The translations under genes were made by a program, and so were the position numbers. A DNA stretch of 42,793 nucleotides from Marinitoga hydrogenitolerans DSM 16785 (GTDB taxonomy: Bacteria; Thermotogota; Thermotogae; Petrotogales; Petrotogaceae). The notes under the pieces were generated by a model. It did not search any database, had not been told where the DNA came from, and worked only from the letters and a program-made list of their open reading frames with translations. Each line of letters begins with the position of its first letter. Within the stretch, counting starts at the first letter, position 1. The stretch spans positions 1-42,793 of the forward strand of contig NZ_FQUI01000005.1 of assembly GCF_900129175.1 (NCBI RefSeq). Reading direction: 5' to 3'. This document shows, in pieces, positions 1-42,793 of the stretch.

Positions 1-95
1 ATTATAAGTGTTATGGATGATGTTAGGTGTAAATGGTAAAATAAAAAAGAACAAAAAGAGGAAAATAAAAATGAACAAAATAGATAAAAAAACAA
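1..95. repeat. 95-bp exact terminal direct repeat, left copy
   Basis: These 95 bases are identical to 42699-42793. This is either the overlap left by assembling a circular molecule or a true direct repeat. The sequence is AT-rich and has no convincing reading frame of its own. Its first 13 bases (ATTATAAGTGTTA) occur again at 209-221. Confidence 0.97.
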
Positions 96-244
96 AGAAA
101 CAGTTTTAATCATCCATATTGGAATATATAAAAATATTGCAAGATACTCGAGATAGATAAAATAATTAGATATTTTATTTATTAATAAAAGATAATGAAA
201 AAGACGATATTATAAGTGTTAATATTTCAGAGGTTGGTGGTAAT
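1..244. other. Non-coding or decayed leader of the window
   Basis: No intact gene is visible. Short peptides in all frames are broken by stops. The frame that leads into the kinase pseudogene is open from about 170 but has no start before the TTG at 245. It may be remains of a gene upstream of the kinase; I cannot assign it. Confidence 0.5.
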
Positions 245-597
245 TTGAAAAAAATATTGACTATAAGGGAAATGTTAATTGATTTTATATGTTTGGATAA
301 AAATAAAGATTTATCAAAAGGAGTTAGTTTTGAAAAAAAAGCTGGTGGAGCTCCAGCAAATGTTGCCGCTGTTGTATCTCTTTTAGGTGGGGAAAGTTCG
401 ATTTTAGGAAATGTAGGAAATGATTCTTTGGGTATTTTTCTAGTAAATAAGATGAAGGAATATAATGTAGATACTTCTCTAAAGGAGAAAAAGATTATTT
501 TAAGATTGCTAAGTTTGCTAATGAAGTAGGAGCATTGGTTTGTACAAAAAAAGGAGCGTTAACAGCTTTAGAGGATATAAGAAAAAGGGAGATTTAA
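245..597 (+). pseudogene. PfkB-family sugar kinase (fructokinase-like), internally deleted and frameshifted
   Basis: The TTG start at 245 follows a GAGGTTGGTGG ribosome site. The first ~78 codons give a good PfkB N-terminus: a substrate-binding EMLIDF region, then KAGGAPANVAAVVSLLGG and a GNVGNDSLG motif. Around 485-492 the reading shifts frame, and 490-597 encodes a typical kinase C-terminus (AKFANEVGALVCTKKGALTA) ending with TAA at 595-597. Family members are about 310-320 residues, so roughly 200 central residues are missing, including the catalytic GAGD loop. The two ends are still well conserved, so the deletion looks recent. The gene cannot make an active ribokinase-type enzyme. Confidence 0.85.
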
Positions 598-607
598 CTC
601 CCTTTTT
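582..607. terminator. Bidirectional intrinsic terminator
   Basis: A perfect 10-bp stem (AAAAAGGGAG / CTCCCTTTTT) with a 6-base loop lies between the convergent kinase remnant and the dehydrogenase. It overlaps the ends of both. The A-run and T-run make it usable from either strand. Confidence 0.85.
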
Positions 608-1586
608 AAATTATAACATTTTGATTTAGTGTTCCGTTTTTAAAATTGTTAATATTTTCTAATGTGGTTTCAGCAATATTAGTTAAAGCTTCTTGAGTGA
701 AAAAACCTTGATGACCAGTAATTAATACATTTGGAAATGTAGTTAGTCTAAGAAATGTTTTATCATCAATGATTTCTTCTGATAAATCTTCAAAGAAAAT
801 ATTTTCTTCTTCTTCATAAACATCTAATCCAAGATAGCCTATTTTTTTTGATTTCAATCCATCTATTACAGCTTTTGTATCTATTAAACCTCCGCGGCTT
901 GTATTTATTATCATTACACCCTTTTTCATCAAATTAATTGTATTTTTATTTATGATATGGTATGTATCTTTATTTAAAGGACAGTGTAAAGAAATAATAT
1001 CTGATTTTTCAAATAATGTATTTAAATTAACATATTCTCCAATAAACTCATCATTTGGAAATTTATCATATCCTAAAATTTTCATGCCAAATCCTTTTAA
1101 AATGTTTGCAGTAATTCTTCCGATTTTTCCAGTGCCAATTATACCCACAATTTTTCCATGCAGATCGAACCCTAATAAACCATCAAGTGAAAAATTATTT
1201 TCTCTTATTCTTAAATAAGATTTATGAATTTTTCTATTTAATGAAAGAATTAAAGCTATTGTATGTTCAGCAACAGCGTATGGTGAATATTTCGGAACAT
1301 GTACGACTTTTATGTTATATTTTTTTGCAGCTGAAATATCGACATGGTTAAATCCAGCAGATCTTAAGGCAATTAGTTTTATTCCGTTTTCTTTTAGTAT
1401 TTTGATTACTTTTTTGTTTAGATCATCGTTTACAAAAGCACAAACAACATCAAAACCTTTTGCTAAAATAGCAGTTTTTTCATTTAATTTTGATTCAAAA
1501 TATTTAATATCAAAATTATATTTTTCATTTAATTTATTAAAAAAATCCATATCATATTTTTTTGTGCTAAAAAAAGCAATTTTCAT
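606..1586 (-). CDS. D-2-hydroxyacid dehydrogenase (D-lactate dehydrogenase-like)
   Basis: This is a 326-residue NAD-dependent oxidoreductase of the D-isomer 2-hydroxyacid dehydrogenase family, most like fermentative D-lactate dehydrogenases that reduce pyruvate to D-lactate in the cytoplasm. The nucleotide-binding GTGKIG motif is at 151-156, followed by the acidic YDKF region. The catalytic triad is visible: Arg231 in NTSRGG, Glu258 in DVYEEE and His292 in TGHQG. Length is normal. The start follows GGGAGAGG. It stands alone as a minus-strand gene, convergent with the kinase remnant and divergent from the mannosidase. Related 2-hydroxyacids are possible substrates; the LRSAGFNHVD segment favours lactate dehydrogenase. 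Confidence 0.9.
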   Translation of the reverse strand: MKIAFFSTKKYDMDFFNKLNEKYNFDIKYFESKLNEKTAILAKGFDVVCAFVNDDLNKKVIKILKENGIKLIALRSAGFNHVDISAAKKYNIKVVHVPKYSPYAVAEHTIALILSLNRKIHKSYLRIRENNFSLDGLLGFDLHGKIVGIIGTGKIGRITANILKGFGMKILGYDKFPNDEFIGEYVNLNTLFEKSDIISLHCPLNKDTYHIINKNTINLMKKGVMIINTSRGGLIDTKAVIDGLKSKKIGYLGLDVYEEEENIFFEDLSEEIIDDKTFLRLTTFPNVLITGHQGFFTQEALTNIAETTLENINNFKNGTLNQNVII

Positions 1587-1791
1587 ATATATCCTCTCCC
1601 TTTTGAATTAAATAATAATAGAATAATATGTTTTTAATCAACTATATTATAGCAAATATACTTTTCATATAATTTATAATCATATTACGACTTTTTTTGT
1701 CAAGATTAAAATAGATTTATTTTTATGTGATAAAATAATTATAATAAGAAAAGAATAAAGTCAAGTGAAAATTTTTATTAGGGGGGATATT

Positions 1792-4770
1792 ATGTATCAT
1801 AAAATTAAACATGAAGTATTAAGAATAGAAAAAATTATTGAAGATATATATCCATATCAATATATAGATATTAAATCTATTTGTAATTGGGAATTTGAAA
1901 ATGGTATAAATATTAAAAACGTCAATTCTGGATTTGAATGGGATTATGATAAGTATCCTGTAAAATTTAAGAAAAAATTTAAAGTTCCAAGAGGTTATTA
2001 TGGAGAATTTTGGTTTGGTGGTGAAACTTTAATAAAAATTGATGGAAAACCTTATGGTGAAATAAATGAATATCATAAAGAAATAGATTTATCTTTTATA
2101 GCAGACGGTAAAGAACATTTATTTGAAGCTGAAACAGTTCCATATAATCTTTTTGGTTCTCCTTCAAAAAAGAGGATTTTTGAAAGATCAAATTTAATTA
2201 AAATAAATTTTGATGTGAGAAAATTAATAAGATATCTTATTGGGATAAAGCAATTAATTGGAAATATAAAAAATAATTCATTAATTGATGAATTATCGGA
2301 TTTAATAAATAATATGTTTAAATTTATCAAGATTCCTCGAGAAACTTCGTTGTATCTTTCCACAATTGAAAGATCTCCCCAATTATATAATAAACTTTCT
2401 AATATATGGTCAAAACCATCTTTTGATAAGTTTCAAGGTGGAATTTTAGATGTTTCAGAGGCTTTAAGTTATTTAAACAATAAATTGGAATATTTAAGAA
2501 ATAAATATCCAAAAGTTGGTAAGGTTTATGTCACAGGACATGCACATATAGATTATGCATGGCTTTGGCCAATTGAAGAAACTAAAAGAAAGATAAAGAG
2601 AACATTTTCAAATGCAACTTTACTTGCTAAAAAGTATCCATATTTTACATTTATACAATCCAGTCCTCAAATGTATGAGGATATAAAAAATGATATTAAT
2701 CTGTTTGATCAGATAAAAAAACTTTCAGATAAAGGTATGTGGGATCAAAATGGCGGTATGTGGGTAGAATCTGATACAAAAATACCTTCGATTGAATCAC
2801 TAATTAGACAATTTTATTATGCACAAAAATTTTTTAAAGAAAATTTTGGAAAATACTCTAATGTATGCTGGTTACCAGATGTTTTTGGATTTTCATGGAT
2901 ATTACCTCAAATTGCAAAACAGGCAGGAATAAAGTATTTTTTCACTACTAAATTAACCTGGAATGAAAAAAATGAGTTTCCATATGATATATGTTATTGG
3001 CGTGGAATTGACGGAAGTGAAATTTTATATCATAGCTTTAATAATCCAAAAGAAGGTTATAATGGACATTTAGATGCAGAATGTGTATTAAAGACATTTA
3101 ATAATTTTAGAAATAGAGATATATTTGATGGGACGTTATTAACATATGGATATGGTGATGGGGGTGGTGGCCCTTCTGAAATACATATGATAGATTTTGA
3201 AGTAACTAATAATTTACCATATGTTCCGAATTTAATTTCCACAACAGGGAGTAAATTTTTTGAAACTTTAAACAATGATATTAAAAATAAAGAAATACCT
3301 ATTTGGGATAATGAATTATATTTTGAATTCCACAGAGCGACCCATTTTTCTCAGTTAAAAACAAAGAAATTGCATAAATTGTTAGAGGATGAATTATTTT
3401 TTACAGAATATATATTAGCTTTGGAAAATAAATCATCAAAAATGTTAGAAAAATCATGGAAGATTTTGTTAACAAGAGAGTTTCATGATATTATTCCTGG
3501 TTCTTCAATTAAAGAAGTATATGAAGAATCGGAGTCCTCATTACAAAAGGAAATAGAGAATTGTAAGGGTATAATAATTGAAGAATTAGAAATTAGTAAT
3601 GAAGCTGTATTAGTAAATTATGGTAATTATAGTAGTGATAATTATTTTATTACGGATAAATCGTTTAAATTACCTTCTCAAAAAACATATGATGGTAAAT
3701 ATCTTTATATTATATCGCCTTTAAATAAATTTTCAAATAAAAAATTAGAGAAAGGAAAACCATATATACAAAAGAAAGAAAGTGATAAAACATATAATCT
3801 TGAAAATAATAATTATTTCATAGAAATTTTGAAAGATGGTATAAAAGTTTATGATAAAAAAAAGAAAAGGTCTTTGTTTAAAGATAAAGGGAATATTTTA
3901 ATGATTTATGATGATGTTCCTTTAGCTTGGGGAGCTTGGGATATAGATTATAATTATAAGTATTTTGGTGAAAAATTAGAAATTAAGGATATAAAAATTG
4001 TTGAGGATGGAATTTTTAGAAAGGTTATAAGAACGTATTATGAATATGATGGAACTGATATAATGCAATATATTTCATTGGTTGAAGATTCAAACCGTAT
4101 TGATATAAAAACAGTGGTTAATTGGAATTTAAGAAAAAAATTATTGAAGGTTTTATTTCCTGTAGATGTATTGTCCAGGTATGCTAGATTTGATATATCT
4201 GGAGGATATATAACAAGGCCAGTTCACAAGAATACTTCATATGAAAAAGCAATGTTTGAAGTATATATGCATAGGTGGATGGAAATATCCGAGCCGGATT
4301 TTGGTGTAGCTATTTTAAATGATGGAATATATAGTGCATCAGTTGACCATAATGTTTTAGGATTATCATTAATACATGGACCGATTTATCCTGATCTAAA
4401 AGCAGATGATGGAAAACATGAATTTTTATATTCAATTATGAGTCATTCAAATAATCTTGAAGAGATATATGTTGAATCCGAAAGATTAAATAAGCCTCTT
4501 CGAATTTTAAATAAAAAAATAAAAATTGTAGATAAGTTTATTGATTTTTCACCATTGAAGGTTGTTTCTGTTTTTAAAGCAAAAAATAGATTAATAATAA
4601 GATTAGTGGAAGTTGAAGGAAAAAGGGGTTTATGTGATTTTAATATAAAATTCGATTATAAAAAGGTATATTTATCAGATATATTATTGGATAAATTAAA
4701 AGAATTAGAATCTTCAAAATTTTATTATAAACCATTTAAAATATATACATTAATTTTTGAGGAGGAATAA
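1792..4770 (+). CDS. Alpha-mannosidase, glycoside hydrolase family 38
   Basis: This 992-residue cytoplasmic enzyme hydrolyses alpha-linked mannose from oligosaccharides. GH38 signatures are clear: the metal-binding GHAHIDYAWLWP block at about 249-260, the nucleophile aspartate in CWLPDVFGF (Asp363), and the FHDIIPGSSIKEVY block. An N-terminal beta domain precedes the catalytic barrel, and a long C-terminal beta-sandwich region runs to the end, as in the bacterial enzymes of about 1000 residues. There is no signal peptide. A GTG at 1765 is in frame, but the ATG at 1792 sits 7 bases after a run of six G and is the better start. The dipeptidase follows two bases later, so the two are co-transcribed. 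Confidence 0.93.
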   Translation: MYHKIKHEVLRIEKIIEDIYPYQYIDIKSICNWEFENGINIKNVNSGFEWDYDKYPVKFKKKFKVPRGYYGEFWFGGETLIKIDGKPYGEINEYHKEIDLSFIADGKEHLFEAETVPYNLFGSPSKKRIFERSNLIKINFDVRKLIRYLIGIKQLIGNIKNNSLIDELSDLINNMFKFIKIPRETSLYLSTIERSPQLYNKLSNIWSKPSFDKFQGGILDVSEALSYLNNKLEYLRNKYPKVGKVYVTGHAHIDYAWLWPIEETKRKIKRTFSNATLLAKKYPYFTFIQSSPQMYEDIKNDINLFDQIKKLSDKGMWDQNGGMWVESDTKIPSIESLIRQFYYAQKFFKENFGKYSNVCWLPDVFGFSWILPQIAKQAGIKYFFTTKLTWNEKNEFPYDICYWRGIDGSEILYHSFNNPKEGYNGHLDAECVLKTFNNFRNRDIFDGTLLTYGYGDGGGGPSEIHMIDFEVTNNLPYVPNLISTTGSKFFETLNNDIKNKEIPIWDNELYFEFHRATHFSQLKTKKLHKLLEDELFFTEYILALENKSSKMLEKSWKILLTREFHDIIPGSSIKEVYEESESSLQKEIENCKGIIIEELEISNEAVLVNYGNYSSDNYFITDKSFKLPSQKTYDGKYLYIISPLNKFSNKKLEKGKPYIQKKESDKTYNLENNNYFIEILKDGIKVYDKKKKRSLFKDKGNILMIYDDVPLAWGAWDIDYNYKYFGEKLEIKDIKIVEDGIFRKVIRTYYEYDGTDIMQYISLVEDSNRIDIKTVVNWNLRKKLLKVLFPVDVLSRYARFDISGGYITRPVHKNTSYEKAMFEVYMHRWMEISEPDFGVAILNDGIYSASVDHNVLGLSLIHGPIYPDLKADDGKHEFLYSIMSHSNNLEEIYVESERLNKPLRILNKKIKIVDKFIDFSPLKVVSVFKAKNRLIIRLVEVEGKRGLCDFNIKFDYKKVYLSDILLDKLKELESSKFYYKPFKIYTLIFEEE

Positions 4771-4772
4771 AG

Positions 4773-5753
4773 ATGAATATATTGAAAAGTATTGTTATAG
4801 ATGGTCATTTTGATTTGTTAATTGATGTGTACGAAAAAAGGAAAAAAGGTAGGAAAAGTGTAATACTGACAGATCATTATGAAAAATTTAAAAAGGGTGG
4901 ATTTAATATTATAGTTTCTTCATTATTTATTCCGGATATATATATTCCAGAAATGGCTTTGAGAAATGCGCTTGACCAAATTAGCTCTTTATATTTAGAG
5001 ATAGAAGAATCAAATGGGAAAATAATGTTATGCAAAAATTTGAAAGATATAAAATATGCTGTAGATAATAATATTTTAGGAATAATGCTATCTTTTGAAG
5101 GTTTAGAACCAATTGGGAATGATATATATCTTTTAAGAGTATTTTATGAATTAGGAGTAAGATTTGCAGGGTTAGTCTGGAGTAGAAGAAATTATGTTGC
5201 AGATGGTTGTTTTTTTAATGAGAGGTTGGAAGGAGAAAAAGGAGGATTAACAGATTTTGGAGTTAAAGTTTTAAAAGAATTGGAAAAGCTAGGAATGATT
5301 GTTGATGTCAGTCATTTAAATGATGAAGGATTTTGGGATGTAATTAAATTTACTGAAAAACCAGTTATAGCTTCTCATTCAAATGTTAGAAATATATACC
5401 ATTCCATGAGAAATTTAACAGATGATCAGATAAAGGCAATTGCAGAAATAAATGGTGTTATTGGTATAAATGGAAATGGATATTTTGTTACAGATAAAGA
5501 TGAGGAAAATAATGCAGAAGGTTTAGTTAAACATGTTGACTATATATCTAATTTAGTTGGTGTTGAATATGTAGGTATTGGATTTGATTTTTGTGATATG
5601 TTTAGTGATTTTCATAGAGACTCTTTAAATGGTCATCACGAATTAGTTTTATTTATAGAAGCTTTAGAAAAACATGGGTATAATGAGAATGAGATAAAAT
5701 TAATTTTAGGAGAAAATTTTTTAAGAGTTTATAAAAGTGTTTTTGATGATTAA
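4773..5753 (+). CDS. Membrane-dipeptidase-type peptidase (M19)
   Basis: This 326-residue zinc dipeptidase of the amidohydrolase superfamily cleaves dipeptides, including those with D-residues. Metal ligands are in place: His12 and Asp14 (DGHFD), Glu109 (SFEG), His181 (DVSH) and His202 (ASHSN), with Asp272 in GIGFDF as the general base. There is no signal peptide, so it acts in the cytoplasm. The start lies just after the mannosidase stop, with the ribosome site inside that gene. Together with the pyroglutamyl peptidase, epimerase and transglutaminase nearby, it suggests catabolism of peptides or of peptidoglycan stem-peptide fragments. Confidence 0.92.
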   Translation: MNILKSIVIDGHFDLLIDVYEKRKKGRKSVILTDHYEKFKKGGFNIIVSSLFIPDIYIPEMALRNALDQISSLYLEIEESNGKIMLCKNLKDIKYAVDNNILGIMLSFEGLEPIGNDIYLLRVFYELGVRFAGLVWSRRNYVADGCFFNERLEGEKGGLTDFGVKVLKELEKLGMIVDVSHLNDEGFWDVIKFTEKPVIASHSNVRNIYHSMRNLTDDQIKAIAEINGVIGINGNGYFVTDKDEENNAEGLVKHVDYISNLVGVEYVGIGFDFCDMFSDFHRDSLNGHHELVLFIEALEKHGYNENEIKLILGENFLRVYKSVFDD

Positions 5754-5757
5754 TTAA

Positions 5758-5790
5758 AAAAAAGATAAGGCATAAGACCTTATCTTTTTT
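5758..5790. terminator. Bidirectional terminator between dipeptidase and OsmC gene
   Basis: AAAGATAAGG (5761-5770) pairs with CCTTATCTTT (5778-5787) around a 7-base loop, flanked by an A-run and a T-run. It serves both convergent genes. Confidence 0.85.
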
Positions 5791-6229
5791 AAAATGTTTT
5801 GATATTAAATTTAATTGGTGTTGGATTTGATAGATTATCTGAAACTGGACACCTTTCTTCAACTTTTTTTAACCATTCTTTTAATGTTTCTTCATTAGCA
5901 TCTGTTTCAAGAATAAAGGAAACATTAATTTGAGTATAACCTGTTCGATCTTCAGAAGGTTTGCCCAAAAATTTTGCAGGGTTTAAGTCTCCGTCGATAT
6001 TAATTTTCATCTTTCTTAATTTAAATCCCATCTCTTTTGCTACTAAATGACCAACAACGTTTAAACAACCGGCAAATGCTGCTAAAAGGTACTCTACGGG
6101 GTTTGCACCCTCATCTTTTCCACCAAGACTTTCTGGTTCATCTATAATCATTTCAAAACTTCTTGCTTTAACTATTGTTTTGGTTGGATTTTCACTTTCT
6201 GATGTGATTTTAAAATTTAAAAATGCCAT
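5789..6229 (-). CDS. OsmC/Ohr-family protein
   Basis: This is a 146-residue member of the OsmC superfamily, small dimeric thiol peroxidases. Two conserved cysteines are present at the expected places: Cys55 in AFAGCLNVV and Cys127 in ERCPVSDNL. The Glu-containing PVEYLLAAFAG helix is the family hallmark. The sequence is closer to the YhfA/OsmC-like group than to Ohr, so the physiological substrate is uncertain. The start follows GGAGGTG. It is a single-gene unit bounded by a terminator and a divergent intergenic region shared with the peptidase gene. Confidence 0.88.
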   Translation of the reverse strand: MAFLNFKITSESENPTKTIVKARSFEMIIDEPESLGGKDEGANPVEYLLAAFAGCLNVVGHLVAKEMGFKLRKMKINIDGDLNPAKFLGKPSEDRTGYTQINVSFILETDANEETLKEWLKKVEERCPVSDNLSNPTPIKFNIKTF

Positions 6230-6411
6230 AATTTCACCTCCGAATTAAACTGGATATTTTTTATCTAATTTAATTATATAATATATAGTTTACGATTATA
6301 CGTGAAAATTATAACAATTATAAAGGAGACATGTGTAATAATTATTTAATAATGTTTTATTTTTAGTGTTATAATATATTGTATATATATGTAAGGAGAG
6401 GAGATGAAAAA

Positions 6412-7038
6412 ATGAAAGTATTAGTTACAGGTTTTGATCCATTTGGAGGAGAAAAGATAAATCCGTCTTTTGAAGCAGTCAAGATGTTGCCGAATAAAAT
6501 TTTAAATGTATCAATAGTTAAATTAGAAATACCTACTGTTTTTTATAAGTCAATAGAAACACTAAGAAGTAAAATATGTGAAATTCAACCAGACATTGTT
6601 ATATGTACAGGACAAGCAGGAGGGCGCTCTCATATCTCAATAGAGAGAGTAGCAATAAATATTGATGATGCTTCGATTGAGGATAATGAAGGTAACAAAC
6701 CAGAAGATAAACCTATATTTTTTGATGGAGAAAATGCATATTTTTCTAATTTGCCAATAAAAGACATTGTAAAAGGAGTTAAAAGTATAGGTATTCCTGC
6801 AGAAATTTCCAATACAGCTGGGACATTTGTTTGTAATCATCTGTTATATGGGCTAATGTATTATATTCATAAGGATTTTAAGAGAACTTTGGGTGGATTT
6901 ATACATGTGCCGTATTTGCCTGAGCAAGTAATTAATAAGAAAAATGTACCAAGTATGTCTTTGGGAAATATTGCAAAAGCGTTAGAAAAAGTTATTGAAA
7001 TATCAGTGGAATATTATGAGAAAAAGCAAAGAGCATAA
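6412..7038 (+). CDS. pcp: Pyroglutamyl-peptidase I
   Basis: This 208-residue cysteine peptidase (C15) removes N-terminal pyroglutamate from peptides. The catalytic triad is Glu79 (ISIERVAIN), Cys141 ([12 protein letters not shown]) and His165 ([11 protein letters not shown]). Length matches the family (about 205-215). The ATG at 6412 lies after GGAGAGGAGAT; an in-frame ATG 33 bases upstream gives an implausible extension. A TATAAT-like hexamer lies in the upstream gap. The gene is convergent with the dipeptide epimerase, and a shared terminator covers both 3' ends. Confidence 0.95.
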
Positions 7039-7052
7039 TGCTCCTTGCTTTT
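7022..7052. terminator. Bidirectional terminator overlapping pcp and epimerase 3' ends
   Basis: AAAAGCAA-A-GAGC pairs with GCTC-C-TTGCTTTT around the loop at 7035-7039. The T-tract on either strand follows the stem. It includes the pcp stop codon region. Confidence 0.75.
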
Positions 7053-8082
7053 ATAATGCTTTGTATATTGGAGGATTTGAAAGATATTTTCCTCTGAAAT
7101 TGTCTTCTTTTAACATAAGTGCGGAATCTAGATCATGAAAAACAAAAGCACCTGTGCCCAATGCAAAATTAACACTTTGATTTATTCCAACACTAGATTC
7201 TCCCATACAGCCTATCATTAATTGTAAATTAGCGGATTTTACCATTTCTACTATAGCAAGAGCATCAGATATACCAGATTTCATAAGTTTTATATTTATA
7301 AAGTCAACAGCTTCCATTTTTATTAATCTCAAAACATCATATTTTGTTTTAGCACTTTCGTCAGCACCAACTGGAAATGGAGAATTAAATCTAACAATTT
7401 TTAGTCCTTCAAAATCAGTTGAAGCAACTGGTTGTTCAAATAGATGAATTTCAATATTTTTTGAATATAATGTTTTTACGAATTCTATAGCTTGTTTTGG
7501 TGTGTAACCCATATTAGCATCAACTATATATTTTGCTCCTCTGGTATTTTTGTAAATTTCATCTAAGACTTCGATATCTTTTTTCAAATCTTCACCGACT
7601 TTTATTTTAATTGTTGTAAACCCGGAATCAAATATTTCTTTAGCATCTTTTACCATGTTTTCTATTGTGTCGATTCCAACTGTTTTATCAGTTTCTATTT
7701 CATCTTTTGCCCCACCTAATATTTGATATACTGGCATTCCAATTTCTTCTGATAATGCGTCAAGAGTTGCATATTGAATTGCAGCTTTGATGCTTGGAAA
7801 AGCAAAGAATTTATCCATTACATCAAATATTTTCCTGTAATTTTTCACATTAAGCCCAATTAGGGCATCTTTTATAATTGGTTCGAGATGTATTAATGTT
7901 TCCACTTTTTCTCCATTTACTCTAAATGAAGGTGAAGCTTCACCATGTCCTTTTGCTCCACTTTCTGTTTCTATACAAACTTCAATGTTTGTTGCAAAAT
8001 TTGAGAGACTTCCTGTTATATGAAAAGGTTTAAAATAGTCATATTTTTTTATAGTAAAGGTTATGTTTTTTATTTTACTCAT
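7051..8082 (-). CDS. Dipeptide epimerase (L-Ala-D/L-Glu epimerase type), enolase superfamily
   Basis: This 343-residue muconate-lactonizing subgroup enzyme is expected to epimerize the second residue of a dipeptide such as L-Ala-D-Glu released from peptidoglycan. Active-site residues are present: Lys159 and Lys161 in TIKIKVG, metal ligands Asp188 (VDAN), Glu216 (FEQP) and Asp241 (GADES), and Lys265 (NIKLMKSG). The ATG at 8082 is 9 bases after GAGGAGG; an ATG at 8091 is too close to that site. The start overlaps the upstream stop codon, so the two genes are translationally coupled. Substrate specificity varies in this family. Confidence 0.9.
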   Translation of the reverse strand: MSKIKNITFTIKKYDYFKPFHITGSLSNFATNIEVCIETESGAKGHGEASPSFRVNGEKVETLIHLEPIIKDALIGLNVKNYRKIFDVMDKFFAFPSIKAAIQYATLDALSEEIGMPVYQILGGAKDEIETDKTVGIDTIENMVKDAKEIFDSGFTTIKIKVGEDLKKDIEVLDEIYKNTRGAKYIVDANMGYTPKQAIEFVKTLYSKNIEIHLFEQPVASTDFEGLKIVRFNSPFPVGADESAKTKYDVLRLIKMEAVDFINIKLMKSGISDALAIVEMVKSANLQLMIGCMGESSVGINQSVNFALGTGAFVFHDLDSALMLKEDNFRGKYLSNPPIYKAL

Positions 8083-9424
8083 TATCATCAACCTCCTCGA
8101 AACTTATAACTTTTATTTTATAAGTATATTTATCAGAATATATATTTCCTAATTCTGTTTCTAATTCGCCAACTTGATTATCATATGGATCGCTCCTGTA
8201 ATATTTTTTATTTTTTAATCTAACCATAAAATCATTATTTGCAACCATTCTAAAACCATCTAAATTTCCAAAATAAAATTTCCTATACTTAGGAATATTT
8301 CTACGTGCTCCTCCAAAAGATAAATCAGCGGGTAACCAACCGTATGGCTCTATATAGAATAAAGCCCAATCGTGGGGAGAAGCAAAATATTTGTTAATAT
8401 ACCATCCTGATTGCCAACGAGATGGAATTCTTGCTATTCTACACATAGTAATAAATAGTAATGCCTGGAATCCGCAGTCTCCTTTTAAATTAGTCGCTAC
8501 AAATTGCGGTATATTTTCATAAATGCCATAGGGTTTTACATATGAATATTTTATATTTAACGTTATCCAATCATATATTAATTTTGCTTTTAAATATGGA
8601 TTTTTTTCATTTCCAACTATTTCTTCTGTTAAGTTTTTTAAATAATGAGTAAAAAGAATATGTGGAGGTTTTTCTACTAAAAATTCTTTATAATTTGAAA
8701 AATTTATTTCTGTGACTTTGTTAATATCAATGTTATCAATCCATTCAGAAATTTTGTATTCAAATTCAACATAGAAAGAACTTTTATTCGTAGTTTCATC
8801 TTCAAAATAGATAGTTCTTTGTTGAGAATTTAAAATAGTAAATTTTTCATGACTCGTGTCTAATATTTTTACATTACTAATTTGAAAGCTTTCATGTGGA
8901 ATAGGTAACCAAACTTTTATTTTTTCTCCCATGATGTTTTCATAATCAGGAGTAACGGTTATTCTTGCTTTAACTTTATAACTTTTATTTTTGTCTCCGT
9001 TAATAATTTTATCTAATCTATTATGTAAAAGTTCTCTTCCTTTAAGAACTTTTTCATCAGTTTTTATCCTTTTTTTATATTCATCATATTTAAAGCCAAT
9101 ATTAAATGCAAAACGTTTTTCAAAATACATATTTCCATCAATGATAATATAATCTAGGTCACCATTGTTTAATAACTGTTCAAATTCTAGTTCGGAAAAA
9201 CCTTTTATTGTTTTTTTAGCGATTTTTTTTGCATCTTTTATTGAATACGGATAATCGAGAATTAAACGATTTAATCTTTCTTTTTCATATAACAGTCTTT
9301 CTTTTAATAATTTAGGTAGTGGTGAAGTTAATTTTTTTTCTATTAATTGTAATGCTTTTCCAATATTACCTAAAAATAACTCTCTTTGAACATCTTCTGG
9401 TAATCCTACTGATAAGAATTTCAT
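8075..9424 (-). CDS. Cytoplasmic transglutaminase-like cysteine protease-fold protein
   Basis: This is a 449-residue protein with a C-terminal transglutaminase-like core. The triad is Cys317 in LKGDCGFQALLF, His351 in SPHDWALFYI and Asp367 in WLPADLSFGG. Residues 1-140 are a charged helical region; a beta-rich domain of the type that precedes many bacterial transglutaminase domains follows (about 147-240). No signal peptide is visible. The chosen ATG follows AAGGGGG; 13 codons upstream have no ribosome site. It shares an operon with the dipeptide epimerase, which suggests a peptidase or amidase acting on cell-wall-like peptides rather than a cross-linking enzyme. The exact reaction is unknown. 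Confidence 0.8.
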   Translation of the reverse strand: MKFLSVGLPEDVQRELFLGNIGKALQLIEKKLTSPLPKLLKERLLYEKERLNRLILDYPYSIKDAKKIAKKTIKGFSELEFEQLLNNGDLDYIIIDGNMYFEKRFAFNIGFKYDEYKKRIKTDEKVLKGRELLHNRLDKIINGDKNKSYKVKARITVTPDYENIMGEKIKVWLPIPHESFQISNVKILDTSHEKFTILNSQQRTIYFEDETTNKSSFYVEFEYKISEWIDNIDINKVTEINFSNYKEFLVEKPPHILFTHYLKNLTEEIVGNEKNPYLKAKLIYDWITLNIKYSYVKPYGIYENIPQFVATNLKGDCGFQALLFITMCRIARIPSRWQSGWYINKYFASPHDWALFYIEPYGWLPADLSFGGARRNIPKYRKFYFGNLDGFRMVANNDFMVRLKNKKYYRSDPYDNQVGELETELGNIYSDKYTYKIKVISFEEVDDNE

Positions 9425-9536
9425 ATTATTCCCCCTTTTTATTAAAAAAAGTTCGGTATACAAATCATTATATCAGATTATAATATAAAATTCAACCAAT
9501 ATAAGAATGTAATAAAAAATTTTGAAAAATAATATT

Positions 9537-9590
9537 CTAAGGAAATTCTAAGGAAAAACTAAGTTTCTTTTAAGGTTCATAAGATATTAT
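9537..9590 (+). promoter_or_regulatory. Four 11-bp phased direct repeats next to a -10 element
   Basis: CTAAGG at 9537 and 9548, CTAAG at 9559 and TTAAGG at 9570 recur at exactly 11-bp spacing, followed by a TATTAT hexamer at 9585-9590. No normal -35 is visible where the repeats lie. This arrangement is typical of OmpR/PhoB-family response-regulator sites that replace the -35 element. It precedes the exported protein gene. Confidence 0.65.
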
Positions 9591-9643
9591 ATAGTTGTCG
9601 AAGATAAATAAAAGAAAAAAACAAAAACTACGGAGGTGTTATT

Positions 9644-10261
9644 ATGAAGAAATTTTTAACAGTGTTATTATTAGGTGGATTGATGGTAGGGTCTATTTTT
9701 GCATTTAATGCAAATGCGCCAAGGGTATATCAGGATTCAACCGCTCCAATGTATCAAGAATATAACAGAGGTGTTCATGGTGGATATATGTTTTCTGAAG
9801 AAGATATGATTACCGTGAAAGGAACTATAGATTCAATTGAAGAGGAAGAAGAATTTCCAGGAATTAAAATAATAAAAGTGAAAACAGAAGATGGAGAAAT
9901 TGTAGAAGTACATGCTAATGCATATTTTGCAACAGACATAGAAACAGGAAAAGAAATAGAATTAACAGGATGGAAAGTAGTATTAAATGGAGAAACGATA
10001 TTTAAAACAGTAGAAAGTAAAATAGATGGAGAAGAAGTATTGTTAAATGGTTACAGAGGAGCAGCAAGAGGAATGTATGCACCAGTAAATATGTATGGAT
10101 ATGACCAAACACCATTTATGAGAAAACATGGAAATTTTGGAAACAGACAAATGCCAGGCTATGCTCCACAATATCAACCTATGAAAAGACACGGAAATTT
10201 TGGATACAATCAAATGCCAGGTTATGTTCCACAATACCAACCTATGCCAAGAGGCAGATGA
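9644..10261 (+). CDS. Exported protein with OB-fold-like domain and Tyr/Pro/Gly repeat tail
   Basis: A 205-residue secreted protein. Residues 1-20 are a clear Sec signal peptide with likely cleavage after Ala20. Residues 55-135 form a beta-rich domain (VKGTIDSIEEEE, then IKVKTEDGEIVEVHA, then GKEIELTGWKV) resembling small periplasmic OB-fold proteins. The C-terminus (159-200) holds two near-identical 21-residue repeats containing HGNFG and a QMPGY-PQYQP core. The start follows ACGGAGGTG. Its promoter has phased 11-bp repeats, so expression is probably under a two-component regulator, as in envelope-stress proteins. Function unknown. Confidence 0.8.
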   Translation: MKKFLTVLLLGGLMVGSIFAFNANAPRVYQDSTAPMYQEYNRGVHGGYMFSEEDMITVKGTIDSIEEEEEFPGIKIIKVKTEDGEIVEVHANAYFATDIETGKEIELTGWKVVLNGETIFKTVESKIDGEEVLLNGYRGAARGMYAPVNMYGYDQTPFMRKHGNFGNRQMPGYAPQYQPMKRHGNFGYNQMPGYVPQYQPMPRGR

Positions 10262-10264
10262 TAA

Positions 10265-10301
10265 TAATTAACCCCTCTTCATTTTGAAGAGGGGTTAATT
10301 A
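10265..10301. terminator. Strong intrinsic terminator
   Basis: TAATTAACCCCTCTTC pairs perfectly with GAAGAGGGGTTAATTA around a 5-base loop and is followed by ATTTTAT. It ends the exported-protein unit and marks the right edge of the host-like region. Confidence 0.88.
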
Positions 10302-10531
10302 TTTTATATCTGACGTCAAGCAAGTCTCGATGTATTTGTCAAGTGAATAAAGGATCAGAATATAGTTGAAAAATGAGACGGAAAAATGTCAAAACTTAAT
10401 TTTGATATTATAATTAAAAGTGCCCACGCTTTTGGGGAGGCGTGGGCAGGGAGATACTGGGATGATGTTTTCTCCTTACTTTTGCAGATGGTAGCCCCAC
10501 CCCGCATTAAATGGATTAGTAAAAACACGTA
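10302..10531. other. Presumed prophage left junction (attL region)
   Basis: This 230-bp gap separates the last host-like gene from the serine recombinase. Large serine recombinases usually lie next to their att site, so the attachment core should be here. A short core cannot be picked out without the other junction. The gap also contains the GC-rich foldable element at 10421-10505. Confidence 0.45.
10421..10505. ncRNA. Candidate structured RNA or DNA element
   Basis: The stretch is far more GC-rich than its surroundings, a usual mark of structured RNA in AT-rich thermophiles. A 9-bp stem TGCCCACGC (10421-10429) / GCGTGGGCA (10440-10448) has a loop containing GGGG. A second stem GGAGA (10450-10454) / TCTCC (10471-10475) follows. 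GCCCC (10494-10498) could pair with the first loop as a pseudoknot. It resembles no riboswitch or RNA family I recognise. The strand is undetermined. Confidence 0.4.
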
Positions 10532-12001
10532 TTATTCAAACTGTTTGAATTTTACTTCAATATACTTATCTTTATAAACGATAATCTGTTCAATTAATTG
10601 ATTATAGATTTCTATTAATTTATCCTCATCATAATTTTCAAGAGCTTCTATTTTTTCTTTCCATTTTTTTCTCAAATTCTCAGGTGTTTCTTCAACAATA
10701 TTAACATTAGACATTTTTATTTTATTTATTAGATCATTCTTTTCTTTCATCAAAATTTCATTTTCTTTTTTTATTTCATCATTTATAATTCCAGATTTTA
10801 TTGCCGTTGTTAAATTTATTAATTGTTCTTCAACTTCTTCCAACCTTTTTCTTAAGGCAACAATTTTATCGTTTTCAACGTTGCTTTTTAACTTTTTAAT
10901 ATAATTAATTGTTTCTGCAAAATCTTCCCAAAATTCTTCATCATTAAAATCTAATTTTAATAATTGATGTTTTACACGCAAAAAAACTTCTCTCTCTATT
11001 TTACTTTTAGATATACCAAGATATGTTCTTGTTTTTCCGTATTGCCAAGCAGAAGAAACATAACTTGGAGTTTTACCACCAGAACCAAGCATTCTATCTC
11101 CGAATTCTGTATATATTAATCCTTTTAATAAATATTTATTTTTTGTCAATGCAGAAGTCAATTTTCCATTCTTTTTATTTACTTCTTCAAAAACTTCTTT
11201 AGGAATAATAGGATCAACAAAATTTTCAATTATAATAGCATCTTTTAATTCTTCTTTCCTTTTTCTACCACGCTTTGTTCCCTTGCCATAAATGTATATT
11301 CCAGTATATAATGGGTTATTAACCATATCAAGAATTGTAGATGCTTTCCATGGATTACCTCGAGCGTTTTTTATACCTCGATCATTCAATCTTTTAGCAA
11401 TTTCAGAATATCCGATATTTTTTAATCTTAATTCGAAAATTTCTCTAACTACTTTTGCTTGTTCTTCATTTATCTTTAATTTTCTTCTTTTTTTCCCTTC
11501 CTCGTCAATAATTTGATAACTATCGAAACCATAAGGAGGATTTCCTCCCATCCAATATTTTTTTGATGCTATATCTTTCATTCGCATTTTAGTTCTTTGT
11601 GAAATCATTTCCCCTTCTAATGTATATGAAGCCAGAATAATCGTTCTTGTAAAACGTCCTTGAGGAGTACTTACATCAAAGGGTTCTAATGCAGCAATGA
11701 CAAGAACATTGTAATTTTTTTCTAAATCTTGGATTATTATTTGCCCATCAATTCCAGCTCTTGAAAAACGATCATACTTTTCAACAAGGATTACATCATA
11801 TTTTCCTTTATAAGCATTTTCTAGAAGAACATCTAATTGTTCTCTTTTCATTTTTTTACCAGAGTCTTTATCTGAAAAATAGTCAACTATTTTAAATCCA
11901 TATTGTTTTGCAAAATTTTCTATTGTTTTGAATTGTCCTTCAATTGAAATTTTTGATTGATCCTTTGTCGAAACTCTTGCATAAGCAGCAGCTTTTTTCA
12001 T
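10532..12001 (-). CDS. Large serine recombinase (phage integrase), cysteine-free
   Basis: A 489-residue site-specific recombinase that should integrate and excise the prophage. The N-terminal resolvase domain has the nucleophile Ser11 in YARVSTKDQ and the DRFSR motif at 77-81. A recombinase domain follows (about 155-265), then the region that normally forms the zinc beta-ribbon (LLKGLIYTEFGDRM at 291-304) and a long coiled coil (about 365-430). The zinc-ribbon position has no cysteines, and the whole protein contains none. It starts inside the stop of a 54-codon upstream gene. All its neighbours to 18086 are on the same strand, forming the lysogeny arm. Confidence 0.93.
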   Translation of the reverse strand: MKKAAAYARVSTKDQSKISIEGQFKTIENFAKQYGFKIVDYFSDKDSGKKMKREQLDVLLENAYKGKYDVILVEKYDRFSRAGIDGQIIIQDLEKNYNVLVIAALEPFDVSTPQGRFTRTIILASYTLEGEMISQRTKMRMKDIASKKYWMGGNPPYGFDSYQIIDEEGKKRRKLKINEEQAKVVREIFELRLKNIGYSEIAKRLNDRGIKNARGNPWKASTILDMVNNPLYTGIYIYGKGTKRGRKRKEELKDAIIIENFVDPIIPKEVFEEVNKKNGKLTSALTKNKYLLKGLIYTEFGDRMLGSGGKTPSYVSSAWQYGKTRTYLGISKSKIEREVFLRVKHQLLKLDFNDEEFWEDFAETINYIKKLKSNVENDKIVALRKRLEEVEEQLINLTTAIKSGIINDEIKKENEILMKEKNDLINKIKMSNVNIVEETPENLRKKWKEKIEALENYDEDKLIEIYNQLIEQIIVYKDKYIEVKFKQFE

Positions 12002-12162
12002 TCTTCGCTTCCCTCCTTAGAAACCTTCTGCAATGAAAGCAAAAACTTATAATAATTATAAAGTTCTTCTTGAGTAAGTTTTCGTTCATCCCAGAAAATA
12101 AATCCAAAATCTTTTAATAAGTCTAAGTCTTCTTCAGTTACAAGTAATTTAATTACTATCAT
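11998..12162 (-). CDS. 54-aa protein coupled to the serine recombinase
   Basis: This small gene starts with ATG after TGAGGTGATGCGA and its TGA overlaps the recombinase ATG, so translation is coupled. The product begins MIVIKLLVTEEDLDLLKDFG, is acidic, and is mostly helical with aromatic residues (FIFWDE, LYNYYKFL). No family recognised. Tight coupling to a large serine recombinase makes a role in recombination, such as a directionality factor, possible but unproven. Confidence 0.7.
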   Translation of the reverse strand: MIVIKLLVTEEDLDLLKDFGFIFWDERKLTQEELYNYYKFLLSLQKVSKEGSEE

Positions 12163-12273
12163 TCGCATCACCTCAGGAATATTTTAATATATTTTTGTTA
12201 AAGGGATGCATTAGATTATGGTTTGACTGTGTAATTATTTATATTATACTGAATTTTTATTATTTTATGAAAT

Positions 12274-12297
12274 AAAAAAATCCTGGAAAATCCAGGA
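12274..12297 (-). terminator. Terminator downstream of the adenine methylase
   Basis: On the minus strand TCCTGG-ATTTT-CCAGGA is followed by seven T. It ends the OLD/methylase transcript 10 bases after the methylase stop. Confidence 0.8.
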
Positions 12298-12306
12298 ATA
12301 TAGAAT

Positions 12307-13143
12307 TTAAAATACTATTGGTTTTAAAAGATTACTATAAATCATTATTTCTTTTCCTTTATATCTTCTATTTGCTGTATATTGAAGAGAATACTCGTAA
12401 TAATAAAATTTATTATAAATTTGTCTTATTTGTTCTACATTATCATAAGTAACGATCCAAGGTATTTTTTTTATAGTTTTGATTTTTTTGGATAAATTTA
12501 TATGTTCATTGTGTGTAAAATAATTTTGGTATAGTTCAGAACCTTTATTATAATATGGTGGATCAAAAAAAATGAAGTAATTTTTTCTATATTTTATTTT
12601 TTTTATTAAATCAAAAACATCTAGATTATAAATAGCTATTCGTTTTTTCATAGAAGACAAAAATTCCATTCTTTTTATTAAAGATTCTTTATTAAATCTA
12701 CAATCAATTTTATATTTTCCATTTTGACTTTTTCCACCTAAAACACCACCTTTTATTATTCCTGAAACATTTGTTCGATTAAGAAAAAAAGTAGAAAAAC
12801 CAAGATCAAATAAATCAACTTTATCTTTTATTTTTTGAATTTCTTTTTGTTTATACCATTCATCAATATTTATATTTGCTTTTCTAATTTTTTTTATAAA
12901 AAGCTCAGTATAATTCAAGGTTGAATACCAAAAAGCATATATCGATCTATCTAAATCATTTATAATTATTTTCTTTACCAAATTTTCTTTTAATAATAAT
13001 AAAGCTAATCCTGCACCACCAGCAAAAGGTTCTACATAAGTAGAACCAATTAAATTATTTTTTATTAGAATTTCTTTAATCACTGGAAATAATTTTGCTT
13101 TTCCGCCAGGATATCTTAAAGGAGATAAAGAATATCTAGCCAT
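12307..13143 (-). CDS. D12-class DNA N6-adenine methyltransferase (Dam-like)
   Basis: A 278-residue orphan-type DNA adenine methylase of the D12 family. The N-terminal RYPGGK motif (10-15), SAM-binding EPFAGGAG (38-45) and catalytic DPPY (194-197, in FFDPPYYNKG) are all present and in the order of Dam/DpnM enzymes. The ATG at 13143 follows GCAGGTG; an ATG eight codons upstream has no ribosome site. It lies 101 bases after the OLD-like nuclease gene on the same strand and has its own terminator. It may protect phage DNA from host restriction, modify sites for the nuclease next to it, or regulate the phage. The recognition sequence cannot be read from the protein. Confidence 0.9.
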   Translation of the reverse strand: MARYSLSPLRYPGGKAKLFPVIKEILIKNNLIGSTYVEPFAGGAGLALLLLKENLVKKIIINDLDRSIYAFWYSTLNYTELFIKKIRKANINIDEWYKQKEIQKIKDKVDLFDLGFSTFFLNRTNVSGIIKGGVLGGKSQNGKYKIDCRFNKESLIKRMEFLSSMKKRIAIYNLDVFDLIKKIKYRKNYFIFFDPPYYNKGSELYQNYFTHNEHINLSKKIKTIKKIPWIVTYDNVEQIRQIYNKFYYYEYSLQYTANRRYKGKEIMIYSNLLKPIVF

Positions 13144-13244
13144 GTTTTCACCTGCTTTATTTTCCAATTAAATTATACATTTTTTTTTAAAGTTTGGCCA
13201 GAAATATAATATTAAATTTAGATTTTTTTTTGTAAACATATCTT

Positions 13245-14894
13245 CTATTTCCTTTTAATTTTTGGAAGGTTATTAAGAGTAGCCAAATTATTATAAACTC
13301 TGATAAATTCATCAACAAATTCATCAACAACATCTTTATTATCCTCTTTCCAACGTTCAAAAAGATTTATTGTATCAAAAACTTGTTTAAAATGATTAAA
13401 CCATCTTTTTTCTAATATCCTATCATCGTTTTTTTCACCTTGGATATTTTTTTTAAATTTGTCAAATGTTTTATTTTTAAATAGAATATAATCAAAATGT
13501 ATTTCATTAAATTTTTGAGCTCTTTCAAAAATTTCATCATCTGGATTTAATGAATTTAAATAATTATAAATAACTAATTCTGGATTTTCATTCTCATTGC
13601 CAGGAAGAACTAAAATATTATCATATTTATTTTTAATCTCTTCAAATTTTTCTTTCTTTTTAACATCCGAATCAAAGATAATTATTGAATCATAAAATAT
13701 TTCCTCTATATACTTTCTTATTTCAATTAATGAATCTGAACCTTGTGACATTTCCAGTAATTTTACATAATCCAAATAATCTTTTAATAGTTTTTTTATA
13801 AGCCATCGCGCTTCAGCATCCTCTGAAAAAATCCTAATTTTTTTTCTTTCTTTTTCTTCCTCTTTTTTAGCATATGCTTCATTTTTTAATATAGCTTCAA
13901 TTTTTTCATATGAGTCTATATCAATATTAGATGCTTTAATATCCCCGATTCTTTTTAAGTATACTAATTTATATGGAAAAGGTTGTTGGCAATTATCTCC
14001 GCAACTATTAACATATTTTTTTAAAAAAGTTTCTATTAAAACTAATGAATGTGTTGTTGCTATAATTTGTAAATTTAATTTTTTCGACTCTTTTTTTAGA
14101 AAATCCAAAAGTTCAATTTGAGCACTTGGATGTAAAGTTGCATCTAATTCGTCTATTAACAATATACCCCCTTTGTAATTTTCATATGTTTCACGTAACT
14201 TTTTAAAAGATAATACAGCCATAATGATTTGACTTAAATTATCTTGTCCAGCTGAATTCGTTAAGAAGTCATAATATTTAGTCTCATGACCTAATGTTTT
14301 TTTAAATTTAAGATTTTTATAATTTATTTGTTTATAATTTTCATGTTCAAGATGTAAAGATAAAATGTTGTTATAGTTTTCTTGATACCACTTTATGTCT
14401 TCTTCATTTAATTTTGGTCCATTTTTTATATATAGTTCATTTTTTCGGGTTTCACCAATTGGATATAGTCTGCTTAATCCTAAATATAAAACTGGCCATT
14501 TTATTTTTGCAGATGTTTGTTTCCCGTTTGGAAGTTTCCCTCGAGGAGTTATTCTTATCCTATCATGATTTTTGTTATAATATAATCTAGTTTTCCTGTA
14601 ATCATCATAATTATCATTTCTAAAACATATAGTATATTCCCATTCTTCTTTTTTTGCTTTATCTAAATCATAATGTTTTGACAGTTTAATTATTTCTGAA
14701 AATTCTGTCCTGAACTGATTTTGTAAAAGGGGTCTCCCATCTTTTACTTTTAATTCAAAAGCATTACCAATCATTGCTAACAATGTTGATTTTCCTAAAG
14801 CGTTTTGACCTGAAATTAAAGTTATGAGTTTTCCTATTTCAAAAGTAACATTTTCAAAGTTTCGGAATTTTTTAATCTCTACTTTAGTAACCAT
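13245..14894 (-). CDS. OLD-family ATPase/TOPRIM nuclease
   Basis: A 549-residue protein with an ABC/SMC-like ATPase fused to a TOPRIM nuclease, the architecture of class 1 OLD (overcoming lysogenization defect) proteins. Walker A is GQNALGKST (29-37), a signature-like NSAGQDNLSQ lies at 214-223, Walker B plus D-loop is in GGILLIDELDATLHP (242-256), and the H-loop is ATTHS (279-283). The TOPRIM part shows FSEDAEA (357-363), FDSD (407-410) and a later ENPELVI. The ATG follows a run of seven G. In a prophage such proteins act as defence against competing phages. Gabija-type GajA is related but would have a UvrD-like partner, which is absent here; a methylase follows instead. Confidence 0.85.
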   Translation of the reverse strand: MVTKVEIKKFRNFENVTFEIGKLITLISGQNALGKSTLLAMIGNAFELKVKDGRPLLQNQFRTEFSEIIKLSKHYDLDKAKKEEWEYTICFRNDNYDDYRKTRLYYNKNHDRIRITPRGKLPNGKQTSAKIKWPVLYLGLSRLYPIGETRKNELYIKNGPKLNEEDIKWYQENYNNILSLHLEHENYKQINYKNLKFKKTLGHETKYYDFLTNSAGQDNLSQIIMAVLSFKKLRETYENYKGGILLIDELDATLHPSAQIELLDFLKKESKKLNLQIIATTHSLVLIETFLKKYVNSCGDNCQQPFPYKLVYLKRIGDIKASNIDIDSYEKIEAILKNEAYAKKEEEKERKKIRIFSEDAEARWLIKKLLKDYLDYVKLLEMSQGSDSLIEIRKYIEEIFYDSIIIFDSDVKKKEKFEEIKNKYDNILVLPGNENENPELVIYNYLNSLNPDDEIFERAQKFNEIHFDYILFKNKTFDKFKKNIQGEKNDDRILEKRWFNHFKQVFDTINLFERWKEDNKDVVDEFVDEFIRVYNNLATLNNLPKIKRK

Positions 14895-15015
14895 AAAATC
14901 CCCCCCTTTTTTTGTTACGCTACATGTCAACTTTCAGTTACATAAAAACCCGAAAAAACTAAATAAAATATAGAAAATATAATATGAAATTTCAAATTAA
15001 AAAATCAATATAGAG

Positions 15016-15519
15016 CTAAAAAGAGTATTTATATGGCTTATTATCTTTTAATTCCCATCTGGTACCGTCTGTGAAAATTACAATTGTAACCCAAACTGTA
15101 AAGTGAGTGGCCTTAGTTTCATATAATGACCAATAAGAGTAATAACCATATTCTTCTTCAGGTTTGATATTTAGTTCCTGAGCCATTAGTATATCTGCAT
15201 CAATAATACTTGAAACTTTCTCACCAAAATCATCATAAAGTTTATATTTAAGTTTAAAAGCTCTAACGTTTTTTTTGCTAACATTTTTTACTATAACAAA
15301 CATTTTTTTAGTGATATTATAATCCCCTTTTTCTAAATATCCATTTATTATTTTTAGTGGACAAGTGTCTGTGCTGTTTTCTGTTAAATATTCCCATGTA
15401 CCGTTTTCATATAAAATAACTTTTTCTCCAAATGAAGTCGTCGCTATACTATATTTTTCTTTTCCAAAAATAAAAATCGATAAAAAAATAATACTTAAAA
15501 TAAACAAAACTTTTTTCAT
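15016..15519 (-). CDS. Small exported or membrane-anchored protein
   Basis: A 167-residue protein with an N-terminal hydrophobic signal (about 1-19). A short motif of the type VILYENGTWEYL (34-45) is common near the start of bacterial envelope proteins. The rest is beta-rich with a conserved-looking ending FTDGTRWEL. It is a separate unit downstream of the toxin-antitoxin operon's terminator and upstream of the OLD-like gene. As the only exported product of the lysogeny arm it may alter the cell surface of the lysogen, for example in superinfection exclusion, but no function can be assigned. Confidence 0.6.
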   Translation of the reverse strand: MKKVLFILSIIFLSIFIFGKEKYSIATTSFGEKVILYENGTWEYLTENSTDTCPLKIINGYLEKGDYNITKKMFVIVKNVSKKNVRAFKLKYKLYDDFGEKVSSIIDADILMAQELNIKPEEEYGYYSYWSLYETKATHFTVWVTIVIFTDGTRWELKDNKPYKYSF

Positions 15520-15570
15520 ACTTTCCCCTCCTTAACATAAAATTAATATATCTAAGATATGTAAATAAAA

Positions 15571-15594
15571 AACGAGACCGCTAAGGCCTCGCTA
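15571..15594 (-). terminator. Terminator of the toxin-antitoxin-chaperone operon
   Basis: On the minus strand GCGAGGCC-TTAGC-GGTCTCGT is followed by a T-run. The hairpin touches the stop of the DUF2283 gene. Confidence 0.8.
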
Positions 15595-15852
15595 ACTAAT
15601 GTTGGTTGAAGAATATATTTTCTTTAGATCATCAAAAATATTTAAATTATAATTTTTTAATTTTCTTTCTAAATTTCCTTTTTCTAAAGTTTTTTTAAAC
15701 GATAATATTTCAATTCCTACAATTTCATCAGTATCATCATCGAAAAAAAGTATGATGTTATCGTCAATCATATCACCATATTTACTTTTTGAATCTTTTA
15801 ATTTTATATAAACAACATCACCTTTCGGACTATATCCGTATTTGTTTTTCAT
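15592..15852 (-). CDS. DUF2283-like small protein
   Basis: An 86-residue protein. The YSPKGDVVYIKL start, the acidic middle, and the IVGIEILSFKK block match the DUF2283 family, small proteins of unknown function often found beside toxin-antitoxin genes. It begins two bases after the SecB-like chaperone stop and is the last gene of that operon, so it is very likely co-expressed with the toxin, antitoxin and chaperone. Confidence 0.75.
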   Translation of the reverse strand: MKNKYGYSPKGDVVYIKLKDSKSKYGDMIDDNIILFFDDDTDEIVGIEILSFKKTLEKGNLERKLKNYNLNIFDDLKKIYSSTNIS

Positions 15853-15854
15853 AA

Positions 15855-16301
15855 TTACTCCTCCAAATTTTTCAAAGCTTTTTCCCTTTCTTCTTTTATA
15901 AAATCTGTTATATCCATTAAAGGTAAATAAATAGGTTGAGTAAATCCAAATTGTGAAGAGATCGATAATATTTTAGCCCGTGCAATTTGGAAAAGGTTTA
16001 TAATTCCAGAATTAATAACTAGAACTCTAAATTCATATTCTTCCATTTCAGGATGACCCATAAATTCTCCTTCAATATGCATTTCAAGTTTTAATAAATG
16101 TTTTCTCCCTTTTTTAAAAATCAACTTAATATTTAAACCAAGAATACAATTATAAGGAGTATTAGCAATTTTTTCTTTAAATTTTTGAATAGCTTCAATT
16201 TTTAATTCAGGTTGAAAAGGTTCATTAATTAGAGTATCATCAAATTCAAATGAAAATTTTTTTATTCTATCTGAAATTAATTGGATGTAAGACTCCTTCA
16301 T
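15855..16301 (-). CDS. SecB-like chaperone of a toxin-antitoxin-chaperone module
   Basis: A 148-residue protein with the SecB fold signature: strands alternating with charged residues (CILGLNIKLIFKKG, LKLEMHIEGEF), then NSGIINLFQIARAKILSISS and FTQPIYLPLMDITDF, matching the SecB segment that reads roughly G-LFP-R--I---T--G-PP--L-P-NF. Known systems such as M. tuberculosis HigB1-HigA1-Rv1957 use a SecB-like chaperone to fold the antitoxin. The gene order here, toxin then antitoxin then chaperone, is the same. The ATG at 16301 is 8 bases after GAGGTG; a GTG at 16310 lies inside that ribosome site. Spacing from the antitoxin stop is 12 bases. Confidence 0.82.
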   Translation of the reverse strand: MKESYIQLISDRIKKFSFEFDDTLINEPFQPELKIEAIQKFKEKIANTPYNCILGLNIKLIFKKGRKHLLKLEMHIEGEFMGHPEMEEYEFRVLVINSGIINLFQIARAKILSISSQFGFTQPIYLPLMDITDFIKEEREKALKNLEE

Positions 16302-16313
16302 TAGTTCCACCTC

Positions 16314-16832
16314 TTATGCTGCTGTAAGTGCATTTTCATTATTTTTTGATTTTTTGTTTCTGCTTGACTTTCCGTTAAAATTTTTAAATTCAACTTTTAT
16401 TTTTTTATAAGAAAAGTTCATAATTTCCATTGAAATTAATGCATCTATTTTTTCTTGAATTGTTTTACCTTCACTTTTTGCAATTTTTTCAAAAGTTTCT
16501 CTATAATTTTCTGGTATAGTATAAGTATATTTGCCATGTGGAGTTATTTTCATTTCTCCGCCTAATGCTTTAATTATCTTTAATAAAAATTTTAATGATG
16601 GATTTGAACTTGCATTTTCTAATCTTGAAATAGCTGTTTGTTTTGTGCCTATTTTTTCAGCAAGTTCTTTTTGAGAAACACCTTGTTCCATTCTCATTAA
16701 AGTTAATTCGCTTACTAAATCTATAATAATATTTTCTAATTCTTCTTCCAACGATTCTGACTTTAATTCAAATTTTTCAAACTTTCCTTCTTTGATTTCT
16801 CTGATTATATCATTTCCCATATTTTTATTCAT
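16314..16832 (-). CDS. HigA-like XRE antitoxin with C-terminal extension
   Basis: A 172-residue antitoxin. Residues 37-95 are a standard XRE/Cro helix-turn-helix (QGVSQKELAEKIGTKQTAIS then RLENASSNPSL and KALGGEMKI). About 75 residues follow, with a helical part (107-135) and a basic, asparagine/lysine-rich tail ending in ALTAA. In chaperone-dependent HigA proteins the C-terminal extension is the chaperone-addiction region, aggregation-prone until bound by SecB-like chaperone; that reading fits here but is inference. It should repress its own operon through the palindrome at 17313-17330. It starts 12 bases after the toxin gene. Confidence 0.85.
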   Translation of the reverse strand: MNKNMGNDIIREIKEGKFEKFELKSESLEEELENIIIDLVSELTLMRMEQGVSQKELAEKIGTKQTAISRLENASSNPSLKFLLKIIKALGGEMKITPHGKYTYTIPENYRETFEKIAKSEGKTIQEKIDALISMEIMNFSYKKIKVEFKNFNGKSSRNKKSKNNENALTAA

Positions 16833-16844
16833 AAAAAAACCTCC

Positions 16845-17285
16845 TTATTTTAAAGCATTATCAACTAAACTTTTCAAGTTATTGTACGCAGCTTCAATTT
16901 TTTTAGCTTTTTTTTCTGTTTTAAATTCTGCTCCTAATATAATTACATTATTATTGTTTAAATAAAATTTCTCAGGATAGAACGTAAGATAAACTCTAAA
17001 AACACCTGTACGACTTTGTGGAGGTATTCTTAGTTCATAAAGAGAAAAATTATTATAATCGTCTATATGAGCTATTTTTTTATTTTTGTGTGTTTTCAAT
17101 TTCTCTTCATCAATTAATTTTAAGATATATTTTCTTCCACCTTTATTTATATTTATTAGAAATAGTTTTAATTTTTTATAAGAGGATTTTGAGCCTTTAT
17201 TTTTAAAATCTCCTTCAACTTCTTTTTTTATTTTATTCTTATCTTCATCATTATAAATAGGGAAATAATATAAATATTCGTTCAT
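16845..17285 (-). CDS. HigB/RelE-like toxin
   Basis: A 146-residue toxin candidate, first gene of the operon. The C-terminal half has RelE-superfamily features: LYELRIPPQSRTGVFRVYL with conserved arginines (86, 92, 97), a VIILGAEFKTEKKAKK segment where HigB toxins have FXKK-T, and a final helix. RelE/HigB toxins cleave mRNA on the ribosome. The N-terminal half (1-80) is lysine-rich and longer than in minimal HigB. The start follows AGGAGAAAG. Toxin before antitoxin is the HigBA order. Identification rests on the C-terminal pattern plus context. Confidence 0.78.
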   Translation of the reverse strand: MNEYLYYFPIYNDEDKNKIKKEVEGDFKNKGSKSSYKKLKLFLININKGGRKYILKLIDEEKLKTHKNKKIAHIDDYNNFSLYELRIPPQSRTGVFRVYLTFYPEKFYLNNNNVIILGAEFKTEKKAKKIEAAYNNLKSLVDNALK

Positions 17286-17308
17286 AAATATCTTTCTCCT
17301 GCATTTGT

Positions 17309-17338
17309 ATTATATAACATATATGTTATATTTAGCAA
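17309..17338 (-). promoter_or_regulatory. Promoter and palindromic operator of the toxin-antitoxin-chaperone operon
   Basis: On the minus strand TTGCTA and TATAAT (plus-strand 17309-17314) are separated by 18 bases. The spacer is filled by a perfect 18-bp palindrome, TATAACATA/TATGTTATA (17313-17330), overlapping the -10 edge. This is the expected site for autorepression by the XRE antitoxin. Confidence 0.75.
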
Positions 17339-17465
17339 CTTGATTAAAATAAATTATTATCAATTAAGAGTTAAAATCTTTGTTTTCCTCCGTTATTCTT
17401 CTTTTTTTATATTGTGTAACAACTTTCTATAACAAATGTGAAAATTCCAAAAAAGATATAATTTC

Positions 17466-18086
17466 TCACTCCCACTTCTCGTATTTCCCCACTACTTTAC
17501 CAACGATGAGAATGTCATTCCAATTTCGCCTTGGTATTACTATTGGCGGGTGATTTTCATTTAAACTGATCAAAGTAATTGCATTTTCAGATTTATAATA
17601 TTTTTTTACTACGCCTTCATTTCCATTGATAATGATTACTCCAATTTCTCCGTTTTCAAGAATTGGTTGTTTTAAAACTACAGCTACATCTCCATCCTTT
17701 AAACGAGGCTCCATTGAATCTCCTTTAACGATTAAACCAAAATCACCTTTCATACCGTCGGGTATAACAATATAATCAATCAATTCTTGATAAGCAATTT
17801 CCCCATGTTCACTGTTAGCAGCAACATAACCATAAACAGGGATTTGCTTTAAAGTAAGTTTGCTATCTTCGATAGGAGTTGTTTTGTTATTTATTCCTAA
17901 AAGAAAATCGACAGATACATCTAATATTTTTGCAAGTTCAGAGGCAATTTTAATATCAGGAATTGATTTTCCTCTTTCCCACATTGCTATAGTAGACTGA
18001 CCAACATGAAGCAAATCAGCTAAATCTTTTTGTCTTAAATTTTTATTCAATCTTGCTTGTTTTAATCTTTCTGCAAATTTTTCCAT
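17466..18086 (-). CDS. CI/LexA-type prophage repressor (HTH + S24 peptidase)
   Basis: A 206-residue repressor that should hold the phage in lysogeny. The XRE helix-turn-helix is at 8-62 (RQKDLADLLHVGQSTIAMWE), and the S24 autoprotease domain spans about 81-200, with catalytic Ser124 in KGDSMEP and Lys161 in GVVKKYY. The usual Ala-Gly self-cleavage bond is replaced by Ala90-Asn91 in GYVAANSEHGE, so RecA-triggered cleavage may be altered or lost. It is divergent from the Cro gene, with three matching operators between them. The start follows GAGGTG. Confidence 0.93.
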   Translation of the reverse strand: MEKFAERLKQARLNKNLRQKDLADLLHVGQSTIAMWERGKSIPDIKIASELAKILDVSVDFLLGINNKTTPIEDSKLTLKQIPVYGYVAANSEHGEIAYQELIDYIVIPDGMKGDFGLIVKGDSMEPRLKDGDVAVVLKQPILENGEIGVIIINGNEGVVKKYYKSENAITLISLNENHPPIVIPRRNWNDILIVGKVVGKYEKWE

Positions 18087-18103
18087 AATTTCACCTCGTG
18101 AAA

Positions 18104-18131
18104 ATTATACACCAAAATCAACTAAATTGAT
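18104..18131 (-). promoter_or_regulatory. Repressor-maintenance promoter with operator O1
   Basis: A TATAAT hexamer on the minus strand (18104-18109) lies just before the repressor gene; its -35 is weak. The operator ATCAA-N5-TTGAT at 18117-18131 overlaps the -35/spacer, so the repressor can control itself. Confidence 0.65.
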
Positions 18132-18180
18132 ACATGTATGTTTAATATTAATTTTTAATATAAAATTCATATTTTTGTAA

Positions 18181-18224
18181 TTGACATATCAATACAGTTG
18201 ATGTATAATATCAATGTAATTGAT
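18181..18224 (+). promoter_or_regulatory. Early rightward promoter with operators O2 and O3
   Basis: TTGACA (18181-18186) and TATAAT (18204-18209) at exactly 17-bp spacing form a consensus sigma-70 promoter. ATCAA-N5-TTGAT operators lie in the spacer (18188-18202) and directly after the -10 (18210-18224). Repressor bound at either site would block it. Confidence 0.9.
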
Positions 18225-18269
18225 TTTTAAATAATAAACATTAATTTAAATGATACAGGAGGTGAATAA

Positions 18270-18479
18270 ATGAAAAAAATAAAATTTTATCGTTTAAAAA
18301 AAGGCTTGACACAAAAAAAGTTAGCCAAGCTCTTAAATGTTCAACAAAACACCGTAGCCATGTGGGAAACTGGTAGAAGCAAACCACCGCTTGACAAAGC
18401 CCTAAAAATAGCCAAAGCACTCGGAACGACTGTGGAAGAACTTTTCGATTTTAATGATAAACCATTAGCGAGGAGGTGA
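18270..18479 (+). CDS. Cro-like XRE regulator
   Basis: A 69-residue protein made almost only of one XRE helix-turn-helix (KGLTQKKLAKLLNVQQNTVA, MWETGRSKP). It is the first gene of the early rightward operon, 165 bases from the CI-type gene across three shared operators, and its recognition helix region (QQNTVAMWE) resembles that of the repressor (GQSTIAMWE). These facts point to a Cro role: lowering repressor expression during lytic growth. Starts after AGGAGGTG; the antirepressor follows within 5 bases. Confidence 0.88.
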   Translation: MKKIKFYRLKKGLTQKKLAKLLNVQQNTVAMWETGRSKPPLDKALKIAKALGTTVEELFDFNDKPLARR

Positions 18480-18483
18480 TGCA

Positions 18484-19200
18484 ATGAGAGAACTTATTCC
18501 TGTAAGCGAAAAGATTTTTGGTGGAGAAAAAATTCAAACAGTAAATGCAAGAGAATTACACAAAAAGTTGAAGGTTGGATCAAGGTTCAATGATTGGATA
18601 AGAAACAGAATAGAAAAATATGGATTTATAGACGGTATTGATTTTATAACGCTTACTAAAAATTTAGTAAGCGGCGGAAAACAAAAAGAATATTACATTT
18701 CACTAGACATGGCAAAAGAATTATGTATGGTTGAAAATAACGAATTAGGAAGAATGTTCAGAAAATATTTTATTGAAGTTGAAAAGCGATATAAAAAAAT
18801 ACAAACACCAAAACTACCGCAAAATTATCTTGAAGCATTAAAAGAATTAGTAAGAGTAGAGGAAGAACGTCAAGCTCTTGAAGCAGAAAATAAACAAATG
18901 AAACCCAAAGCAGAAGCATTTAATGATTTGATTTCAACAGAAGGCAAATACACAATGTCAGAAGTTGCAAAATTATTAAACTGGGGACGAAACAGATTAT
19001 TTAAGTTTTTAAGAATGCAAGGAATTTTAAGAAGCAACAACGAGCCTTATCAAGAATATGTAGATAGAGGATATTTTAAATTAAGAACATATACAATTAA
19101 ACACACAGATTTTGAAGAAGTAAAAGTTCAAACTTTAGTTACACCAAAAGGTCTTGAGTGGATCAGAAAAATTTTAAAAAGAGAAATTGAGTTTATATAA
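18484..19200 (+). CDS. Phage antirepressor (AntA/AntB + KilA-C)
   Basis: A 238-residue two-domain protein. Residues 15-95 form an AntA/AntB-type domain (NARELHKKLKVGSRFNDWI, then GIDFITLTKN and YYISLDMAKELCMVE). A coiled linker (115-145) leads to a KilA-C domain (145-235: TEGKYTMSEVAKLLNWGRNR, LFKFLRMQGIL). Such proteins inactivate phage repressors and promote induction. It is co-transcribed with the Cro gene. A boxA-like element and a hairpin follow its stop at 19209-19248. Confidence 0.9.
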   Translation: MRELIPVSEKIFGGEKIQTVNARELHKKLKVGSRFNDWIRNRIEKYGFIDGIDFITLTKNLVSGGKQKEYYISLDMAKELCMVENNELGRMFRKYFIEVEKRYKKIQTPKLPQNYLEALKELVRVEEERQALEAENKQMKPKAEAFNDLISTEGKYTMSEVAKLLNWGRNRLFKFLRMQGILRSNNEPYQEYVDRGYFKLRTYTIKHTDFEEVKVQTLVTPKGLEWIRKILKREIEFI

Positions 19201-19208
19201 GACCAAAA

Positions 19209-19248
19209 GCTCTTTGGAAAGTGAATAAAAAGGTTGCACAAGGCAACC
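19209..19248 (+). promoter_or_regulatory. nut-like element: boxA plus 5-base-loop hairpin
   Basis: GCTCTTTGGAAAG at 19209 resembles the bacterial rrn and lambdoid boxA (TGCTCTTTAACA in E. coli). Fourteen bases after that motif, GGTTGC-ACAAG-GCAACC (19232-19248) forms a 6-bp hairpin with a 5-base loop and no T-run, as boxB does. It sits at the end of the Cro/antirepressor unit, before minus-strand genes. Confidence 0.5.
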
Positions 19249-19298
19249 GTTAAAAAACTACTTTGTTAATATTTTTAATATTTTCTTAAATTTTTTAA

Positions 19299-19490
19299 TT
19301 AATTATGATTTTCACCAAATTTAAAATGCATAATAGCTCCACAATTATTACAAATAGATATTTTAACTTTGATACCTTCCATAGGTTTAATTAGTTCCCC
19401 TCTTTTTTGATTATCAATGGGTATCAAAAAGTCTCCGTTTTGAATTTCTAAGTCACCATTTTTACAAATTGGACATTTATAAATTTTCAT
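19299..19490 (-). CDS. Small zinc-ribbon protein
   Basis: A 63-residue protein with two metal-binding pairs, CPIC near the N-terminus (residues 5-8) and CNNC near residues 48-51, the spacing of a zinc ribbon. The layout recalls YgiT/MqsA-type N-terminal zinc fingers but there is no HTH part. It follows the 243-residue gene on the same strand after 46 bases and belongs to the second regulatory cassette (19299-20686). Function unknown. Confidence 0.65.
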   Translation of the reverse strand: MKIYKCPICKNGDLEIQNGDFLIPIDNQKRGELIKPMEGIKVKISICNNCGAIMHFKFGENHN

Positions 19491-19536
19491 AAAAAAATAC
19501 CTCCTTAATAATTTGTTTGAAAAATTAAAATTAAAA

Positions 19537-20259
19537 TTAAAATTCTAATTCATCAAATCCATTAAATTCTTCGGCTATTGAAATGATACGTTGAACTTTT
19601 TCTTTTTTAGCTCTATCTAGAACACTAATAGCAAAGTATTTAGCATTCATTTTTACTTTATTGAATAGCTTTTTGGTTCCAATGTTATGTACAAGCATTT
19701 CTTGAGAAATATGGTAAACATAAAAACCATCATATTTAAGGTTGTTTTCTTTTATTAATTCTGTACCAATAGCATACAAAGCTTTTACGTGATCCGCCTT
19801 CCAAATTTTTTTTGAAGATGGAATGATATATAGTAAATATTTTTTATTTTTGTTTTTTAATACAAAATGTGGAGTTAATTTAATACGTACGCCTTTTTCA
19901 TAATCATTTCCATATTCAAACAGAATTCTTAATGTATTTCCTTTATATAAGAACAACTTATTTTCCCACTTTTTTGATTTAAGAAAATTTGCAAATTTAG
20001 TAAAAGTTTCTATATTTTTGTTTTTCCAATCAATATACTTGTGATTAATATAATTAGCTGAATTTAAAAAATCATATATTTCAGATTCTTGGATTCCATT
20101 AATCATTTTTTCAACAGAATCAAAAAAAACTGAATAAGCACGTGGAGCAAATTTAACTCCTTCTTTGAATTTTTTATATAGTTTTTCATAACTGGTAACA
20201 GGTTCATTAACTAATTTAGCAATTAAACTAGCTGAAATATTATGAACACTTTTTTCCAT
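19537..20259 (-). CDS. Unknown 240-aa protein of the second regulatory cassette
   Basis: No family recognised. The 240-residue product is mixed helix/strand without signal peptide or membrane segment. The middle is beta-rich and basic (GVRIKLTPHFVLKNKNKKYL, LYIIPSSKKIW), with helices at both ends. No HEXXH metalloprotease or nuclease motif is seen. The ATG follows AAAGGGG at good spacing; an ATG three codons earlier is too close. It lies between an XRE repressor and a zinc-ribbon gene on the same strand, so the three may form one lysogenic unit. Confidence 0.6.
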   Translation of the reverse strand: MEKSVHNISASLIAKLVNEPVTSYEKLYKKFKEGVKFAPRAYSVFFDSVEKMINGIQESEIYDFLNSANYINHKYIDWKNKNIETFTKFANFLKSKKWENKLFLYKGNTLRILFEYGNDYEKGVRIKLTPHFVLKNKNKKYLLYIIPSSKKIWKADHVKALYAIGTELIKENNLKYDGFYVYHISQEMLVHNIGTKKLFNKVKMNAKYFAISVLDRAKKEKVQRIISIAEEFNGFDELEF

Positions 20260-20332
20260 AAAAATCATCCCCTTTATATGATTTTTGCCATTAAGGCATT
20301 ATTGTCCCCCGATTAAATTTTCAAAAAATAAT

Positions 20333-20686
20333 TTATTCAAAATCCTTAATTTTCTTAGAAATATCGATTAACTCATTACCGATGATTTCTAATTTTTCAG
20401 AAAGTTTTAATGATTTCAATTCATCGATTTTTGTAATTTGTTCTTTGACAAAGTCTGGTAGTTTGTTGGGTTTAGGGATCTCAAGTGTGTCAATTTCTTC
20501 AAAAAAATATGCTGTAGATACATTTAATGCTTTTGATATTTTTTGAATAACATCAGCACTTGGGATTCTCTCACCCTTTTCATAAAAATATAGCGAAGAT
20601 AAAGCTATACCTGTTTCTTCGGCTAATTTTTGACGAGTGTATCCTTTTAATTCACGAGCATTTCTCAAACGTTCTGGTAAAGACAT
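20333..20686 (-). CDS. Second XRE repressor
   Basis: A 117-residue regulator with an N-terminal XRE helix-turn-helix (5-60: YTRQKLAEETGIALSSLYFY, EKGERIPS) and a short helical C-terminal part (75-117) probably for dimerization. It has no S24 or metalloprotease domain. It is divergent from another small HTH gene at 20853, repeating the CI/Cro layout found at 17466-18479. TTACAAT-type sites lie in between. It would provide a second level of control over the replication operon. Confidence 0.85.
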   Translation of the reverse strand: MSLPERLRNARELKGYTRQKLAEETGIALSSLYFYEKGERIPSADVIQKISKALNVSTAYFFEEIDTLEIPKPNKLPDFVKEQITKIDELKSLKLSEKLEIIGNELIDISKKIKDFE

Positions 20687-20702
20687 TAAACCACTCCTTC
20701 TC

Positions 20703-20804
20703 TTACAATTGTAATAATAAACTTTTTTTGAAAATTTGTCAATATTCGGATAATAATATTGTAACTTTTTCTTAATTGACTTTTACTTACAATAGTAGTA
20801 TTAT
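20703..20804. promoter_or_regulatory. Second divergent switch: promoter and TTACAAT operators
   Basis: TTGACT (20776-20781) and TATTAT (20799-20804) at 17-bp spacing drive the plus strand. TTACAAT motifs occur at 20703 (in the perfect palindrome TTACAATTGTAA), inverted at 20758-20764, and at 20787 inside the promoter spacer. They are probable operators for the XRE pair. Confidence 0.7.
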
Positions 20805-20852
20805 TATAATAGAAGATAAAAAACAAACATTCGTTTTGTAGGAGGTGAAAAC

Positions 20853-21086
20853 ATGAAAAAAATTATAAAAAACAATTTAAGGTTTTACAGAGAAAAAGCT
20901 GGATTAACTTTACAAGATTTAGCCAATGCAACAGGAATATCTATGTCAATGCTTTATTTTGTCGAAAAAAACAACAGAGGAATATCTTTCTTTTTAGCCG
21001 ACAGAATCGCATATGTTTTAGATGTTCCACTTGAAGAAATATTTCCTGAATTTGCTGAAAGAAAATCACCGTTACCAACTAAATAA
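20853..21086 (+). CDS. Cro-like XRE regulator of the second switch
   Basis: A 77-residue XRE protein (AGLTLQDLANATGISMSMLY, FVEKNNRGISFFLADRIAYV) with a short proline-containing tail. Its helix SMSMLYFVEK parallels SSLYFYEK of the divergent repressor, suggesting overlapping DNA targets. First gene of the replication/recombination operon. Starts after GGAGGTG. Confidence 0.85.
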   Translation: MKKIIKNNLRFYREKAGLTLQDLANATGISMSMLYFVEKNNRGISFFLADRIAYVLDVPLEEIFPEFAERKSPLPTK

Positions 21087-21113
21087 TAAAGAAATTTTAT
21101 GGAGGTGATACAA

Positions 21114-21275
21114 ATGGAGACTTCTAAAGAAAAAAATAAAGAAAAATTTATGAGATTAGCGAAAATATTTCTTATTCTAGATGAGGAGGACGAGAAAAAT
21201 GGAAAAATTACACCCACTAGGAGTGTTTCTTTACAGAAACAAGAAAACAAGAGAGTATCTAATTCAAATTGCTAA
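21114..21275 (+). CDS. Small 53-aa early protein
   Basis: The ATG at 21114 follows TATGGAGGTGATACAA, a strong site, 28 bases after the HTH gene. The product is charged, helical at first (KEKFMRLAKIFLILDEEDEK) and polar later. No family recognised. A second frame at 21199-21375 overlaps its end. Confidence 0.55.
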   Translation: METSKEKNKEKFMRLAKIFLILDEEDEKNGKITPTRSVSLQKQENKRVSNSNC

Positions 21276-21375
21276 AAGGAGGGGAGAAAATGGGGAAGAT
21301 AAGAAAAGTAGCGATTCCAAAAGTCCCGGTTGCTTATCTAATCCAAGAAAACACCAACAGTATTGCCAACAGTGA
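21199..21375 (+). CDS. Possible 58-aa overlapping early protein
   Basis: A competing frame with its own good ribosome site (GAGGAGGACGAGAAAA then ATG). The first ~35 residues look protein-like (HPLGVFLYRNKKTREYLIQI, AKRRG). The tail runs through the start of the next gene and looks like out-of-frame sequence. It is less certain than its neighbours. Confidence 0.35.
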   Translation: MEKLHPLGVFLYRNKKTREYLIQIAKRRGENGEDKKSSDSKSPGCLSNPRKHQQYCQQ

Positions 21376-21751
21376 TTTTATATTAATCGATCTTCAAAAA
21401 TACAATGATCTTGAAGAGAAAGAAAATGAAGCTTTTGAGGTATTGAAAAATATTTTAGAAAACACTAAAGAATATAGTAAGTATGAGATTATTGACAGAG
21501 TACGGAGAGCTTTAAAAATGTTAAATTTTGTAGACATGAAACAAGATGAAATTATAATAAAAGTTCAACTTAGATCAATTCAAATTAAAAAAGAAAATAG
21601 AAAATCGAATGGGTATCTTCAAATTTATGATATCAAAGGTCCATATCAAAAATGGAAGATAAAAGAAGGAATTAAAAAGTATAAAGAAGAACAATCGAGA
21701 TTAATGAAATTACCCCTAAAAGAAAACGCCCACACCGTGGGGTCGGTGTGA
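21290..21751 (+). CDS. Early phage protein of unknown function
   Basis: A 153-residue protein. The ATG at 21290 follows AAAAGGAGGGG. It starts with a basic strand region (KIRKVAIPKVPVAYLIQE), followed by helices rich in Glu/Lys and a basic C-terminal half (RSIQIKKENRKSNGYLQIYD). Charge pattern suggests nucleic-acid contact but there is no recognisable motif. It sits in the early operon upstream of the RecT genes. A GC-rich hairpin (CACACC/GGTGTG) covers its last codons. Confidence 0.65.
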   Translation: MGKIRKVAIPKVPVAYLIQENTNSIANSDFILIDLQKYNDLEEKENEAFEVLKNILENTKEYSKYEIIDRVRRALKMLNFVDMKQDEIIIKVQLRSIQIKKENRKSNGYLQIYDIKGPYQKWKIKEGIKKYKEEQSRLMKLPLKENAHTVGSV

Positions 21752-21829
21752 GCTTAGGAATTTTGGGAATGATAAGTATTCCATTGATATTATACCATAA
21801 AAAATAAAAAAGTCAAGAGGAGGGAAAAA

Positions 21830-22312
21830 ATGGGAGAAAAAACTTTTTTAATTAAAGAAAAAACAATTAATGGGTTAAAAGAAATGAAAAAAAACGAAAA
21901 TGTGGATTATGGAAAACTAGCAGATAAAATAGCAGAACTAAAAGAAATGGAAGATAAATTAAAAGCTCGTAGAGTTGAATTACAAAAGAAACTTACAGAA
22001 CAATTGCCAAGACCTTTAGATAAAGCAACATTATATGTAGAAGGCTCTAAAGCAAAACTAAAAGTATCATGGACTGAAAGTTATAAGATTAGTCAAAAAG
22101 AAGCTAAGATTTTTGCTGAAAGATATCCAAGAGTAGCCCAAAAAGTTTTTTCTATTACTTATAAGCCAAAAAAGAGTAGCATATCAACAATGGAAAGAAC
22201 TATTAAGGATGCTCCTGAATACGAAAAGCCATTACTTGAATTAAAACAAATAATAAAAATAGAAGAAGACGTAAGAGTTTCAATAGAAAAGGCAGGTGAA
22301 AAAGATGAGTGA
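21830..22312 (+). CDS. Early protein paired with RecT
   Basis: A 160-residue protein. Residues 25-60 form a strong coiled coil (LADKIAELKEMEDKLKARRV). A beta region (LYVEGSKAKLKVSWTESYKI) and helices follow. Its last codons overlap the start of the RecT gene by 8 bases, so the two are coupled. The place next to a single-strand annealing protein is often held by an exonuclease or Gam-like inhibitor; I see no exonuclease motif. A Gam-like role is possible only by analogy. Confidence 0.65.
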   Translation: MGEKTFLIKEKTINGLKEMKKNENVDYGKLADKIAELKEMEDKLKARRVELQKKLTEQLPRPLDKATLYVEGSKAKLKVSWTESYKISQKEAKIFAERYPRVAQKVFSITYKPKKSSISTMERTIKDAPEYEKPLLELKQIIKIEEDVRVSIEKAGEKDE

Positions 22313-23186
22313 AATTAAACCTGTCGAGTCAAAAGAAATAAAATTTTCAAGCGAAGAAGTTCAATTAATAAAAGAAACTGTTGCTAAAGGCACAACAGAT
22401 GTAGAATTTAGATTTTTTTTGGAGTTAGCTAAACGTTATGACTTGGATCCGTTTAAAAAACAAATTTGGTGCGTAAAGTATGGAAATTCACCGGCAACTA
22501 TTTTTACTGGAAGAGATGGATTTTTACATATTGCTCATAAGTCTGGTAAATTTGCAAGTTTAAAGACATTTGCTTTGGTTCTAGATAAAAATGGAGAAGT
22601 AAAGGAAGCTGATGTTTGTCCTGATCCTAGAAGATTAGTTGGAGCAAAATGTTATGTTTTTAGAAACGATTGGAAAGAACCTTTAGTTCAATCTGTTCTT
22701 TTAAGAGAATATAACACTGGGAAAAGCAATTGGGCAAAAATGCCAGAGACAATGATCAAAAAAGTTGCAGAATCTATGGCATTAAGAAAAGCTTTTGATG
22801 TCTCAGGATTATATGCTCCTGAAGAATTTGATCAAGTAAAAGAAGAACAATACACCGAAACAAAAAATATAAGAAAGCAAAAAACTATGTCAAAAAATAA
22901 TAAAAATATAAATCCACAATTGATTTTAGTTTTAAGAGAAAAAGTAAAAACTTTATCTGAAATGCTTGGTGTAAAAGAAGAAATGATATTGCACGAATTA
23001 GAAAGAAGAGTGAAAAAAACAATTGGAGAATTTACAAATGATGAAAGAAATCAAGCAATAAAATTTCTTATTAAATGGATTGAAAAAGAAGAAAAAGCAC
23101 AACAACCTGAAATAATAATTGAGGAACCATATAAAGAAGAGAATTTAATGGCAGAGGCAGCAAGATTATTTGAAGAAAACGTTTAG
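22305..23186 (+). CDS. RecT/Bet-family single-strand annealing protein
   Basis: A 293-residue recombinase that anneals complementary strands in phage recombination. The core (about 20-175) shows the Bet/RecT pattern: LELAKRYDLDPFKKQIWCVK, then ATIFTGRDGFLHIAHKSGKF and the end of the core MPETMIKKVAESMALRKAFD, followed by GLYAPEEFDQ. A lysine-rich linker leads to a helical C-terminal domain (about 205-293). The ATG at 22305 follows GGCAGGTG and overlaps the upstream gene. No dedicated exonuclease is visible in the window. Confidence 0.9.
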   Translation: MSEIKPVESKEIKFSSEEVQLIKETVAKGTTDVEFRFFLELAKRYDLDPFKKQIWCVKYGNSPATIFTGRDGFLHIAHKSGKFASLKTFALVLDKNGEVKEADVCPDPRRLVGAKCYVFRNDWKEPLVQSVLLREYNTGKSNWAKMPETMIKKVAESMALRKAFDVSGLYAPEEFDQVKEEQYTETKNIRKQKTMSKNNKNINPQLILVLREKVKTLSEMLGVKEEMILHELERRVKKTIGEFTNDERNQAIKFLIKWIEKEEKAQQPEIIIEEPYKEENLMAEAARLFEENV

Positions 23187-23208
23187 GGGCTCCCCCCGCC
23201 CCTTTTTT
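23186..23208 (+). terminator. Intrinsic terminator after recT
   Basis: GGGGC (23186-23190) pairs with GCCCC (23198-23202), followed by six T. It starts at the recT stop codon. A boxA-like GCTCTTTA follows at 23213. Confidence 0.8.
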
Positions 23209-23212
23209 CAAA

Positions 23213-23223
23213 GCTCTTTAATA
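23213..23223 (+). promoter_or_regulatory. boxA-like element
   Basis: GCTCTTTAATA directly after the recT terminator matches the GCTCTTTA core of boxA antitermination signals. Similar copies stand at 19209 and 23710 on the same strand. Confidence 0.4.
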
Positions 23224-23262
23224 TCTTCCCCTTTCAGTGTATTAAGTTGGTGGGATAAAATG

Positions 23263-23450
23263 TTGGGAGTGCAGGATGTATTAATTAGGAGTAGAACGTC
23301 TATGACCACGTACTTTTTCAATTTTACCATTTTTTTTACGGGTATAAGATTTAACTGGAACTATCTTTTTCCCTTTATTTGTTTTGGCCATTATATCACC
23401 TCCTTTCATTGAAAATTAAATAAATTTTAGAATTATATCTGCACTCCCAA
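23263..23450. repeat. 12-bp inverted repeat flanking a small minus-strand gene
   Basis: TTGGGAGTGCAG (23263-23274) and CTGCACTCCCAA (23439-23450) are perfect complements about 165 bases apart. They lie at the predicted 5' end and at the 3' end of the 36-aa gene's transcript, so the RNA ends could pair with each other. Confidence 0.7.
23281..23391 (-). CDS. 36-aa very basic small protein
   Basis: A small minus-strand gene starting after AAAGGAGGTGATATA. The product begins MAKTNKGKKIVPVKSYTRKK and ends VRGHRRSTPN. The VKxYxRK...VRGHxRSxP pattern recurs in small or C-terminal basic segments of many bacterial and phage proteins, so it is probably a genuine conserved peptide. It contains no acidic residue except one Glu. 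It lies opposite to all its neighbours, with its own promoter (TTGATT-18-TATAAT, plus-strand 23455-23484). Function unknown. Confidence 0.65.
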   Translation of the reverse strand: MAKTNKGKKIVPVKSYTRKKNGKIEKVRGHRRSTPN

Positions 23451-23454
23451 TTTT

Positions 23455-23484
23455 ATTATACAACATATTGTTATACAAAATCAA
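23455..23484 (-). promoter_or_regulatory. Promoter of the 36-aa gene with imperfect palindrome
   Basis: Minus-strand TTGATT and TATAAT are 18 bases apart. The spacer holds an imperfect palindrome TATAACAATATGTTGTATA, similar to the antitoxin operator at 17313-17330. An XRE gene diverges just to the right. Confidence 0.5.
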
Positions 23485-23510
23485 GTTTTACCATATATGG
23501 TGGTGATAAA

Positions 23511-23699
23511 ATGTTTTCAGATAATTTAAGAAGAATAAGAATAGAAAATAAAATTAATCAGAGAGAACTTGCAAAAAAATTGAATGTTACACAAGAAACT
23601 ATTAGCTATTGGGAAACTGGGAAAAGGCAACCGACTTTAGACAAATTAGTAAAACTTTCTAAAATATTCAATATTTCAATAGATGATTTATTAAAATAA
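23511..23699 (+). CDS. Small XRE regulator
   Basis: A 62-residue protein consisting of one XRE helix-turn-helix (NKINQRELAKKLNVTQETIS, YWETGKRQP, ISIDDLLK). It diverges from the 36-aa gene and lies just upstream of the replication genes. It may control both. A CCATATATGG palindrome (23491-23500) overlaps its ribosome site region. Confidence 0.85.
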   Translation: MFSDNLRRIRIENKINQRELAKKLNVTQETISYWETGKRQPTLDKLVKLSKIFNISIDDLLK

Positions 23700-23709
23700 A
23701 TTTTAAAAA

Positions 23710-23726
23710 GCTCTTTGACAAGTTAA
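23710..23726 (+). promoter_or_regulatory. boxA-like element before the replication genes
   Basis: GCTCTTTGACAAGTTAA is the closest of the three copies to the rrn boxA (TGCTCTTTAACAATTTA in E. coli). It is 57 bases upstream of the initiator ATG. The copy at 19209 shares AAAGCTCTTTG, AAGT and AATA with it. Confidence 0.45.
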
Positions 23727-23782
23727 TATCTGAAATTTTAGCTATAAGAACGAATACTATATCAATAAAAGAGGTGGAATAT

Positions 23783-24520
23783 ATGCAACTTGCCACAGTT
23801 TTTAGCTGGTTTTGGCGAGACCGCCTGAATTGGGAACTTAGTGATTCTGAGATTGCTTTATTCTTTGCTATTTTGGCCGAAATTAACAGGACAAGAGGAA
23901 AGAATAACAATCTCTTGGAATCAAGGATCTCAATCGGGACTCCCAAGCTGGAATTATTGGCTGGCATATCACGAGCTGAAATATATAGAGCAAGAAATAG
24001 ATTAAAACAATATGGATTAATTAATTTTATTAGTGGAAAAGGAAAAAAAAATTATGCAACGTATTTTCTTGGTAATGAATTTAAAAAAGTGTCTCATATT
24101 GAGACAGTAACTGAGACGGTTTCTGGTACGGTTTCTGAGACACTTTCTGAGACACTTTCTGAGACACGTTATAAGAATATAGATATAGATAAAGATATAG
24201 ATATTATAAAAAAAGAAAAAAAATTTAAAAAAGAAAAAAAGAAATTTTTGGAGTTTGTGTTTTTAAAAGAAGAAGAATATGAAAAATTGGTAGAACGTTT
24301 TGGAAAAACTATAATTGACGAATATATTGAAAAATTAAATAATTATATTGGTAGTAAAGGCAAAAAATATAAAAGCCATTATCATACCATTTTAAATTGG
24401 TTAAAAAAAGATAACATTGATGAATTACCAAAATTGGTAAATGAAACTTCACTATTAAATGAAAATGATGGAGTTGAAAATTATGAAATTACAAAACCAG
24501 AACTTAGAAAATTTATTTAG
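23783..24520 (+). CDS. Phage replication initiator (lambda-O/DnaD-like), origin inside gene
   Basis: A 245-residue replisome organizer. Residues 1-95 form a winged-helix domain (LSDSEIALFFAILAEINRTR, IGTPKLELLAGISRAEIYRA, RNRLKQYGLI), the DNA-binding part. A low-complexity linker with ETVT/ETVS/ETLS repeats (107-129) and a Lys/Asp-rich segment follows. The C-terminal domain (about 155-225) should contact the helicase. Six 12-bp iterons encode the linker repeats, followed by a very AT-rich stretch, the layout of lambda ori inside gene O. The DnaB gene overlaps its end by 38 bases. The ATG at 23783 follows AGAGGTGG. Confidence 0.85.
   Translation: MQLATVFSWFWRDRLNWELSDSEIALFFAILAEINRTRGKNNNLLESRISIGTPKLELLAGISRAEIYRARNRLKQYGLINFISGKGKKNYATYFLGNEFKKVSHIETVTETVSGTVSETLSETLSETRYKNIDIDKDIDIIKKEKKFKKEKKKFLEFVFLKEEEYEKLVERFGKTIIDEYIEKLNNYIGSKGKKYKSHYHTILNWLKKDNIDELPKLVNETSLLNENDGVENYEITKPELRKFI
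24090..24250 (+). other. Candidate phage replication origin (iterons + AT-rich unwinding region)
   Basis: Six 12-bp units at 24101-24172 follow GAGACRSTTTCT: two exact copies, the others diverged. The first is part of a 17-bp inverted repeat TGTCTCA-TAT-TGAGACA (24090-24106). A run of ~80 nearly pure A/T bases follows (24167-24250). The position inside the initiator gene matches lambda ori. Confidence 0.65.
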
Positions 24521-25892
24521 TACAGAAGCAGAAAAAGGAATTATAGGAGCTATATTTTTAGAACCAGAAATTTTTGATGATGTAATAGAGAAGATCACAC
24601 ACAAAGATTTTTTTCATCCACAACATATAGAAATTTTTAAAACTTTTGAGGTGTTATATGACTATGGGATGCCTTTAGATACTATAACAGTTATGGATCA
24701 ACTAAAAAAAAGAAAAATATTTGAAAAAGTGGGTGGAGAAAATTATATTATAGAACTCGCTAGTTATGTTCCAAACTTAATTTCAACAAATCATTACATA
24801 AAAATTATAAAAGAATTTTCAGAAAAACGTAAGTTATTAAATTTATCAAAAAAAATAATTGAAATGGTGGCAGACAATAGCATTGAAATTGGAAAAGTAA
24901 AAGATTATGTTGAGAAAGTAATAATTGATACTGAAGATGTTGGAAAAATATTGAGATTTGATGAGGTACTTCCTCAAATTTTATCAGAGTTAAATGAAAC
25001 AAGAAATCTTAGGAAACAAGGAAAATCTAATATAGAGATAACTACAGGGTTCAAAAATTTAGATAATATGCTTAATGGGTTGCACAAAGGTGAATTAACA
25101 ATAATTGCAGCTAGACCTGCTATGGGAAAAACTGCATTTGTATTAAATATGATTGAAAATCAAATAAAAAAAGATATTTCAGTAATTTTCTTTTCATTAG
25201 AAATGAGTAAAGATCCATTAGTAAAAAGAACTATTTCTAGTCTTTCTGGAATAGATTCTCAGAAAATAAGAGAAGGAAAAATAACTGATAAAGAGTGGGA
25301 AAGAATATTATATTATACACAAAACATATTGAACAAAGATTTTTATATTGACGATACCCCAAATTTGACACCAAGGTTATTAAGAAGCCATGCAAGAAAA
25401 GCAAAAAGAAAATACGACATTGAAGTATTATATGTAGATTATTTGCAATTAATAAATTCAAATAGTAAATATTTCAATAAAGCAGTAGAAGTTGGTGAAA
25501 TTTCTAGAGCTTTAAAGCTTATTGCGAGAGAGTTAAATATTGCAGTAGTGGCTTTAGCTCAATTATCAAGAGCAGTTGAACAAAGGGACAACAAGAGACC
25601 ACAATTAGCTGATTTACGTGATTCTGGAGCAATAGAACAAGATGCAGATAATGTTTTGTTTTTATACAGGGATAATTATTATAAAATGCAAGAATTAGCA
25701 AAGAAAAAAGAAAAAGCAAAAACTGAAGAAGAAAAATTGAGATATGAAAATGAAATTAGTGCTTTACAAAATCCACATGAAGTTGAAATTTTAATAGCAA
25801 AACAAAGGAATGGTCCCGTTGGAGTAAAAAAAGTGATGTTTGATCCGAAAATTACAAAATTTTATGAAATTCTTAGGGAGGAAGAGATATGA
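24483..25892 (+). CDS. dnaB: Replicative DNA helicase, DnaB family
   Basis: A 469-residue hexameric helicase for phage DNA replication. The N-terminal DnaB domain is at 8-110, a linker follows, and the RecA-like domain starts near 182. Walker A is ARPAMGKT (210-217), Walker B is in VLYVDYLQLI, and the QDADNVLFLYR and IAKQRNGPVG motifs are typical. The ATG at 24483 is preferred because a GGAG lies before it; in-frame ATGs up to 24459 are alternatives. It overlaps the initiator gene upstream and a small gene downstream. No phage primase is visible, so the host primase is probably used. Confidence 0.93.
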   Translation: MKLQNQNLENLFSTEAEKGIIGAIFLEPEIFDDVIEKITHKDFFHPQHIEIFKTFEVLYDYGMPLDTITVMDQLKKRKIFEKVGGENYIIELASYVPNLISTNHYIKIIKEFSEKRKLLNLSKKIIEMVADNSIEIGKVKDYVEKVIIDTEDVGKILRFDEVLPQILSELNETRNLRKQGKSNIEITTGFKNLDNMLNGLHKGELTIIAARPAMGKTAFVLNMIENQIKKDISVIFFSLEMSKDPLVKRTISSLSGIDSQKIREGKITDKEWERILYYTQNILNKDFYIDDTPNLTPRLLRSHARKAKRKYDIEVLYVDYLQLINSNSKYFNKAVEVGEISRALKLIARELNIAVVALAQLSRAVEQRDNKRPQLADLRDSGAIEQDADNVLFLYRDNYYKMQELAKKKEKAKTEEEKLRYENEISALQNPHEVEILIAKQRNGPVGVKKVMFDPKITKFYEILREEEI

Positions 25893-26050
25893 GGTTTAAA
25901 AAACATATAGATATTTCAGAAAAGGAAAAGAAAATAAAAAAACTTAGGGAACAACTTGATGTAGTGAATGATAAAAATAAAAAGAAAGAGATAATGAAAG
26001 AAATATTTAATATTTTAAGTACCTTAAAAAACAAAGATACGGAGGGATGA
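25889..26050 (+). CDS. 53-aa coiled-coil protein
   Basis: The ATG overlaps the DnaB TGA (ATGA) and follows TTAGGGAGGAAGAG. The product is highly charged and helical (SEKEKKIKKLREQLDVVNDK, KEIMKEIFNIL). It lies between helicase and SSB and is translationally coupled to the helicase. No family recognised. Confidence 0.65.
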   Translation: MRFKKHIDISEKEKKIKKLREQLDVVNDKNKKKEIMKEIFNILSTLKNKDTEG

Positions 26051-26054
26051 ATAT

Positions 26055-26480
26055 ATGAGTTATTCATTTAATAGAGTTATTTTAGTAGGAAGGCTTACGC
26101 GTGATCCTGAGATTAGAATGACTACAACAGGTGAAAAAATCGCCAATTTTGATATTGCTGTAGATAGAGGTTATGGGGATAACAAGACTGTTGATTTTAT
26201 AAAAATTGTCGCTTTTAATAAAAGAGCTGAATTTACCGAGAATTACTTGAAAAAAGGATTATTGATTCTTGTTGAAGGTTCTTTGAGAATAAATAAATGG
26301 AAAGATAACAATGGAAATAACAGAGAAAGAGCTGAAATATGGGCTAATACATTACAATTCATGGAATCAAAGAAACAACAAAATGTTGAGATAATTGAAC
26401 CTGAAGAACCTTTTGGAAATATAGATGAAAAGGTTGATTTAAATTCAGATGATATACCACAATTTTATCCAATTGATTGA
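26055..26480 (+). CDS. ssb: Single-stranded DNA-binding protein
   Basis: A 141-residue SSB with a complete OB-fold (FNRVILVGRLTRDPEIRMTT, NFDIAVDRGYG, FIKIVAFNKRAEF, GLLILVEGSLRINKW). The acidic C-terminal tail ends DDIPQFYPID, a modified form of the usual DDDIPF tip used to recruit partner proteins. Starts after ACGGAGGG. Belongs to the replication operon. Confidence 0.94.
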   Translation: MSYSFNRVILVGRLTRDPEIRMTTTGEKIANFDIAVDRGYGDNKTVDFIKIVAFNKRAEFTENYLKKGLLILVEGSLRINKWKDNNGNNRERAEIWANTLQFMESKKQQNVEIIEPEEPFGNIDEKVDLNSDDIPQFYPID

Positions 26481-26491
26481 GGAGGGAGATA

Positions 26492-26911
26492 ATGATTAGA
26501 TTTTATTACGAAAATAATGCTGTTAAGCCATATAAGAAACATTGGAGTGATGGAGGTTATGATATTCGTTCGAAAATAGATGTAGAAGTGAAACCGATGG
26601 AAAAAGTCGTAATACCTACAGGATTAACAATGGAAATTCCATATAAACACGTAGGAATTATCAAAGAACGTTCTTCTTTTGCATTAAAGGGAATAGTGGT
26701 TATTGGTGGTGTAATTGATTCAGAATATCGGGGAGAAGTTAAAGTAATAATGCTTAATTTAGGCGAAGAAACATTGCAAATAAAAGCCGGAGATAGAATA
26801 GCTCAAATTTTAGTTGTTTCTATTGCTTTGACTGCAGAGTTATTACTTGGTAAAGCTGAAGTAGATACCAAAAGAGGTGCAAAAGGATTTGGTTCAACGG
26901 GGGTGAGATAA
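26492..26911 (+). CDS. dut: dUTP diphosphatase
   Basis: A 139-residue trimeric dUTPase that hydrolyses dUTP to dUMP and keeps uracil out of phage DNA. All five motifs are visible: SDGGYDIRS (19-27), KERSSFALKG (58-67), GGVIDSEYRGE with Asp76 (72-82), KAGDRIAQILV, and the C-terminal RGAKGFGSTG that closes over the substrate. The ATG at 26492 follows GAGGAGGGAG. Confidence 0.94.
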   Translation: MIRFYYENNAVKPYKKHWSDGGYDIRSKIDVEVKPMEKVVIPTGLTMEIPYKHVGIIKERSSFALKGIVVIGGVIDSEYRGEVKVIMLNLGEETLQIKAGDRIAQILVVSIALTAELLLGKAEVDTKRGAKGFGSTGVR

Positions 26912-27186
26912 TGGGAAGTGTTAGATCAGACGGAGCTTCTCAATATTTATCAAGTGCATTTGAAAGATTTGGACCACAATTGTATGAAACAATGCCATCT
27001 AGATTAGATATGCAGTATGAACAAATTTTGATCTCTTTAATGGATAGATTCACAAGAATTATATTAAAAAAAATAGGTGATGAATATGTTTTACATATTT
27101 ATAAGGGGAATAAAATTCAACATGAAGTGAGAAATGAAAGTTTTGATAGATTGATGTTTGATGCTGCAAGATATATGGGGGTGTGA
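26911..27186 (+). CDS. Unknown 91-aa early protein
   Basis: The ATG overlaps the dut stop (TAATG). The 91-residue product is helical in its first half and strand-forming later (EYVLHIYKGNKIQHEVRNES). No family recognised. Co-transcribed with the nucleotide and recombination genes. Confidence 0.65.
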   Translation: MGSVRSDGASQYLSSAFERFGPQLYETMPSRLDMQYEQILISLMDRFTRIILKKIGDEYVLHIYKGNKIQHEVRNESFDRLMFDAARYMGV

Positions 27187-27189
27187 AAA

Positions 27190-27435
27190 ATGTTTGAATT
27201 TTTACTTACTTTTATTGTGGGAGTTTTTGCTGGTTTTTTAATATTATCGTTACTTACAATTTCAGCAAGAAATGAACTTGAGGATGATATTTTGAGATTG
27301 AATTTTAAGTTATCTGAACAATTTTCTTTGAATGAAAGATTGAAGAAGAGAGTAAAAGAATTATCAAACGAAAACGCTAAATTATTTTCAGAAAATATGC
27401 GATTAAGAAGGGGTAAAATTGAAGCTAAAAATTGA
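27190..27435 (+). CDS. Small membrane-anchored coiled-coil protein
   Basis: An 81-residue protein with one transmembrane helix at about 4-24 (LLTFIVGVFAGFLILSLL) and a long coiled coil (29-75). It resembles Rz-like or scaffold-like membrane proteins only in general shape. Its end overlaps the RusA gene by 17 bases. Function unknown. Confidence 0.65.
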   Translation: MFEFLLTFIVGVFAGFLILSLLTISARNELEDDILRLNFKLSEQFSLNERLKKRVKELSNENAKLFSENMRLRRGKIEAKN

Positions 27436-27784
27436 ATTGGATTGTATTCCACCATCAACAAATCATGCATATAAAAAAAGAGGAAATGGATATGGGATGT
27501 ATATGACAAGAACAGCGAAAGAATTCAAGGAATATGCAGCTTATAAAGCTTTAAAGATTGTAAGAAAGTATAAAGTTACTCCATTTCCAAACGATAAGAA
27601 ATTTTATAAATTACATTTTGAATTCCATTTTAAAAATCGCAGGCATCCAGATCCAAATAATTTGTTGAAAATATTAATTGATAGTCTTGAAGGTATTGTG
27701 TTTGAGAATGATCGAAACATAGATATATCAACAACATCTAAAATAACAGGCAAAGAAAAAACAATAATAGTTTGGGAACGATAG
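27419..27784 (+). CDS. rusA: RusA-family Holliday junction resolvase
   Basis: A 121-residue endonuclease that cuts four-way junctions formed in phage recombination, likely together with the RecT-type protein. The family motif HPDPNNLLKILIDSLEG with the later FENDRNI supplies the acidic residues (Asp78, Asp88, Asp98). The start is TTG at 27419 after AAGGGG. Confidence 0.9.
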   Translation: MKLKIELDCIPPSTNHAYKKRGNGYGMYMTRTAKEFKEYAAYKALKIVRKYKVTPFPNDKKFYKLHFEFHFKNRRHPDPNNLLKILIDSLEGIVFENDRNIDISTTSKITGKEKTIIVWER

Positions 27785-27794
27785 GAGGGAAATT

Positions 27795-28025
27795 ATGAAA
27801 AAATATAGTTTTTTTAATTCACGACATTTAAAACAAATTTATGTTGAAGATTTAAAAGACGGGATTGGATTATTAACGGTATTAAACTCTAAAAATCCAA
27901 TCCTCACGGATGAAAATAATAATTTAATACAACTTTCAAATATCCACGATGTAATTATACATGTAGAATTTAAGGCTGATACAAAAATTTTGAAGGAAGG
28001 TAAAAAGAAACCTGCAGTTATATAA
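27795..28025 (+). CDS. Unknown 76-aa early protein
   Basis: A 76-residue beta-rich protein (KQIYVEDLKDGIGLLTVLN, DVIIHVEFKADTKIL). Starts after AGGAGGG, 10 bases after rusA. No family recognised. Confidence 0.6.
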   Translation: MKKYSFFNSRHLKQIYVEDLKDGIGLLTVLNSKNPILTDENNNLIQLSNIHDVIIHVEFKADTKILKEGKKKPAVI

Positions 28026-28039
28026 GGACGTGATAATTA

Positions 28040-28522
28040 ATGTATGAAGTTGTTTCCTTTTTTGCTAGATTAAGAATAGATAAAGAAACTATAATAGATT
28101 TACTCCAAAAATATAAAAAATCATTGCAAATATTAATGGAAAGGCGAATACATTTATATATAGACGAAGATGGAGAAATACATGTTGAAGGGGCTTTTAA
28201 AAATGATGAATATCAAAAAGTAAAAACATTTACAGCATTAAAAGTAAAAGATTTTAATACTTTAATTATGGACGGTATTCCAAAAGATATAGTCAATTCT
28301 ATAGTAATTTTAAAATTGATTGATGAATGGATGAGTATTTTAACCACTAAAGAAAAAATAGCGCTATTCCATGCTTATATCAATCATGATTTTGAAAAAG
28401 ATGGAAAAAGGTATAAAACACTAAGTATTAGAGAAATTTCTAAAAAAATGAATTTACCTAAAAGCACAGTTTATGATTTAATACGAAAAAGCTTAATGAA
28501 AATTTTACAATACAATATATAG
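28040..28522 (+). CDS. ArpU/sigma-region-4-like late-gene regulator
   Basis: A 160-residue protein. The C-terminal part (about 100-158) is a sigma-70 region-4 type helix-turn-helix (LTTKEKIALFHAYINHDF, then LSIREISKKMNLPKSTVYDL, IRKSLMKIL). The N-terminal half is not recognised. It is the last gene before the non-coding island and the terminase genes. This is the place of ArpU/RinA-type activators that switch on late genes in phages of Gram-positive bacteria. Confidence 0.82.
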   Translation: MYEVVSFFARLRIDKETIIDLLQKYKKSLQILMERRIHLYIDEDGEIHVEGAFKNDEYQKVKTFTALKVKDFNTLIMDGIPKDIVNSIVILKLIDEWMSILTTKEKIALFHAYINHDFEKDGKRYKTLSIREISKKMNLPKSTVYDLIRKSLMKILQYNI

Positions 28523-28529
28523 TATATTT

Positions 28530-28559
28530 TTGACTTTCTCGGACAGAATATGGTATAAT
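28530..28559 (+). promoter_or_regulatory. Strong promoter after the late regulator gene
   Basis: TTGACT (28530-28535) and TATAAT (28554-28559) at 18-bp spacing. Transcription would start near 28566. A terminator lies only about 25 bases downstream, so output probably depends on readthrough. Confidence 0.75.
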
Positions 28560-28587
28560 TTGTTATGATGGGATACTATACTTACGG

Positions 28588-28612
28588 GGAGCCTTAACAG
28601 GCTCCTTTTTTT
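28588..28612 (+). terminator. Early terminator directly after the promoter
   Basis: GGAGCCT-TAAC-AGGCTCC followed by seven T. A transcript from the promoter at 28530 would be only about 45 bases long if it stops here. Confidence 0.85.
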
Positions 28613-28618
28613 ATTATT

Positions 28619-28654
28619 TCGACAAACATCGACAATTTTCGACAGACTTCGGCA
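28619..28654 (+). repeat. TCGACA repeats at 10-bp phase
   Basis: TCGACA occurs at 28619, 28629 and 28639, with TCGGCA at 28649, all exactly 10 bp apart and thus on one face of the helix. They lie just before the tRNA gene. They may be binding sites for the small terminase subunit or a regulator. Confidence 0.6.
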
Positions 28655-28669
28655 CTATAATAATTGCGA

Positions 28670-28744
28670 CAGGATATGGTGTTAATGGTAGCATTCCACA
28701 CTTGGGATGTGGAGGTGCAGGTTCGAATCCTGCTATCCTGACCA
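28670..28744 (+). tRNA. tRNA-Pro (anticodon UGG)
   Basis: A complete cloverleaf: acceptor CAGGATA/TATCCTG, D arm GTGT/GCAT, anticodon stem CCACA/TGTGG with loop CTTGGGA (TGG at 28703-28705), T arm GCAGG/CCTGC with TTCGAAT, discriminator A and encoded CCA (28742-28744). It reads CCA proline codons, frequent in AT-rich phage genes. It lies between early and late genes, not at an attachment site. Confidence 0.93.
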
Positions 28745-28786
28745 TTATCCCTCCTTGAAATAAATACCGGCACAATCCGGCATTTT

Positions 28787-28866
28787 ACCGGCATTCCTGC
28801 TTTAAAGAGACGGTGCTATTTAAATGTGCTGATCTCTTTAAGGTGTTAGTGAGTGCCGGTTTTTTT
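28787..28866 (+). ncRNA. Candidate structured RNA/leader ending in a terminator-like T-run
   Basis: ACCGGCA (28787-28793) pairs with TGCCGGT (28854-28860), followed by T-rich 28861-28866. Inside, TTAAAGAGA (28802-28810) pairs with TCTCTTTAA (28833-28841) around a loop with GTGCT-ATTTAAAT-GTGCT. The nested stems look like a folded RNA or a large terminator; as DNA they could mark a cos/pac site. Confidence 0.45.
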
Positions 28867-28880
28867 ATACTAATCAGAAT

Positions 28881-28902
28881 TATACTAATTTAAATTAGTA
28901 TA
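28881..28902. promoter_or_regulatory. 22-bp perfect palindrome upstream of terS
   Basis: TATACTAATTT/AAATTAGTATA is a perfect inverted repeat, flanked by AATCA and TGATT arms and an extra ATACTAAT copy at 28867. It is a probable protein-binding site controlling the terminase operon or used in packaging. Confidence 0.55.
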
Positions 28903-28948
28903 TTGATTATTTTTATTTTAAATGAGGAGATGAGAGAGGTGAGGTGAG

Positions 28949-29410
28949 ATGACTAAATATACAGATGAAGATAAAATGAAAGCAATTGTAGAATTGGAAA
29001 ATAATATAAATCATCAAACAGGAAATCCAAATTGGACAAAAGTATCGAAAAAACTAAACATTTCAAGAAAAACATTACAAAAATGGTGGAAAGAAAAGAA
29101 TAAAGAAGATACTGAACACATACGCACACTTAAAAAAGAAGAGTTTATAAAAAAAGCTTGGGATAATATATTCTATGGTTTAGGATTGTTAAAAGAGAAA
29201 GCAGAAAAAGCAAATTACAAAGATTTAATTGTAGGGATGGCAACTTTAATAGATAAGATTCAATTGCTTCAAGGACAACCTACAGAAATTACTAAAAACG
29301 AAAACAATAATACAGAATTAATAGAAATAGATCCAGAAATGCTATCTCCAGAGGCGGTGAGTAAAATTGCCGAAAAAATATTACATAAACAAAAACAAGA
29401 TTCTGAGTAG
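28949..29410 (+). CDS. Terminase small subunit
   Basis: A 153-residue protein with an N-terminal helix-turn-helix (about 5-50: GNPNWTKVSKKLNISRKTLQ, KWWKEK) and a helical oligomerization part. It recognises viral DNA for packaging and works with TerL, whose gene overlaps its end. The place, size and HTH support the call. The ATG follows GAGAGGTGAGGTGAG. Confidence 0.82.
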   Translation: MTKYTDEDKMKAIVELENNINHQTGNPNWTKVSKKLNISRKTLQKWWKEKNKEDTEHIRTLKKEEFIKKAWDNIFYGLGLLKEKAEKANYKDLIVGMATLIDKIQLLQGQPTEITKNENNNTELIEIDPEMLSPEAVSKIAEKILHKQKQDSE

Positions 29411-30743
29411 ATATTTTAAAAATAATTTTTATGCTTTTTTAAAATATGATGGTTCTGGATATTGGAAAGATGGAAAGCATTTAATATTTTTAGCAAAGAA
29501 ATTAGAAGAAGTTGCACAAGGTAAAATAAAAAAACTTATGGTATTCATGCCGCCAAGACACGGAAAGTCTGAATTAATATCAAAGAAATTTCCCGCATGG
29601 TTTTTAGGAAAATATCCAAATAAAGAGATAATTATAACTGCATATAGTGCTGAACTTGCATATGATTTTTCAAGAATTGCAAGAGAAACAATGAGAAGGC
29701 ACGAGAGTCTGTTTGATGTAAAACTAGATAAAAGAACTCAAGCTGTGCAACACTGGGGAATAGAAAATACTCGTGGTGGATTAATGGCTGCAGGGGTGGG
29801 AGGACCCATAACAGGAAGAGGGTTTCATATTGGAATTATAGATGATCCAATAAAAAACAGAGAAGAAGCGAATAGTGAAACTATTAGAAATAAAATATGG
29901 GATTGGTATAGATCAACTTTTAGGACAAGGGCTTATCCTAATTCATCTATAATATTAGTTTTAACTCGATGGCATGAAAATGATTTAGCAGGAAGATTGT
30001 TAGCAGAACAAAAAGAAGAGTGGGACATAATAGAATTACCAGCTATTGCAGAAGAAAATGACATATTGGGTAGAAAAAAGGGAGAACCGCTTTGGCCAGA
30101 AAGATATTCGTATGAAGAATTAATGCGAATAAAGAAAGATATAGGGACATACGAATGGCTCTCATTATATCAACAACATCCTACAGCTTTAGACGGAAAT
30201 ATATTTAAAAAAGAATGGTTGCAATATGTAGATAATTATCCAAAAGGATTAAGAATATATCAAACTGTTGATTTGGCTATTTCTAAAAAAGAAAATTCAG
30301 ATTATTCTGTTATTTTAACTTTTGGTATCGACAAAAATAAGAATGTATTTATTTTAGATTTATATGTTGATCATATTGATTTTCCGCAACAAATAGAACA
30401 AATACAGTTTTACTATAACAAATGGAAACCATTAAGAATAGGGATTGAGTCGATTCAATATCAAGCTGCATTAACACAGTATTTTAAAGCAAAAACTGTA
30501 ATCCCTGTTAAATCTTTAAAACCGGTAACAGATAAAGTTACACGCGCAATGAGAATAACACCGCATTTTGAAAATAATAAAGTTTTTATTTTAAGGCATT
30601 TGAATAAATTATCATTGCTTGAAGAACAATTAATAAGTTTTCCAAATGGAAAACATGATGATATTGTAGATACCATTGCATATATTTTTGAATTTTTAAA
30701 TGTTGGAGGAATTGTTAAAACAGGAAAATATGATTTGAGGTGA
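29367..30743 (+). CDS. Terminase large subunit
   Basis: A 458-residue packaging motor. The ATPase part has Walker A MPPRHGKSE (61-69) and Walker B IGIIDD (155-160). The RNase H-like nuclease has Asp302 (QTVDLAISK), Glu361 (IGIESIQ) and the DDIVD acidic group at 431-435. The type, with VDLAIS and KHDDIVDTIAYIFEF, is that of phages with Mu-like heads. The start is TTG at 29367, after GGCGGTGAG inside terS; no better start lies close. Confidence 0.95.
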   Translation: MPKKYYINKNKILSRYFKNNFYAFLKYDGSGYWKDGKHLIFLAKKLEEVAQGKIKKLMVFMPPRHGKSELISKKFPAWFLGKYPNKEIIITAYSAELAYDFSRIARETMRRHESLFDVKLDKRTQAVQHWGIENTRGGLMAAGVGGPITGRGFHIGIIDDPIKNREEANSETIRNKIWDWYRSTFRTRAYPNSSIILVLTRWHENDLAGRLLAEQKEEWDIIELPAIAEENDILGRKKGEPLWPERYSYEELMRIKKDIGTYEWLSLYQQHPTALDGNIFKKEWLQYVDNYPKGLRIYQTVDLAISKKENSDYSVILTFGIDKNKNVFILDLYVDHIDFPQQIEQIQFYYNKWKPLRIGIESIQYQAALTQYFKAKTVIPVKSLKPVTDKVTRAMRITPHFENNKVFILRHLNKLSLLEEQLISFPNGKHDDIVDTIAYIFEFLNVGGIVKTGKYDLR

Positions 30744-30747
30744 TAGA

Positions 30748-31896
30748 ATGGAAGTCAAAAAAGAAGAATTGACTAAACAAATAGCAACAACTTGGGCAGC
30801 ATTAAGACAAGATGTTAGTGAAATAATGAATATACCTGATTTAGATAATGATACTATAAAAAACATGCTTAGAGATGAAACTATATCTTCTGCGTTAAAT
30901 TTTTTGACGAAAAATATAATAAATTTCATTGGCGAATATGTTCATGAAGATGAAGAGAAAAATGCCTTTGTTAATACAAACTTTGAAAACTTAGATATTT
31001 CTTTAGAAGTTATATCAGAAAGAATTTTAACAGATGCTATTGCATATGGCTTTTCTGTTTCTGAATTAGTATGGGAATTGAAAAACAACAAATTATATTT
31101 AAAGAAAATAATACCATTGGATCCATCAACTATAAGTTTTTATCTTAGCGATGGAGAAATAATTAAAATTATACAAAAAACATCTAATAAAAATATTGAA
31201 ATACCGGTAGAAAAATGTTTTATATTTAGATTAAATCAAAGAGAATTGTATGGGAAAACCGAATTGGAAAAAATATATCGTGCTTGGAAATTTAAAAGTA
31301 TAATGTTTAAATTCTGGGCAATAGCAATGGAAAGATATGCTATGCCAATAGCTCACGGGAAAACTTTAGGAGATACAGAAGAGTTATTAAATGCGTTGAA
31401 ATCTATATGGTCGCAGGGAGTAATTGCAACGGATCCAGAGACTGAAATTGAACTATTAGAACCAAAAAGTACAATAGCAGATTCGTTTGAAAAATCAATA
31501 GAATATACAAATATGCTTATATATAGAGGGTTATTATTACCTCAATTATTAGCAGGAACTCAAAATGTTGGAAGTTATTCATTAGGTAAAGTTCATATGG
31601 ATCTCTTTTTATCTTCAGTAAGAAAAATGGCTAAATATTATTCTGAAAATTTAATTGATTCAGTTGTTGCTAAGATGATTGAATATAATTTTGCTGATGT
31701 GAAATCATATGGCAGATTTTTGGAAGCAGAACAGCCTTCAAATGATGAAAGAACTAAATTAGCCCAAGTTGTAAATACATTAATAAATACTGGAATAGTT
31801 GATCCAATAGAAGATAATGATTGGATCAGAGATTTATTCAAATTCCCTAAAAATGCAGAAATATCAAAGGTAGATGAGGCTGATGACTGGAATTAG
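30748..31896 (+). CDS. Portal protein (DUF935, Mu gp29-like)
   Basis: A 382-residue portal subunit through which DNA enters the capsid. The pattern (RDETISSALNFLTKNIINF, WKFKSIMFKFWAIAMERYAM, PIAHGKT, RGLLLPQLLAGTQNVGSYSL) fits the DUF935 portal family. It lies between TerL and MuF, the expected place. It starts 5 bases after terL. Confidence 0.9.
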   Translation: MEVKKEELTKQIATTWAALRQDVSEIMNIPDLDNDTIKNMLRDETISSALNFLTKNIINFIGEYVHEDEEKNAFVNTNFENLDISLEVISERILTDAIAYGFSVSELVWELKNNKLYLKKIIPLDPSTISFYLSDGEIIKIIQKTSNKNIEIPVEKCFIFRLNQRELYGKTELEKIYRAWKFKSIMFKFWAIAMERYAMPIAHGKTLGDTEELLNALKSIWSQGVIATDPETEIELLEPKSTIADSFEKSIEYTNMLIYRGLLLPQLLAGTQNVGSYSLGKVHMDLFLSSVRKMAKYYSENLIDSVVAKMIEYNFADVKSYGRFLEAEQPSNDERTKLAQVVNTLINTGIVDPIEDNDWIRDLFKFPKNAEISKVDEADDWN

Positions 31897-32806
31897 GACT
31901 ATAGCTCAAAGTTTAACTAGAATTGAAAATAGAATAATGAATTTATCAAGGAAAAGCTTCAAAAACATAAGAGAAACGACTATAAATCAAATCACAGGCA
32001 ATTTTGATTATATAGACGTAAGCTCTTTAGCAAATGCATTTTATATTGGATTGTTGAGTGGATATATACATGGAAAAATGAGTGTTGTTGGAGCGTTATT
32101 GCCTAAATTGAAAAAGAAAAAAACATTTGAAGAATGGAGTGATTATAGAGAAATATTTTCTGTATTTATTAGAGATAAAGAATTAATAATGAAATTAGTT
32201 AAACGAAAATATACAGCAAAAGAAGCTATGGAAAAATTTTTTAAACCTAATGAATATATTCTTGAATACTTTAGGGAATATTCTCTTAAACTTGCTAATA
32301 TTGAAGTTGAAGATACTATAAAAAAAGCAACAGAATTAGTTAGAAAAACAATAGAAGAAGGTATGAGCGAAACTGAAGCAACAAAATATATTAAATCAGG
32401 ACTTGAAAAATTTTCTAAACATAGAATAAAAGCAATTGCGAGGACAGAAGCTACAAGAGGTTATAATGTAGGAGCATTGGAAGAAAGTTATGCATCTGAT
32501 GTTGTTATTGGTTATCAATTTGAAGCAATATTAGATAAAAGAACCAGCGAAATATGTAGTTCAAGATGGGGAATGTATATTGATAAAAATGATAAAGATA
32601 AATTAGCAAGGAATACACCTCCATTACATGTAAATTGTAGAAGTTTTTTAAGAATGGTAACTATTTATGACAAAGAAATGCCTGTTAAAAAAGAAAATAT
32701 ACCTAAAAGTAATTTAGAGTTTTTGCAAAAAACAGAACAATTACCAAAACCAAAAACTCGTGATTATGATGTAAATGTGATAAGAGAAATATTAAATAGA
32801 CTATAA
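31874..32806 (+). CDS. MuF-type head morphogenesis protein
   Basis: A 310-residue minor head protein. The C-terminal MuF domain is clear: RIKAIARTEATRGYNVGALE, then LDKRTSEICSSRWGMYID and TPPLHVNCRSFLRMV. Two cysteines (ICSS, VNCR) match the family's conserved positions. It overlaps the portal end by 23 bases. The ATG at 31874 or the one at 31883 may be used. No toxin domain is attached, unlike some MuF proteins. Confidence 0.9.
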   Translation: MRLMTGIRTIAQSLTRIENRIMNLSRKSFKNIRETTINQITGNFDYIDVSSLANAFYIGLLSGYIHGKMSVVGALLPKLKKKKTFEEWSDYREIFSVFIRDKELIMKLVKRKYTAKEAMEKFFKPNEYILEYFREYSLKLANIEVEDTIKKATELVRKTIEEGMSETEATKYIKSGLEKFSKHRIKAIARTEATRGYNVGALEESYASDVVIGYQFEAILDKRTSEICSSRWGMYIDKNDKDKLARNTPPLHVNCRSFLRMVTIYDKEMPVKKENIPKSNLEFLQKTEQLPKPKTRDYDVNVIREILNRL

Positions 32807-32831
32807 ACCCTTTCATAGGGTTTATTTTTTT
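32803..32831 (+). terminator. Terminator between muF and protease genes
   Basis: AAACCCT-TTCAT-AGGGTTT followed by ATTTTTTT, starting at the muF stop. It splits the late operon and may lower expression of downstream genes unless antitermination acts. Confidence 0.8.
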
Positions 32832-32850
32832 ATGAAAGGAGGCAACTTTA

Positions 32851-33741
32851 ATGCTTAGAGTTACAAAGTTTAAGGAAGCAAAAAAAAGATTTTGGCATAA
32901 TGCTTTACCGCTTTCGGAATTTTATGATCCAAGATACGGAAAGATAAGCATTACTAAAGATTTAGCAGAACAAATGGTAAAAAATTTTAAAGATAACATT
33001 CCTTCATATAATCCACCAGTCAATATATCGCATATTGATGAATTAGGAAAATATGGAGAAGTAGTAAATATGGAAGTTAGAGATGATGGATTATGGATAG
33101 AAGTTGAATTAACTGACGAAGGGGCAAAGCTTTTAGAAGAAAGAAAGTTTGAATATTTGTCAGCAGAATACGTTGAAGAATACAGGGATAAAAAGACAAA
33201 TAAAAATGTTGGGGCTGTATTTATTGGGGTTGCATTAACAAATAAACCTGCACATCCAGAAATGAAAAAGATCAGTTTTGAAGATTTAATGTCAGAAATA
33301 GTTAAGTTGAAAGAGAAATTAAATGGAGGTGAAAGTATGGAACTTGAGAAAAAGTTGGCAGAATTAGAAAATCAAATGAAGACTTTTACGGAACAAATTA
33401 AGTTAAAAGATGCAGAACTCAAAGAGTTAAGTGAAGAAGTGACTAAATTAAAAGATGAAAACAAAAAACTTTTAGAGGAAAAAGCAGAACAAGCTAAAAA
33501 ATTGCATGAAGCTAAAGTTGAAAAATGGGCAAAAGAATGGTTAGAAAAAGGAATTACGCCAGCAACAATTGAAAAAGCAAAAGAAAAAGTTTTGTCTGAT
33601 GAAAAATTATTTGATGTTTATAACGAAATTTTTGAAAGTATGCCTAAAATTGAGAAAAAGCAAATGTCTGAAGAAAATAATGGAATTAATGTAACAGAAA
33701 AAGCTGAAAAAATTATTAAATTTATTCATGGAGGTGAATAA
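32851..33741 (+). CDS. Head maturation protease with C-terminal scaffold (Mu gpI-like)
   Basis: A 296-residue protein. Residues 1-150 form a protease-like domain (PPVNISHIDELGKYGEVVNM, RKFEYLSAEYVEEY, ALTNKPAHPEM), the pattern of Mu gpI-type prohead proteases, with His and Ser candidates in NISH and YLSAEY. Residues 163-245 are a long coiled coil, the scaffold. A strong ribosome site inside the gene allows separate production of the scaffold part, as with Mu I/Z. The start follows GAAAGGAGG. Confidence 0.85.
   Translation: MLRVTKFKEAKKRFWHNALPLSEFYDPRYGKISITKDLAEQMVKNFKDNIPSYNPPVNISHIDELGKYGEVVNMEVRDDGLWIEVELTDEGAKLLEERKFEYLSAEYVEEYRDKKTNKNVGAVFIGVALTNKPAHPEMKKISFEDLMSEIVKLKEKLNGGESMELEKKLAELENQMKTFTEQIKLKDAELKELSEEVTKLKDENKKLLEEKAEQAKKLHEAKVEKWAKEWLEKGITPATIEKAKEKVLSDEKLFDVYNEIFESMPKIEKKQMSEENNGINVTEKAEKIIKFIHGGE
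33337..33741 (+). CDS. Nested in-frame capsid scaffold
   Basis: ATG at 33337 is in frame with the protease gene (codon 163) and is preceded by AATGGAGGTGAAAGT, as good a site as any in the operon. The 134-residue product is a coiled coil (LEKKLAELENQMKTFTEQIK, LKELSEEVTKLKDENKKLLE) followed by a helical C-terminus that would bind the capsid. This mirrors lambda Nu3 in C and Mu Z in I. Confidence 0.78.
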   Translation: MELEKKLAELENQMKTFTEQIKLKDAELKELSEEVTKLKDENKKLLEEKAEQAKKLHEAKVEKWAKEWLEKGITPATIEKAKEKVLSDEKLFDVYNEIFESMPKIEKKQMSEENNGINVTEKAEKIIKFIHGGE

Positions 33742-33743
33742 GT

Positions 33744-34037
33744 ATGTTAGACAGAAAAGTTTCTATTGTACCAGTAGATGTTACAACAGCAATACCTAAA
33801 GGCTCTATAGTGGAATATAACAGTACAAATCAAAGCTATGCTAAGTTATCAGCTGGCACGCCTGCTGGAATATTAGCAGAAGATGTTGCGGCATCTCAAA
33901 TTCCTGCTCAGGCAGCGGTTATATTCTTTGGTGTAGTATATGAGGATGAGTTGGACGCAGGAGTAACAGTAACAGAAGATTTAAAAGCTCAGTTGAGACA
34001 GGTTGGTATATTCTTAGAATCAAGAGAACAAGCTTAG
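33744..34037 (+). CDS. Head decoration-like protein
   Basis: A 97-residue beta-rich protein (AIPKGSIVEYNSTNQSYAKL, AGILAEDVAASQIPAQAAVI). It lies between scaffold and major capsid genes, where lambda gpD-type or head-fibre decoration proteins are encoded. Hypervariable gaps make the call position-based. Confidence 0.7.
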   Translation: MLDRKVSIVPVDVTTAIPKGSIVEYNSTNQSYAKLSAGTPAGILAEDVAASQIPAQAAVIFFGVVYEDELDAGVTVTEDLKAQLRQVGIFLESREQA

Positions 34038-34049
34038 GAGGTGTAAATA

Positions 34050-35057
34050 ATGGGAGCTATTGATTGGAAATTATTAACAGAGTTATATAGAAAAACCCCA
34101 ATTGAAAATTATTTTTTAACTAAAAATCTTGGTAAAAACGTAAAGTATAGTCCAGTTCCAAAAGTAACAATAAGAACAGAAGATTATGGTATGACAATTG
34201 CAAATTTAGGATTAATTGGGGATCCTGCAAAACCCATTAATGTGCAAAATAATGTAACGGAAATTGCTATTGATCCAGCACAAATTTTTGAATATGATAA
34301 ATTAACAGAAGATGATATTTTTACAAATTCAAATCCTGCAGTATTAGCTCTTAGTGGTTCAGATGGTGTAGTAAGCAACAAAGAATATGTTAGAGCTATG
34401 AAAATAGAGGGTTTAAAAAGAAGAGTCCAAAGAAGAATTGAACAAATGTTTGCGCAAATAATCTCTGAAGGAAAATTATCCTATAATGATGGCAAAAGAA
34501 AATATGAAGTTTCTTTTAATAATGTTACTCCACAAGCATATACTTTAAGTTCAACAACAAAAATATATAATGATTTAATCGATGCTACAGATGCAATAAG
34601 AAAGAGCGGATTTGTTCCAGATATGATTATAATGTCAAAAGATGTAGAAAAAGCTTTGTTTGACAACACGCAAGTAAAAGATTTAATTAAAAAACAGGAA
34701 TGGAGTTTAGCAAGAGCACAAATGCAAAATGAAGATGCATTAGTAAGAAGAAGTTTTGAAGCAGTAAATTTACCTCAAATGTATGTATATATGGGAGAAT
34801 ATAACGATGGGACAGCAAAAAAATATATTCCAGACGGTACATTGATAGTCTTATCTTCGCAGGCATTTAGGTTATCATATGGAGCTATTGTTCAATTTGA
34901 TGTTCAACCAAATGGAAATCCTATTATGACTGACGTTTTATCATGGGAAAAGATTATTAATGAAGGTACAGAAAAAGCCTTATATGTAATGTCAAGACCT
35001 TTACCTTATTTAATTAATTCTGAAGCTTTAAAAGTATTCAATGTAACTATTTCATGA
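34050..35057 (+). CDS. Major capsid protein (E family, HK97 fold)
   Basis: A 335-residue capsid protein of the lambda gpE-type family: N-terminal strands (KVTIRTEDYGMTIANLGLIG), a spine helix region (YVRAMKIEGLKRRVQRRIEQ, MFAQIISEGKLSY) and the C-terminal ends SWEKIINEGTEKALYVMSRP, LPYLINSEALKVFNV. The MSRPLP ending is typical. No N-terminal delta domain is present, in agreement with the separate scaffold. Start after TAGGAGGTG. Confidence 0.92.
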   Translation: MGAIDWKLLTELYRKTPIENYFLTKNLGKNVKYSPVPKVTIRTEDYGMTIANLGLIGDPAKPINVQNNVTEIAIDPAQIFEYDKLTEDDIFTNSNPAVLALSGSDGVVSNKEYVRAMKIEGLKRRVQRRIEQMFAQIISEGKLSYNDGKRKYEVSFNNVTPQAYTLSSTTKIYNDLIDATDAIRKSGFVPDMIIMSKDVEKALFDNTQVKDLIKKQEWSLARAQMQNEDALVRRSFEAVNLPQMYVYMGEYNDGTAKKYIPDGTLIVLSSQAFRLSYGAIVQFDVQPNGNPIMTDVLSWEKIINEGTEKALYVMSRPLPYLINSEALKVFNVTIS

Positions 35058-35062
35058 TAAAT

Positions 35063-35083
35063 GAGCCCTTCGGGGCTCTTTTT
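35063..35083 (+). terminator. Terminator after the capsid gene
   Basis: GAGCCC-TTCG-GGGCTC with a stable UUCG loop, followed by five T. It follows the capsid stop and would keep head-protein mRNA above that of the connector genes. Confidence 0.85.
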
Positions 35084-35103
35084 GATGAGCGAGGTGATTA
35101 TAT

Positions 35104-35460
35104 ATGGTCACGATAGATAATATAAAAAAAATAATGCCTGATGAAATTCTTGATCAACTTGCATCAGATGATGTAAATACAACAGATGAAGTATTACAAG
35201 AATTAATTGACAATGCTACAAATTTTATAAATGCAATATTTTTAGATTTTGATGAAAATTTTAAAGATGAAATGATCAGAAATTATGTAAAAAAAGAACT
35301 ATATTTAAATGCTGGAAAAATTGAAGAAGCACAAATGATTCAAGAAAGTTTTAATGTTGCAATTTCTCAAAGAGAAAAACAAAAAACATCAAGTGCAGGG
35401 AAAATTTCATATTCTTCAGCATCACAAGTTTTTACTAATGATGAATTAGAGAAGTGGTAA
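35104..35460 (+). CDS. Head-tail connector (gp6-like)
   Basis: A 118-residue helical protein (TDEVLQELIDNATNFINAIF, NYVKKELYLNAGKIEEAQMI). Size, helix pattern and place after the capsid gene fit HK97 gp6-type adaptor proteins. Confidence 0.7.
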   Translation: MVTIDNIKKIMPDEILDQLASDDVNTTDEVLQELIDNATNFINAIFLDFDENFKDEMIRNYVKKELYLNAGKIEEAQMIQESFNVAISQREKQKTSSAGKISYSSASQVFTNDELEKW

Positions 35461-35461
35461 T

Positions 35462-35881
35462 ATGAAAATAATAATTAATGATAAAGAGTTGAAAAAGAAA
35501 CTTAGTGAATTAAAGAGAAAAACAAATGATTTAACTCCAGTAATGAAAGATACAGCCCTCATTATGAAACAATCAATTTTAAAGAATTTTGACGATCAAG
35601 GTACAGAACAGAAAAAATGGAAAGATTTATCAAGAAAGACAAAAAAAAGAAAACAAAAGGAAAAAGGTACTTCTTATCCGATTTTGGTTGATACCGGAAG
35701 GTTAAAGAAATCATTTAATACTTCATATACAAAATACACAGCAAGAGTCTATACAGGAGTTAAATATGGTGTTTATCATCAAACGGGAACAAGAAAAATA
35801 CCAAAACGTCCGTTTATGCATGTTAGAAAAGAACATCTTGAAACTATAAAAAGATTAATACTTAAATATTTGGAGGAATAA
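35462..35881 (+). CDS. Virion morphogenesis/tail completion protein (Mu gpG-like)
   Basis: A 139-residue basic protein. The pattern KQSILKNFDDQGTEQKKWKDLS, then YPILVDTGRLKKSF, YGVYHQTGT and PKRPFMHV fits the phage virion morphogenesis family (Mu gpG, P2 S). It starts two bases after the connector gene. Confidence 0.88.
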   Translation: MKIIINDKELKKKLSELKRKTNDLTPVMKDTALIMKQSILKNFDDQGTEQKKWKDLSRKTKKRKQKEKGTSYPILVDTGRLKKSFNTSYTKYTARVYTGVKYGVYHQTGTRKIPKRPFMHVRKEHLETIKRLILKYLEE

Positions 35882-35884
35882 AAA

Positions 35885-36196
35885 ATGATTACCGAAATAA
35901 AAACATTATTAGCTAATAATGGTTATAAAGTTGTAGAGTTTGATAGATTGTTAAATAATGCATGTTCAGTTAGAGAAATAAAAGGAAGTATAACTCCTTT
36001 AACTTCTAATAGATATAGAATATTTCATCAATTTCAGATTATATATAAAACCAGCAAAACAAATTTGAAAGATATTACTATAAATATTGCAAAATTGATT
36101 TATTCTAATTTTGATGAAATTGAAAATATAGAATATTCAATTGATGATGAAAATAATATTTCGGTTATAGAATTTGTAATTCCAGAAACAATATAA
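35885..36196 (+). CDS. Probable tail terminator
   Basis: A 103-residue protein, alpha/beta (ITEIKTLLANNGYKVVEFDR, YRIFHQFQIIYKT, ISVIEFVIPETI). Position between the gpG-like and tail tube genes is that of tail terminator proteins. No sequence signature beyond that. Confidence 0.6.
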   Translation: MITEIKTLLANNGYKVVEFDRLLNNACSVREIKGSITPLTSNRYRIFHQFQIIYKTSKTNLKDITINIAKLIYSNFDEIENIEYSIDDENNISVIEFVIPETI

Positions 36197-36211
36197 AGCG
36201 AGGTGAGATAA

Positions 36212-37177
36212 ATGGCATATACAGGTGCAAAATCAAGTGTATTACTTGGAATAGAAAGTAGTTTTGCAACAGAAGCAACAGTGAAATATAAATTACCTTT
36301 TAAAAGTGAAAGCATTAACCACAAAATAGAAACTGCAAAATCTGAGGCATTACTTGGAATAAGAGGAACAAAATCATTGGTTCCGACGAAAGAAGGAGCA
36401 GAAGGTTCTTTGGAATTAGAAGCATACCCAACAGCAAGTGGATTAGCATTTTATCTTGCGTTAGGTAAATCAGTGTTAATGGACCCTGATTCCACACCTT
36501 CAAGTGGAGATGAATATACAAAAATAACTCCTATTGATTTAACGGCAGATATACCAAGTGCAACGGTACAAGTAGATCATTTTGGACAGAAGATGAAATA
36601 TTTGGGAATGAAAGTAAATTCATTAAAGTTTAGTGGTGCGGTTGGTTCAATACCTTCAATCAGTTTAGATTTAGTTGGTAAAGAAGAAGTGATTGGAGCA
36701 GCAACACAAGGAACTATAGTCGATGTAGATCCACAACCGTTTTTCTTCAAAGAATTAATATTATATACAGACGAATTTGTTACACCTACAGATTTATATT
36801 CAAGTATTGAACTTAATATTGCAAACAATTTAGATACAGATGACTACAGACTTGACGGAACAGGAAAAAGGAAAACATTAGAAGCAGGTAATCTTGAAAT
36901 AACTGGAAGTCTTGACATTATATTTGATGCAAGTGTTATTTCTGGAGAATATACAAAATTCAAAAATTTTCAAGATGCTCAATTAGGAATTAAATTAGAA
37001 AAAACAACAGGAGAAAAATTGGAAATATTCTTACCAAGAGTAAATTTCAGTGAAATGACACATGATATCAGTGGAGCAGAAAAAATAATGATTAAAGCAA
37101 ACTTTACAGCATTAATTCCAACTTCAGGAGATATAATTGTGATTTCAGATTATCAAAATACAACAGGAACATATTAG
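36212..37177 (+). CDS. Major tail tube protein
   Basis: A 321-residue beta-rich protein (SVLLGIESSFATEATVKYKL, GSLELEAYPTASGLAFYLAL, LNIANNLDTDDYRLDG). It fits the tail tube families that include an N-terminal AYTGAKS-VLLG-E start. It is followed by two assembly-chaperone genes and the tape measure, as in siphoviruses. Confidence 0.85.
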   Translation: MAYTGAKSSVLLGIESSFATEATVKYKLPFKSESINHKIETAKSEALLGIRGTKSLVPTKEGAEGSLELEAYPTASGLAFYLALGKSVLMDPDSTPSSGDEYTKITPIDLTADIPSATVQVDHFGQKMKYLGMKVNSLKFSGAVGSIPSISLDLVGKEEVIGAATQGTIVDVDPQPFFFKELILYTDEFVTPTDLYSSIELNIANNLDTDDYRLDGTGKRKTLEAGNLEITGSLDIIFDASVISGEYTKFKNFQDAQLGIKLEKTTGEKLEIFLPRVNFSEMTHDISGAEKIMIKANFTALIPTSGDIIVISDYQNTTGTY

Positions 37178-37193
37178 ATTGGAGGTAGAGAGT

Positions 37194-37568
37194 ATGGGAT
37201 TTTTTATTGATAACGAAAAAACAGAAAAAATATATTTCGATGAGAAGTTAAATATTTCAAATAAAAAAACTAATTTTTGGGTTGAAATTAAATCAGAACC
37301 TAATTTTTATTTGATAGAAGAGATAAAAAAGTCTATAAAACCAAAGACTATTAAAATGAACGCAGCAACAAATGAAATTGAATTAGATACAGAAAAAATG
37401 GGAGAAGTACCTTTAGAATTATTAATAAAATTAATTTTAAATTGGAGTGAAGACGAAAAACCAACATTGCAGGTTTTAAGGACAAAAACACATCCGAAAT
37501 TTTTGCAAAATCTTTGGAATAAACTATTAGAATTGTATGAGGTAGGGAACGATGTTTTTAGAACTTGA
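37194..37568 (+). CDS. Tail assembly chaperone (first)
   Basis: A 124-residue protein with a middle TIKMNAATNEIELDTEKMGE segment. Position and size fit the lambda gpG-type chaperone that coats the tape measure. The ATG at 37194 follows GGAGGTAGAGAGT. It overlaps the next gene by 17 bases, in frame +1. Confidence 0.7.
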   Translation: MGFFIDNEKTEKIYFDEKLNISNKKTNFWVEIKSEPNFYLIEEIKKSIKPKTIKMNAATNEIELDTEKMGEVPLELLIKLILNWSEDEKPTLQVLRTKTHPKFLQNLWNKLLELYEVGNDVFRT

Positions 37569-38040
37569 TGATAATTTAATTTTTTTTAAAGAAGATACAA
37601 TCAGAACAATTGATTTAAGAAGGCAGGGTAAAGATGTTGAAACCCTGCCTTTTTTAATTTATTCCTGGACATTTGACAAAGAATTGAATTTGAAAAATAT
37701 TTTGCAACTAAAACCGTGGATACTAAAAAAAATCTTAAATAAAGCAATTGAAGGATATTTAACAATAACTAATATAAATGAAAAACAATTAGAATTGTTT
37801 ATAAAATCGACTTTTATATCAGATAAGATAATATTTACAGGGTTCAAAGAAAAAGAAATAGAACATTTAAAACAATGTTTAATTGCAAAAAATAACATTT
37901 TTGATCATAGAGGGAATATTATAAATTATCCCGAAGCTGGAGGATATCTTGATCAAAATGCTAAATATATGTATTTTCTTAATATATATAGAAAGGTTTT
38001 AATTGGAAAAATTAATGAAGAAAATAATAAAAGGCGGTGA
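37552..38040 (+). CDS. Tail assembly chaperone (second)
   Basis: A 162-residue protein (DTIRTIDLRRQGKDVETLPF, LIYSWTFDKELNLKNILQLK). It overlaps the end of the first chaperone gene, a place where many phages use ribosomal frameshifting. Here it has its own ATG with GAGG nine bases upstream, so separate initiation is enough. Its stop overlaps the tape-measure start region. Confidence 0.65.
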   Translation: MFLELDDNLIFFKEDTIRTIDLRRQGKDVETLPFLIYSWTFDKELNLKNILQLKPWILKKILNKAIEGYLTITNINEKQLELFIKSTFISDKIIFTGFKEKEIEHLKQCLIAKNNIFDHRGNIINYPEAGGYLDQNAKYMYFLNIYRKVLIGKINEENNKRR

Positions 38041-38045
38041 TAAAT

Positions 38046-41000
38046 GTGGCTAATACCGCAGAATTAAGCATATTATTACAAGCTAAAGATTATGCTTCTA
38101 AAGCCTTAAACTCAGTTACAGGAGCAATGAATAAATTAGAAAATGCGACTCAAAAAGCTGGTAGAAGTTTTCAACAATTTAGAAACTCAATGAATGAAAT
38201 AACCAAATATGCAAAATATGCTTTAGGAGCAATAACTGCAACAGGTACAGCAATAGTTGCTTTTGGAAAAGATACAGAAAAGGCTATGGCAAACGCTTCT
38301 ACAATGTTTGGAGTAGCGGGAAAAACATTTGAAGAACAACTTGGAAATAAAGTGGCTAAAATATCAAAAAAATATGGAATATCTTTAAAAAATATGTGGG
38401 ATGCTACATATACATTAGGAAGTGCAGGGATAGCACTAAAAGATGTTCCTATAGTATTAGAACAAGTTGCTAAAGCTTCAGTTGCAGGTGGAGCGGATAT
38501 AAATATAGCCTTTGAAGGTGCAATAAAGCAAATAAAAGGTTTTGGTCTTTCAATACAAGATTTAGAAAAAGTTTTTGCAGTACAATTTCAGGCAGTGAAA
38601 TATGGACTTTTAAATTATGAACAATTAGCACAATATATACCTGAAATTTCTGCTTCTGCAAGAAGTTTAGGTGAAAATTGGAAAACAGCAACAGCAACAT
38701 TTGCGACTTTGACAAAATATATGCCGGATGCATCTCAGGCAGCTAATGCATTACAAAATGCTTATGATGAATTGACACAAAAATCAGATCAATTAACAAA
38801 AGCAGGAATAAAACTTTATAAAGATGGTAAATTTATAGGTTTTGTAAATGTTATAGAACAATTACACAATCAATTGAGAGGAAAAACAAATAAAGAAGTA
38901 GCTGAATTCATAAATCAATTACAACTTTCAGATACAGCAAGACAGGCGATTGTAAATCTTGTTAATAATTTTGATGATTTAAAGAATATAACAAACTCGG
39001 TTACAGATGATGTTTCCGCATTGAATGAAATGTATATAAAACAAACATCTACTTTGGAATTTCAGTTAAGGAAATTATTTGTAGTATTAGATAATCTAAA
39101 ACAGAGCATATATAATGCATTTAAAGGAACGTTAATACAATGGATTCAGAAAACAATTATATGGTTTCAAGGATTAAACAGATGGATCAGTGAAAATAAG
39201 GAAAAATTTGTTAAACTTATAAGTGCAATAACAAGATTATTAGTAGCAGTCGTAATATTCAATATGATAATCAACGTCATGAGTAAATTAGGAAGTATTA
39301 TAAGTTCTCTTTCTAATCCTTTTACGTGGCTTCTAATCGCATTTGGTACTTGGTTTGCTAATTTAGAAAAAGCAGAAAGGATGAAAGTTTTACAAACAAT
39401 ATTCAAGGCGTTTGGTGATATGGTCAATTGGATTGGTGAACAATTTAAGAAAATTAAAGAATCAGGATTTATAAATTGGTTTTTAGGACTTTTCAAAGAA
39501 ATAGGAAAAAGAACATTTGATATAACGATAAATCTTGTAAAGGGTAGTGCAGAAAAATTATGGGATTGGTTTAAAACAGGAGTAAGACAAATTGGTATTT
39601 TCGCAATAAATGCAGGTTTTGCACTTTGGAGTTGGTTTAAGGAAAAAACACAAGAAATTTTAATTAACGTAAAACAAGGAGTAATAAAACTTTGGAGCTG
39701 GTTTGTAGATAAAATTCAAACAATAAAAGTTTTTTTAATTTCTGGAACAATAAATTTGTGGGACTGGTTCGTCAATGCGATAAAAATAATAAAATTGAAT
39801 GTTTTACAAGGCACTTTAAAACTTTGGGATTGGTTTTATGAAACATATAAAAACATAAAAATAAATTTAATTTCGGGTGCAATAAAGCTTTGGGGCTGGT
39901 TTTTAGAAGGTACAAGACAAATAAAAGTGGTTCTTCAAAATACAACTCAAAAAATAGTTTGGGCTGGAGAACAAGTAATGAAAATATCCTTAGAATATAT
40001 ACAAAACACAGCCAATATAGCAAAATGGATATTAAACGGCATGAAAGAAGTTGTTTTATATTTTATAGCAAATATTGGTAATTTGCCAAAATGGATTTTG
40101 GAAAATGCTTTAAATATCACACTAGCATTTATTTTAATTTATAAAAACATGTATGATTGGATAACTAAAAACACAAAACAAATACTTTTAGAAATAAATT
40201 TTGCATTTGCAAAAAAATCAATGAAAATTTGGAATTTCTTTCAAGATTTGATTAAAAACGCTTGGAAAAAGACAATACAATTCACAATAGATTTAATAAA
40301 AGGGAAAAATGAATTGGAAGAAAAACCGGTAAATCCCGAAGCAGATAAAACAATTAAAGAAAATCCTTATATAATAACAGGAGATACAACAGCTAAATTA
40401 ACTAATTCTGCTAATTTAACAACAACATTAAAAGGGGATATGCCTTTATCTACAACTCAATACGCATTAAGAATGGCAGGAATTTTTGGTAGTATAGGAG
40501 CAGGTGTTTTAACGTCAACAACTCTTTCAGGAGTTTTTCTTGAGCAAGCTTTAAAATATGCTCTTATGGGAGTTGGTTTTGCAACAGGTGGATATACAGG
40601 TAGTGGAGGGAAATATGATGTTGCAGGAGTAGTTCATAAAGGAGAGTATGTAATTCCAGCTTGGATGGTAAAAGAACATCCTGAATTAGTTGCATTACTT
40701 GAAAAGAAAAGAAAAGGATATGCAGAAGGTGGAGCTGTAGATGCAATAATAAAATACTTCTCCGGAACAGGAAATACAAATATAAGCGGTGATATAACCA
40801 TTACAAAAGATACAGTACTTGAACTCTTAAATTATGTTGTTAATTTTAAAGAGAGTGCAGAGAGTGAATCAGAAACAATAAAACAAGCTTTAGATAGCAT
40901 ATTCAATACTGAACAAAAGCAAGAAGAAAAACAAAAAACATTAATACAAATTTTAAACGAAAATCTACAATTATTTCAATCTTTATATCCTGAAACAAAA

Positions 41001-41966
41001 GCCTATTATGATTTTGAGAAAAAACAAGCAGGAAACTTATTCCAAATATTCAAAGGCGGATTTGATGTTTTAACAGGAAGTATAAGGAATATAGGTAGTT
41101 TAGTTGCTGATGGAATTGCAAAAACTCCATGGGCACAAAGTATTGCAAATTGGACAAAAAAACAGGTAAATTCTGCAGGACGAGCTATTGGCGGTGCTAT
41201 GTCTGGAGCTGGTAATGCATTAGGAAATCTCGGCAGTCAAATAAGTTTAGGTCCTGTTTTTGATCCAATATTGAATGGACTAAAAGGAATTTTCAGCGGT
41301 ATAACAGGGTTATTTGGGCAAATGTTCGGACCTATAGTTCAATCACTTATGAGTCTCGGAAATGTTGTTGCTATTCTTAACCCTATTAATACAATAATTG
41401 AAGCATTAATGGCAGTATTAGGTCCATTAATAAATGGAGCATTACAACCGTTTGTAAATATCCTTAAAGCTTTCGGGCAGATGTTAGGAACATTACTTGT
41501 GCCATTACTTAATCCGCTTTTTGCAGGTCTTCAAGCATTTGGAGCAATTTTGACATGGATATATAACGCAGTGCTCGTTCCTATCGGAAGAGGATTTTAC
41601 GTTATTTTTGGGATGGTTGCTAATGCGTTTAATTGGTTATACAATGTGGTTTCAGATGTGGTTCGAGGTTTAACTTTTGGAACAGTAAATATTGGAAAAA
41701 GAGCAGTAAAAAGTATGAATGCAATAATGAAAGAAGCAAATGAAAAAATAGCAAAAGTAGATATGAATGTGGAACAAAATGTAGAAAATTCTTACCAAAG
41801 TCAATATACTTCAACAGTTCAAAGAAGCGGTCCGGAAACAGTTAATAATTATATTACTTTGAACGCTGCAGATAGTTTTATTTTGGATCACAAACAAACA
41901 TTCAAAGAATTTTTAGCAGAGACAATACAAGAATTATATAATGAAGGACAAATTAAATTTGCATAA
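38046..41966 (+). CDS. Tail tape measure protein with 22-residue repeats
   Basis: About 1306 residues; it sets tail length and is a siphovirus hallmark. The N-terminal part is the TP901/Mu-type tape-measure domain (AISASARSLGENW-like ARSLGENWKTATATFATL). Membrane-like helices follow near 400-440. Residues about 505-725 consist of ten 22-residue repeats with LWDWF/LWSWF at the start of the first six. The C-terminal section has GGYTGSGGKYDVAGVVHKGE, YVIPAWM, found in many tape measures, then hydrophobic repeats rich in Gly/Leu/Pro. GTG at 38046 follows GGCGGTGATAAAT; GTG at 38037 is the alternative. Confidence 0.94.
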   Translation: MANTAELSILLQAKDYASKALNSVTGAMNKLENATQKAGRSFQQFRNSMNEITKYAKYALGAITATGTAIVAFGKDTEKAMANASTMFGVAGKTFEEQLGNKVAKISKKYGISLKNMWDATYTLGSAGIALKDVPIVLEQVAKASVAGGADINIAFEGAIKQIKGFGLSIQDLEKVFAVQFQAVKYGLLNYEQLAQYIPEISASARSLGENWKTATATFATLTKYMPDASQAANALQNAYDELTQKSDQLTKAGIKLYKDGKFIGFVNVIEQLHNQLRGKTNKEVAEFINQLQLSDTARQAIVNLVNNFDDLKNITNSVTDDVSALNEMYIKQTSTLEFQLRKLFVVLDNLKQSIYNAFKGTLIQWIQKTIIWFQGLNRWISENKEKFVKLISAITRLLVAVVIFNMIINVMSKLGSIISSLSNPFTWLLIAFGTWFANLEKAERMKVLQTIFKAFGDMVNWIGEQFKKIKESGFINWFLGLFKEIGKRTFDITINLVKGSAEKLWDWFKTGVRQIGIFAINAGFALWSWFKEKTQEILINVKQGVIKLWSWFVDKIQTIKVFLISGTINLWDWFVNAIKIIKLNVLQGTLKLWDWFYETYKNIKINLISGAIKLWGWFLEGTRQIKVVLQNTTQKIVWAGEQVMKISLEYIQNTANIAKWILNGMKEVVLYFIANIGNLPKWILENALNITLAFILIYKNMYDWITKNTKQILLEINFAFAKKSMKIWNFFQDLIKNAWKKTIQFTIDLIKGKNELEEKPVNPEADKTIKENPYIITGDTTAKLTNSANLTTTLKGDMPLSTTQYALRMAGIFGSIGAGVLTSTTLSGVFLEQALKYALMGVGFATGGYTGSGGKYDVAGVVHKGEYVIPAWMVKEHPELVALLEKKRKGYAEGGAVDAIIKYFSGTGNTNISGDITITKDTVLELLNYVVNFKESAESESETIKQALDSIFNTEQKQEEKQKTLIQILNENLQLFQSLYPETKAYYDFEKKQAGNLFQIFKGGFDVLTGSIRNIGSLVADGIAKTPWAQSIANWTKKQVNSAGRAIGGAMSGAGNALGNLGSQISLGPVFDPILNGLKGIFSGITGLFGQMFGPIVQSLMSLGNVVAILNPINTIIEALMAVLGPLINGALQPFVNILKAFGQMLGTLLVPLLNPLFAGLQAFGAILTWIYNAVLVPIGRGFYVIFGMVANAFNWLYNVVSDVVRGLTFGTVNIGKRAVKSMNAIMKEANEKIAKVDMNVEQNVENSYQSQYTSTVQRSGPETVNNYITLNAADSFILDHKQTFKEFLAETIQELYNEGQIKFA
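39558..40217 (+). repeat. Ten 66-bp units encoding 22-aa tape-measure repeats
   Basis: Units begin LWDWF, LWSWF, LWSWF, LWDWF, LWDWF and LWGWF, then IVW, AKW, PKW and YDW, always 22 codons apart. DNA identity is low, protein periodicity is strict. Twenty-two is twice the 11-residue period known from tape measures. Confidence 0.85.
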
Positions 41967-42010
41967 AAAATCCCTTCTTTTGCGGTATAATTATCGCAAG
42001 GAGGGATTTT
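41967..42010 (+). promoter_or_regulatory. Long hairpin covering the ribosome site of the HEPN-like gene
   Basis: AAAATCCCT (41967-41975) pairs with AGGGATTTT (42002-42010), and TTGCG (41980-41984) with CGCAA (41995-41999). The downstream arm includes the GGAGGG ribosome site. The loop contains TATAAT. It may end tape-measure transcripts and repress translation of the next gene on readthrough RNA. Confidence 0.6.
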
Positions 42011-42613
42011 ATGAAAAATTATTATATTAATAATAATGAATATGAATATGTTTTTTATAGTAAGTTTGAATTAAATACACTTATTTCAGCAATAATCACT
42101 CAGTATAACCAAGCTGCTTATTCATTGGAAATGTATTGGTTAGTAAAAGAAAAAATTAATGAACGCGAATATTCTTACTTACGTCAATATTCTATCCCTT
42201 TTTATTATGCGGAGAATTATTTTGTTAAATTAGACATGTGTGTGAAAATAACAGATGAAATAAGAAAGTATACTAACAAAAAAAGTAATATAAAAAATTT
42301 TTTAAAAAGAATTAATAAAATATTTCCTAATTTGAAATATGTTAGAAACTCTATTGCGCATTATGAGGCTAGAATACAAAATAAAGGACCGTATGACAAA
42401 AAGGCAATAAATGATGATACTAATGTGATAATAGGTAATATAATTGATGATAAATATCAAACAGAAATATATGTGGAAAAAAATATTAAATTTAAAGCAA
42501 ATCATAAAAAGAAAAAAGTATATGAAAAGAAAAGAATTACAATTGAGCTAACTCCAATAAAATTGGGAGAGTTTAAAGAACAGTTATTAAAGTTATTGAA
42601 GAATTTAGAATAA
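42011..42613 (+). CDS. HEPN-like protein, prophage cargo gene
   Basis: A 200-residue helical protein. VRNSIAHYEAR carries Arg112-x4-His117, the RX4-6H motif of HEPN ribonucleases, after a helical N-terminal half (LNTLISAIITQYNQAAYSLE, FVKLDMCVKITDEIRKY). The C-terminal part is basic. It interrupts the tail operon between tape measure and the next tail gene, with a hairpin before and a terminator after, as cargo (moron) genes do. HEPN proteins often act in abortive infection or as toxins, so a role in defence is possible. Other helical families also use RN---H, so certainty is moderate. Confidence 0.6.
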   Translation: MKNYYINNNEYEYVFYSKFELNTLISAIITQYNQAAYSLEMYWLVKEKINEREYSYLRQYSIPFYYAENYFVKLDMCVKITDEIRKYTNKKSNIKNFLKRINKIFPNLKYVRNSIAHYEARIQNKGPYDKKAINDDTNVIIGNIIDDKYQTEIYVEKNIKFKANHKKKKVYEKKRITIELTPIKLGEFKEQLLKLLKNLE

Positions 42614-42615
42614 AG

Positions 42616-42641
42616 AAGAGCCTTAATCGGCTCTTTTTTTA
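42616..42641 (+). terminator. Terminator after the HEPN-like gene
   Basis: AAGAGCC-TTAATC-GGCTCTT followed by a T-run. It isolates the cargo gene from the next tail gene. Confidence 0.85.
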
Positions 42642-42662
42642 TTTAATTATGGAGGTGAAAAT

Positions 42663-42737
42663 ATGGCAAAAAGTGAAACAAGACCAAGCGAAATACAAAT
42701 TATAAGTGTTATGGATGATGTTAGGTGTAAATGGTAA
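42663..42737 (+). pseudogene. Truncated start of the next phage gene
   Basis: The ATG follows TGGAGGTGAAAAT. Only 24 codons are open (MAKSETRPSEIQIISVMDDV, then RCKW and stop). The last 13 codons lie in the terminal repeat. In siphoviruses a distal tail gene is expected here, so the frame is probably cut by the rearrangement or assembly join. Confidence 0.6.
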
Positions 42738-42793
42738 AATAAAAAAGAACAAAAAGAGGAAAATAAAAATGAACAAAATAGATAAAAAAACAA
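42699..42793. repeat. 95-bp exact terminal direct repeat, right copy
   Basis: Identical to 1-95 over its whole length. It starts inside the truncated phage gene and runs to the window end. Confidence 0.97.

Follow-up and report, generated by a model that had tools for sequence, protein, structure and literature searches.

A probable toxin-antitoxin-chaperone module with a SecB-fold chaperone in a Marinitoga prophage

In the model drawn up for the toxin-antitoxin-chaperone (TAC) system of Mycobacterium tuberculosis, an antitoxin addicted to its chaperone is cleared by ClpXP, releasing a toxin that arrests translation (PMC5105189, PMC6377645); its antitoxin, HigA1, ends in Val-Ala, a degron for ClpX, and is protected there by the chaperone (PMC8165232). 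TACs are also established phage-defence systems, found in an E. coli screen where most systems lay in prophages (PMC9519451). HigBAC is triggered, according to PMC11980606 (citing Mets et al. 2024), by the major tail protein of lambda, and CmdTAC by the capsid protein of T4 (PMC11618068). The presence of SecB-like genes in phages had been remarked on in 2014 (PMC4257090). The original prediction for the locus described below took a chaperone-controlled system in a phage to be new, which these phage genes and defence TACs make less warranted; TACs, defence TACs and phage SecB-like genes are all known already, and what is new here is the host group with its useful natural variation.

The DNA that we analysed, hereafter ‘the window’, is a stretch of 42,793 nucleotides from Marinitoga hydrogenitolerans DSM 16785 (contig NZ_FQUI01000005.1). 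Within it, four minus-strand genes follow each other head to tail (15592–17285), served as a whole by one promoter and one terminator; their order and the gaps between them (12, 12 and 2 bases) are as originally predicted. The features, in ascending coordinates, are:

15571–15593, minus strand: intrinsic terminator at the operon end (9-pair hairpin, -13 kcal/mol, z -3.6)
15592–15852, minus strand: DUF2283 gene, 86 aa (PF10049, E 1.7e-9)
15855–16301, minus strand: SecB-like chaperone, 148 aa (SecB fold; PF02556 matches among relatives)
16314–16832, minus strand: antitoxin, 172 aa (HTH_3, E 9.6e-15)
16845–17285, minus strand: toxin, 146 aa, a predicted divergent Gp49/HigB protein of the RelE superfamily (family profile comparison)
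17309–17338, minus strand: sigma-70-like promoter, TTGCTA-18-TATAAT (10/12 consensus matches), 5' of the toxin gene
17312–17331, no strand assigned: perfect 20-bp palindrome ATATAACATATATGTTATAT, putative operator, covering the promoter spacer and -10 box

Promoter-like sites occur in this DNA at the level seen in shuffled sequence, and the promoter owes its credibility entirely to where it lies and to the conserved operator that it overlaps. At the other end, one terminator-like hairpin was found in the region against 0.3 expected; it abuts the DUF2283 stop, in agreement with the earlier claim that this gene ends at the operon terminator. We place the start of the chaperone at the ATG at 16301, preceded by AGAGGTGG; the GTG at 16310, a mechanical call, is less likely than this pairing.

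The chaperone itself matches nothing in Pfam, NCBIfam or PADLOC, with nothing useful from PHROGs, and its predicted membership of the SecB group comes by way of its family and its modelled fold. Nine of its 18 aligned Thermotogota relatives match PF02556 (SecB), the best at 8e-8. The AF2 model, built from 11 relatives (pLDDT 85, pTM 0.81), shows four strands, a 30-residue helix, a loop and a second long helix, the arrangement by which a SecB fold is recognised. A Foldseek search of this model against the PDB, a check proposed with the original prediction, returned SecB for all of its best 19 matches (E 2e-7 to 3e-5), with Rv1957 in complex with a ChAD peptide (5mtw) among them. By sequence, a wide chaperone profile placed E. 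coli SecB first in the PDB, at an E value of only 1.8, and this result was set aside. With a SecB-like gene and a type II toxin-antitoxin (TA) pair in a single operon, in the order toxin, antitoxin, chaperone, the locus has the make-up of a TAC.

The toxin too is without a direct Pfam match, and NCBIfam, PADLOC and PHROGs gave nothing useful for it. Five of the seven members of its family match PF05973 (Gp49; best 1.1e-4), and the family profile, compared with a set of Gp49/HigB-type toxins of TAC and TA systems, scores a probability of 97% (E 5e-11). These comparisons make it, on profile evidence, a divergent member of the HigB/RelE superfamily and support the earlier designation ‘HigB-like’ at superfamily level; nuclease activity would be expected of it from its family. 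The best PDB fold match of its AF2 model (pLDDT 89) is a weak one to Vibrio cholerae HigB2 (E 0.2), the toxin profile, searched against PDB sequences, gave chance matches only, and no toxin match was found among phages. At one related locus (L035 in genome G085, about 715–1115), a toxin gene of the window's type carries an in-frame stop near its start, and the operator, antitoxin and chaperone persist.

The antitoxin can be divided into an N-terminal region, the HTH_3 domain (residues ~46–91), a shared segment (~97–142) and a TAC-specific tail (~143–172). A C-terminal extension of some 75 residues had been proposed; its first ~45 residues (YTYTIPENYRETFEKIAKSEGKTIQEKIDALISMEI) align with antitoxins that have no adjacent chaperone gene (L071, L074 and L079), and to that extent the extension was overstated, whereas the last ~30 residues are missing from these relatives and are TAC-specific. 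What stands, then, is a shorter extension absent from chaperone-free relatives, as expected of a TAC antitoxin, and we regard it as a candidate ChAD. Its end, NNENALTAA, is like the host tmRNA tag, AEENYALAA, and ClpX is present in the host. Across 17 Thermotogota TACs—partly related to each other, and scored with residue classes chosen after inspection, which makes the p values optimistic—the last two positions are free of charged, His or amide residues in 16/17 antitoxins versus 8/34 toxins and chaperones (Fisher p 2e-6), and alanine falls within the last three positions in 11/17 versus 5/34 (p 8e-4); the former pattern is present in two of six antitoxins whose loci have no chaperone gene alongside. 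Endings resembling ssrA thus appear enriched in TAC antitoxins across the Thermotogota, and the window's own fits a degron-tipped antitoxin that a chaperone could shield.

Two further ideas about the tail were tried and set aside. A candidate chaperone-recognition motif common to the antitoxin tails of the window, M. lauensis and Marinitoga camini virus 1 (MCV1), E[FY]KxF, was matched by 11–13 of 200 shuffles and is not significant; an origin by partial duplication of the chaperone N-terminus was considered as well, and for the window that similarity was reached by 87 of 300 shuffles. In M. lauensis the same comparison gives a strong similarity (1 of 300 shuffles) together with a 16-base direct repeat: AATTAAGAAATTTTCA lies at 3884–3899 of locus L089, in the antitoxin 3' end, and again at 4036–4051, in the chaperone 5' end, and reads IKKFS in both copies. 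This repeat is absent in the window; it is possibly a trace of cassette recombination.

Upstream of the toxin gene, the palindrome points to regulation of the unit by itself. In the form TAACATATATGTTA it is present as one copy per genome in four genomes, always 5' of a toxin gene of the window's type; counted by its 14-bp core, these four are G000, G006, G081 and G082. The core was not found in four Marinitoga relatives that lack the window's TA type, and recurs with one mismatch at L035 (G085). All five operator loci have ATATAACAYATATGTTATATAATA in common, and the operator has been kept across families whose toxins share only ~45% identity. We take this conservation to be the strongest single evidence for a putative autoregulated TA unit. 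A second perfect 20-bp palindrome, ATACTAATTTAAATTAGTAT, is found at 28882–28901 of the window, upstream of the terminase genes.

Turning to relatives, the chaperone family is present in 28 of 103 Thermotogota genomes. Scans of genome contigs and of viral contigs with chaperone alignment A4 gave matches only in Marinitoga and Thermotogota relatives, and none was found among plasmids. Every intact Thermotogota relative keeps the order toxin-antitoxin-chaperone, with at least four toxin types: Gp49-like, ParE-like (PF15781), a longer HigB-like type and, once (L011), a possible ADP-ribosyltransferase. M. lauensis LG1 has the window's TA together with a chaperone 77% identical to the window's, whereas in MCV1 a chaperone at 66% identity (UF08_51) accompanies a toxin and an antitoxin that bear no relation to those of the window; conversely, loci L030, L032 and L035 have the window's TA type with chaperones only ~25–27% identical. 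A FastTree phylogeny of the chaperones nests the window and M. lauensis proteins among those of ParE-type TACs, with key nodes supported at 0.93–0.98 and one at 0.69. This nesting, together with the TA types that come with distant chaperones, indicates on sequence grounds that TA cassettes and chaperones have exchanged partners.

Two of the related loci have features of their own. L011 (551–1767, in G005 C1, of the same genus) is a different TAC with a SecB-like chaperone of 137 aa and a 94-aa antitoxin ending in DIGRAA; its toxin gene reads in two overlapping frames, looks frameshifted and gives no Pfam match, and the start of that toxin, CYHGTSKENAEKI, presumably recalls ADP-ribosyltransferases, which would perhaps make the locus CmdTAC-like. 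At L080 (1083–2414, in G085, a genome that also has a TAC of the window's type) another TA pair is accompanied by a very divergent SecB-like third gene.

The module sits within a prophage, with terminase, portal, head and tape-measure proteins alongside a serine recombinase, an S24/CI repressor and an antirepressor; its nearest phages are the Marinitoga phages MPV1, MCV1 and MCV2. With these structural and lysogeny genes, the SecB fold and the gene order in hand, the original reading of a SecB-type TAC module in the prophage of a thermophile is borne out. The prophage has in common with MPV1, MCV1 and MCV2, in varying combinations, an integrase and a 57-aa gene at one flank and CI, Cro and Ant genes at the other; the content between the integrase and 57-aa gene and the CI repressor differs in each phage. 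The integrase-proximal end of this slot holds a TAC in the window, in MCV1 and in the M. lauensis provirus, and other genes in MPV1 and MCV2. Our TAC is, in short, swappable cargo of a temperate siphovirus-like Marinitoga phage. The slot as a whole (10532–17465 in the window; also L093, L094, L095 and L089) is a cargo hotspot with different defence-like genes in each Marinitoga phage: MCV1 has HerA and a nuclease there, and MPV1 has a methyltransferase and an SMC-like ATPase. Beside the TAC, at 12307–14897, the window has a D12-class adenine methyltransferase and a 550-aa AbiEii/OLD-like AAA ATPase, possibly a second defence unit.

The reading that we favour, and consider probable, is of a three-gene type II TAC carried as phage cargo, with a chaperone-dependent antitoxin, a likely anti-superinfection role, and the DUF2283 gene as passenger. 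The antitoxin would repress its own operon at the palindrome, and its unfolded tail would double as chaperone-binding site and ClpXP degron. By analogy with described TACs the chaperone probably keeps the antitoxin alive: the antitoxin would survive only while the chaperone is bound to it and, were the chaperone drawn away, would be degraded and the toxin freed. By its family a translation inhibitor that cleaves mRNA, the freed toxin would be expected to stop growth. The trigger could be a freshly synthesised structural protein of a superinfecting phage, either major tail or capsid protein, as in HigBAC and CmdTAC, and on the same analogy the lysogen would abort competing infections; phage defence or superinfection exclusion is, on this comparison, the likeliest role. 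Loss of the prophage may also be punished by the module, and DUF2283 would be a passenger in the same transcript.

The same TAC biochemistry might instead serve prophage maintenance or addiction and a stress response rather than phage defence, an interpretation to which we give a lesser, though real, chance. The module adjoins an integrase gene in the window, MCV1 and M. lauensis, and again, beside a serine recombinase, at L091, L044 and L045, a position that would suit addiction cargo; moreover, a response to stress has been described for the M. tuberculosis TAC (PMC4257090). Whilst such points are in its favour, an integrated prophage needs addiction less than a plasmid does, the slot also holds defence-like cargo (the AAA ATPase and Dam methylase here, others in MCV1 and MPV1), and in both TACs for which a trigger has been published it is a phage structural protein.

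The remaining component is the DUF2283 gene, which had been put forward as a possible fourth member of the system. It is, by position, co-transcribed with the TAC: it has a GGAGGAG of its own, begins 2 bases beyond the stop codon of the chaperone and runs to the terminator. This arrangement would suit a system of four real components, with DUF2283 as a second antitoxin or as a modulator of toxin or chaperone, and so would the company that DUF2283 keeps elsewhere. In 10 of 12 cases scanned, the ORF directly upstream of a Thermotogota DUF2283 is a PBECR2- or DUF4258-type, BECR/RelE-like nuclease-like protein, and DUF2283 behaves in this respect as an antitoxin would toward toxins of HigB's own fold class; HTH proteins make up the remaining two, and an HTH is fused to some of the DUF2283 copies themselves. 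Saying this, we think a four-component system improbable, given that DUF2283 is missing from the M. lauensis module, the closest to this one as a whole (62–77% identity), and likewise from MCV1 and all other TACs found, and that the window copy is divergent. The same four-gene order, sought across Thermotogota genomes, did not recur; DUF2283 adjoins no other chaperone match in 27 further Thermotogota genomes, gave no match next to the MCV1 TAC and none among phages. We hold it to be probably a passenger, a chance neighbour in the TAC transcript and not part of the module.

The association with nuclease-like genes suggests a function for DUF2283 in its own right. Copies directly behind PBECR2/DUF4258 (BECR-fold) genes were seen at L046, L048, L052, L096–L099, L101, L104 and L105, and since BECR nuclease-like genes are the usual upstream neighbours, DUF2283 looks like an antitoxin family. 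PBECR2/DUF4258 with DUF2283 is a candidate TA pairing and a seemingly undescribed one; no mention of DUF2283 by name was found in the literature searched. That DUF2283 proteins are genuine antitoxins of the BECR-fold PBECR2 and DUF4258 nucleases, and that one of them was recruited behind the TAC here as a second, chaperone-independent brake, or to set the trigger, strikes us as a long shot.

A general or export SecB that stands behind a two-component TA by chance, as the plain SecB fold of the chaperone would allow, is a very improbable reading: neither another SecB nor a SEC-C motif was found in the host genome, and the lack of the latter means no canonical SecA docking site, the two together making an export role unlikely, whilst the chaperone family always comes third, behind varying TA pairs, and the antitoxin tail is missing from chaperone-free relatives.

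Read as a three-gene TAC, the module extends these systems to phages of the deep-branching, thermophilic Thermotogota. Chaperones that are 66–77% identical and serve unrelated TA pairs amount to a natural experiment on which tail residues cause chaperone dependence, and the comparison proposes a function—antitoxin of BECR-fold nucleases—for a domain of unknown function, DUF2283.

Of the systems compared, the TAC of the M. lauensis LG1 provirus (L089/L014) shares the cargo slot, toxin, antitoxin and operator, with the 77% identical chaperone, and differs in having no DUF2283. MCV1 UF08_53-52-51, all three genes of which (UF08_51–53) are annotated only as hypothetical proteins, occupies the same slot with its 66% identical chaperone but has a ParE-like toxin (PF15781), a different HTH antitoxin and no DUF2283. 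CmdTAC is alike in its TAC logic, with a SecB-like chaperone as sensor and ClpP-dependent loss of the antitoxin (PMC9519451, PMC11618068), and unlike in its toxin, an mRNA ADP-ribosyltransferase where that of the window belongs to the HigB/RelE superfamily. HigBAC of E. coli C496 is a phage-defence TAC of known trigger with a HigB-type toxin, HigA-type antitoxin and SecB-like chaperone, in a host of a different phylum. Against M. tuberculosis HigB1-HigA1-SecB-TA (Rv1955-Rv1956-Rv1957), chaperone identity is ~11–12% in the fold alignment, the window tail is without the W..R...Y chaperone-binding motif, and the window module is phage-borne and followed by a DUF2283 gene; what the two have in common is the gene order, a toxin of the HigB superfamily, a SecB-fold chaperone, and an HTH antitoxin with an unstructured tail and hydrophobic C-terminus, Val-Ala there and Ala-Ala here.

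Follow-up and report, generated by a model that had tools for sequence, protein, structure and literature searches.

In a prophage of Marinitoga, a heat-loving marine bacterium, a gene for a small basic peptide is flanked by complementary sequences through which the two ends of its mRNA could pair. Computational analysis of this gene and its relatives showed that the peptide is conserved, that the pairing is kept through compensatory changes, and that the Shine-Dalgarno sequence is costlier to open. The explanation we favour, at a probability of roughly 0.6, is that the mRNA is kept quiet and protected by a 5′-3′ long-distance interaction in the manner of hok and aapA; the transcription start, the stability and translational control of the message, its activation by trimming and the function of the peptide are the parts of this explanation that we infer. 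Throughout, "the window" denotes the whole stretch analysed (42,793 nucleotides of Marinitoga hydrogenitolerans DSM 16785), and numbers with the prefix L denote individual loci.

The window is a prophage. Among annotated phages it is closest to Marinitoga camini virus 1 and virus 2, with which it has mosaic segments in common, several 95-98% identical. The 36-aa basic open reading frame (MAKTNKGKKIVPVKSYTRKKNGKIEKVRGHRRSTPN) occupies 23284..23391 on the minus strand with its stop codon at 23281-23283, and an in-frame upstream ATG would extend it to 42 aa. On one side lies recT (22296-23186, plus strand) and on the other a divergent 62-aa Cro/CI-type HTH gene (23511..23699, plus strand), which has its intergenic region in common with the peptide gene. 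A perfect 12-bp palindrome, ACCATATATGGT, stands between these two divergent genes at 23490-23501 and is a candidate operator for the HTH protein. Downstream of the peptide gene, at 23218..23238 on the minus strand, there is a remnant (CACTGAAAGGGGAAGATATTA) of the ribosome binding site of UF08_74, a gene that is absent here; in both Marinitoga camini viruses this 77-aa gene (phrog_37833) occupies the site of the remnant, where the window has recT-adjacent sequence instead. The prophage also contains a tRNA-Pro(TGG) gene at 28670-28744, and tRNA was the sole match to Rfam models both in the window and in the 15 relatives' loci searched (E <= 1).

The arms that bracket the reading frame are TTGGGAGTGCAG on the 5′ side (23439..23450, minus strand) and CTGCACTCCCAA on the 3′ side (23263..23274, minus strand), the latter 6 nt past the stop codon. 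They are 12 bp long and 100% complementary, with 164 nt between them. A sigma-70-like promoter, TTGATT-18-TATAAT, was predicted by promoter score at 23455..23484 on the minus strand, and the predicted +1 falls on the GGGAGTGCAG arm. Thus the earlier note was right in describing a 36-aa basic protein with complementary mRNA ends and a promoter that sets the RNA start within the arm. This pair is the sole inverted repeat of the window with arms of at least 12 bp, 60-300 nt apart and containing at least 4 G/C, and TTGGGAGTGCAG occurs at just these two sites across the 2.3-Mb genome. Compared with dinucleotide shuffles, the flanking helix had a z of -7.5 when the flanks were 110 nt long and of -3.8 when they were 250 nt long. 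Identical arms were found in the two Marinitoga camini viruses and in L016, and they are unchanged in L016 despite 20 nucleotide differences from the window in the coding region, so that the repeat is kept with the gene, contrary to one of the outcomes that the earlier note named as refuting. A scan of viral contigs for the arm pair of the window returned none under a gap limit of 165, which is too small for L016 in the same collection, and its negative outcome therefore carries little weight. With Marinitoga camini virus 1, the window has an identical 232-bp stretch (23230..23461) that spans and exceeds both arms and beyond which the flanks diverge.

Residues 1-36 of the peptide matched positions 11-46 of 47 of phrog_21154 in a profile search (E 3.6e-23), a family annotated as being of unknown function. 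Counted from its sequence, the peptide has a net charge of +12, and it is not hydrophobic. Compared with L016, the closest relative that is not identical to it, the window gene has 15 synonymous and 2 nonsynonymous codon changes, and between L017 and L018 there are 20 and 5; this synonymous bias indicates that the peptide is under selection, and the codon pattern supports the coding sense of the 36-aa reading frame. An AlphaFold2 model built on a 67-sequence alignment (mean pLDDT 89, pTM 0.43) predicts an all-beta mini-protein of four short strands. The arms of HU can be superposed on some 27 residues of this model, at ~1 Å at best (Foldseek E 2.4 to 8.6, 4-30% identity), a likeness that in the model is a beta hairpin resemblance only and not homology; the resemblance to the HU beta-ribbon fits a nucleic-acid-binding role of the peptide and does not show it. 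Structure and sequence searches for a known fold or solved relative gave no significant match, and the top sequence match, eL18 (E 0.83), was put down to a chance likeness of basic segments. Searches against Pfam, NCBIfam and PADLOC likewise gave no significant match to the peptide, and a search for its motifs or family name found no paper in open-licence texts, which lack most subscription journals.

Relatives of the peptide were collected at 24 loci from viral contigs and 63 from bacterial genomes, the latter representing, by their record titles, Bacillota, Chloroflexota, Bacteroidota, Actinomycetota, Helicobacter and candidate phyla. Removal of near-duplicates and of L055, which has a short flank, reduced the 88 recovered peptides to 74; dropping L005, which duplicates the window gene, and adding L108 then gave 26 short-form and 49 longer-form loci. 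L108, alone new among the 19 loci of a second viral-contig scan, came to light once the pattern had been recognised and conforms to it, and among the extra loci L108, L141, L142 and L143 it alone fitted the peptide pattern. Whole-genome searches added few relatives, in 2 of 103 genomes in the phylum, in 2 of 390 relatives and in 3 of 391 genomes in the class of the Caloranaerobacter genome, whose locus L045 is the same locus as L017. A consensus query returned no match from plasmids, but it missed known phage loci as well, probably owing to the low-complexity filter, and so these two negatives carry no weight.

To score the flanking helix, the best uninterrupted pairing was taken between two flanks of 110 nt, one preceding the start codon and the other following the stop codon, a single-helix criterion adopted after the perfect repeats had been seen. 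Wide-window RNAduplex, which came first and is noisier, reached p <= 0.05 in 9/74 loci, with p = 0.09 for the window gene. By the helix score, 11 of the 74 deduplicated relatives had p <= 0.05 against dinucleotide shuffles (z -2.6 to -18.4), and all of these except L097 belong to the shorter, 36-aa-type subfamily. A helix of -24 kcal/mol or better was present at 9/26 subfamily loci, compared with 0/26 when the downstream flank was read as a direct repeat, 4/303 for cross-locus pairings, 0/26 for flanks 200 nt farther out and 8/1040 for random intervals matched in size and drawn from these loci. At -20 kcal/mol the corresponding figures were 11/26 for the subfamily against 0/26 direct, 14/303 cross-locus, 1/26 far flanks and 50/1040 random. 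One locus that reaches -20, the prophage locus L007, is nevertheless no better than its own shuffles, and L020, at -19.6 and below both thresholds, beats its shuffles (p 0.033).

The helix belongs to part of the family. We accepted it for the window, L016-L020, L042, L043, L053 and L108 (10/26) and for the longer-form L097, and treated L050 as borderline. It is present in all six 36-aa-type loci from viral contigs (L016-L020 and L108) as well as in the window gene, and is absent in L007 and in most chromosomal loci. No helix of -24 kcal/mol was found in 17/26 subfamily loci and not even one of -18 in 13/26, while -18 was reached by 3 of the 49 longer-form loci and missed by 46; an accepted helix is missing from 16/26 loci of the subfamily and from almost all of the longer clostridial forms. 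A search for more distant arms within 250 nt rescued none of the helix-less loci. Among accepted relatives the 3′ arm lies 6-57 nt from the stop codon. In L097 (Enterococcus termitis), a 30-bp perfect inverted repeat surrounds the gene (1899-2145). Four longer-form clostridial loci (L068, L077, L079 and L100) have leaders with GACGG...CCGTC-type complementarity ending right before the Shine-Dalgarno sequence, possibly another leader RNA structure.

The arm sequences differ by lineage. TTGGGAGTGCAG is found in the window and L016, TGATAGGTCCTGA in L017 (and thus in Caloranaerobacter), TGTAAGCCCTGCT in L018, GGGTGCGACGGCCC in L019, GAACCCTGC in L020, GAGGCACGGCAAC in L042 of Dehalococcoidia, GGATCCCGCGCT in L043, GCACGGTAGGC in L053 of Chloroflexi and TGAGCCCTGCAA in L108. 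For L017, L018, L020, L043 and L108, the joined arms were aligned in helix register, the register being chosen by hand. All 45/45 cells of the 9 core pairs were paired, with 0 mispairs; both sides had changed in 6/9 core pairs, and the covariation score of these five loci was reached by 0/500 shuffles. RNAalifold, applied to an unguided MAFFT alignment of the whole messages of the same five loci, returned the closing helix with compensatory changes and added a second helix in which the Shine-Dalgarno sequence of the leader pairs with CTCC in the 3′ UTR. Its covariation term was small (-0.16 of -17.64) because in the MAFFT alignment one locus has its 5′ arm out of place. Departures within the helices of L108, L019 and L050 were G-U wobbles without a mispair, an outcome that the helix definition favours. 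Lockstep change in both arms argues that they pair, and speaks against both chance and a transposon end. Judged from these sequences, the folding itself is probably what evolution preserves, the same fold being built from different letters in other phages.

Minimum-energy folds from arm to arm were closed by the arm helix in 11/11 loci folded. At 60 °C the helix had a mean pair probability of at least 0.83 in 12/12 loci (0.99 for the window gene), and when 150 nt were added on the 3′ side it persisted in 11/12 loci and was lost in L053. The Shine-Dalgarno sequence of the window gene (AAGGAGGT, 23398..23405, minus strand) is partly paired in the minimum-energy fold, with CTCCT near the end of the reading frame (23287-23291). 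The median cost of opening the Shine-Dalgarno sequence was 7.1 kcal/mol in helix-bearing loci (n=11) compared with 3.9 in helix-less members of the subfamily (n=15), 3.5 in longer-form loci (n=48) and 2.7 in genes of Marinitoga camini virus 1 (n=37), a post hoc comparison with unequal segment lengths among the groups and with L050 left out. Removal of the 3′ UTR lowered this cost in the window from 4.8 to 2.2 kcal/mol, and shuffled tails gave 3.5 ± 1.0. The Shine-Dalgarno sequence was strongly freed by this removal only in L017 and L108; the drop was modest in the window, L016, L018 and L020 and there was none in the other six loci, the cost rising in L043 and L097. Because the effects vary in this way, the constant element seems to be the end-to-end helix, with occlusion of the Shine-Dalgarno sequence reached in several ways.

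The position of the arms was compared with predicted promoters in 12 helix-bearing loci. Using a simple promoter score, the -10 box of the top-scoring promoter ended 2-7 nt before the arm in 6/12 loci (the window, L016, L042, L043, L097 and L108). A matching promoter ranked second in L019 and third in L018, and in L053 a promoter ranked second lay 9 nt from the arm. In L017 and L020 plausible -10 boxes stand at the right place by eye, outside the top three of the score, and in L050 the score gave no promoter near the arm. From these promoter positions, it seems that the first nucleotides to be transcribed are where the helix begins. At the other end, Marinitoga camini virus 1 has a further gene 3′ of the arm, so that the transcript need not end there.

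The earlier note had compared the gene with type I toxin mRNAs, and that comparison is supported for the long-range 5′-3′ pairing, which recurs with compensating sequences and begins near the predicted +1; the peptide, as the note remarked, is basic and not hydrophobic. A type I toxin-antitoxin locus proper, with a toxic peptide, an mRNA closed by a long-distance interaction and an antisense RNA, would be a narrower form of the favoured explanation, and the confidence placed in the two overlaps; we consider it unlikely. Type I toxins are mostly small, hydrophobic, membrane-active peptides, while the window peptide (+12) is predicted to be all-beta rather than a hydrophobic helix. In its favour, the predicted mRNA architecture matches the hallmark of type I loci given in the available text of PMC6733600, namely a non-translatable primary transcript, sometimes with a 5′-3′ interaction. 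The same text describes aapA mRNAs as having a 5′-3′ long-distance interaction that is removed by 3′ trimming, and hok as similar (PMC6733600). As in aapA/IsoA and hok/Sok, a short reading frame is combined with predicted pairing of the 5′ end to the 3′ end, a Shine-Dalgarno sequence predicted to be sequestered and a fold kept among relatives (PMC6733600). Unlike those systems, which encode a membrane helix, the window gene encodes a basic, predicted beta peptide; the arms start near the predicted +1 and change freely in sequence between lineages; and the gene resides in phages and also in chromosomes, where it lies beside defence-type genes and mostly has no helix. As to an antisense RNA, a promoter scan of 12 loci gave no consistent sign of one, an antisense promoter beating shuffles (p <= 0.05) in 1/12 (L097, p 0.01), which is about chance level.

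It is more doubtful still that a single regulator binds both arms as DNA, one being an operator at +1 and the other its second copy beyond the gene, brought together by looping, with different regulators, and hence different sites, in different phages. The +1 is a classical operator position, the 5′ arm is located there, and in the window the divergent HTH gene adjoins the same region. Such sites could take either orientation, yet strong pairs were always inverted (9/26 versus 0/26 direct); the wobbles within the helices, subject to the bias of the helix definition, and the co-occurrence of the Shine-Dalgarno/anti-Shine-Dalgarno helix in the five-locus group also speak for RNA. The second suggestion of the earlier note, a tiny mobile element carrying the gene between 12-bp terminal inverted repeats, has very little probability left. 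The repeat is perfect and the 232-bp block is identical between otherwise diverged phages, but that block overshoots the arms by 33 bp and 11 bp, and ordinary phage mosaicism explains it, given the several other segments that are 95-98% identical. Moreover, the repeat has no further copy in the genome, the repeats of other relatives are unrelated in sequence, and no target duplications were seen by eye around the arms; on the overshooting block, the single-locus repeat and the unrelated arms, the mobile insert was rejected. Least probable of all is chance. Inverted repeats do arise occasionally in AT-rich phage DNA, repeats of 11-12 bp, mainly A/T-rich, occur in these phages, and the majority of relatives are without the helix; against this stand the z of -7.5 for the window gene, the 9/26 compared with 8/1040 random intervals, and the compensatory change.

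According to the long-distance interaction that we favour, the two arms would be the two strands of a single RNA helix. The mRNA would begin at, or a few nucleotides from, the 5′ arm, and the 3′ UTR, shortly past the stop codon, would fold back onto the 5′ end. The whole message would then be closed as a multibranch structure in which the Shine-Dalgarno sequence is also paired, with a partner that may lie in the 3′ UTR, at the end of the reading frame or in the 5′ leader depending on the lineage. In the full-length message the 5′ end would be shielded and translation would be poor, and the basic beta-fold peptide would be made in limited amounts, or once the 3′ part had been trimmed. A mechanism of this kind, joining stability and delayed translation, appears to fit the modelled folds best.

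The peptide itself would probably be an accessory protein with which phages contend against host defence. When selected neighbours of chromosomal loci were scanned, a gene matching a defence model lay, by raw count, within ~2 kb of the peptide in 7/12 loci: SIR2 (L040), RloB/AbiLii (L041), a pPIWI-associated nuclease (L043), RmrA-like HTH-M78 (L044), GajA-like (L048), SAVED-HNH (L049) and Mrr-like (L051). In the same scan, none was found in L046, L050, L052, L054 and L058. In Algoriphagus, a GajA-like gene and a SAVED-HNH gene each follow the peptide gene on its own strand. We regard this neighbourhood as a lead on the function of the peptide, not a result. As a tentative proposal that we think rather less likely to be right than wrong, these genes may form a class of riboregulated phage cassettes, in which an arm in the 3′ UTR closes the mRNA from its first nucleotides and co-evolves freely, and in which a beta-fold, nucleic-acid-binding mini-protein serves in the struggle between phages and host defence; in the chromosomes of hosts this peptide is encoded next to defence operons, and the RNA lock is mostly missing.

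Long-distance 5′-3′ mRNA locks are best known from type I toxin-antitoxin loci, in their genes for membrane toxins. In the present loci a predicted lock of this kind, kept through compensating changes, encloses the gene of a conserved hydrophilic peptide, and it does so in phages from several bacterial phyla. If this reading is true, the lock would be a more general means of restraining a small phage gene, and attention would be drawn to an uncharacterised peptide that is also found beside defence-type genes in hosts.

Follow-up and report, generated by a model that had tools for sequence, protein, structure and literature searches.

Identical 95-base ends in a Marinitoga hydrogenitolerans scaffold very probably arise from an assembly loop between a prophage and an older prophage relic

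When a stretch of bacterial DNA that carries both host genes and a prophage ends with exactly the bases with which it begins, does it represent a circular molecule? The stretch analyzed here, referred to as the window, consists of 42,793 nucleotides from Marinitoga hydrogenitolerans DSM 16785, and the original prediction from its sequence was that it closes on itself, as an assembled circle of 42,698 bp. Comparison of the window's own ends bore out the exact identity reaching both of them, given that positions 1–95 and 42699–42793 agree letter for letter and that no longer overlap exists; no further copy of the 95-mer was found within the window, and the likelihood of 95 matching bases arising by chance is negligible. 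The closure itself did not hold, because a search of the organism's own genome placed the window at positions 1–42793 of a 91,353-base scaffold (C5), in which 10 N at 42794–42803 are followed by 48,550 bases more. Nor is a circle of 42,698 bp supported, because the scaffold continues and the sister genome (G005) has the same order in one linear contig. A circular replicon should have identical ends, nothing that continues past them, and an overlap that either exceeds the word length (k) of the assembler or is spanned by reads. The identical ends are present here, but the post-gap piece overlaps positions 42630–42724 and then departs from the window, and the overlap equals the commonest one between contig ends, 95 bases. 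A circular plasmid or phage circle is rejected, as the scaffold goes on beyond the window, and the end identity is very probably the result of an assembly-graph loop in ordinary Marinitoga chromosomal DNA.

The place where the assembly branched can be read from the sequence on the far side of the gap. The post-gap piece opens with GCTCTTTTTTT...GATGATGTTAG, which is an exact prefix match, and the longest, to the 95 bases at window 42630–42724 (forward strand), the last k-mer before the true prophage and the loop part. Past these shared bases the post-gap piece reads AAAAGGAAAAGTG, completing a 114-aa tail-region gene, while past 42724 the window instead turns into GTGTAAATGG..., and the tail gene is broken off there. 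From 42725 on, Marinitoga camini virus 1 and 2 (MCV1, KP836355, and MCV2, KP836356) and M. lauensis all continue unlike the window, and their tail gene runs on as it does in the post-gap piece. The terminal 95 bases of the window are therefore composite, as 42699–42724 falls within the opening part of the intact prophage's 114-aa tail gene and 42725–42793 consists of 69 misjoined bases (69 = 95 − 26) belonging to the left edge of the window, namely a G and the beginning of an insertion sequence end of the IS21 type (both on the forward strand). This composition, together with the finding that five contig-end overlaps in the assembly are also of 95 bases, rules out a biological terminal repeat of 95 bp. 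The repeat proposed at the junction is nevertheless real as a direct repeat, although its length is 26 bp rather than 95: copy B is the stretch just mentioned in the opening part of the tail gene (locus B), and copy A, a relic of a prophage tail gene, occupies 1–26 on the forward strand (locus A), in the same place as in the sister genome.

The length of 95 bases is explained by the assembler. When 131 contig ends of the assembly were compared for exact end-to-end overlaps of at least 15 bases, seven were found, of which five measure 95, one 109, and one 126, with none below 95. The k of the assembler is 95 because all seven overlaps are at least that long and five are exactly so, and the same length thus recurs between unrelated contig ends and between the pieces before and after the gap. 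A published JGI recipe runs SPAdes with -k 25,55,95 and discards contigs shorter than 1 kb (PMC10586111), and this recipe, with its assembler and settings, probably lies behind the present assembly, the smallest contig of which has 1,133 bases. The length of the shared repeat, 26, is one more than the lowest k of that recipe (25 + 1). Terminal overlaps of k-mer length, a “direct terminal repeat”, are a feature of de Bruijn assemblies, and here likewise the overlap is as long as those of other contig ends; unlike in the plain case, the window contig is not an isolated circle and is scaffolded onward across 10 N. Exact end overlaps should accordingly not be taken as proof of circles or of “complete” elements, since in this instance the overlap equals k and the assembly continues.

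A simple model accounts for the break points. Loci A and B have 26 bases in common, in the same orientation and 42,698 bases apart, and a link that joins the left side of B to the right side of A through these 26 bases predicts, at k = 95, the window start, the window end at 42793, and the post-gap start at 42630, all to the base; both 42630 and 42793 are observed, so that a repeat much shorter than the overlap suffices to place them. In this arithmetic the link adds 95 − 26 = 69 extra bases, and contigs start at the first base of the repeat and at the repeat end minus 94. A toy de Bruijn graph, built with the sister's left flank, gave a 164-base edge identical to window 42630–42793, a contig starting from window position 1, and the post-gap contig. 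Without the link, the graph was clean at k = 55 and 95, and at k = 25 the repeat formed one shared 26-base edge. As a genome containing only the two loci yields no link at k = 55 or 95, something further must have made the link, whether carry-over from a low k, chimeric reads, or real recombinant DNA, and we consider that one of the first two was probably the source. The course of events was very probably as follows: an old prophage relic at locus A and the intact prophage at locus B, at a distance of about 42.7 kb, carry the same 26 bases of a tail gene; the assembler, working at k = 95, ran through the prophage to the repeat, crossed into the right-hand sequence of locus A for 69 bases, and halted on meeting the opening 95-mer of its own contig; and scaffolding then bridged a gap of 10 N to the place where the prophage really goes on. 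Of the three readings in the original prediction, the one in which an assembly loop passes through a repeat and the 95 bases reflect the k-mer or overlap size is supported in detail by the contig-end overlaps, the post-gap start, and the graph model. The IS21-type element can be dismissed as the looping repeat because the 53 bases that it shares are fewer than k and the branch lies at the 26-bp phage match.

That locus A is truly a prophage relic is indicated by the sister genome, which is 94% identical over window 1–1700 and has the same arrangement of the locus at C5:3046 of its own assembly. To the left of the 26-mer, the sister carries a decayed start of the tail gene, and a copy of the end of the tape-measure gene is found 0.8 kb further left. 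The sister relic and the tail gene are 85–90% homologous over 88–159 bases, which rules out that the 26 bases are alike by chance, and immediately before the 26 shared bases the relic has a G where the prophage has an A. Among the contigs of at least 3 kb of the present genome, no sequence was found that flanks locus A on the left; this flank probably resembles that of the sister. In a sister contig of 72,091 bases that contains no N, the relic, a pfkB fragment, the prophage, and the right flank follow one another consecutively.

Subtracting 174 bases that are misjoined, N, or duplicated leaves the prophage as an integrated element of about 41.5 kb. Its left end bears the attL core GGTAGCCCCAC (10490–10500, forward strand), an 11-bp sequence common to attL, attR, and the attP of MCV2; the attR copy lies beyond the window at C5:52154–52164, in the 3′ end of a tRNA-Glu(CTC) gene (L009:12153–12227). 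A serine integrase is encoded at 10532–12001 on the reverse strand (Pfam Resolvase and Recombinase; PHROG 95, integrase), and it uses the 3′ end of this tRNA gene. The tail tape-measure protein of this intact prophage (PHROG 36688, PF10145) is encoded at 38037–41966 on the forward strand. The prophage had been thought to lack distal tail, fiber, and lysis genes, a view that is contradicted by the tail fiber, holin, and further prophage genes past the gap, at C5:42840–52083; the prophage is not defective in the way supposed, and the missing genes sit across the 10-N gap. To its right the chromosome resumes with genes that include, judging by their translations, recN and murB, and homologs of window 4.8–7.0 kb and of about C5:52.0–52.15 kb stand only 82 bp (G006), 1.0 kb (G003), and 2.0 kb (G001) apart in three relatives. 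The att cores flanking the element in the chromosome, at C5:10490 and 52154, and the collinear tail and lysis genes assign it to the MCV1/MCV2 group.

How probable, then, is it that some of the cells truly contain the junction, because 26 bp common to an active prophage and to the degraded remains of a related one drive duplication or excision of 42.7 kb? We would give this a slender chance overall, although, if true, it would mean that so short a match rearranges a 42.7-kb chromosomal segment in a thermophile. The form that survives best, although still unlikely, is a tandem duplication of the segment, carried by all cells or some of them and produced when the two 26-bp repeats recombined, with the junction being B-left/26 bp/A-right. 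The repeats are directly oriented, the joint would yield the same graph pieces, and assemblers normally prune low-coverage chimeric links; against it, homologous recombination would have had little to work with in 26 bp, and no duplication is seen in the linear contig of the sister, whose two copies of the repeat are not identical across the 26 bp. The tandem duplication suggested earlier would give an identical junction, but nothing requires such a duplication. More doubtful still is that recombination between these repeats released a 42,698-bp extrachromosomal circle, which would hold chromosomal genes and most of the prophage. Such a circle would have the joint as seen, but the scaffold ties both flanks of the window to the chromosome, and the prophage has att sites of its own, through which it would leave the chromosome as an element of about 41.5 kb that takes no host genes along. 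The absence of reported extrachromosomal DNA in two related M. camini strains (PMC5105104) also counts against a circle, and the idea of a real one, put forward in the original prediction, finds no support given the continuing scaffold and the linear order in the sister. Hardly to be credited is a second, near-identical prophage left part preceding locus A, whereby the junction would be true chromosomal sequence and the repeat long, because even though the contigs of at least 3 kb do not show what lies left of locus A, the contig would then open at the branch 95-mer (GCTCTTTT...) and not 69 bases later, and it opens exactly where the sister's relic diverges.

Next to copy A lies the relic of an IS21-type left end (28–100, forward strand), 53 bases of which are identical to contigs C22 and C69. 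Like ends in C22 and in two other genomes (G017 and G015) are located directly upstream of an istA-type gene, and that of G017 matches IstB_IS21 and, weakly, rve. The shared end TGTAAATGGTA... thus precedes an istA-type gene elsewhere, as in IS21-family elements, while the window, unlike full members of the family, has the end alone without a transposase gene. In contig C14 of the present genome (161–193), this end is represented by its first 33 bases alone, and a likely ribosome-binding site and a short ORF follow directly. The end is followed in the window by a solitary decayed CRISPR repeat (104–128, forward strand), in which 24–25 of 25 bases match the array repeats of G001 and the first repeat of C37. 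In G001, a long array (C1:384186–391817) with a spacing of about 66 bases adjoins the homologous pfkB gene, and C37 of the present genome ends at its first repeat (22289–22318) after an apparent cas1-cas2. In G002, too, a CRISPR repeat lies directly against an end of the IS21 type (C13, upstream of 1501), so that such elements may have entered or adjoined the array more than once. The first chromosomal gene in the window is a truncated pfkB-family sugar kinase, present as an N-terminal fragment (245–529, forward strand; Pfam PF00294, profile positions 1–80 of 302).

Among known phages, the closest are MCV1, MCV2, and Marinitoga phage MPV1 (OZ018341), with tail, holin, integrase, and att core collinear with the prophage; identity to MCV1 and MCV2 is 90–97% across long stretches, and the matches to MPV1 are partial and weaker (78–83%). 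The prophage differs from all three in being mosaic, with its early region matched only in part, and in its size, the known phages being 50.3–53.4 kb long. It carries a tRNA-Pro gene within window 28670–28944, where no Rfam family other than tRNA was found, and the 199 bases that follow the gene (28746–28944) recur, inverted and 95% identical, in the relic locus of the sister (L109:938–1136).
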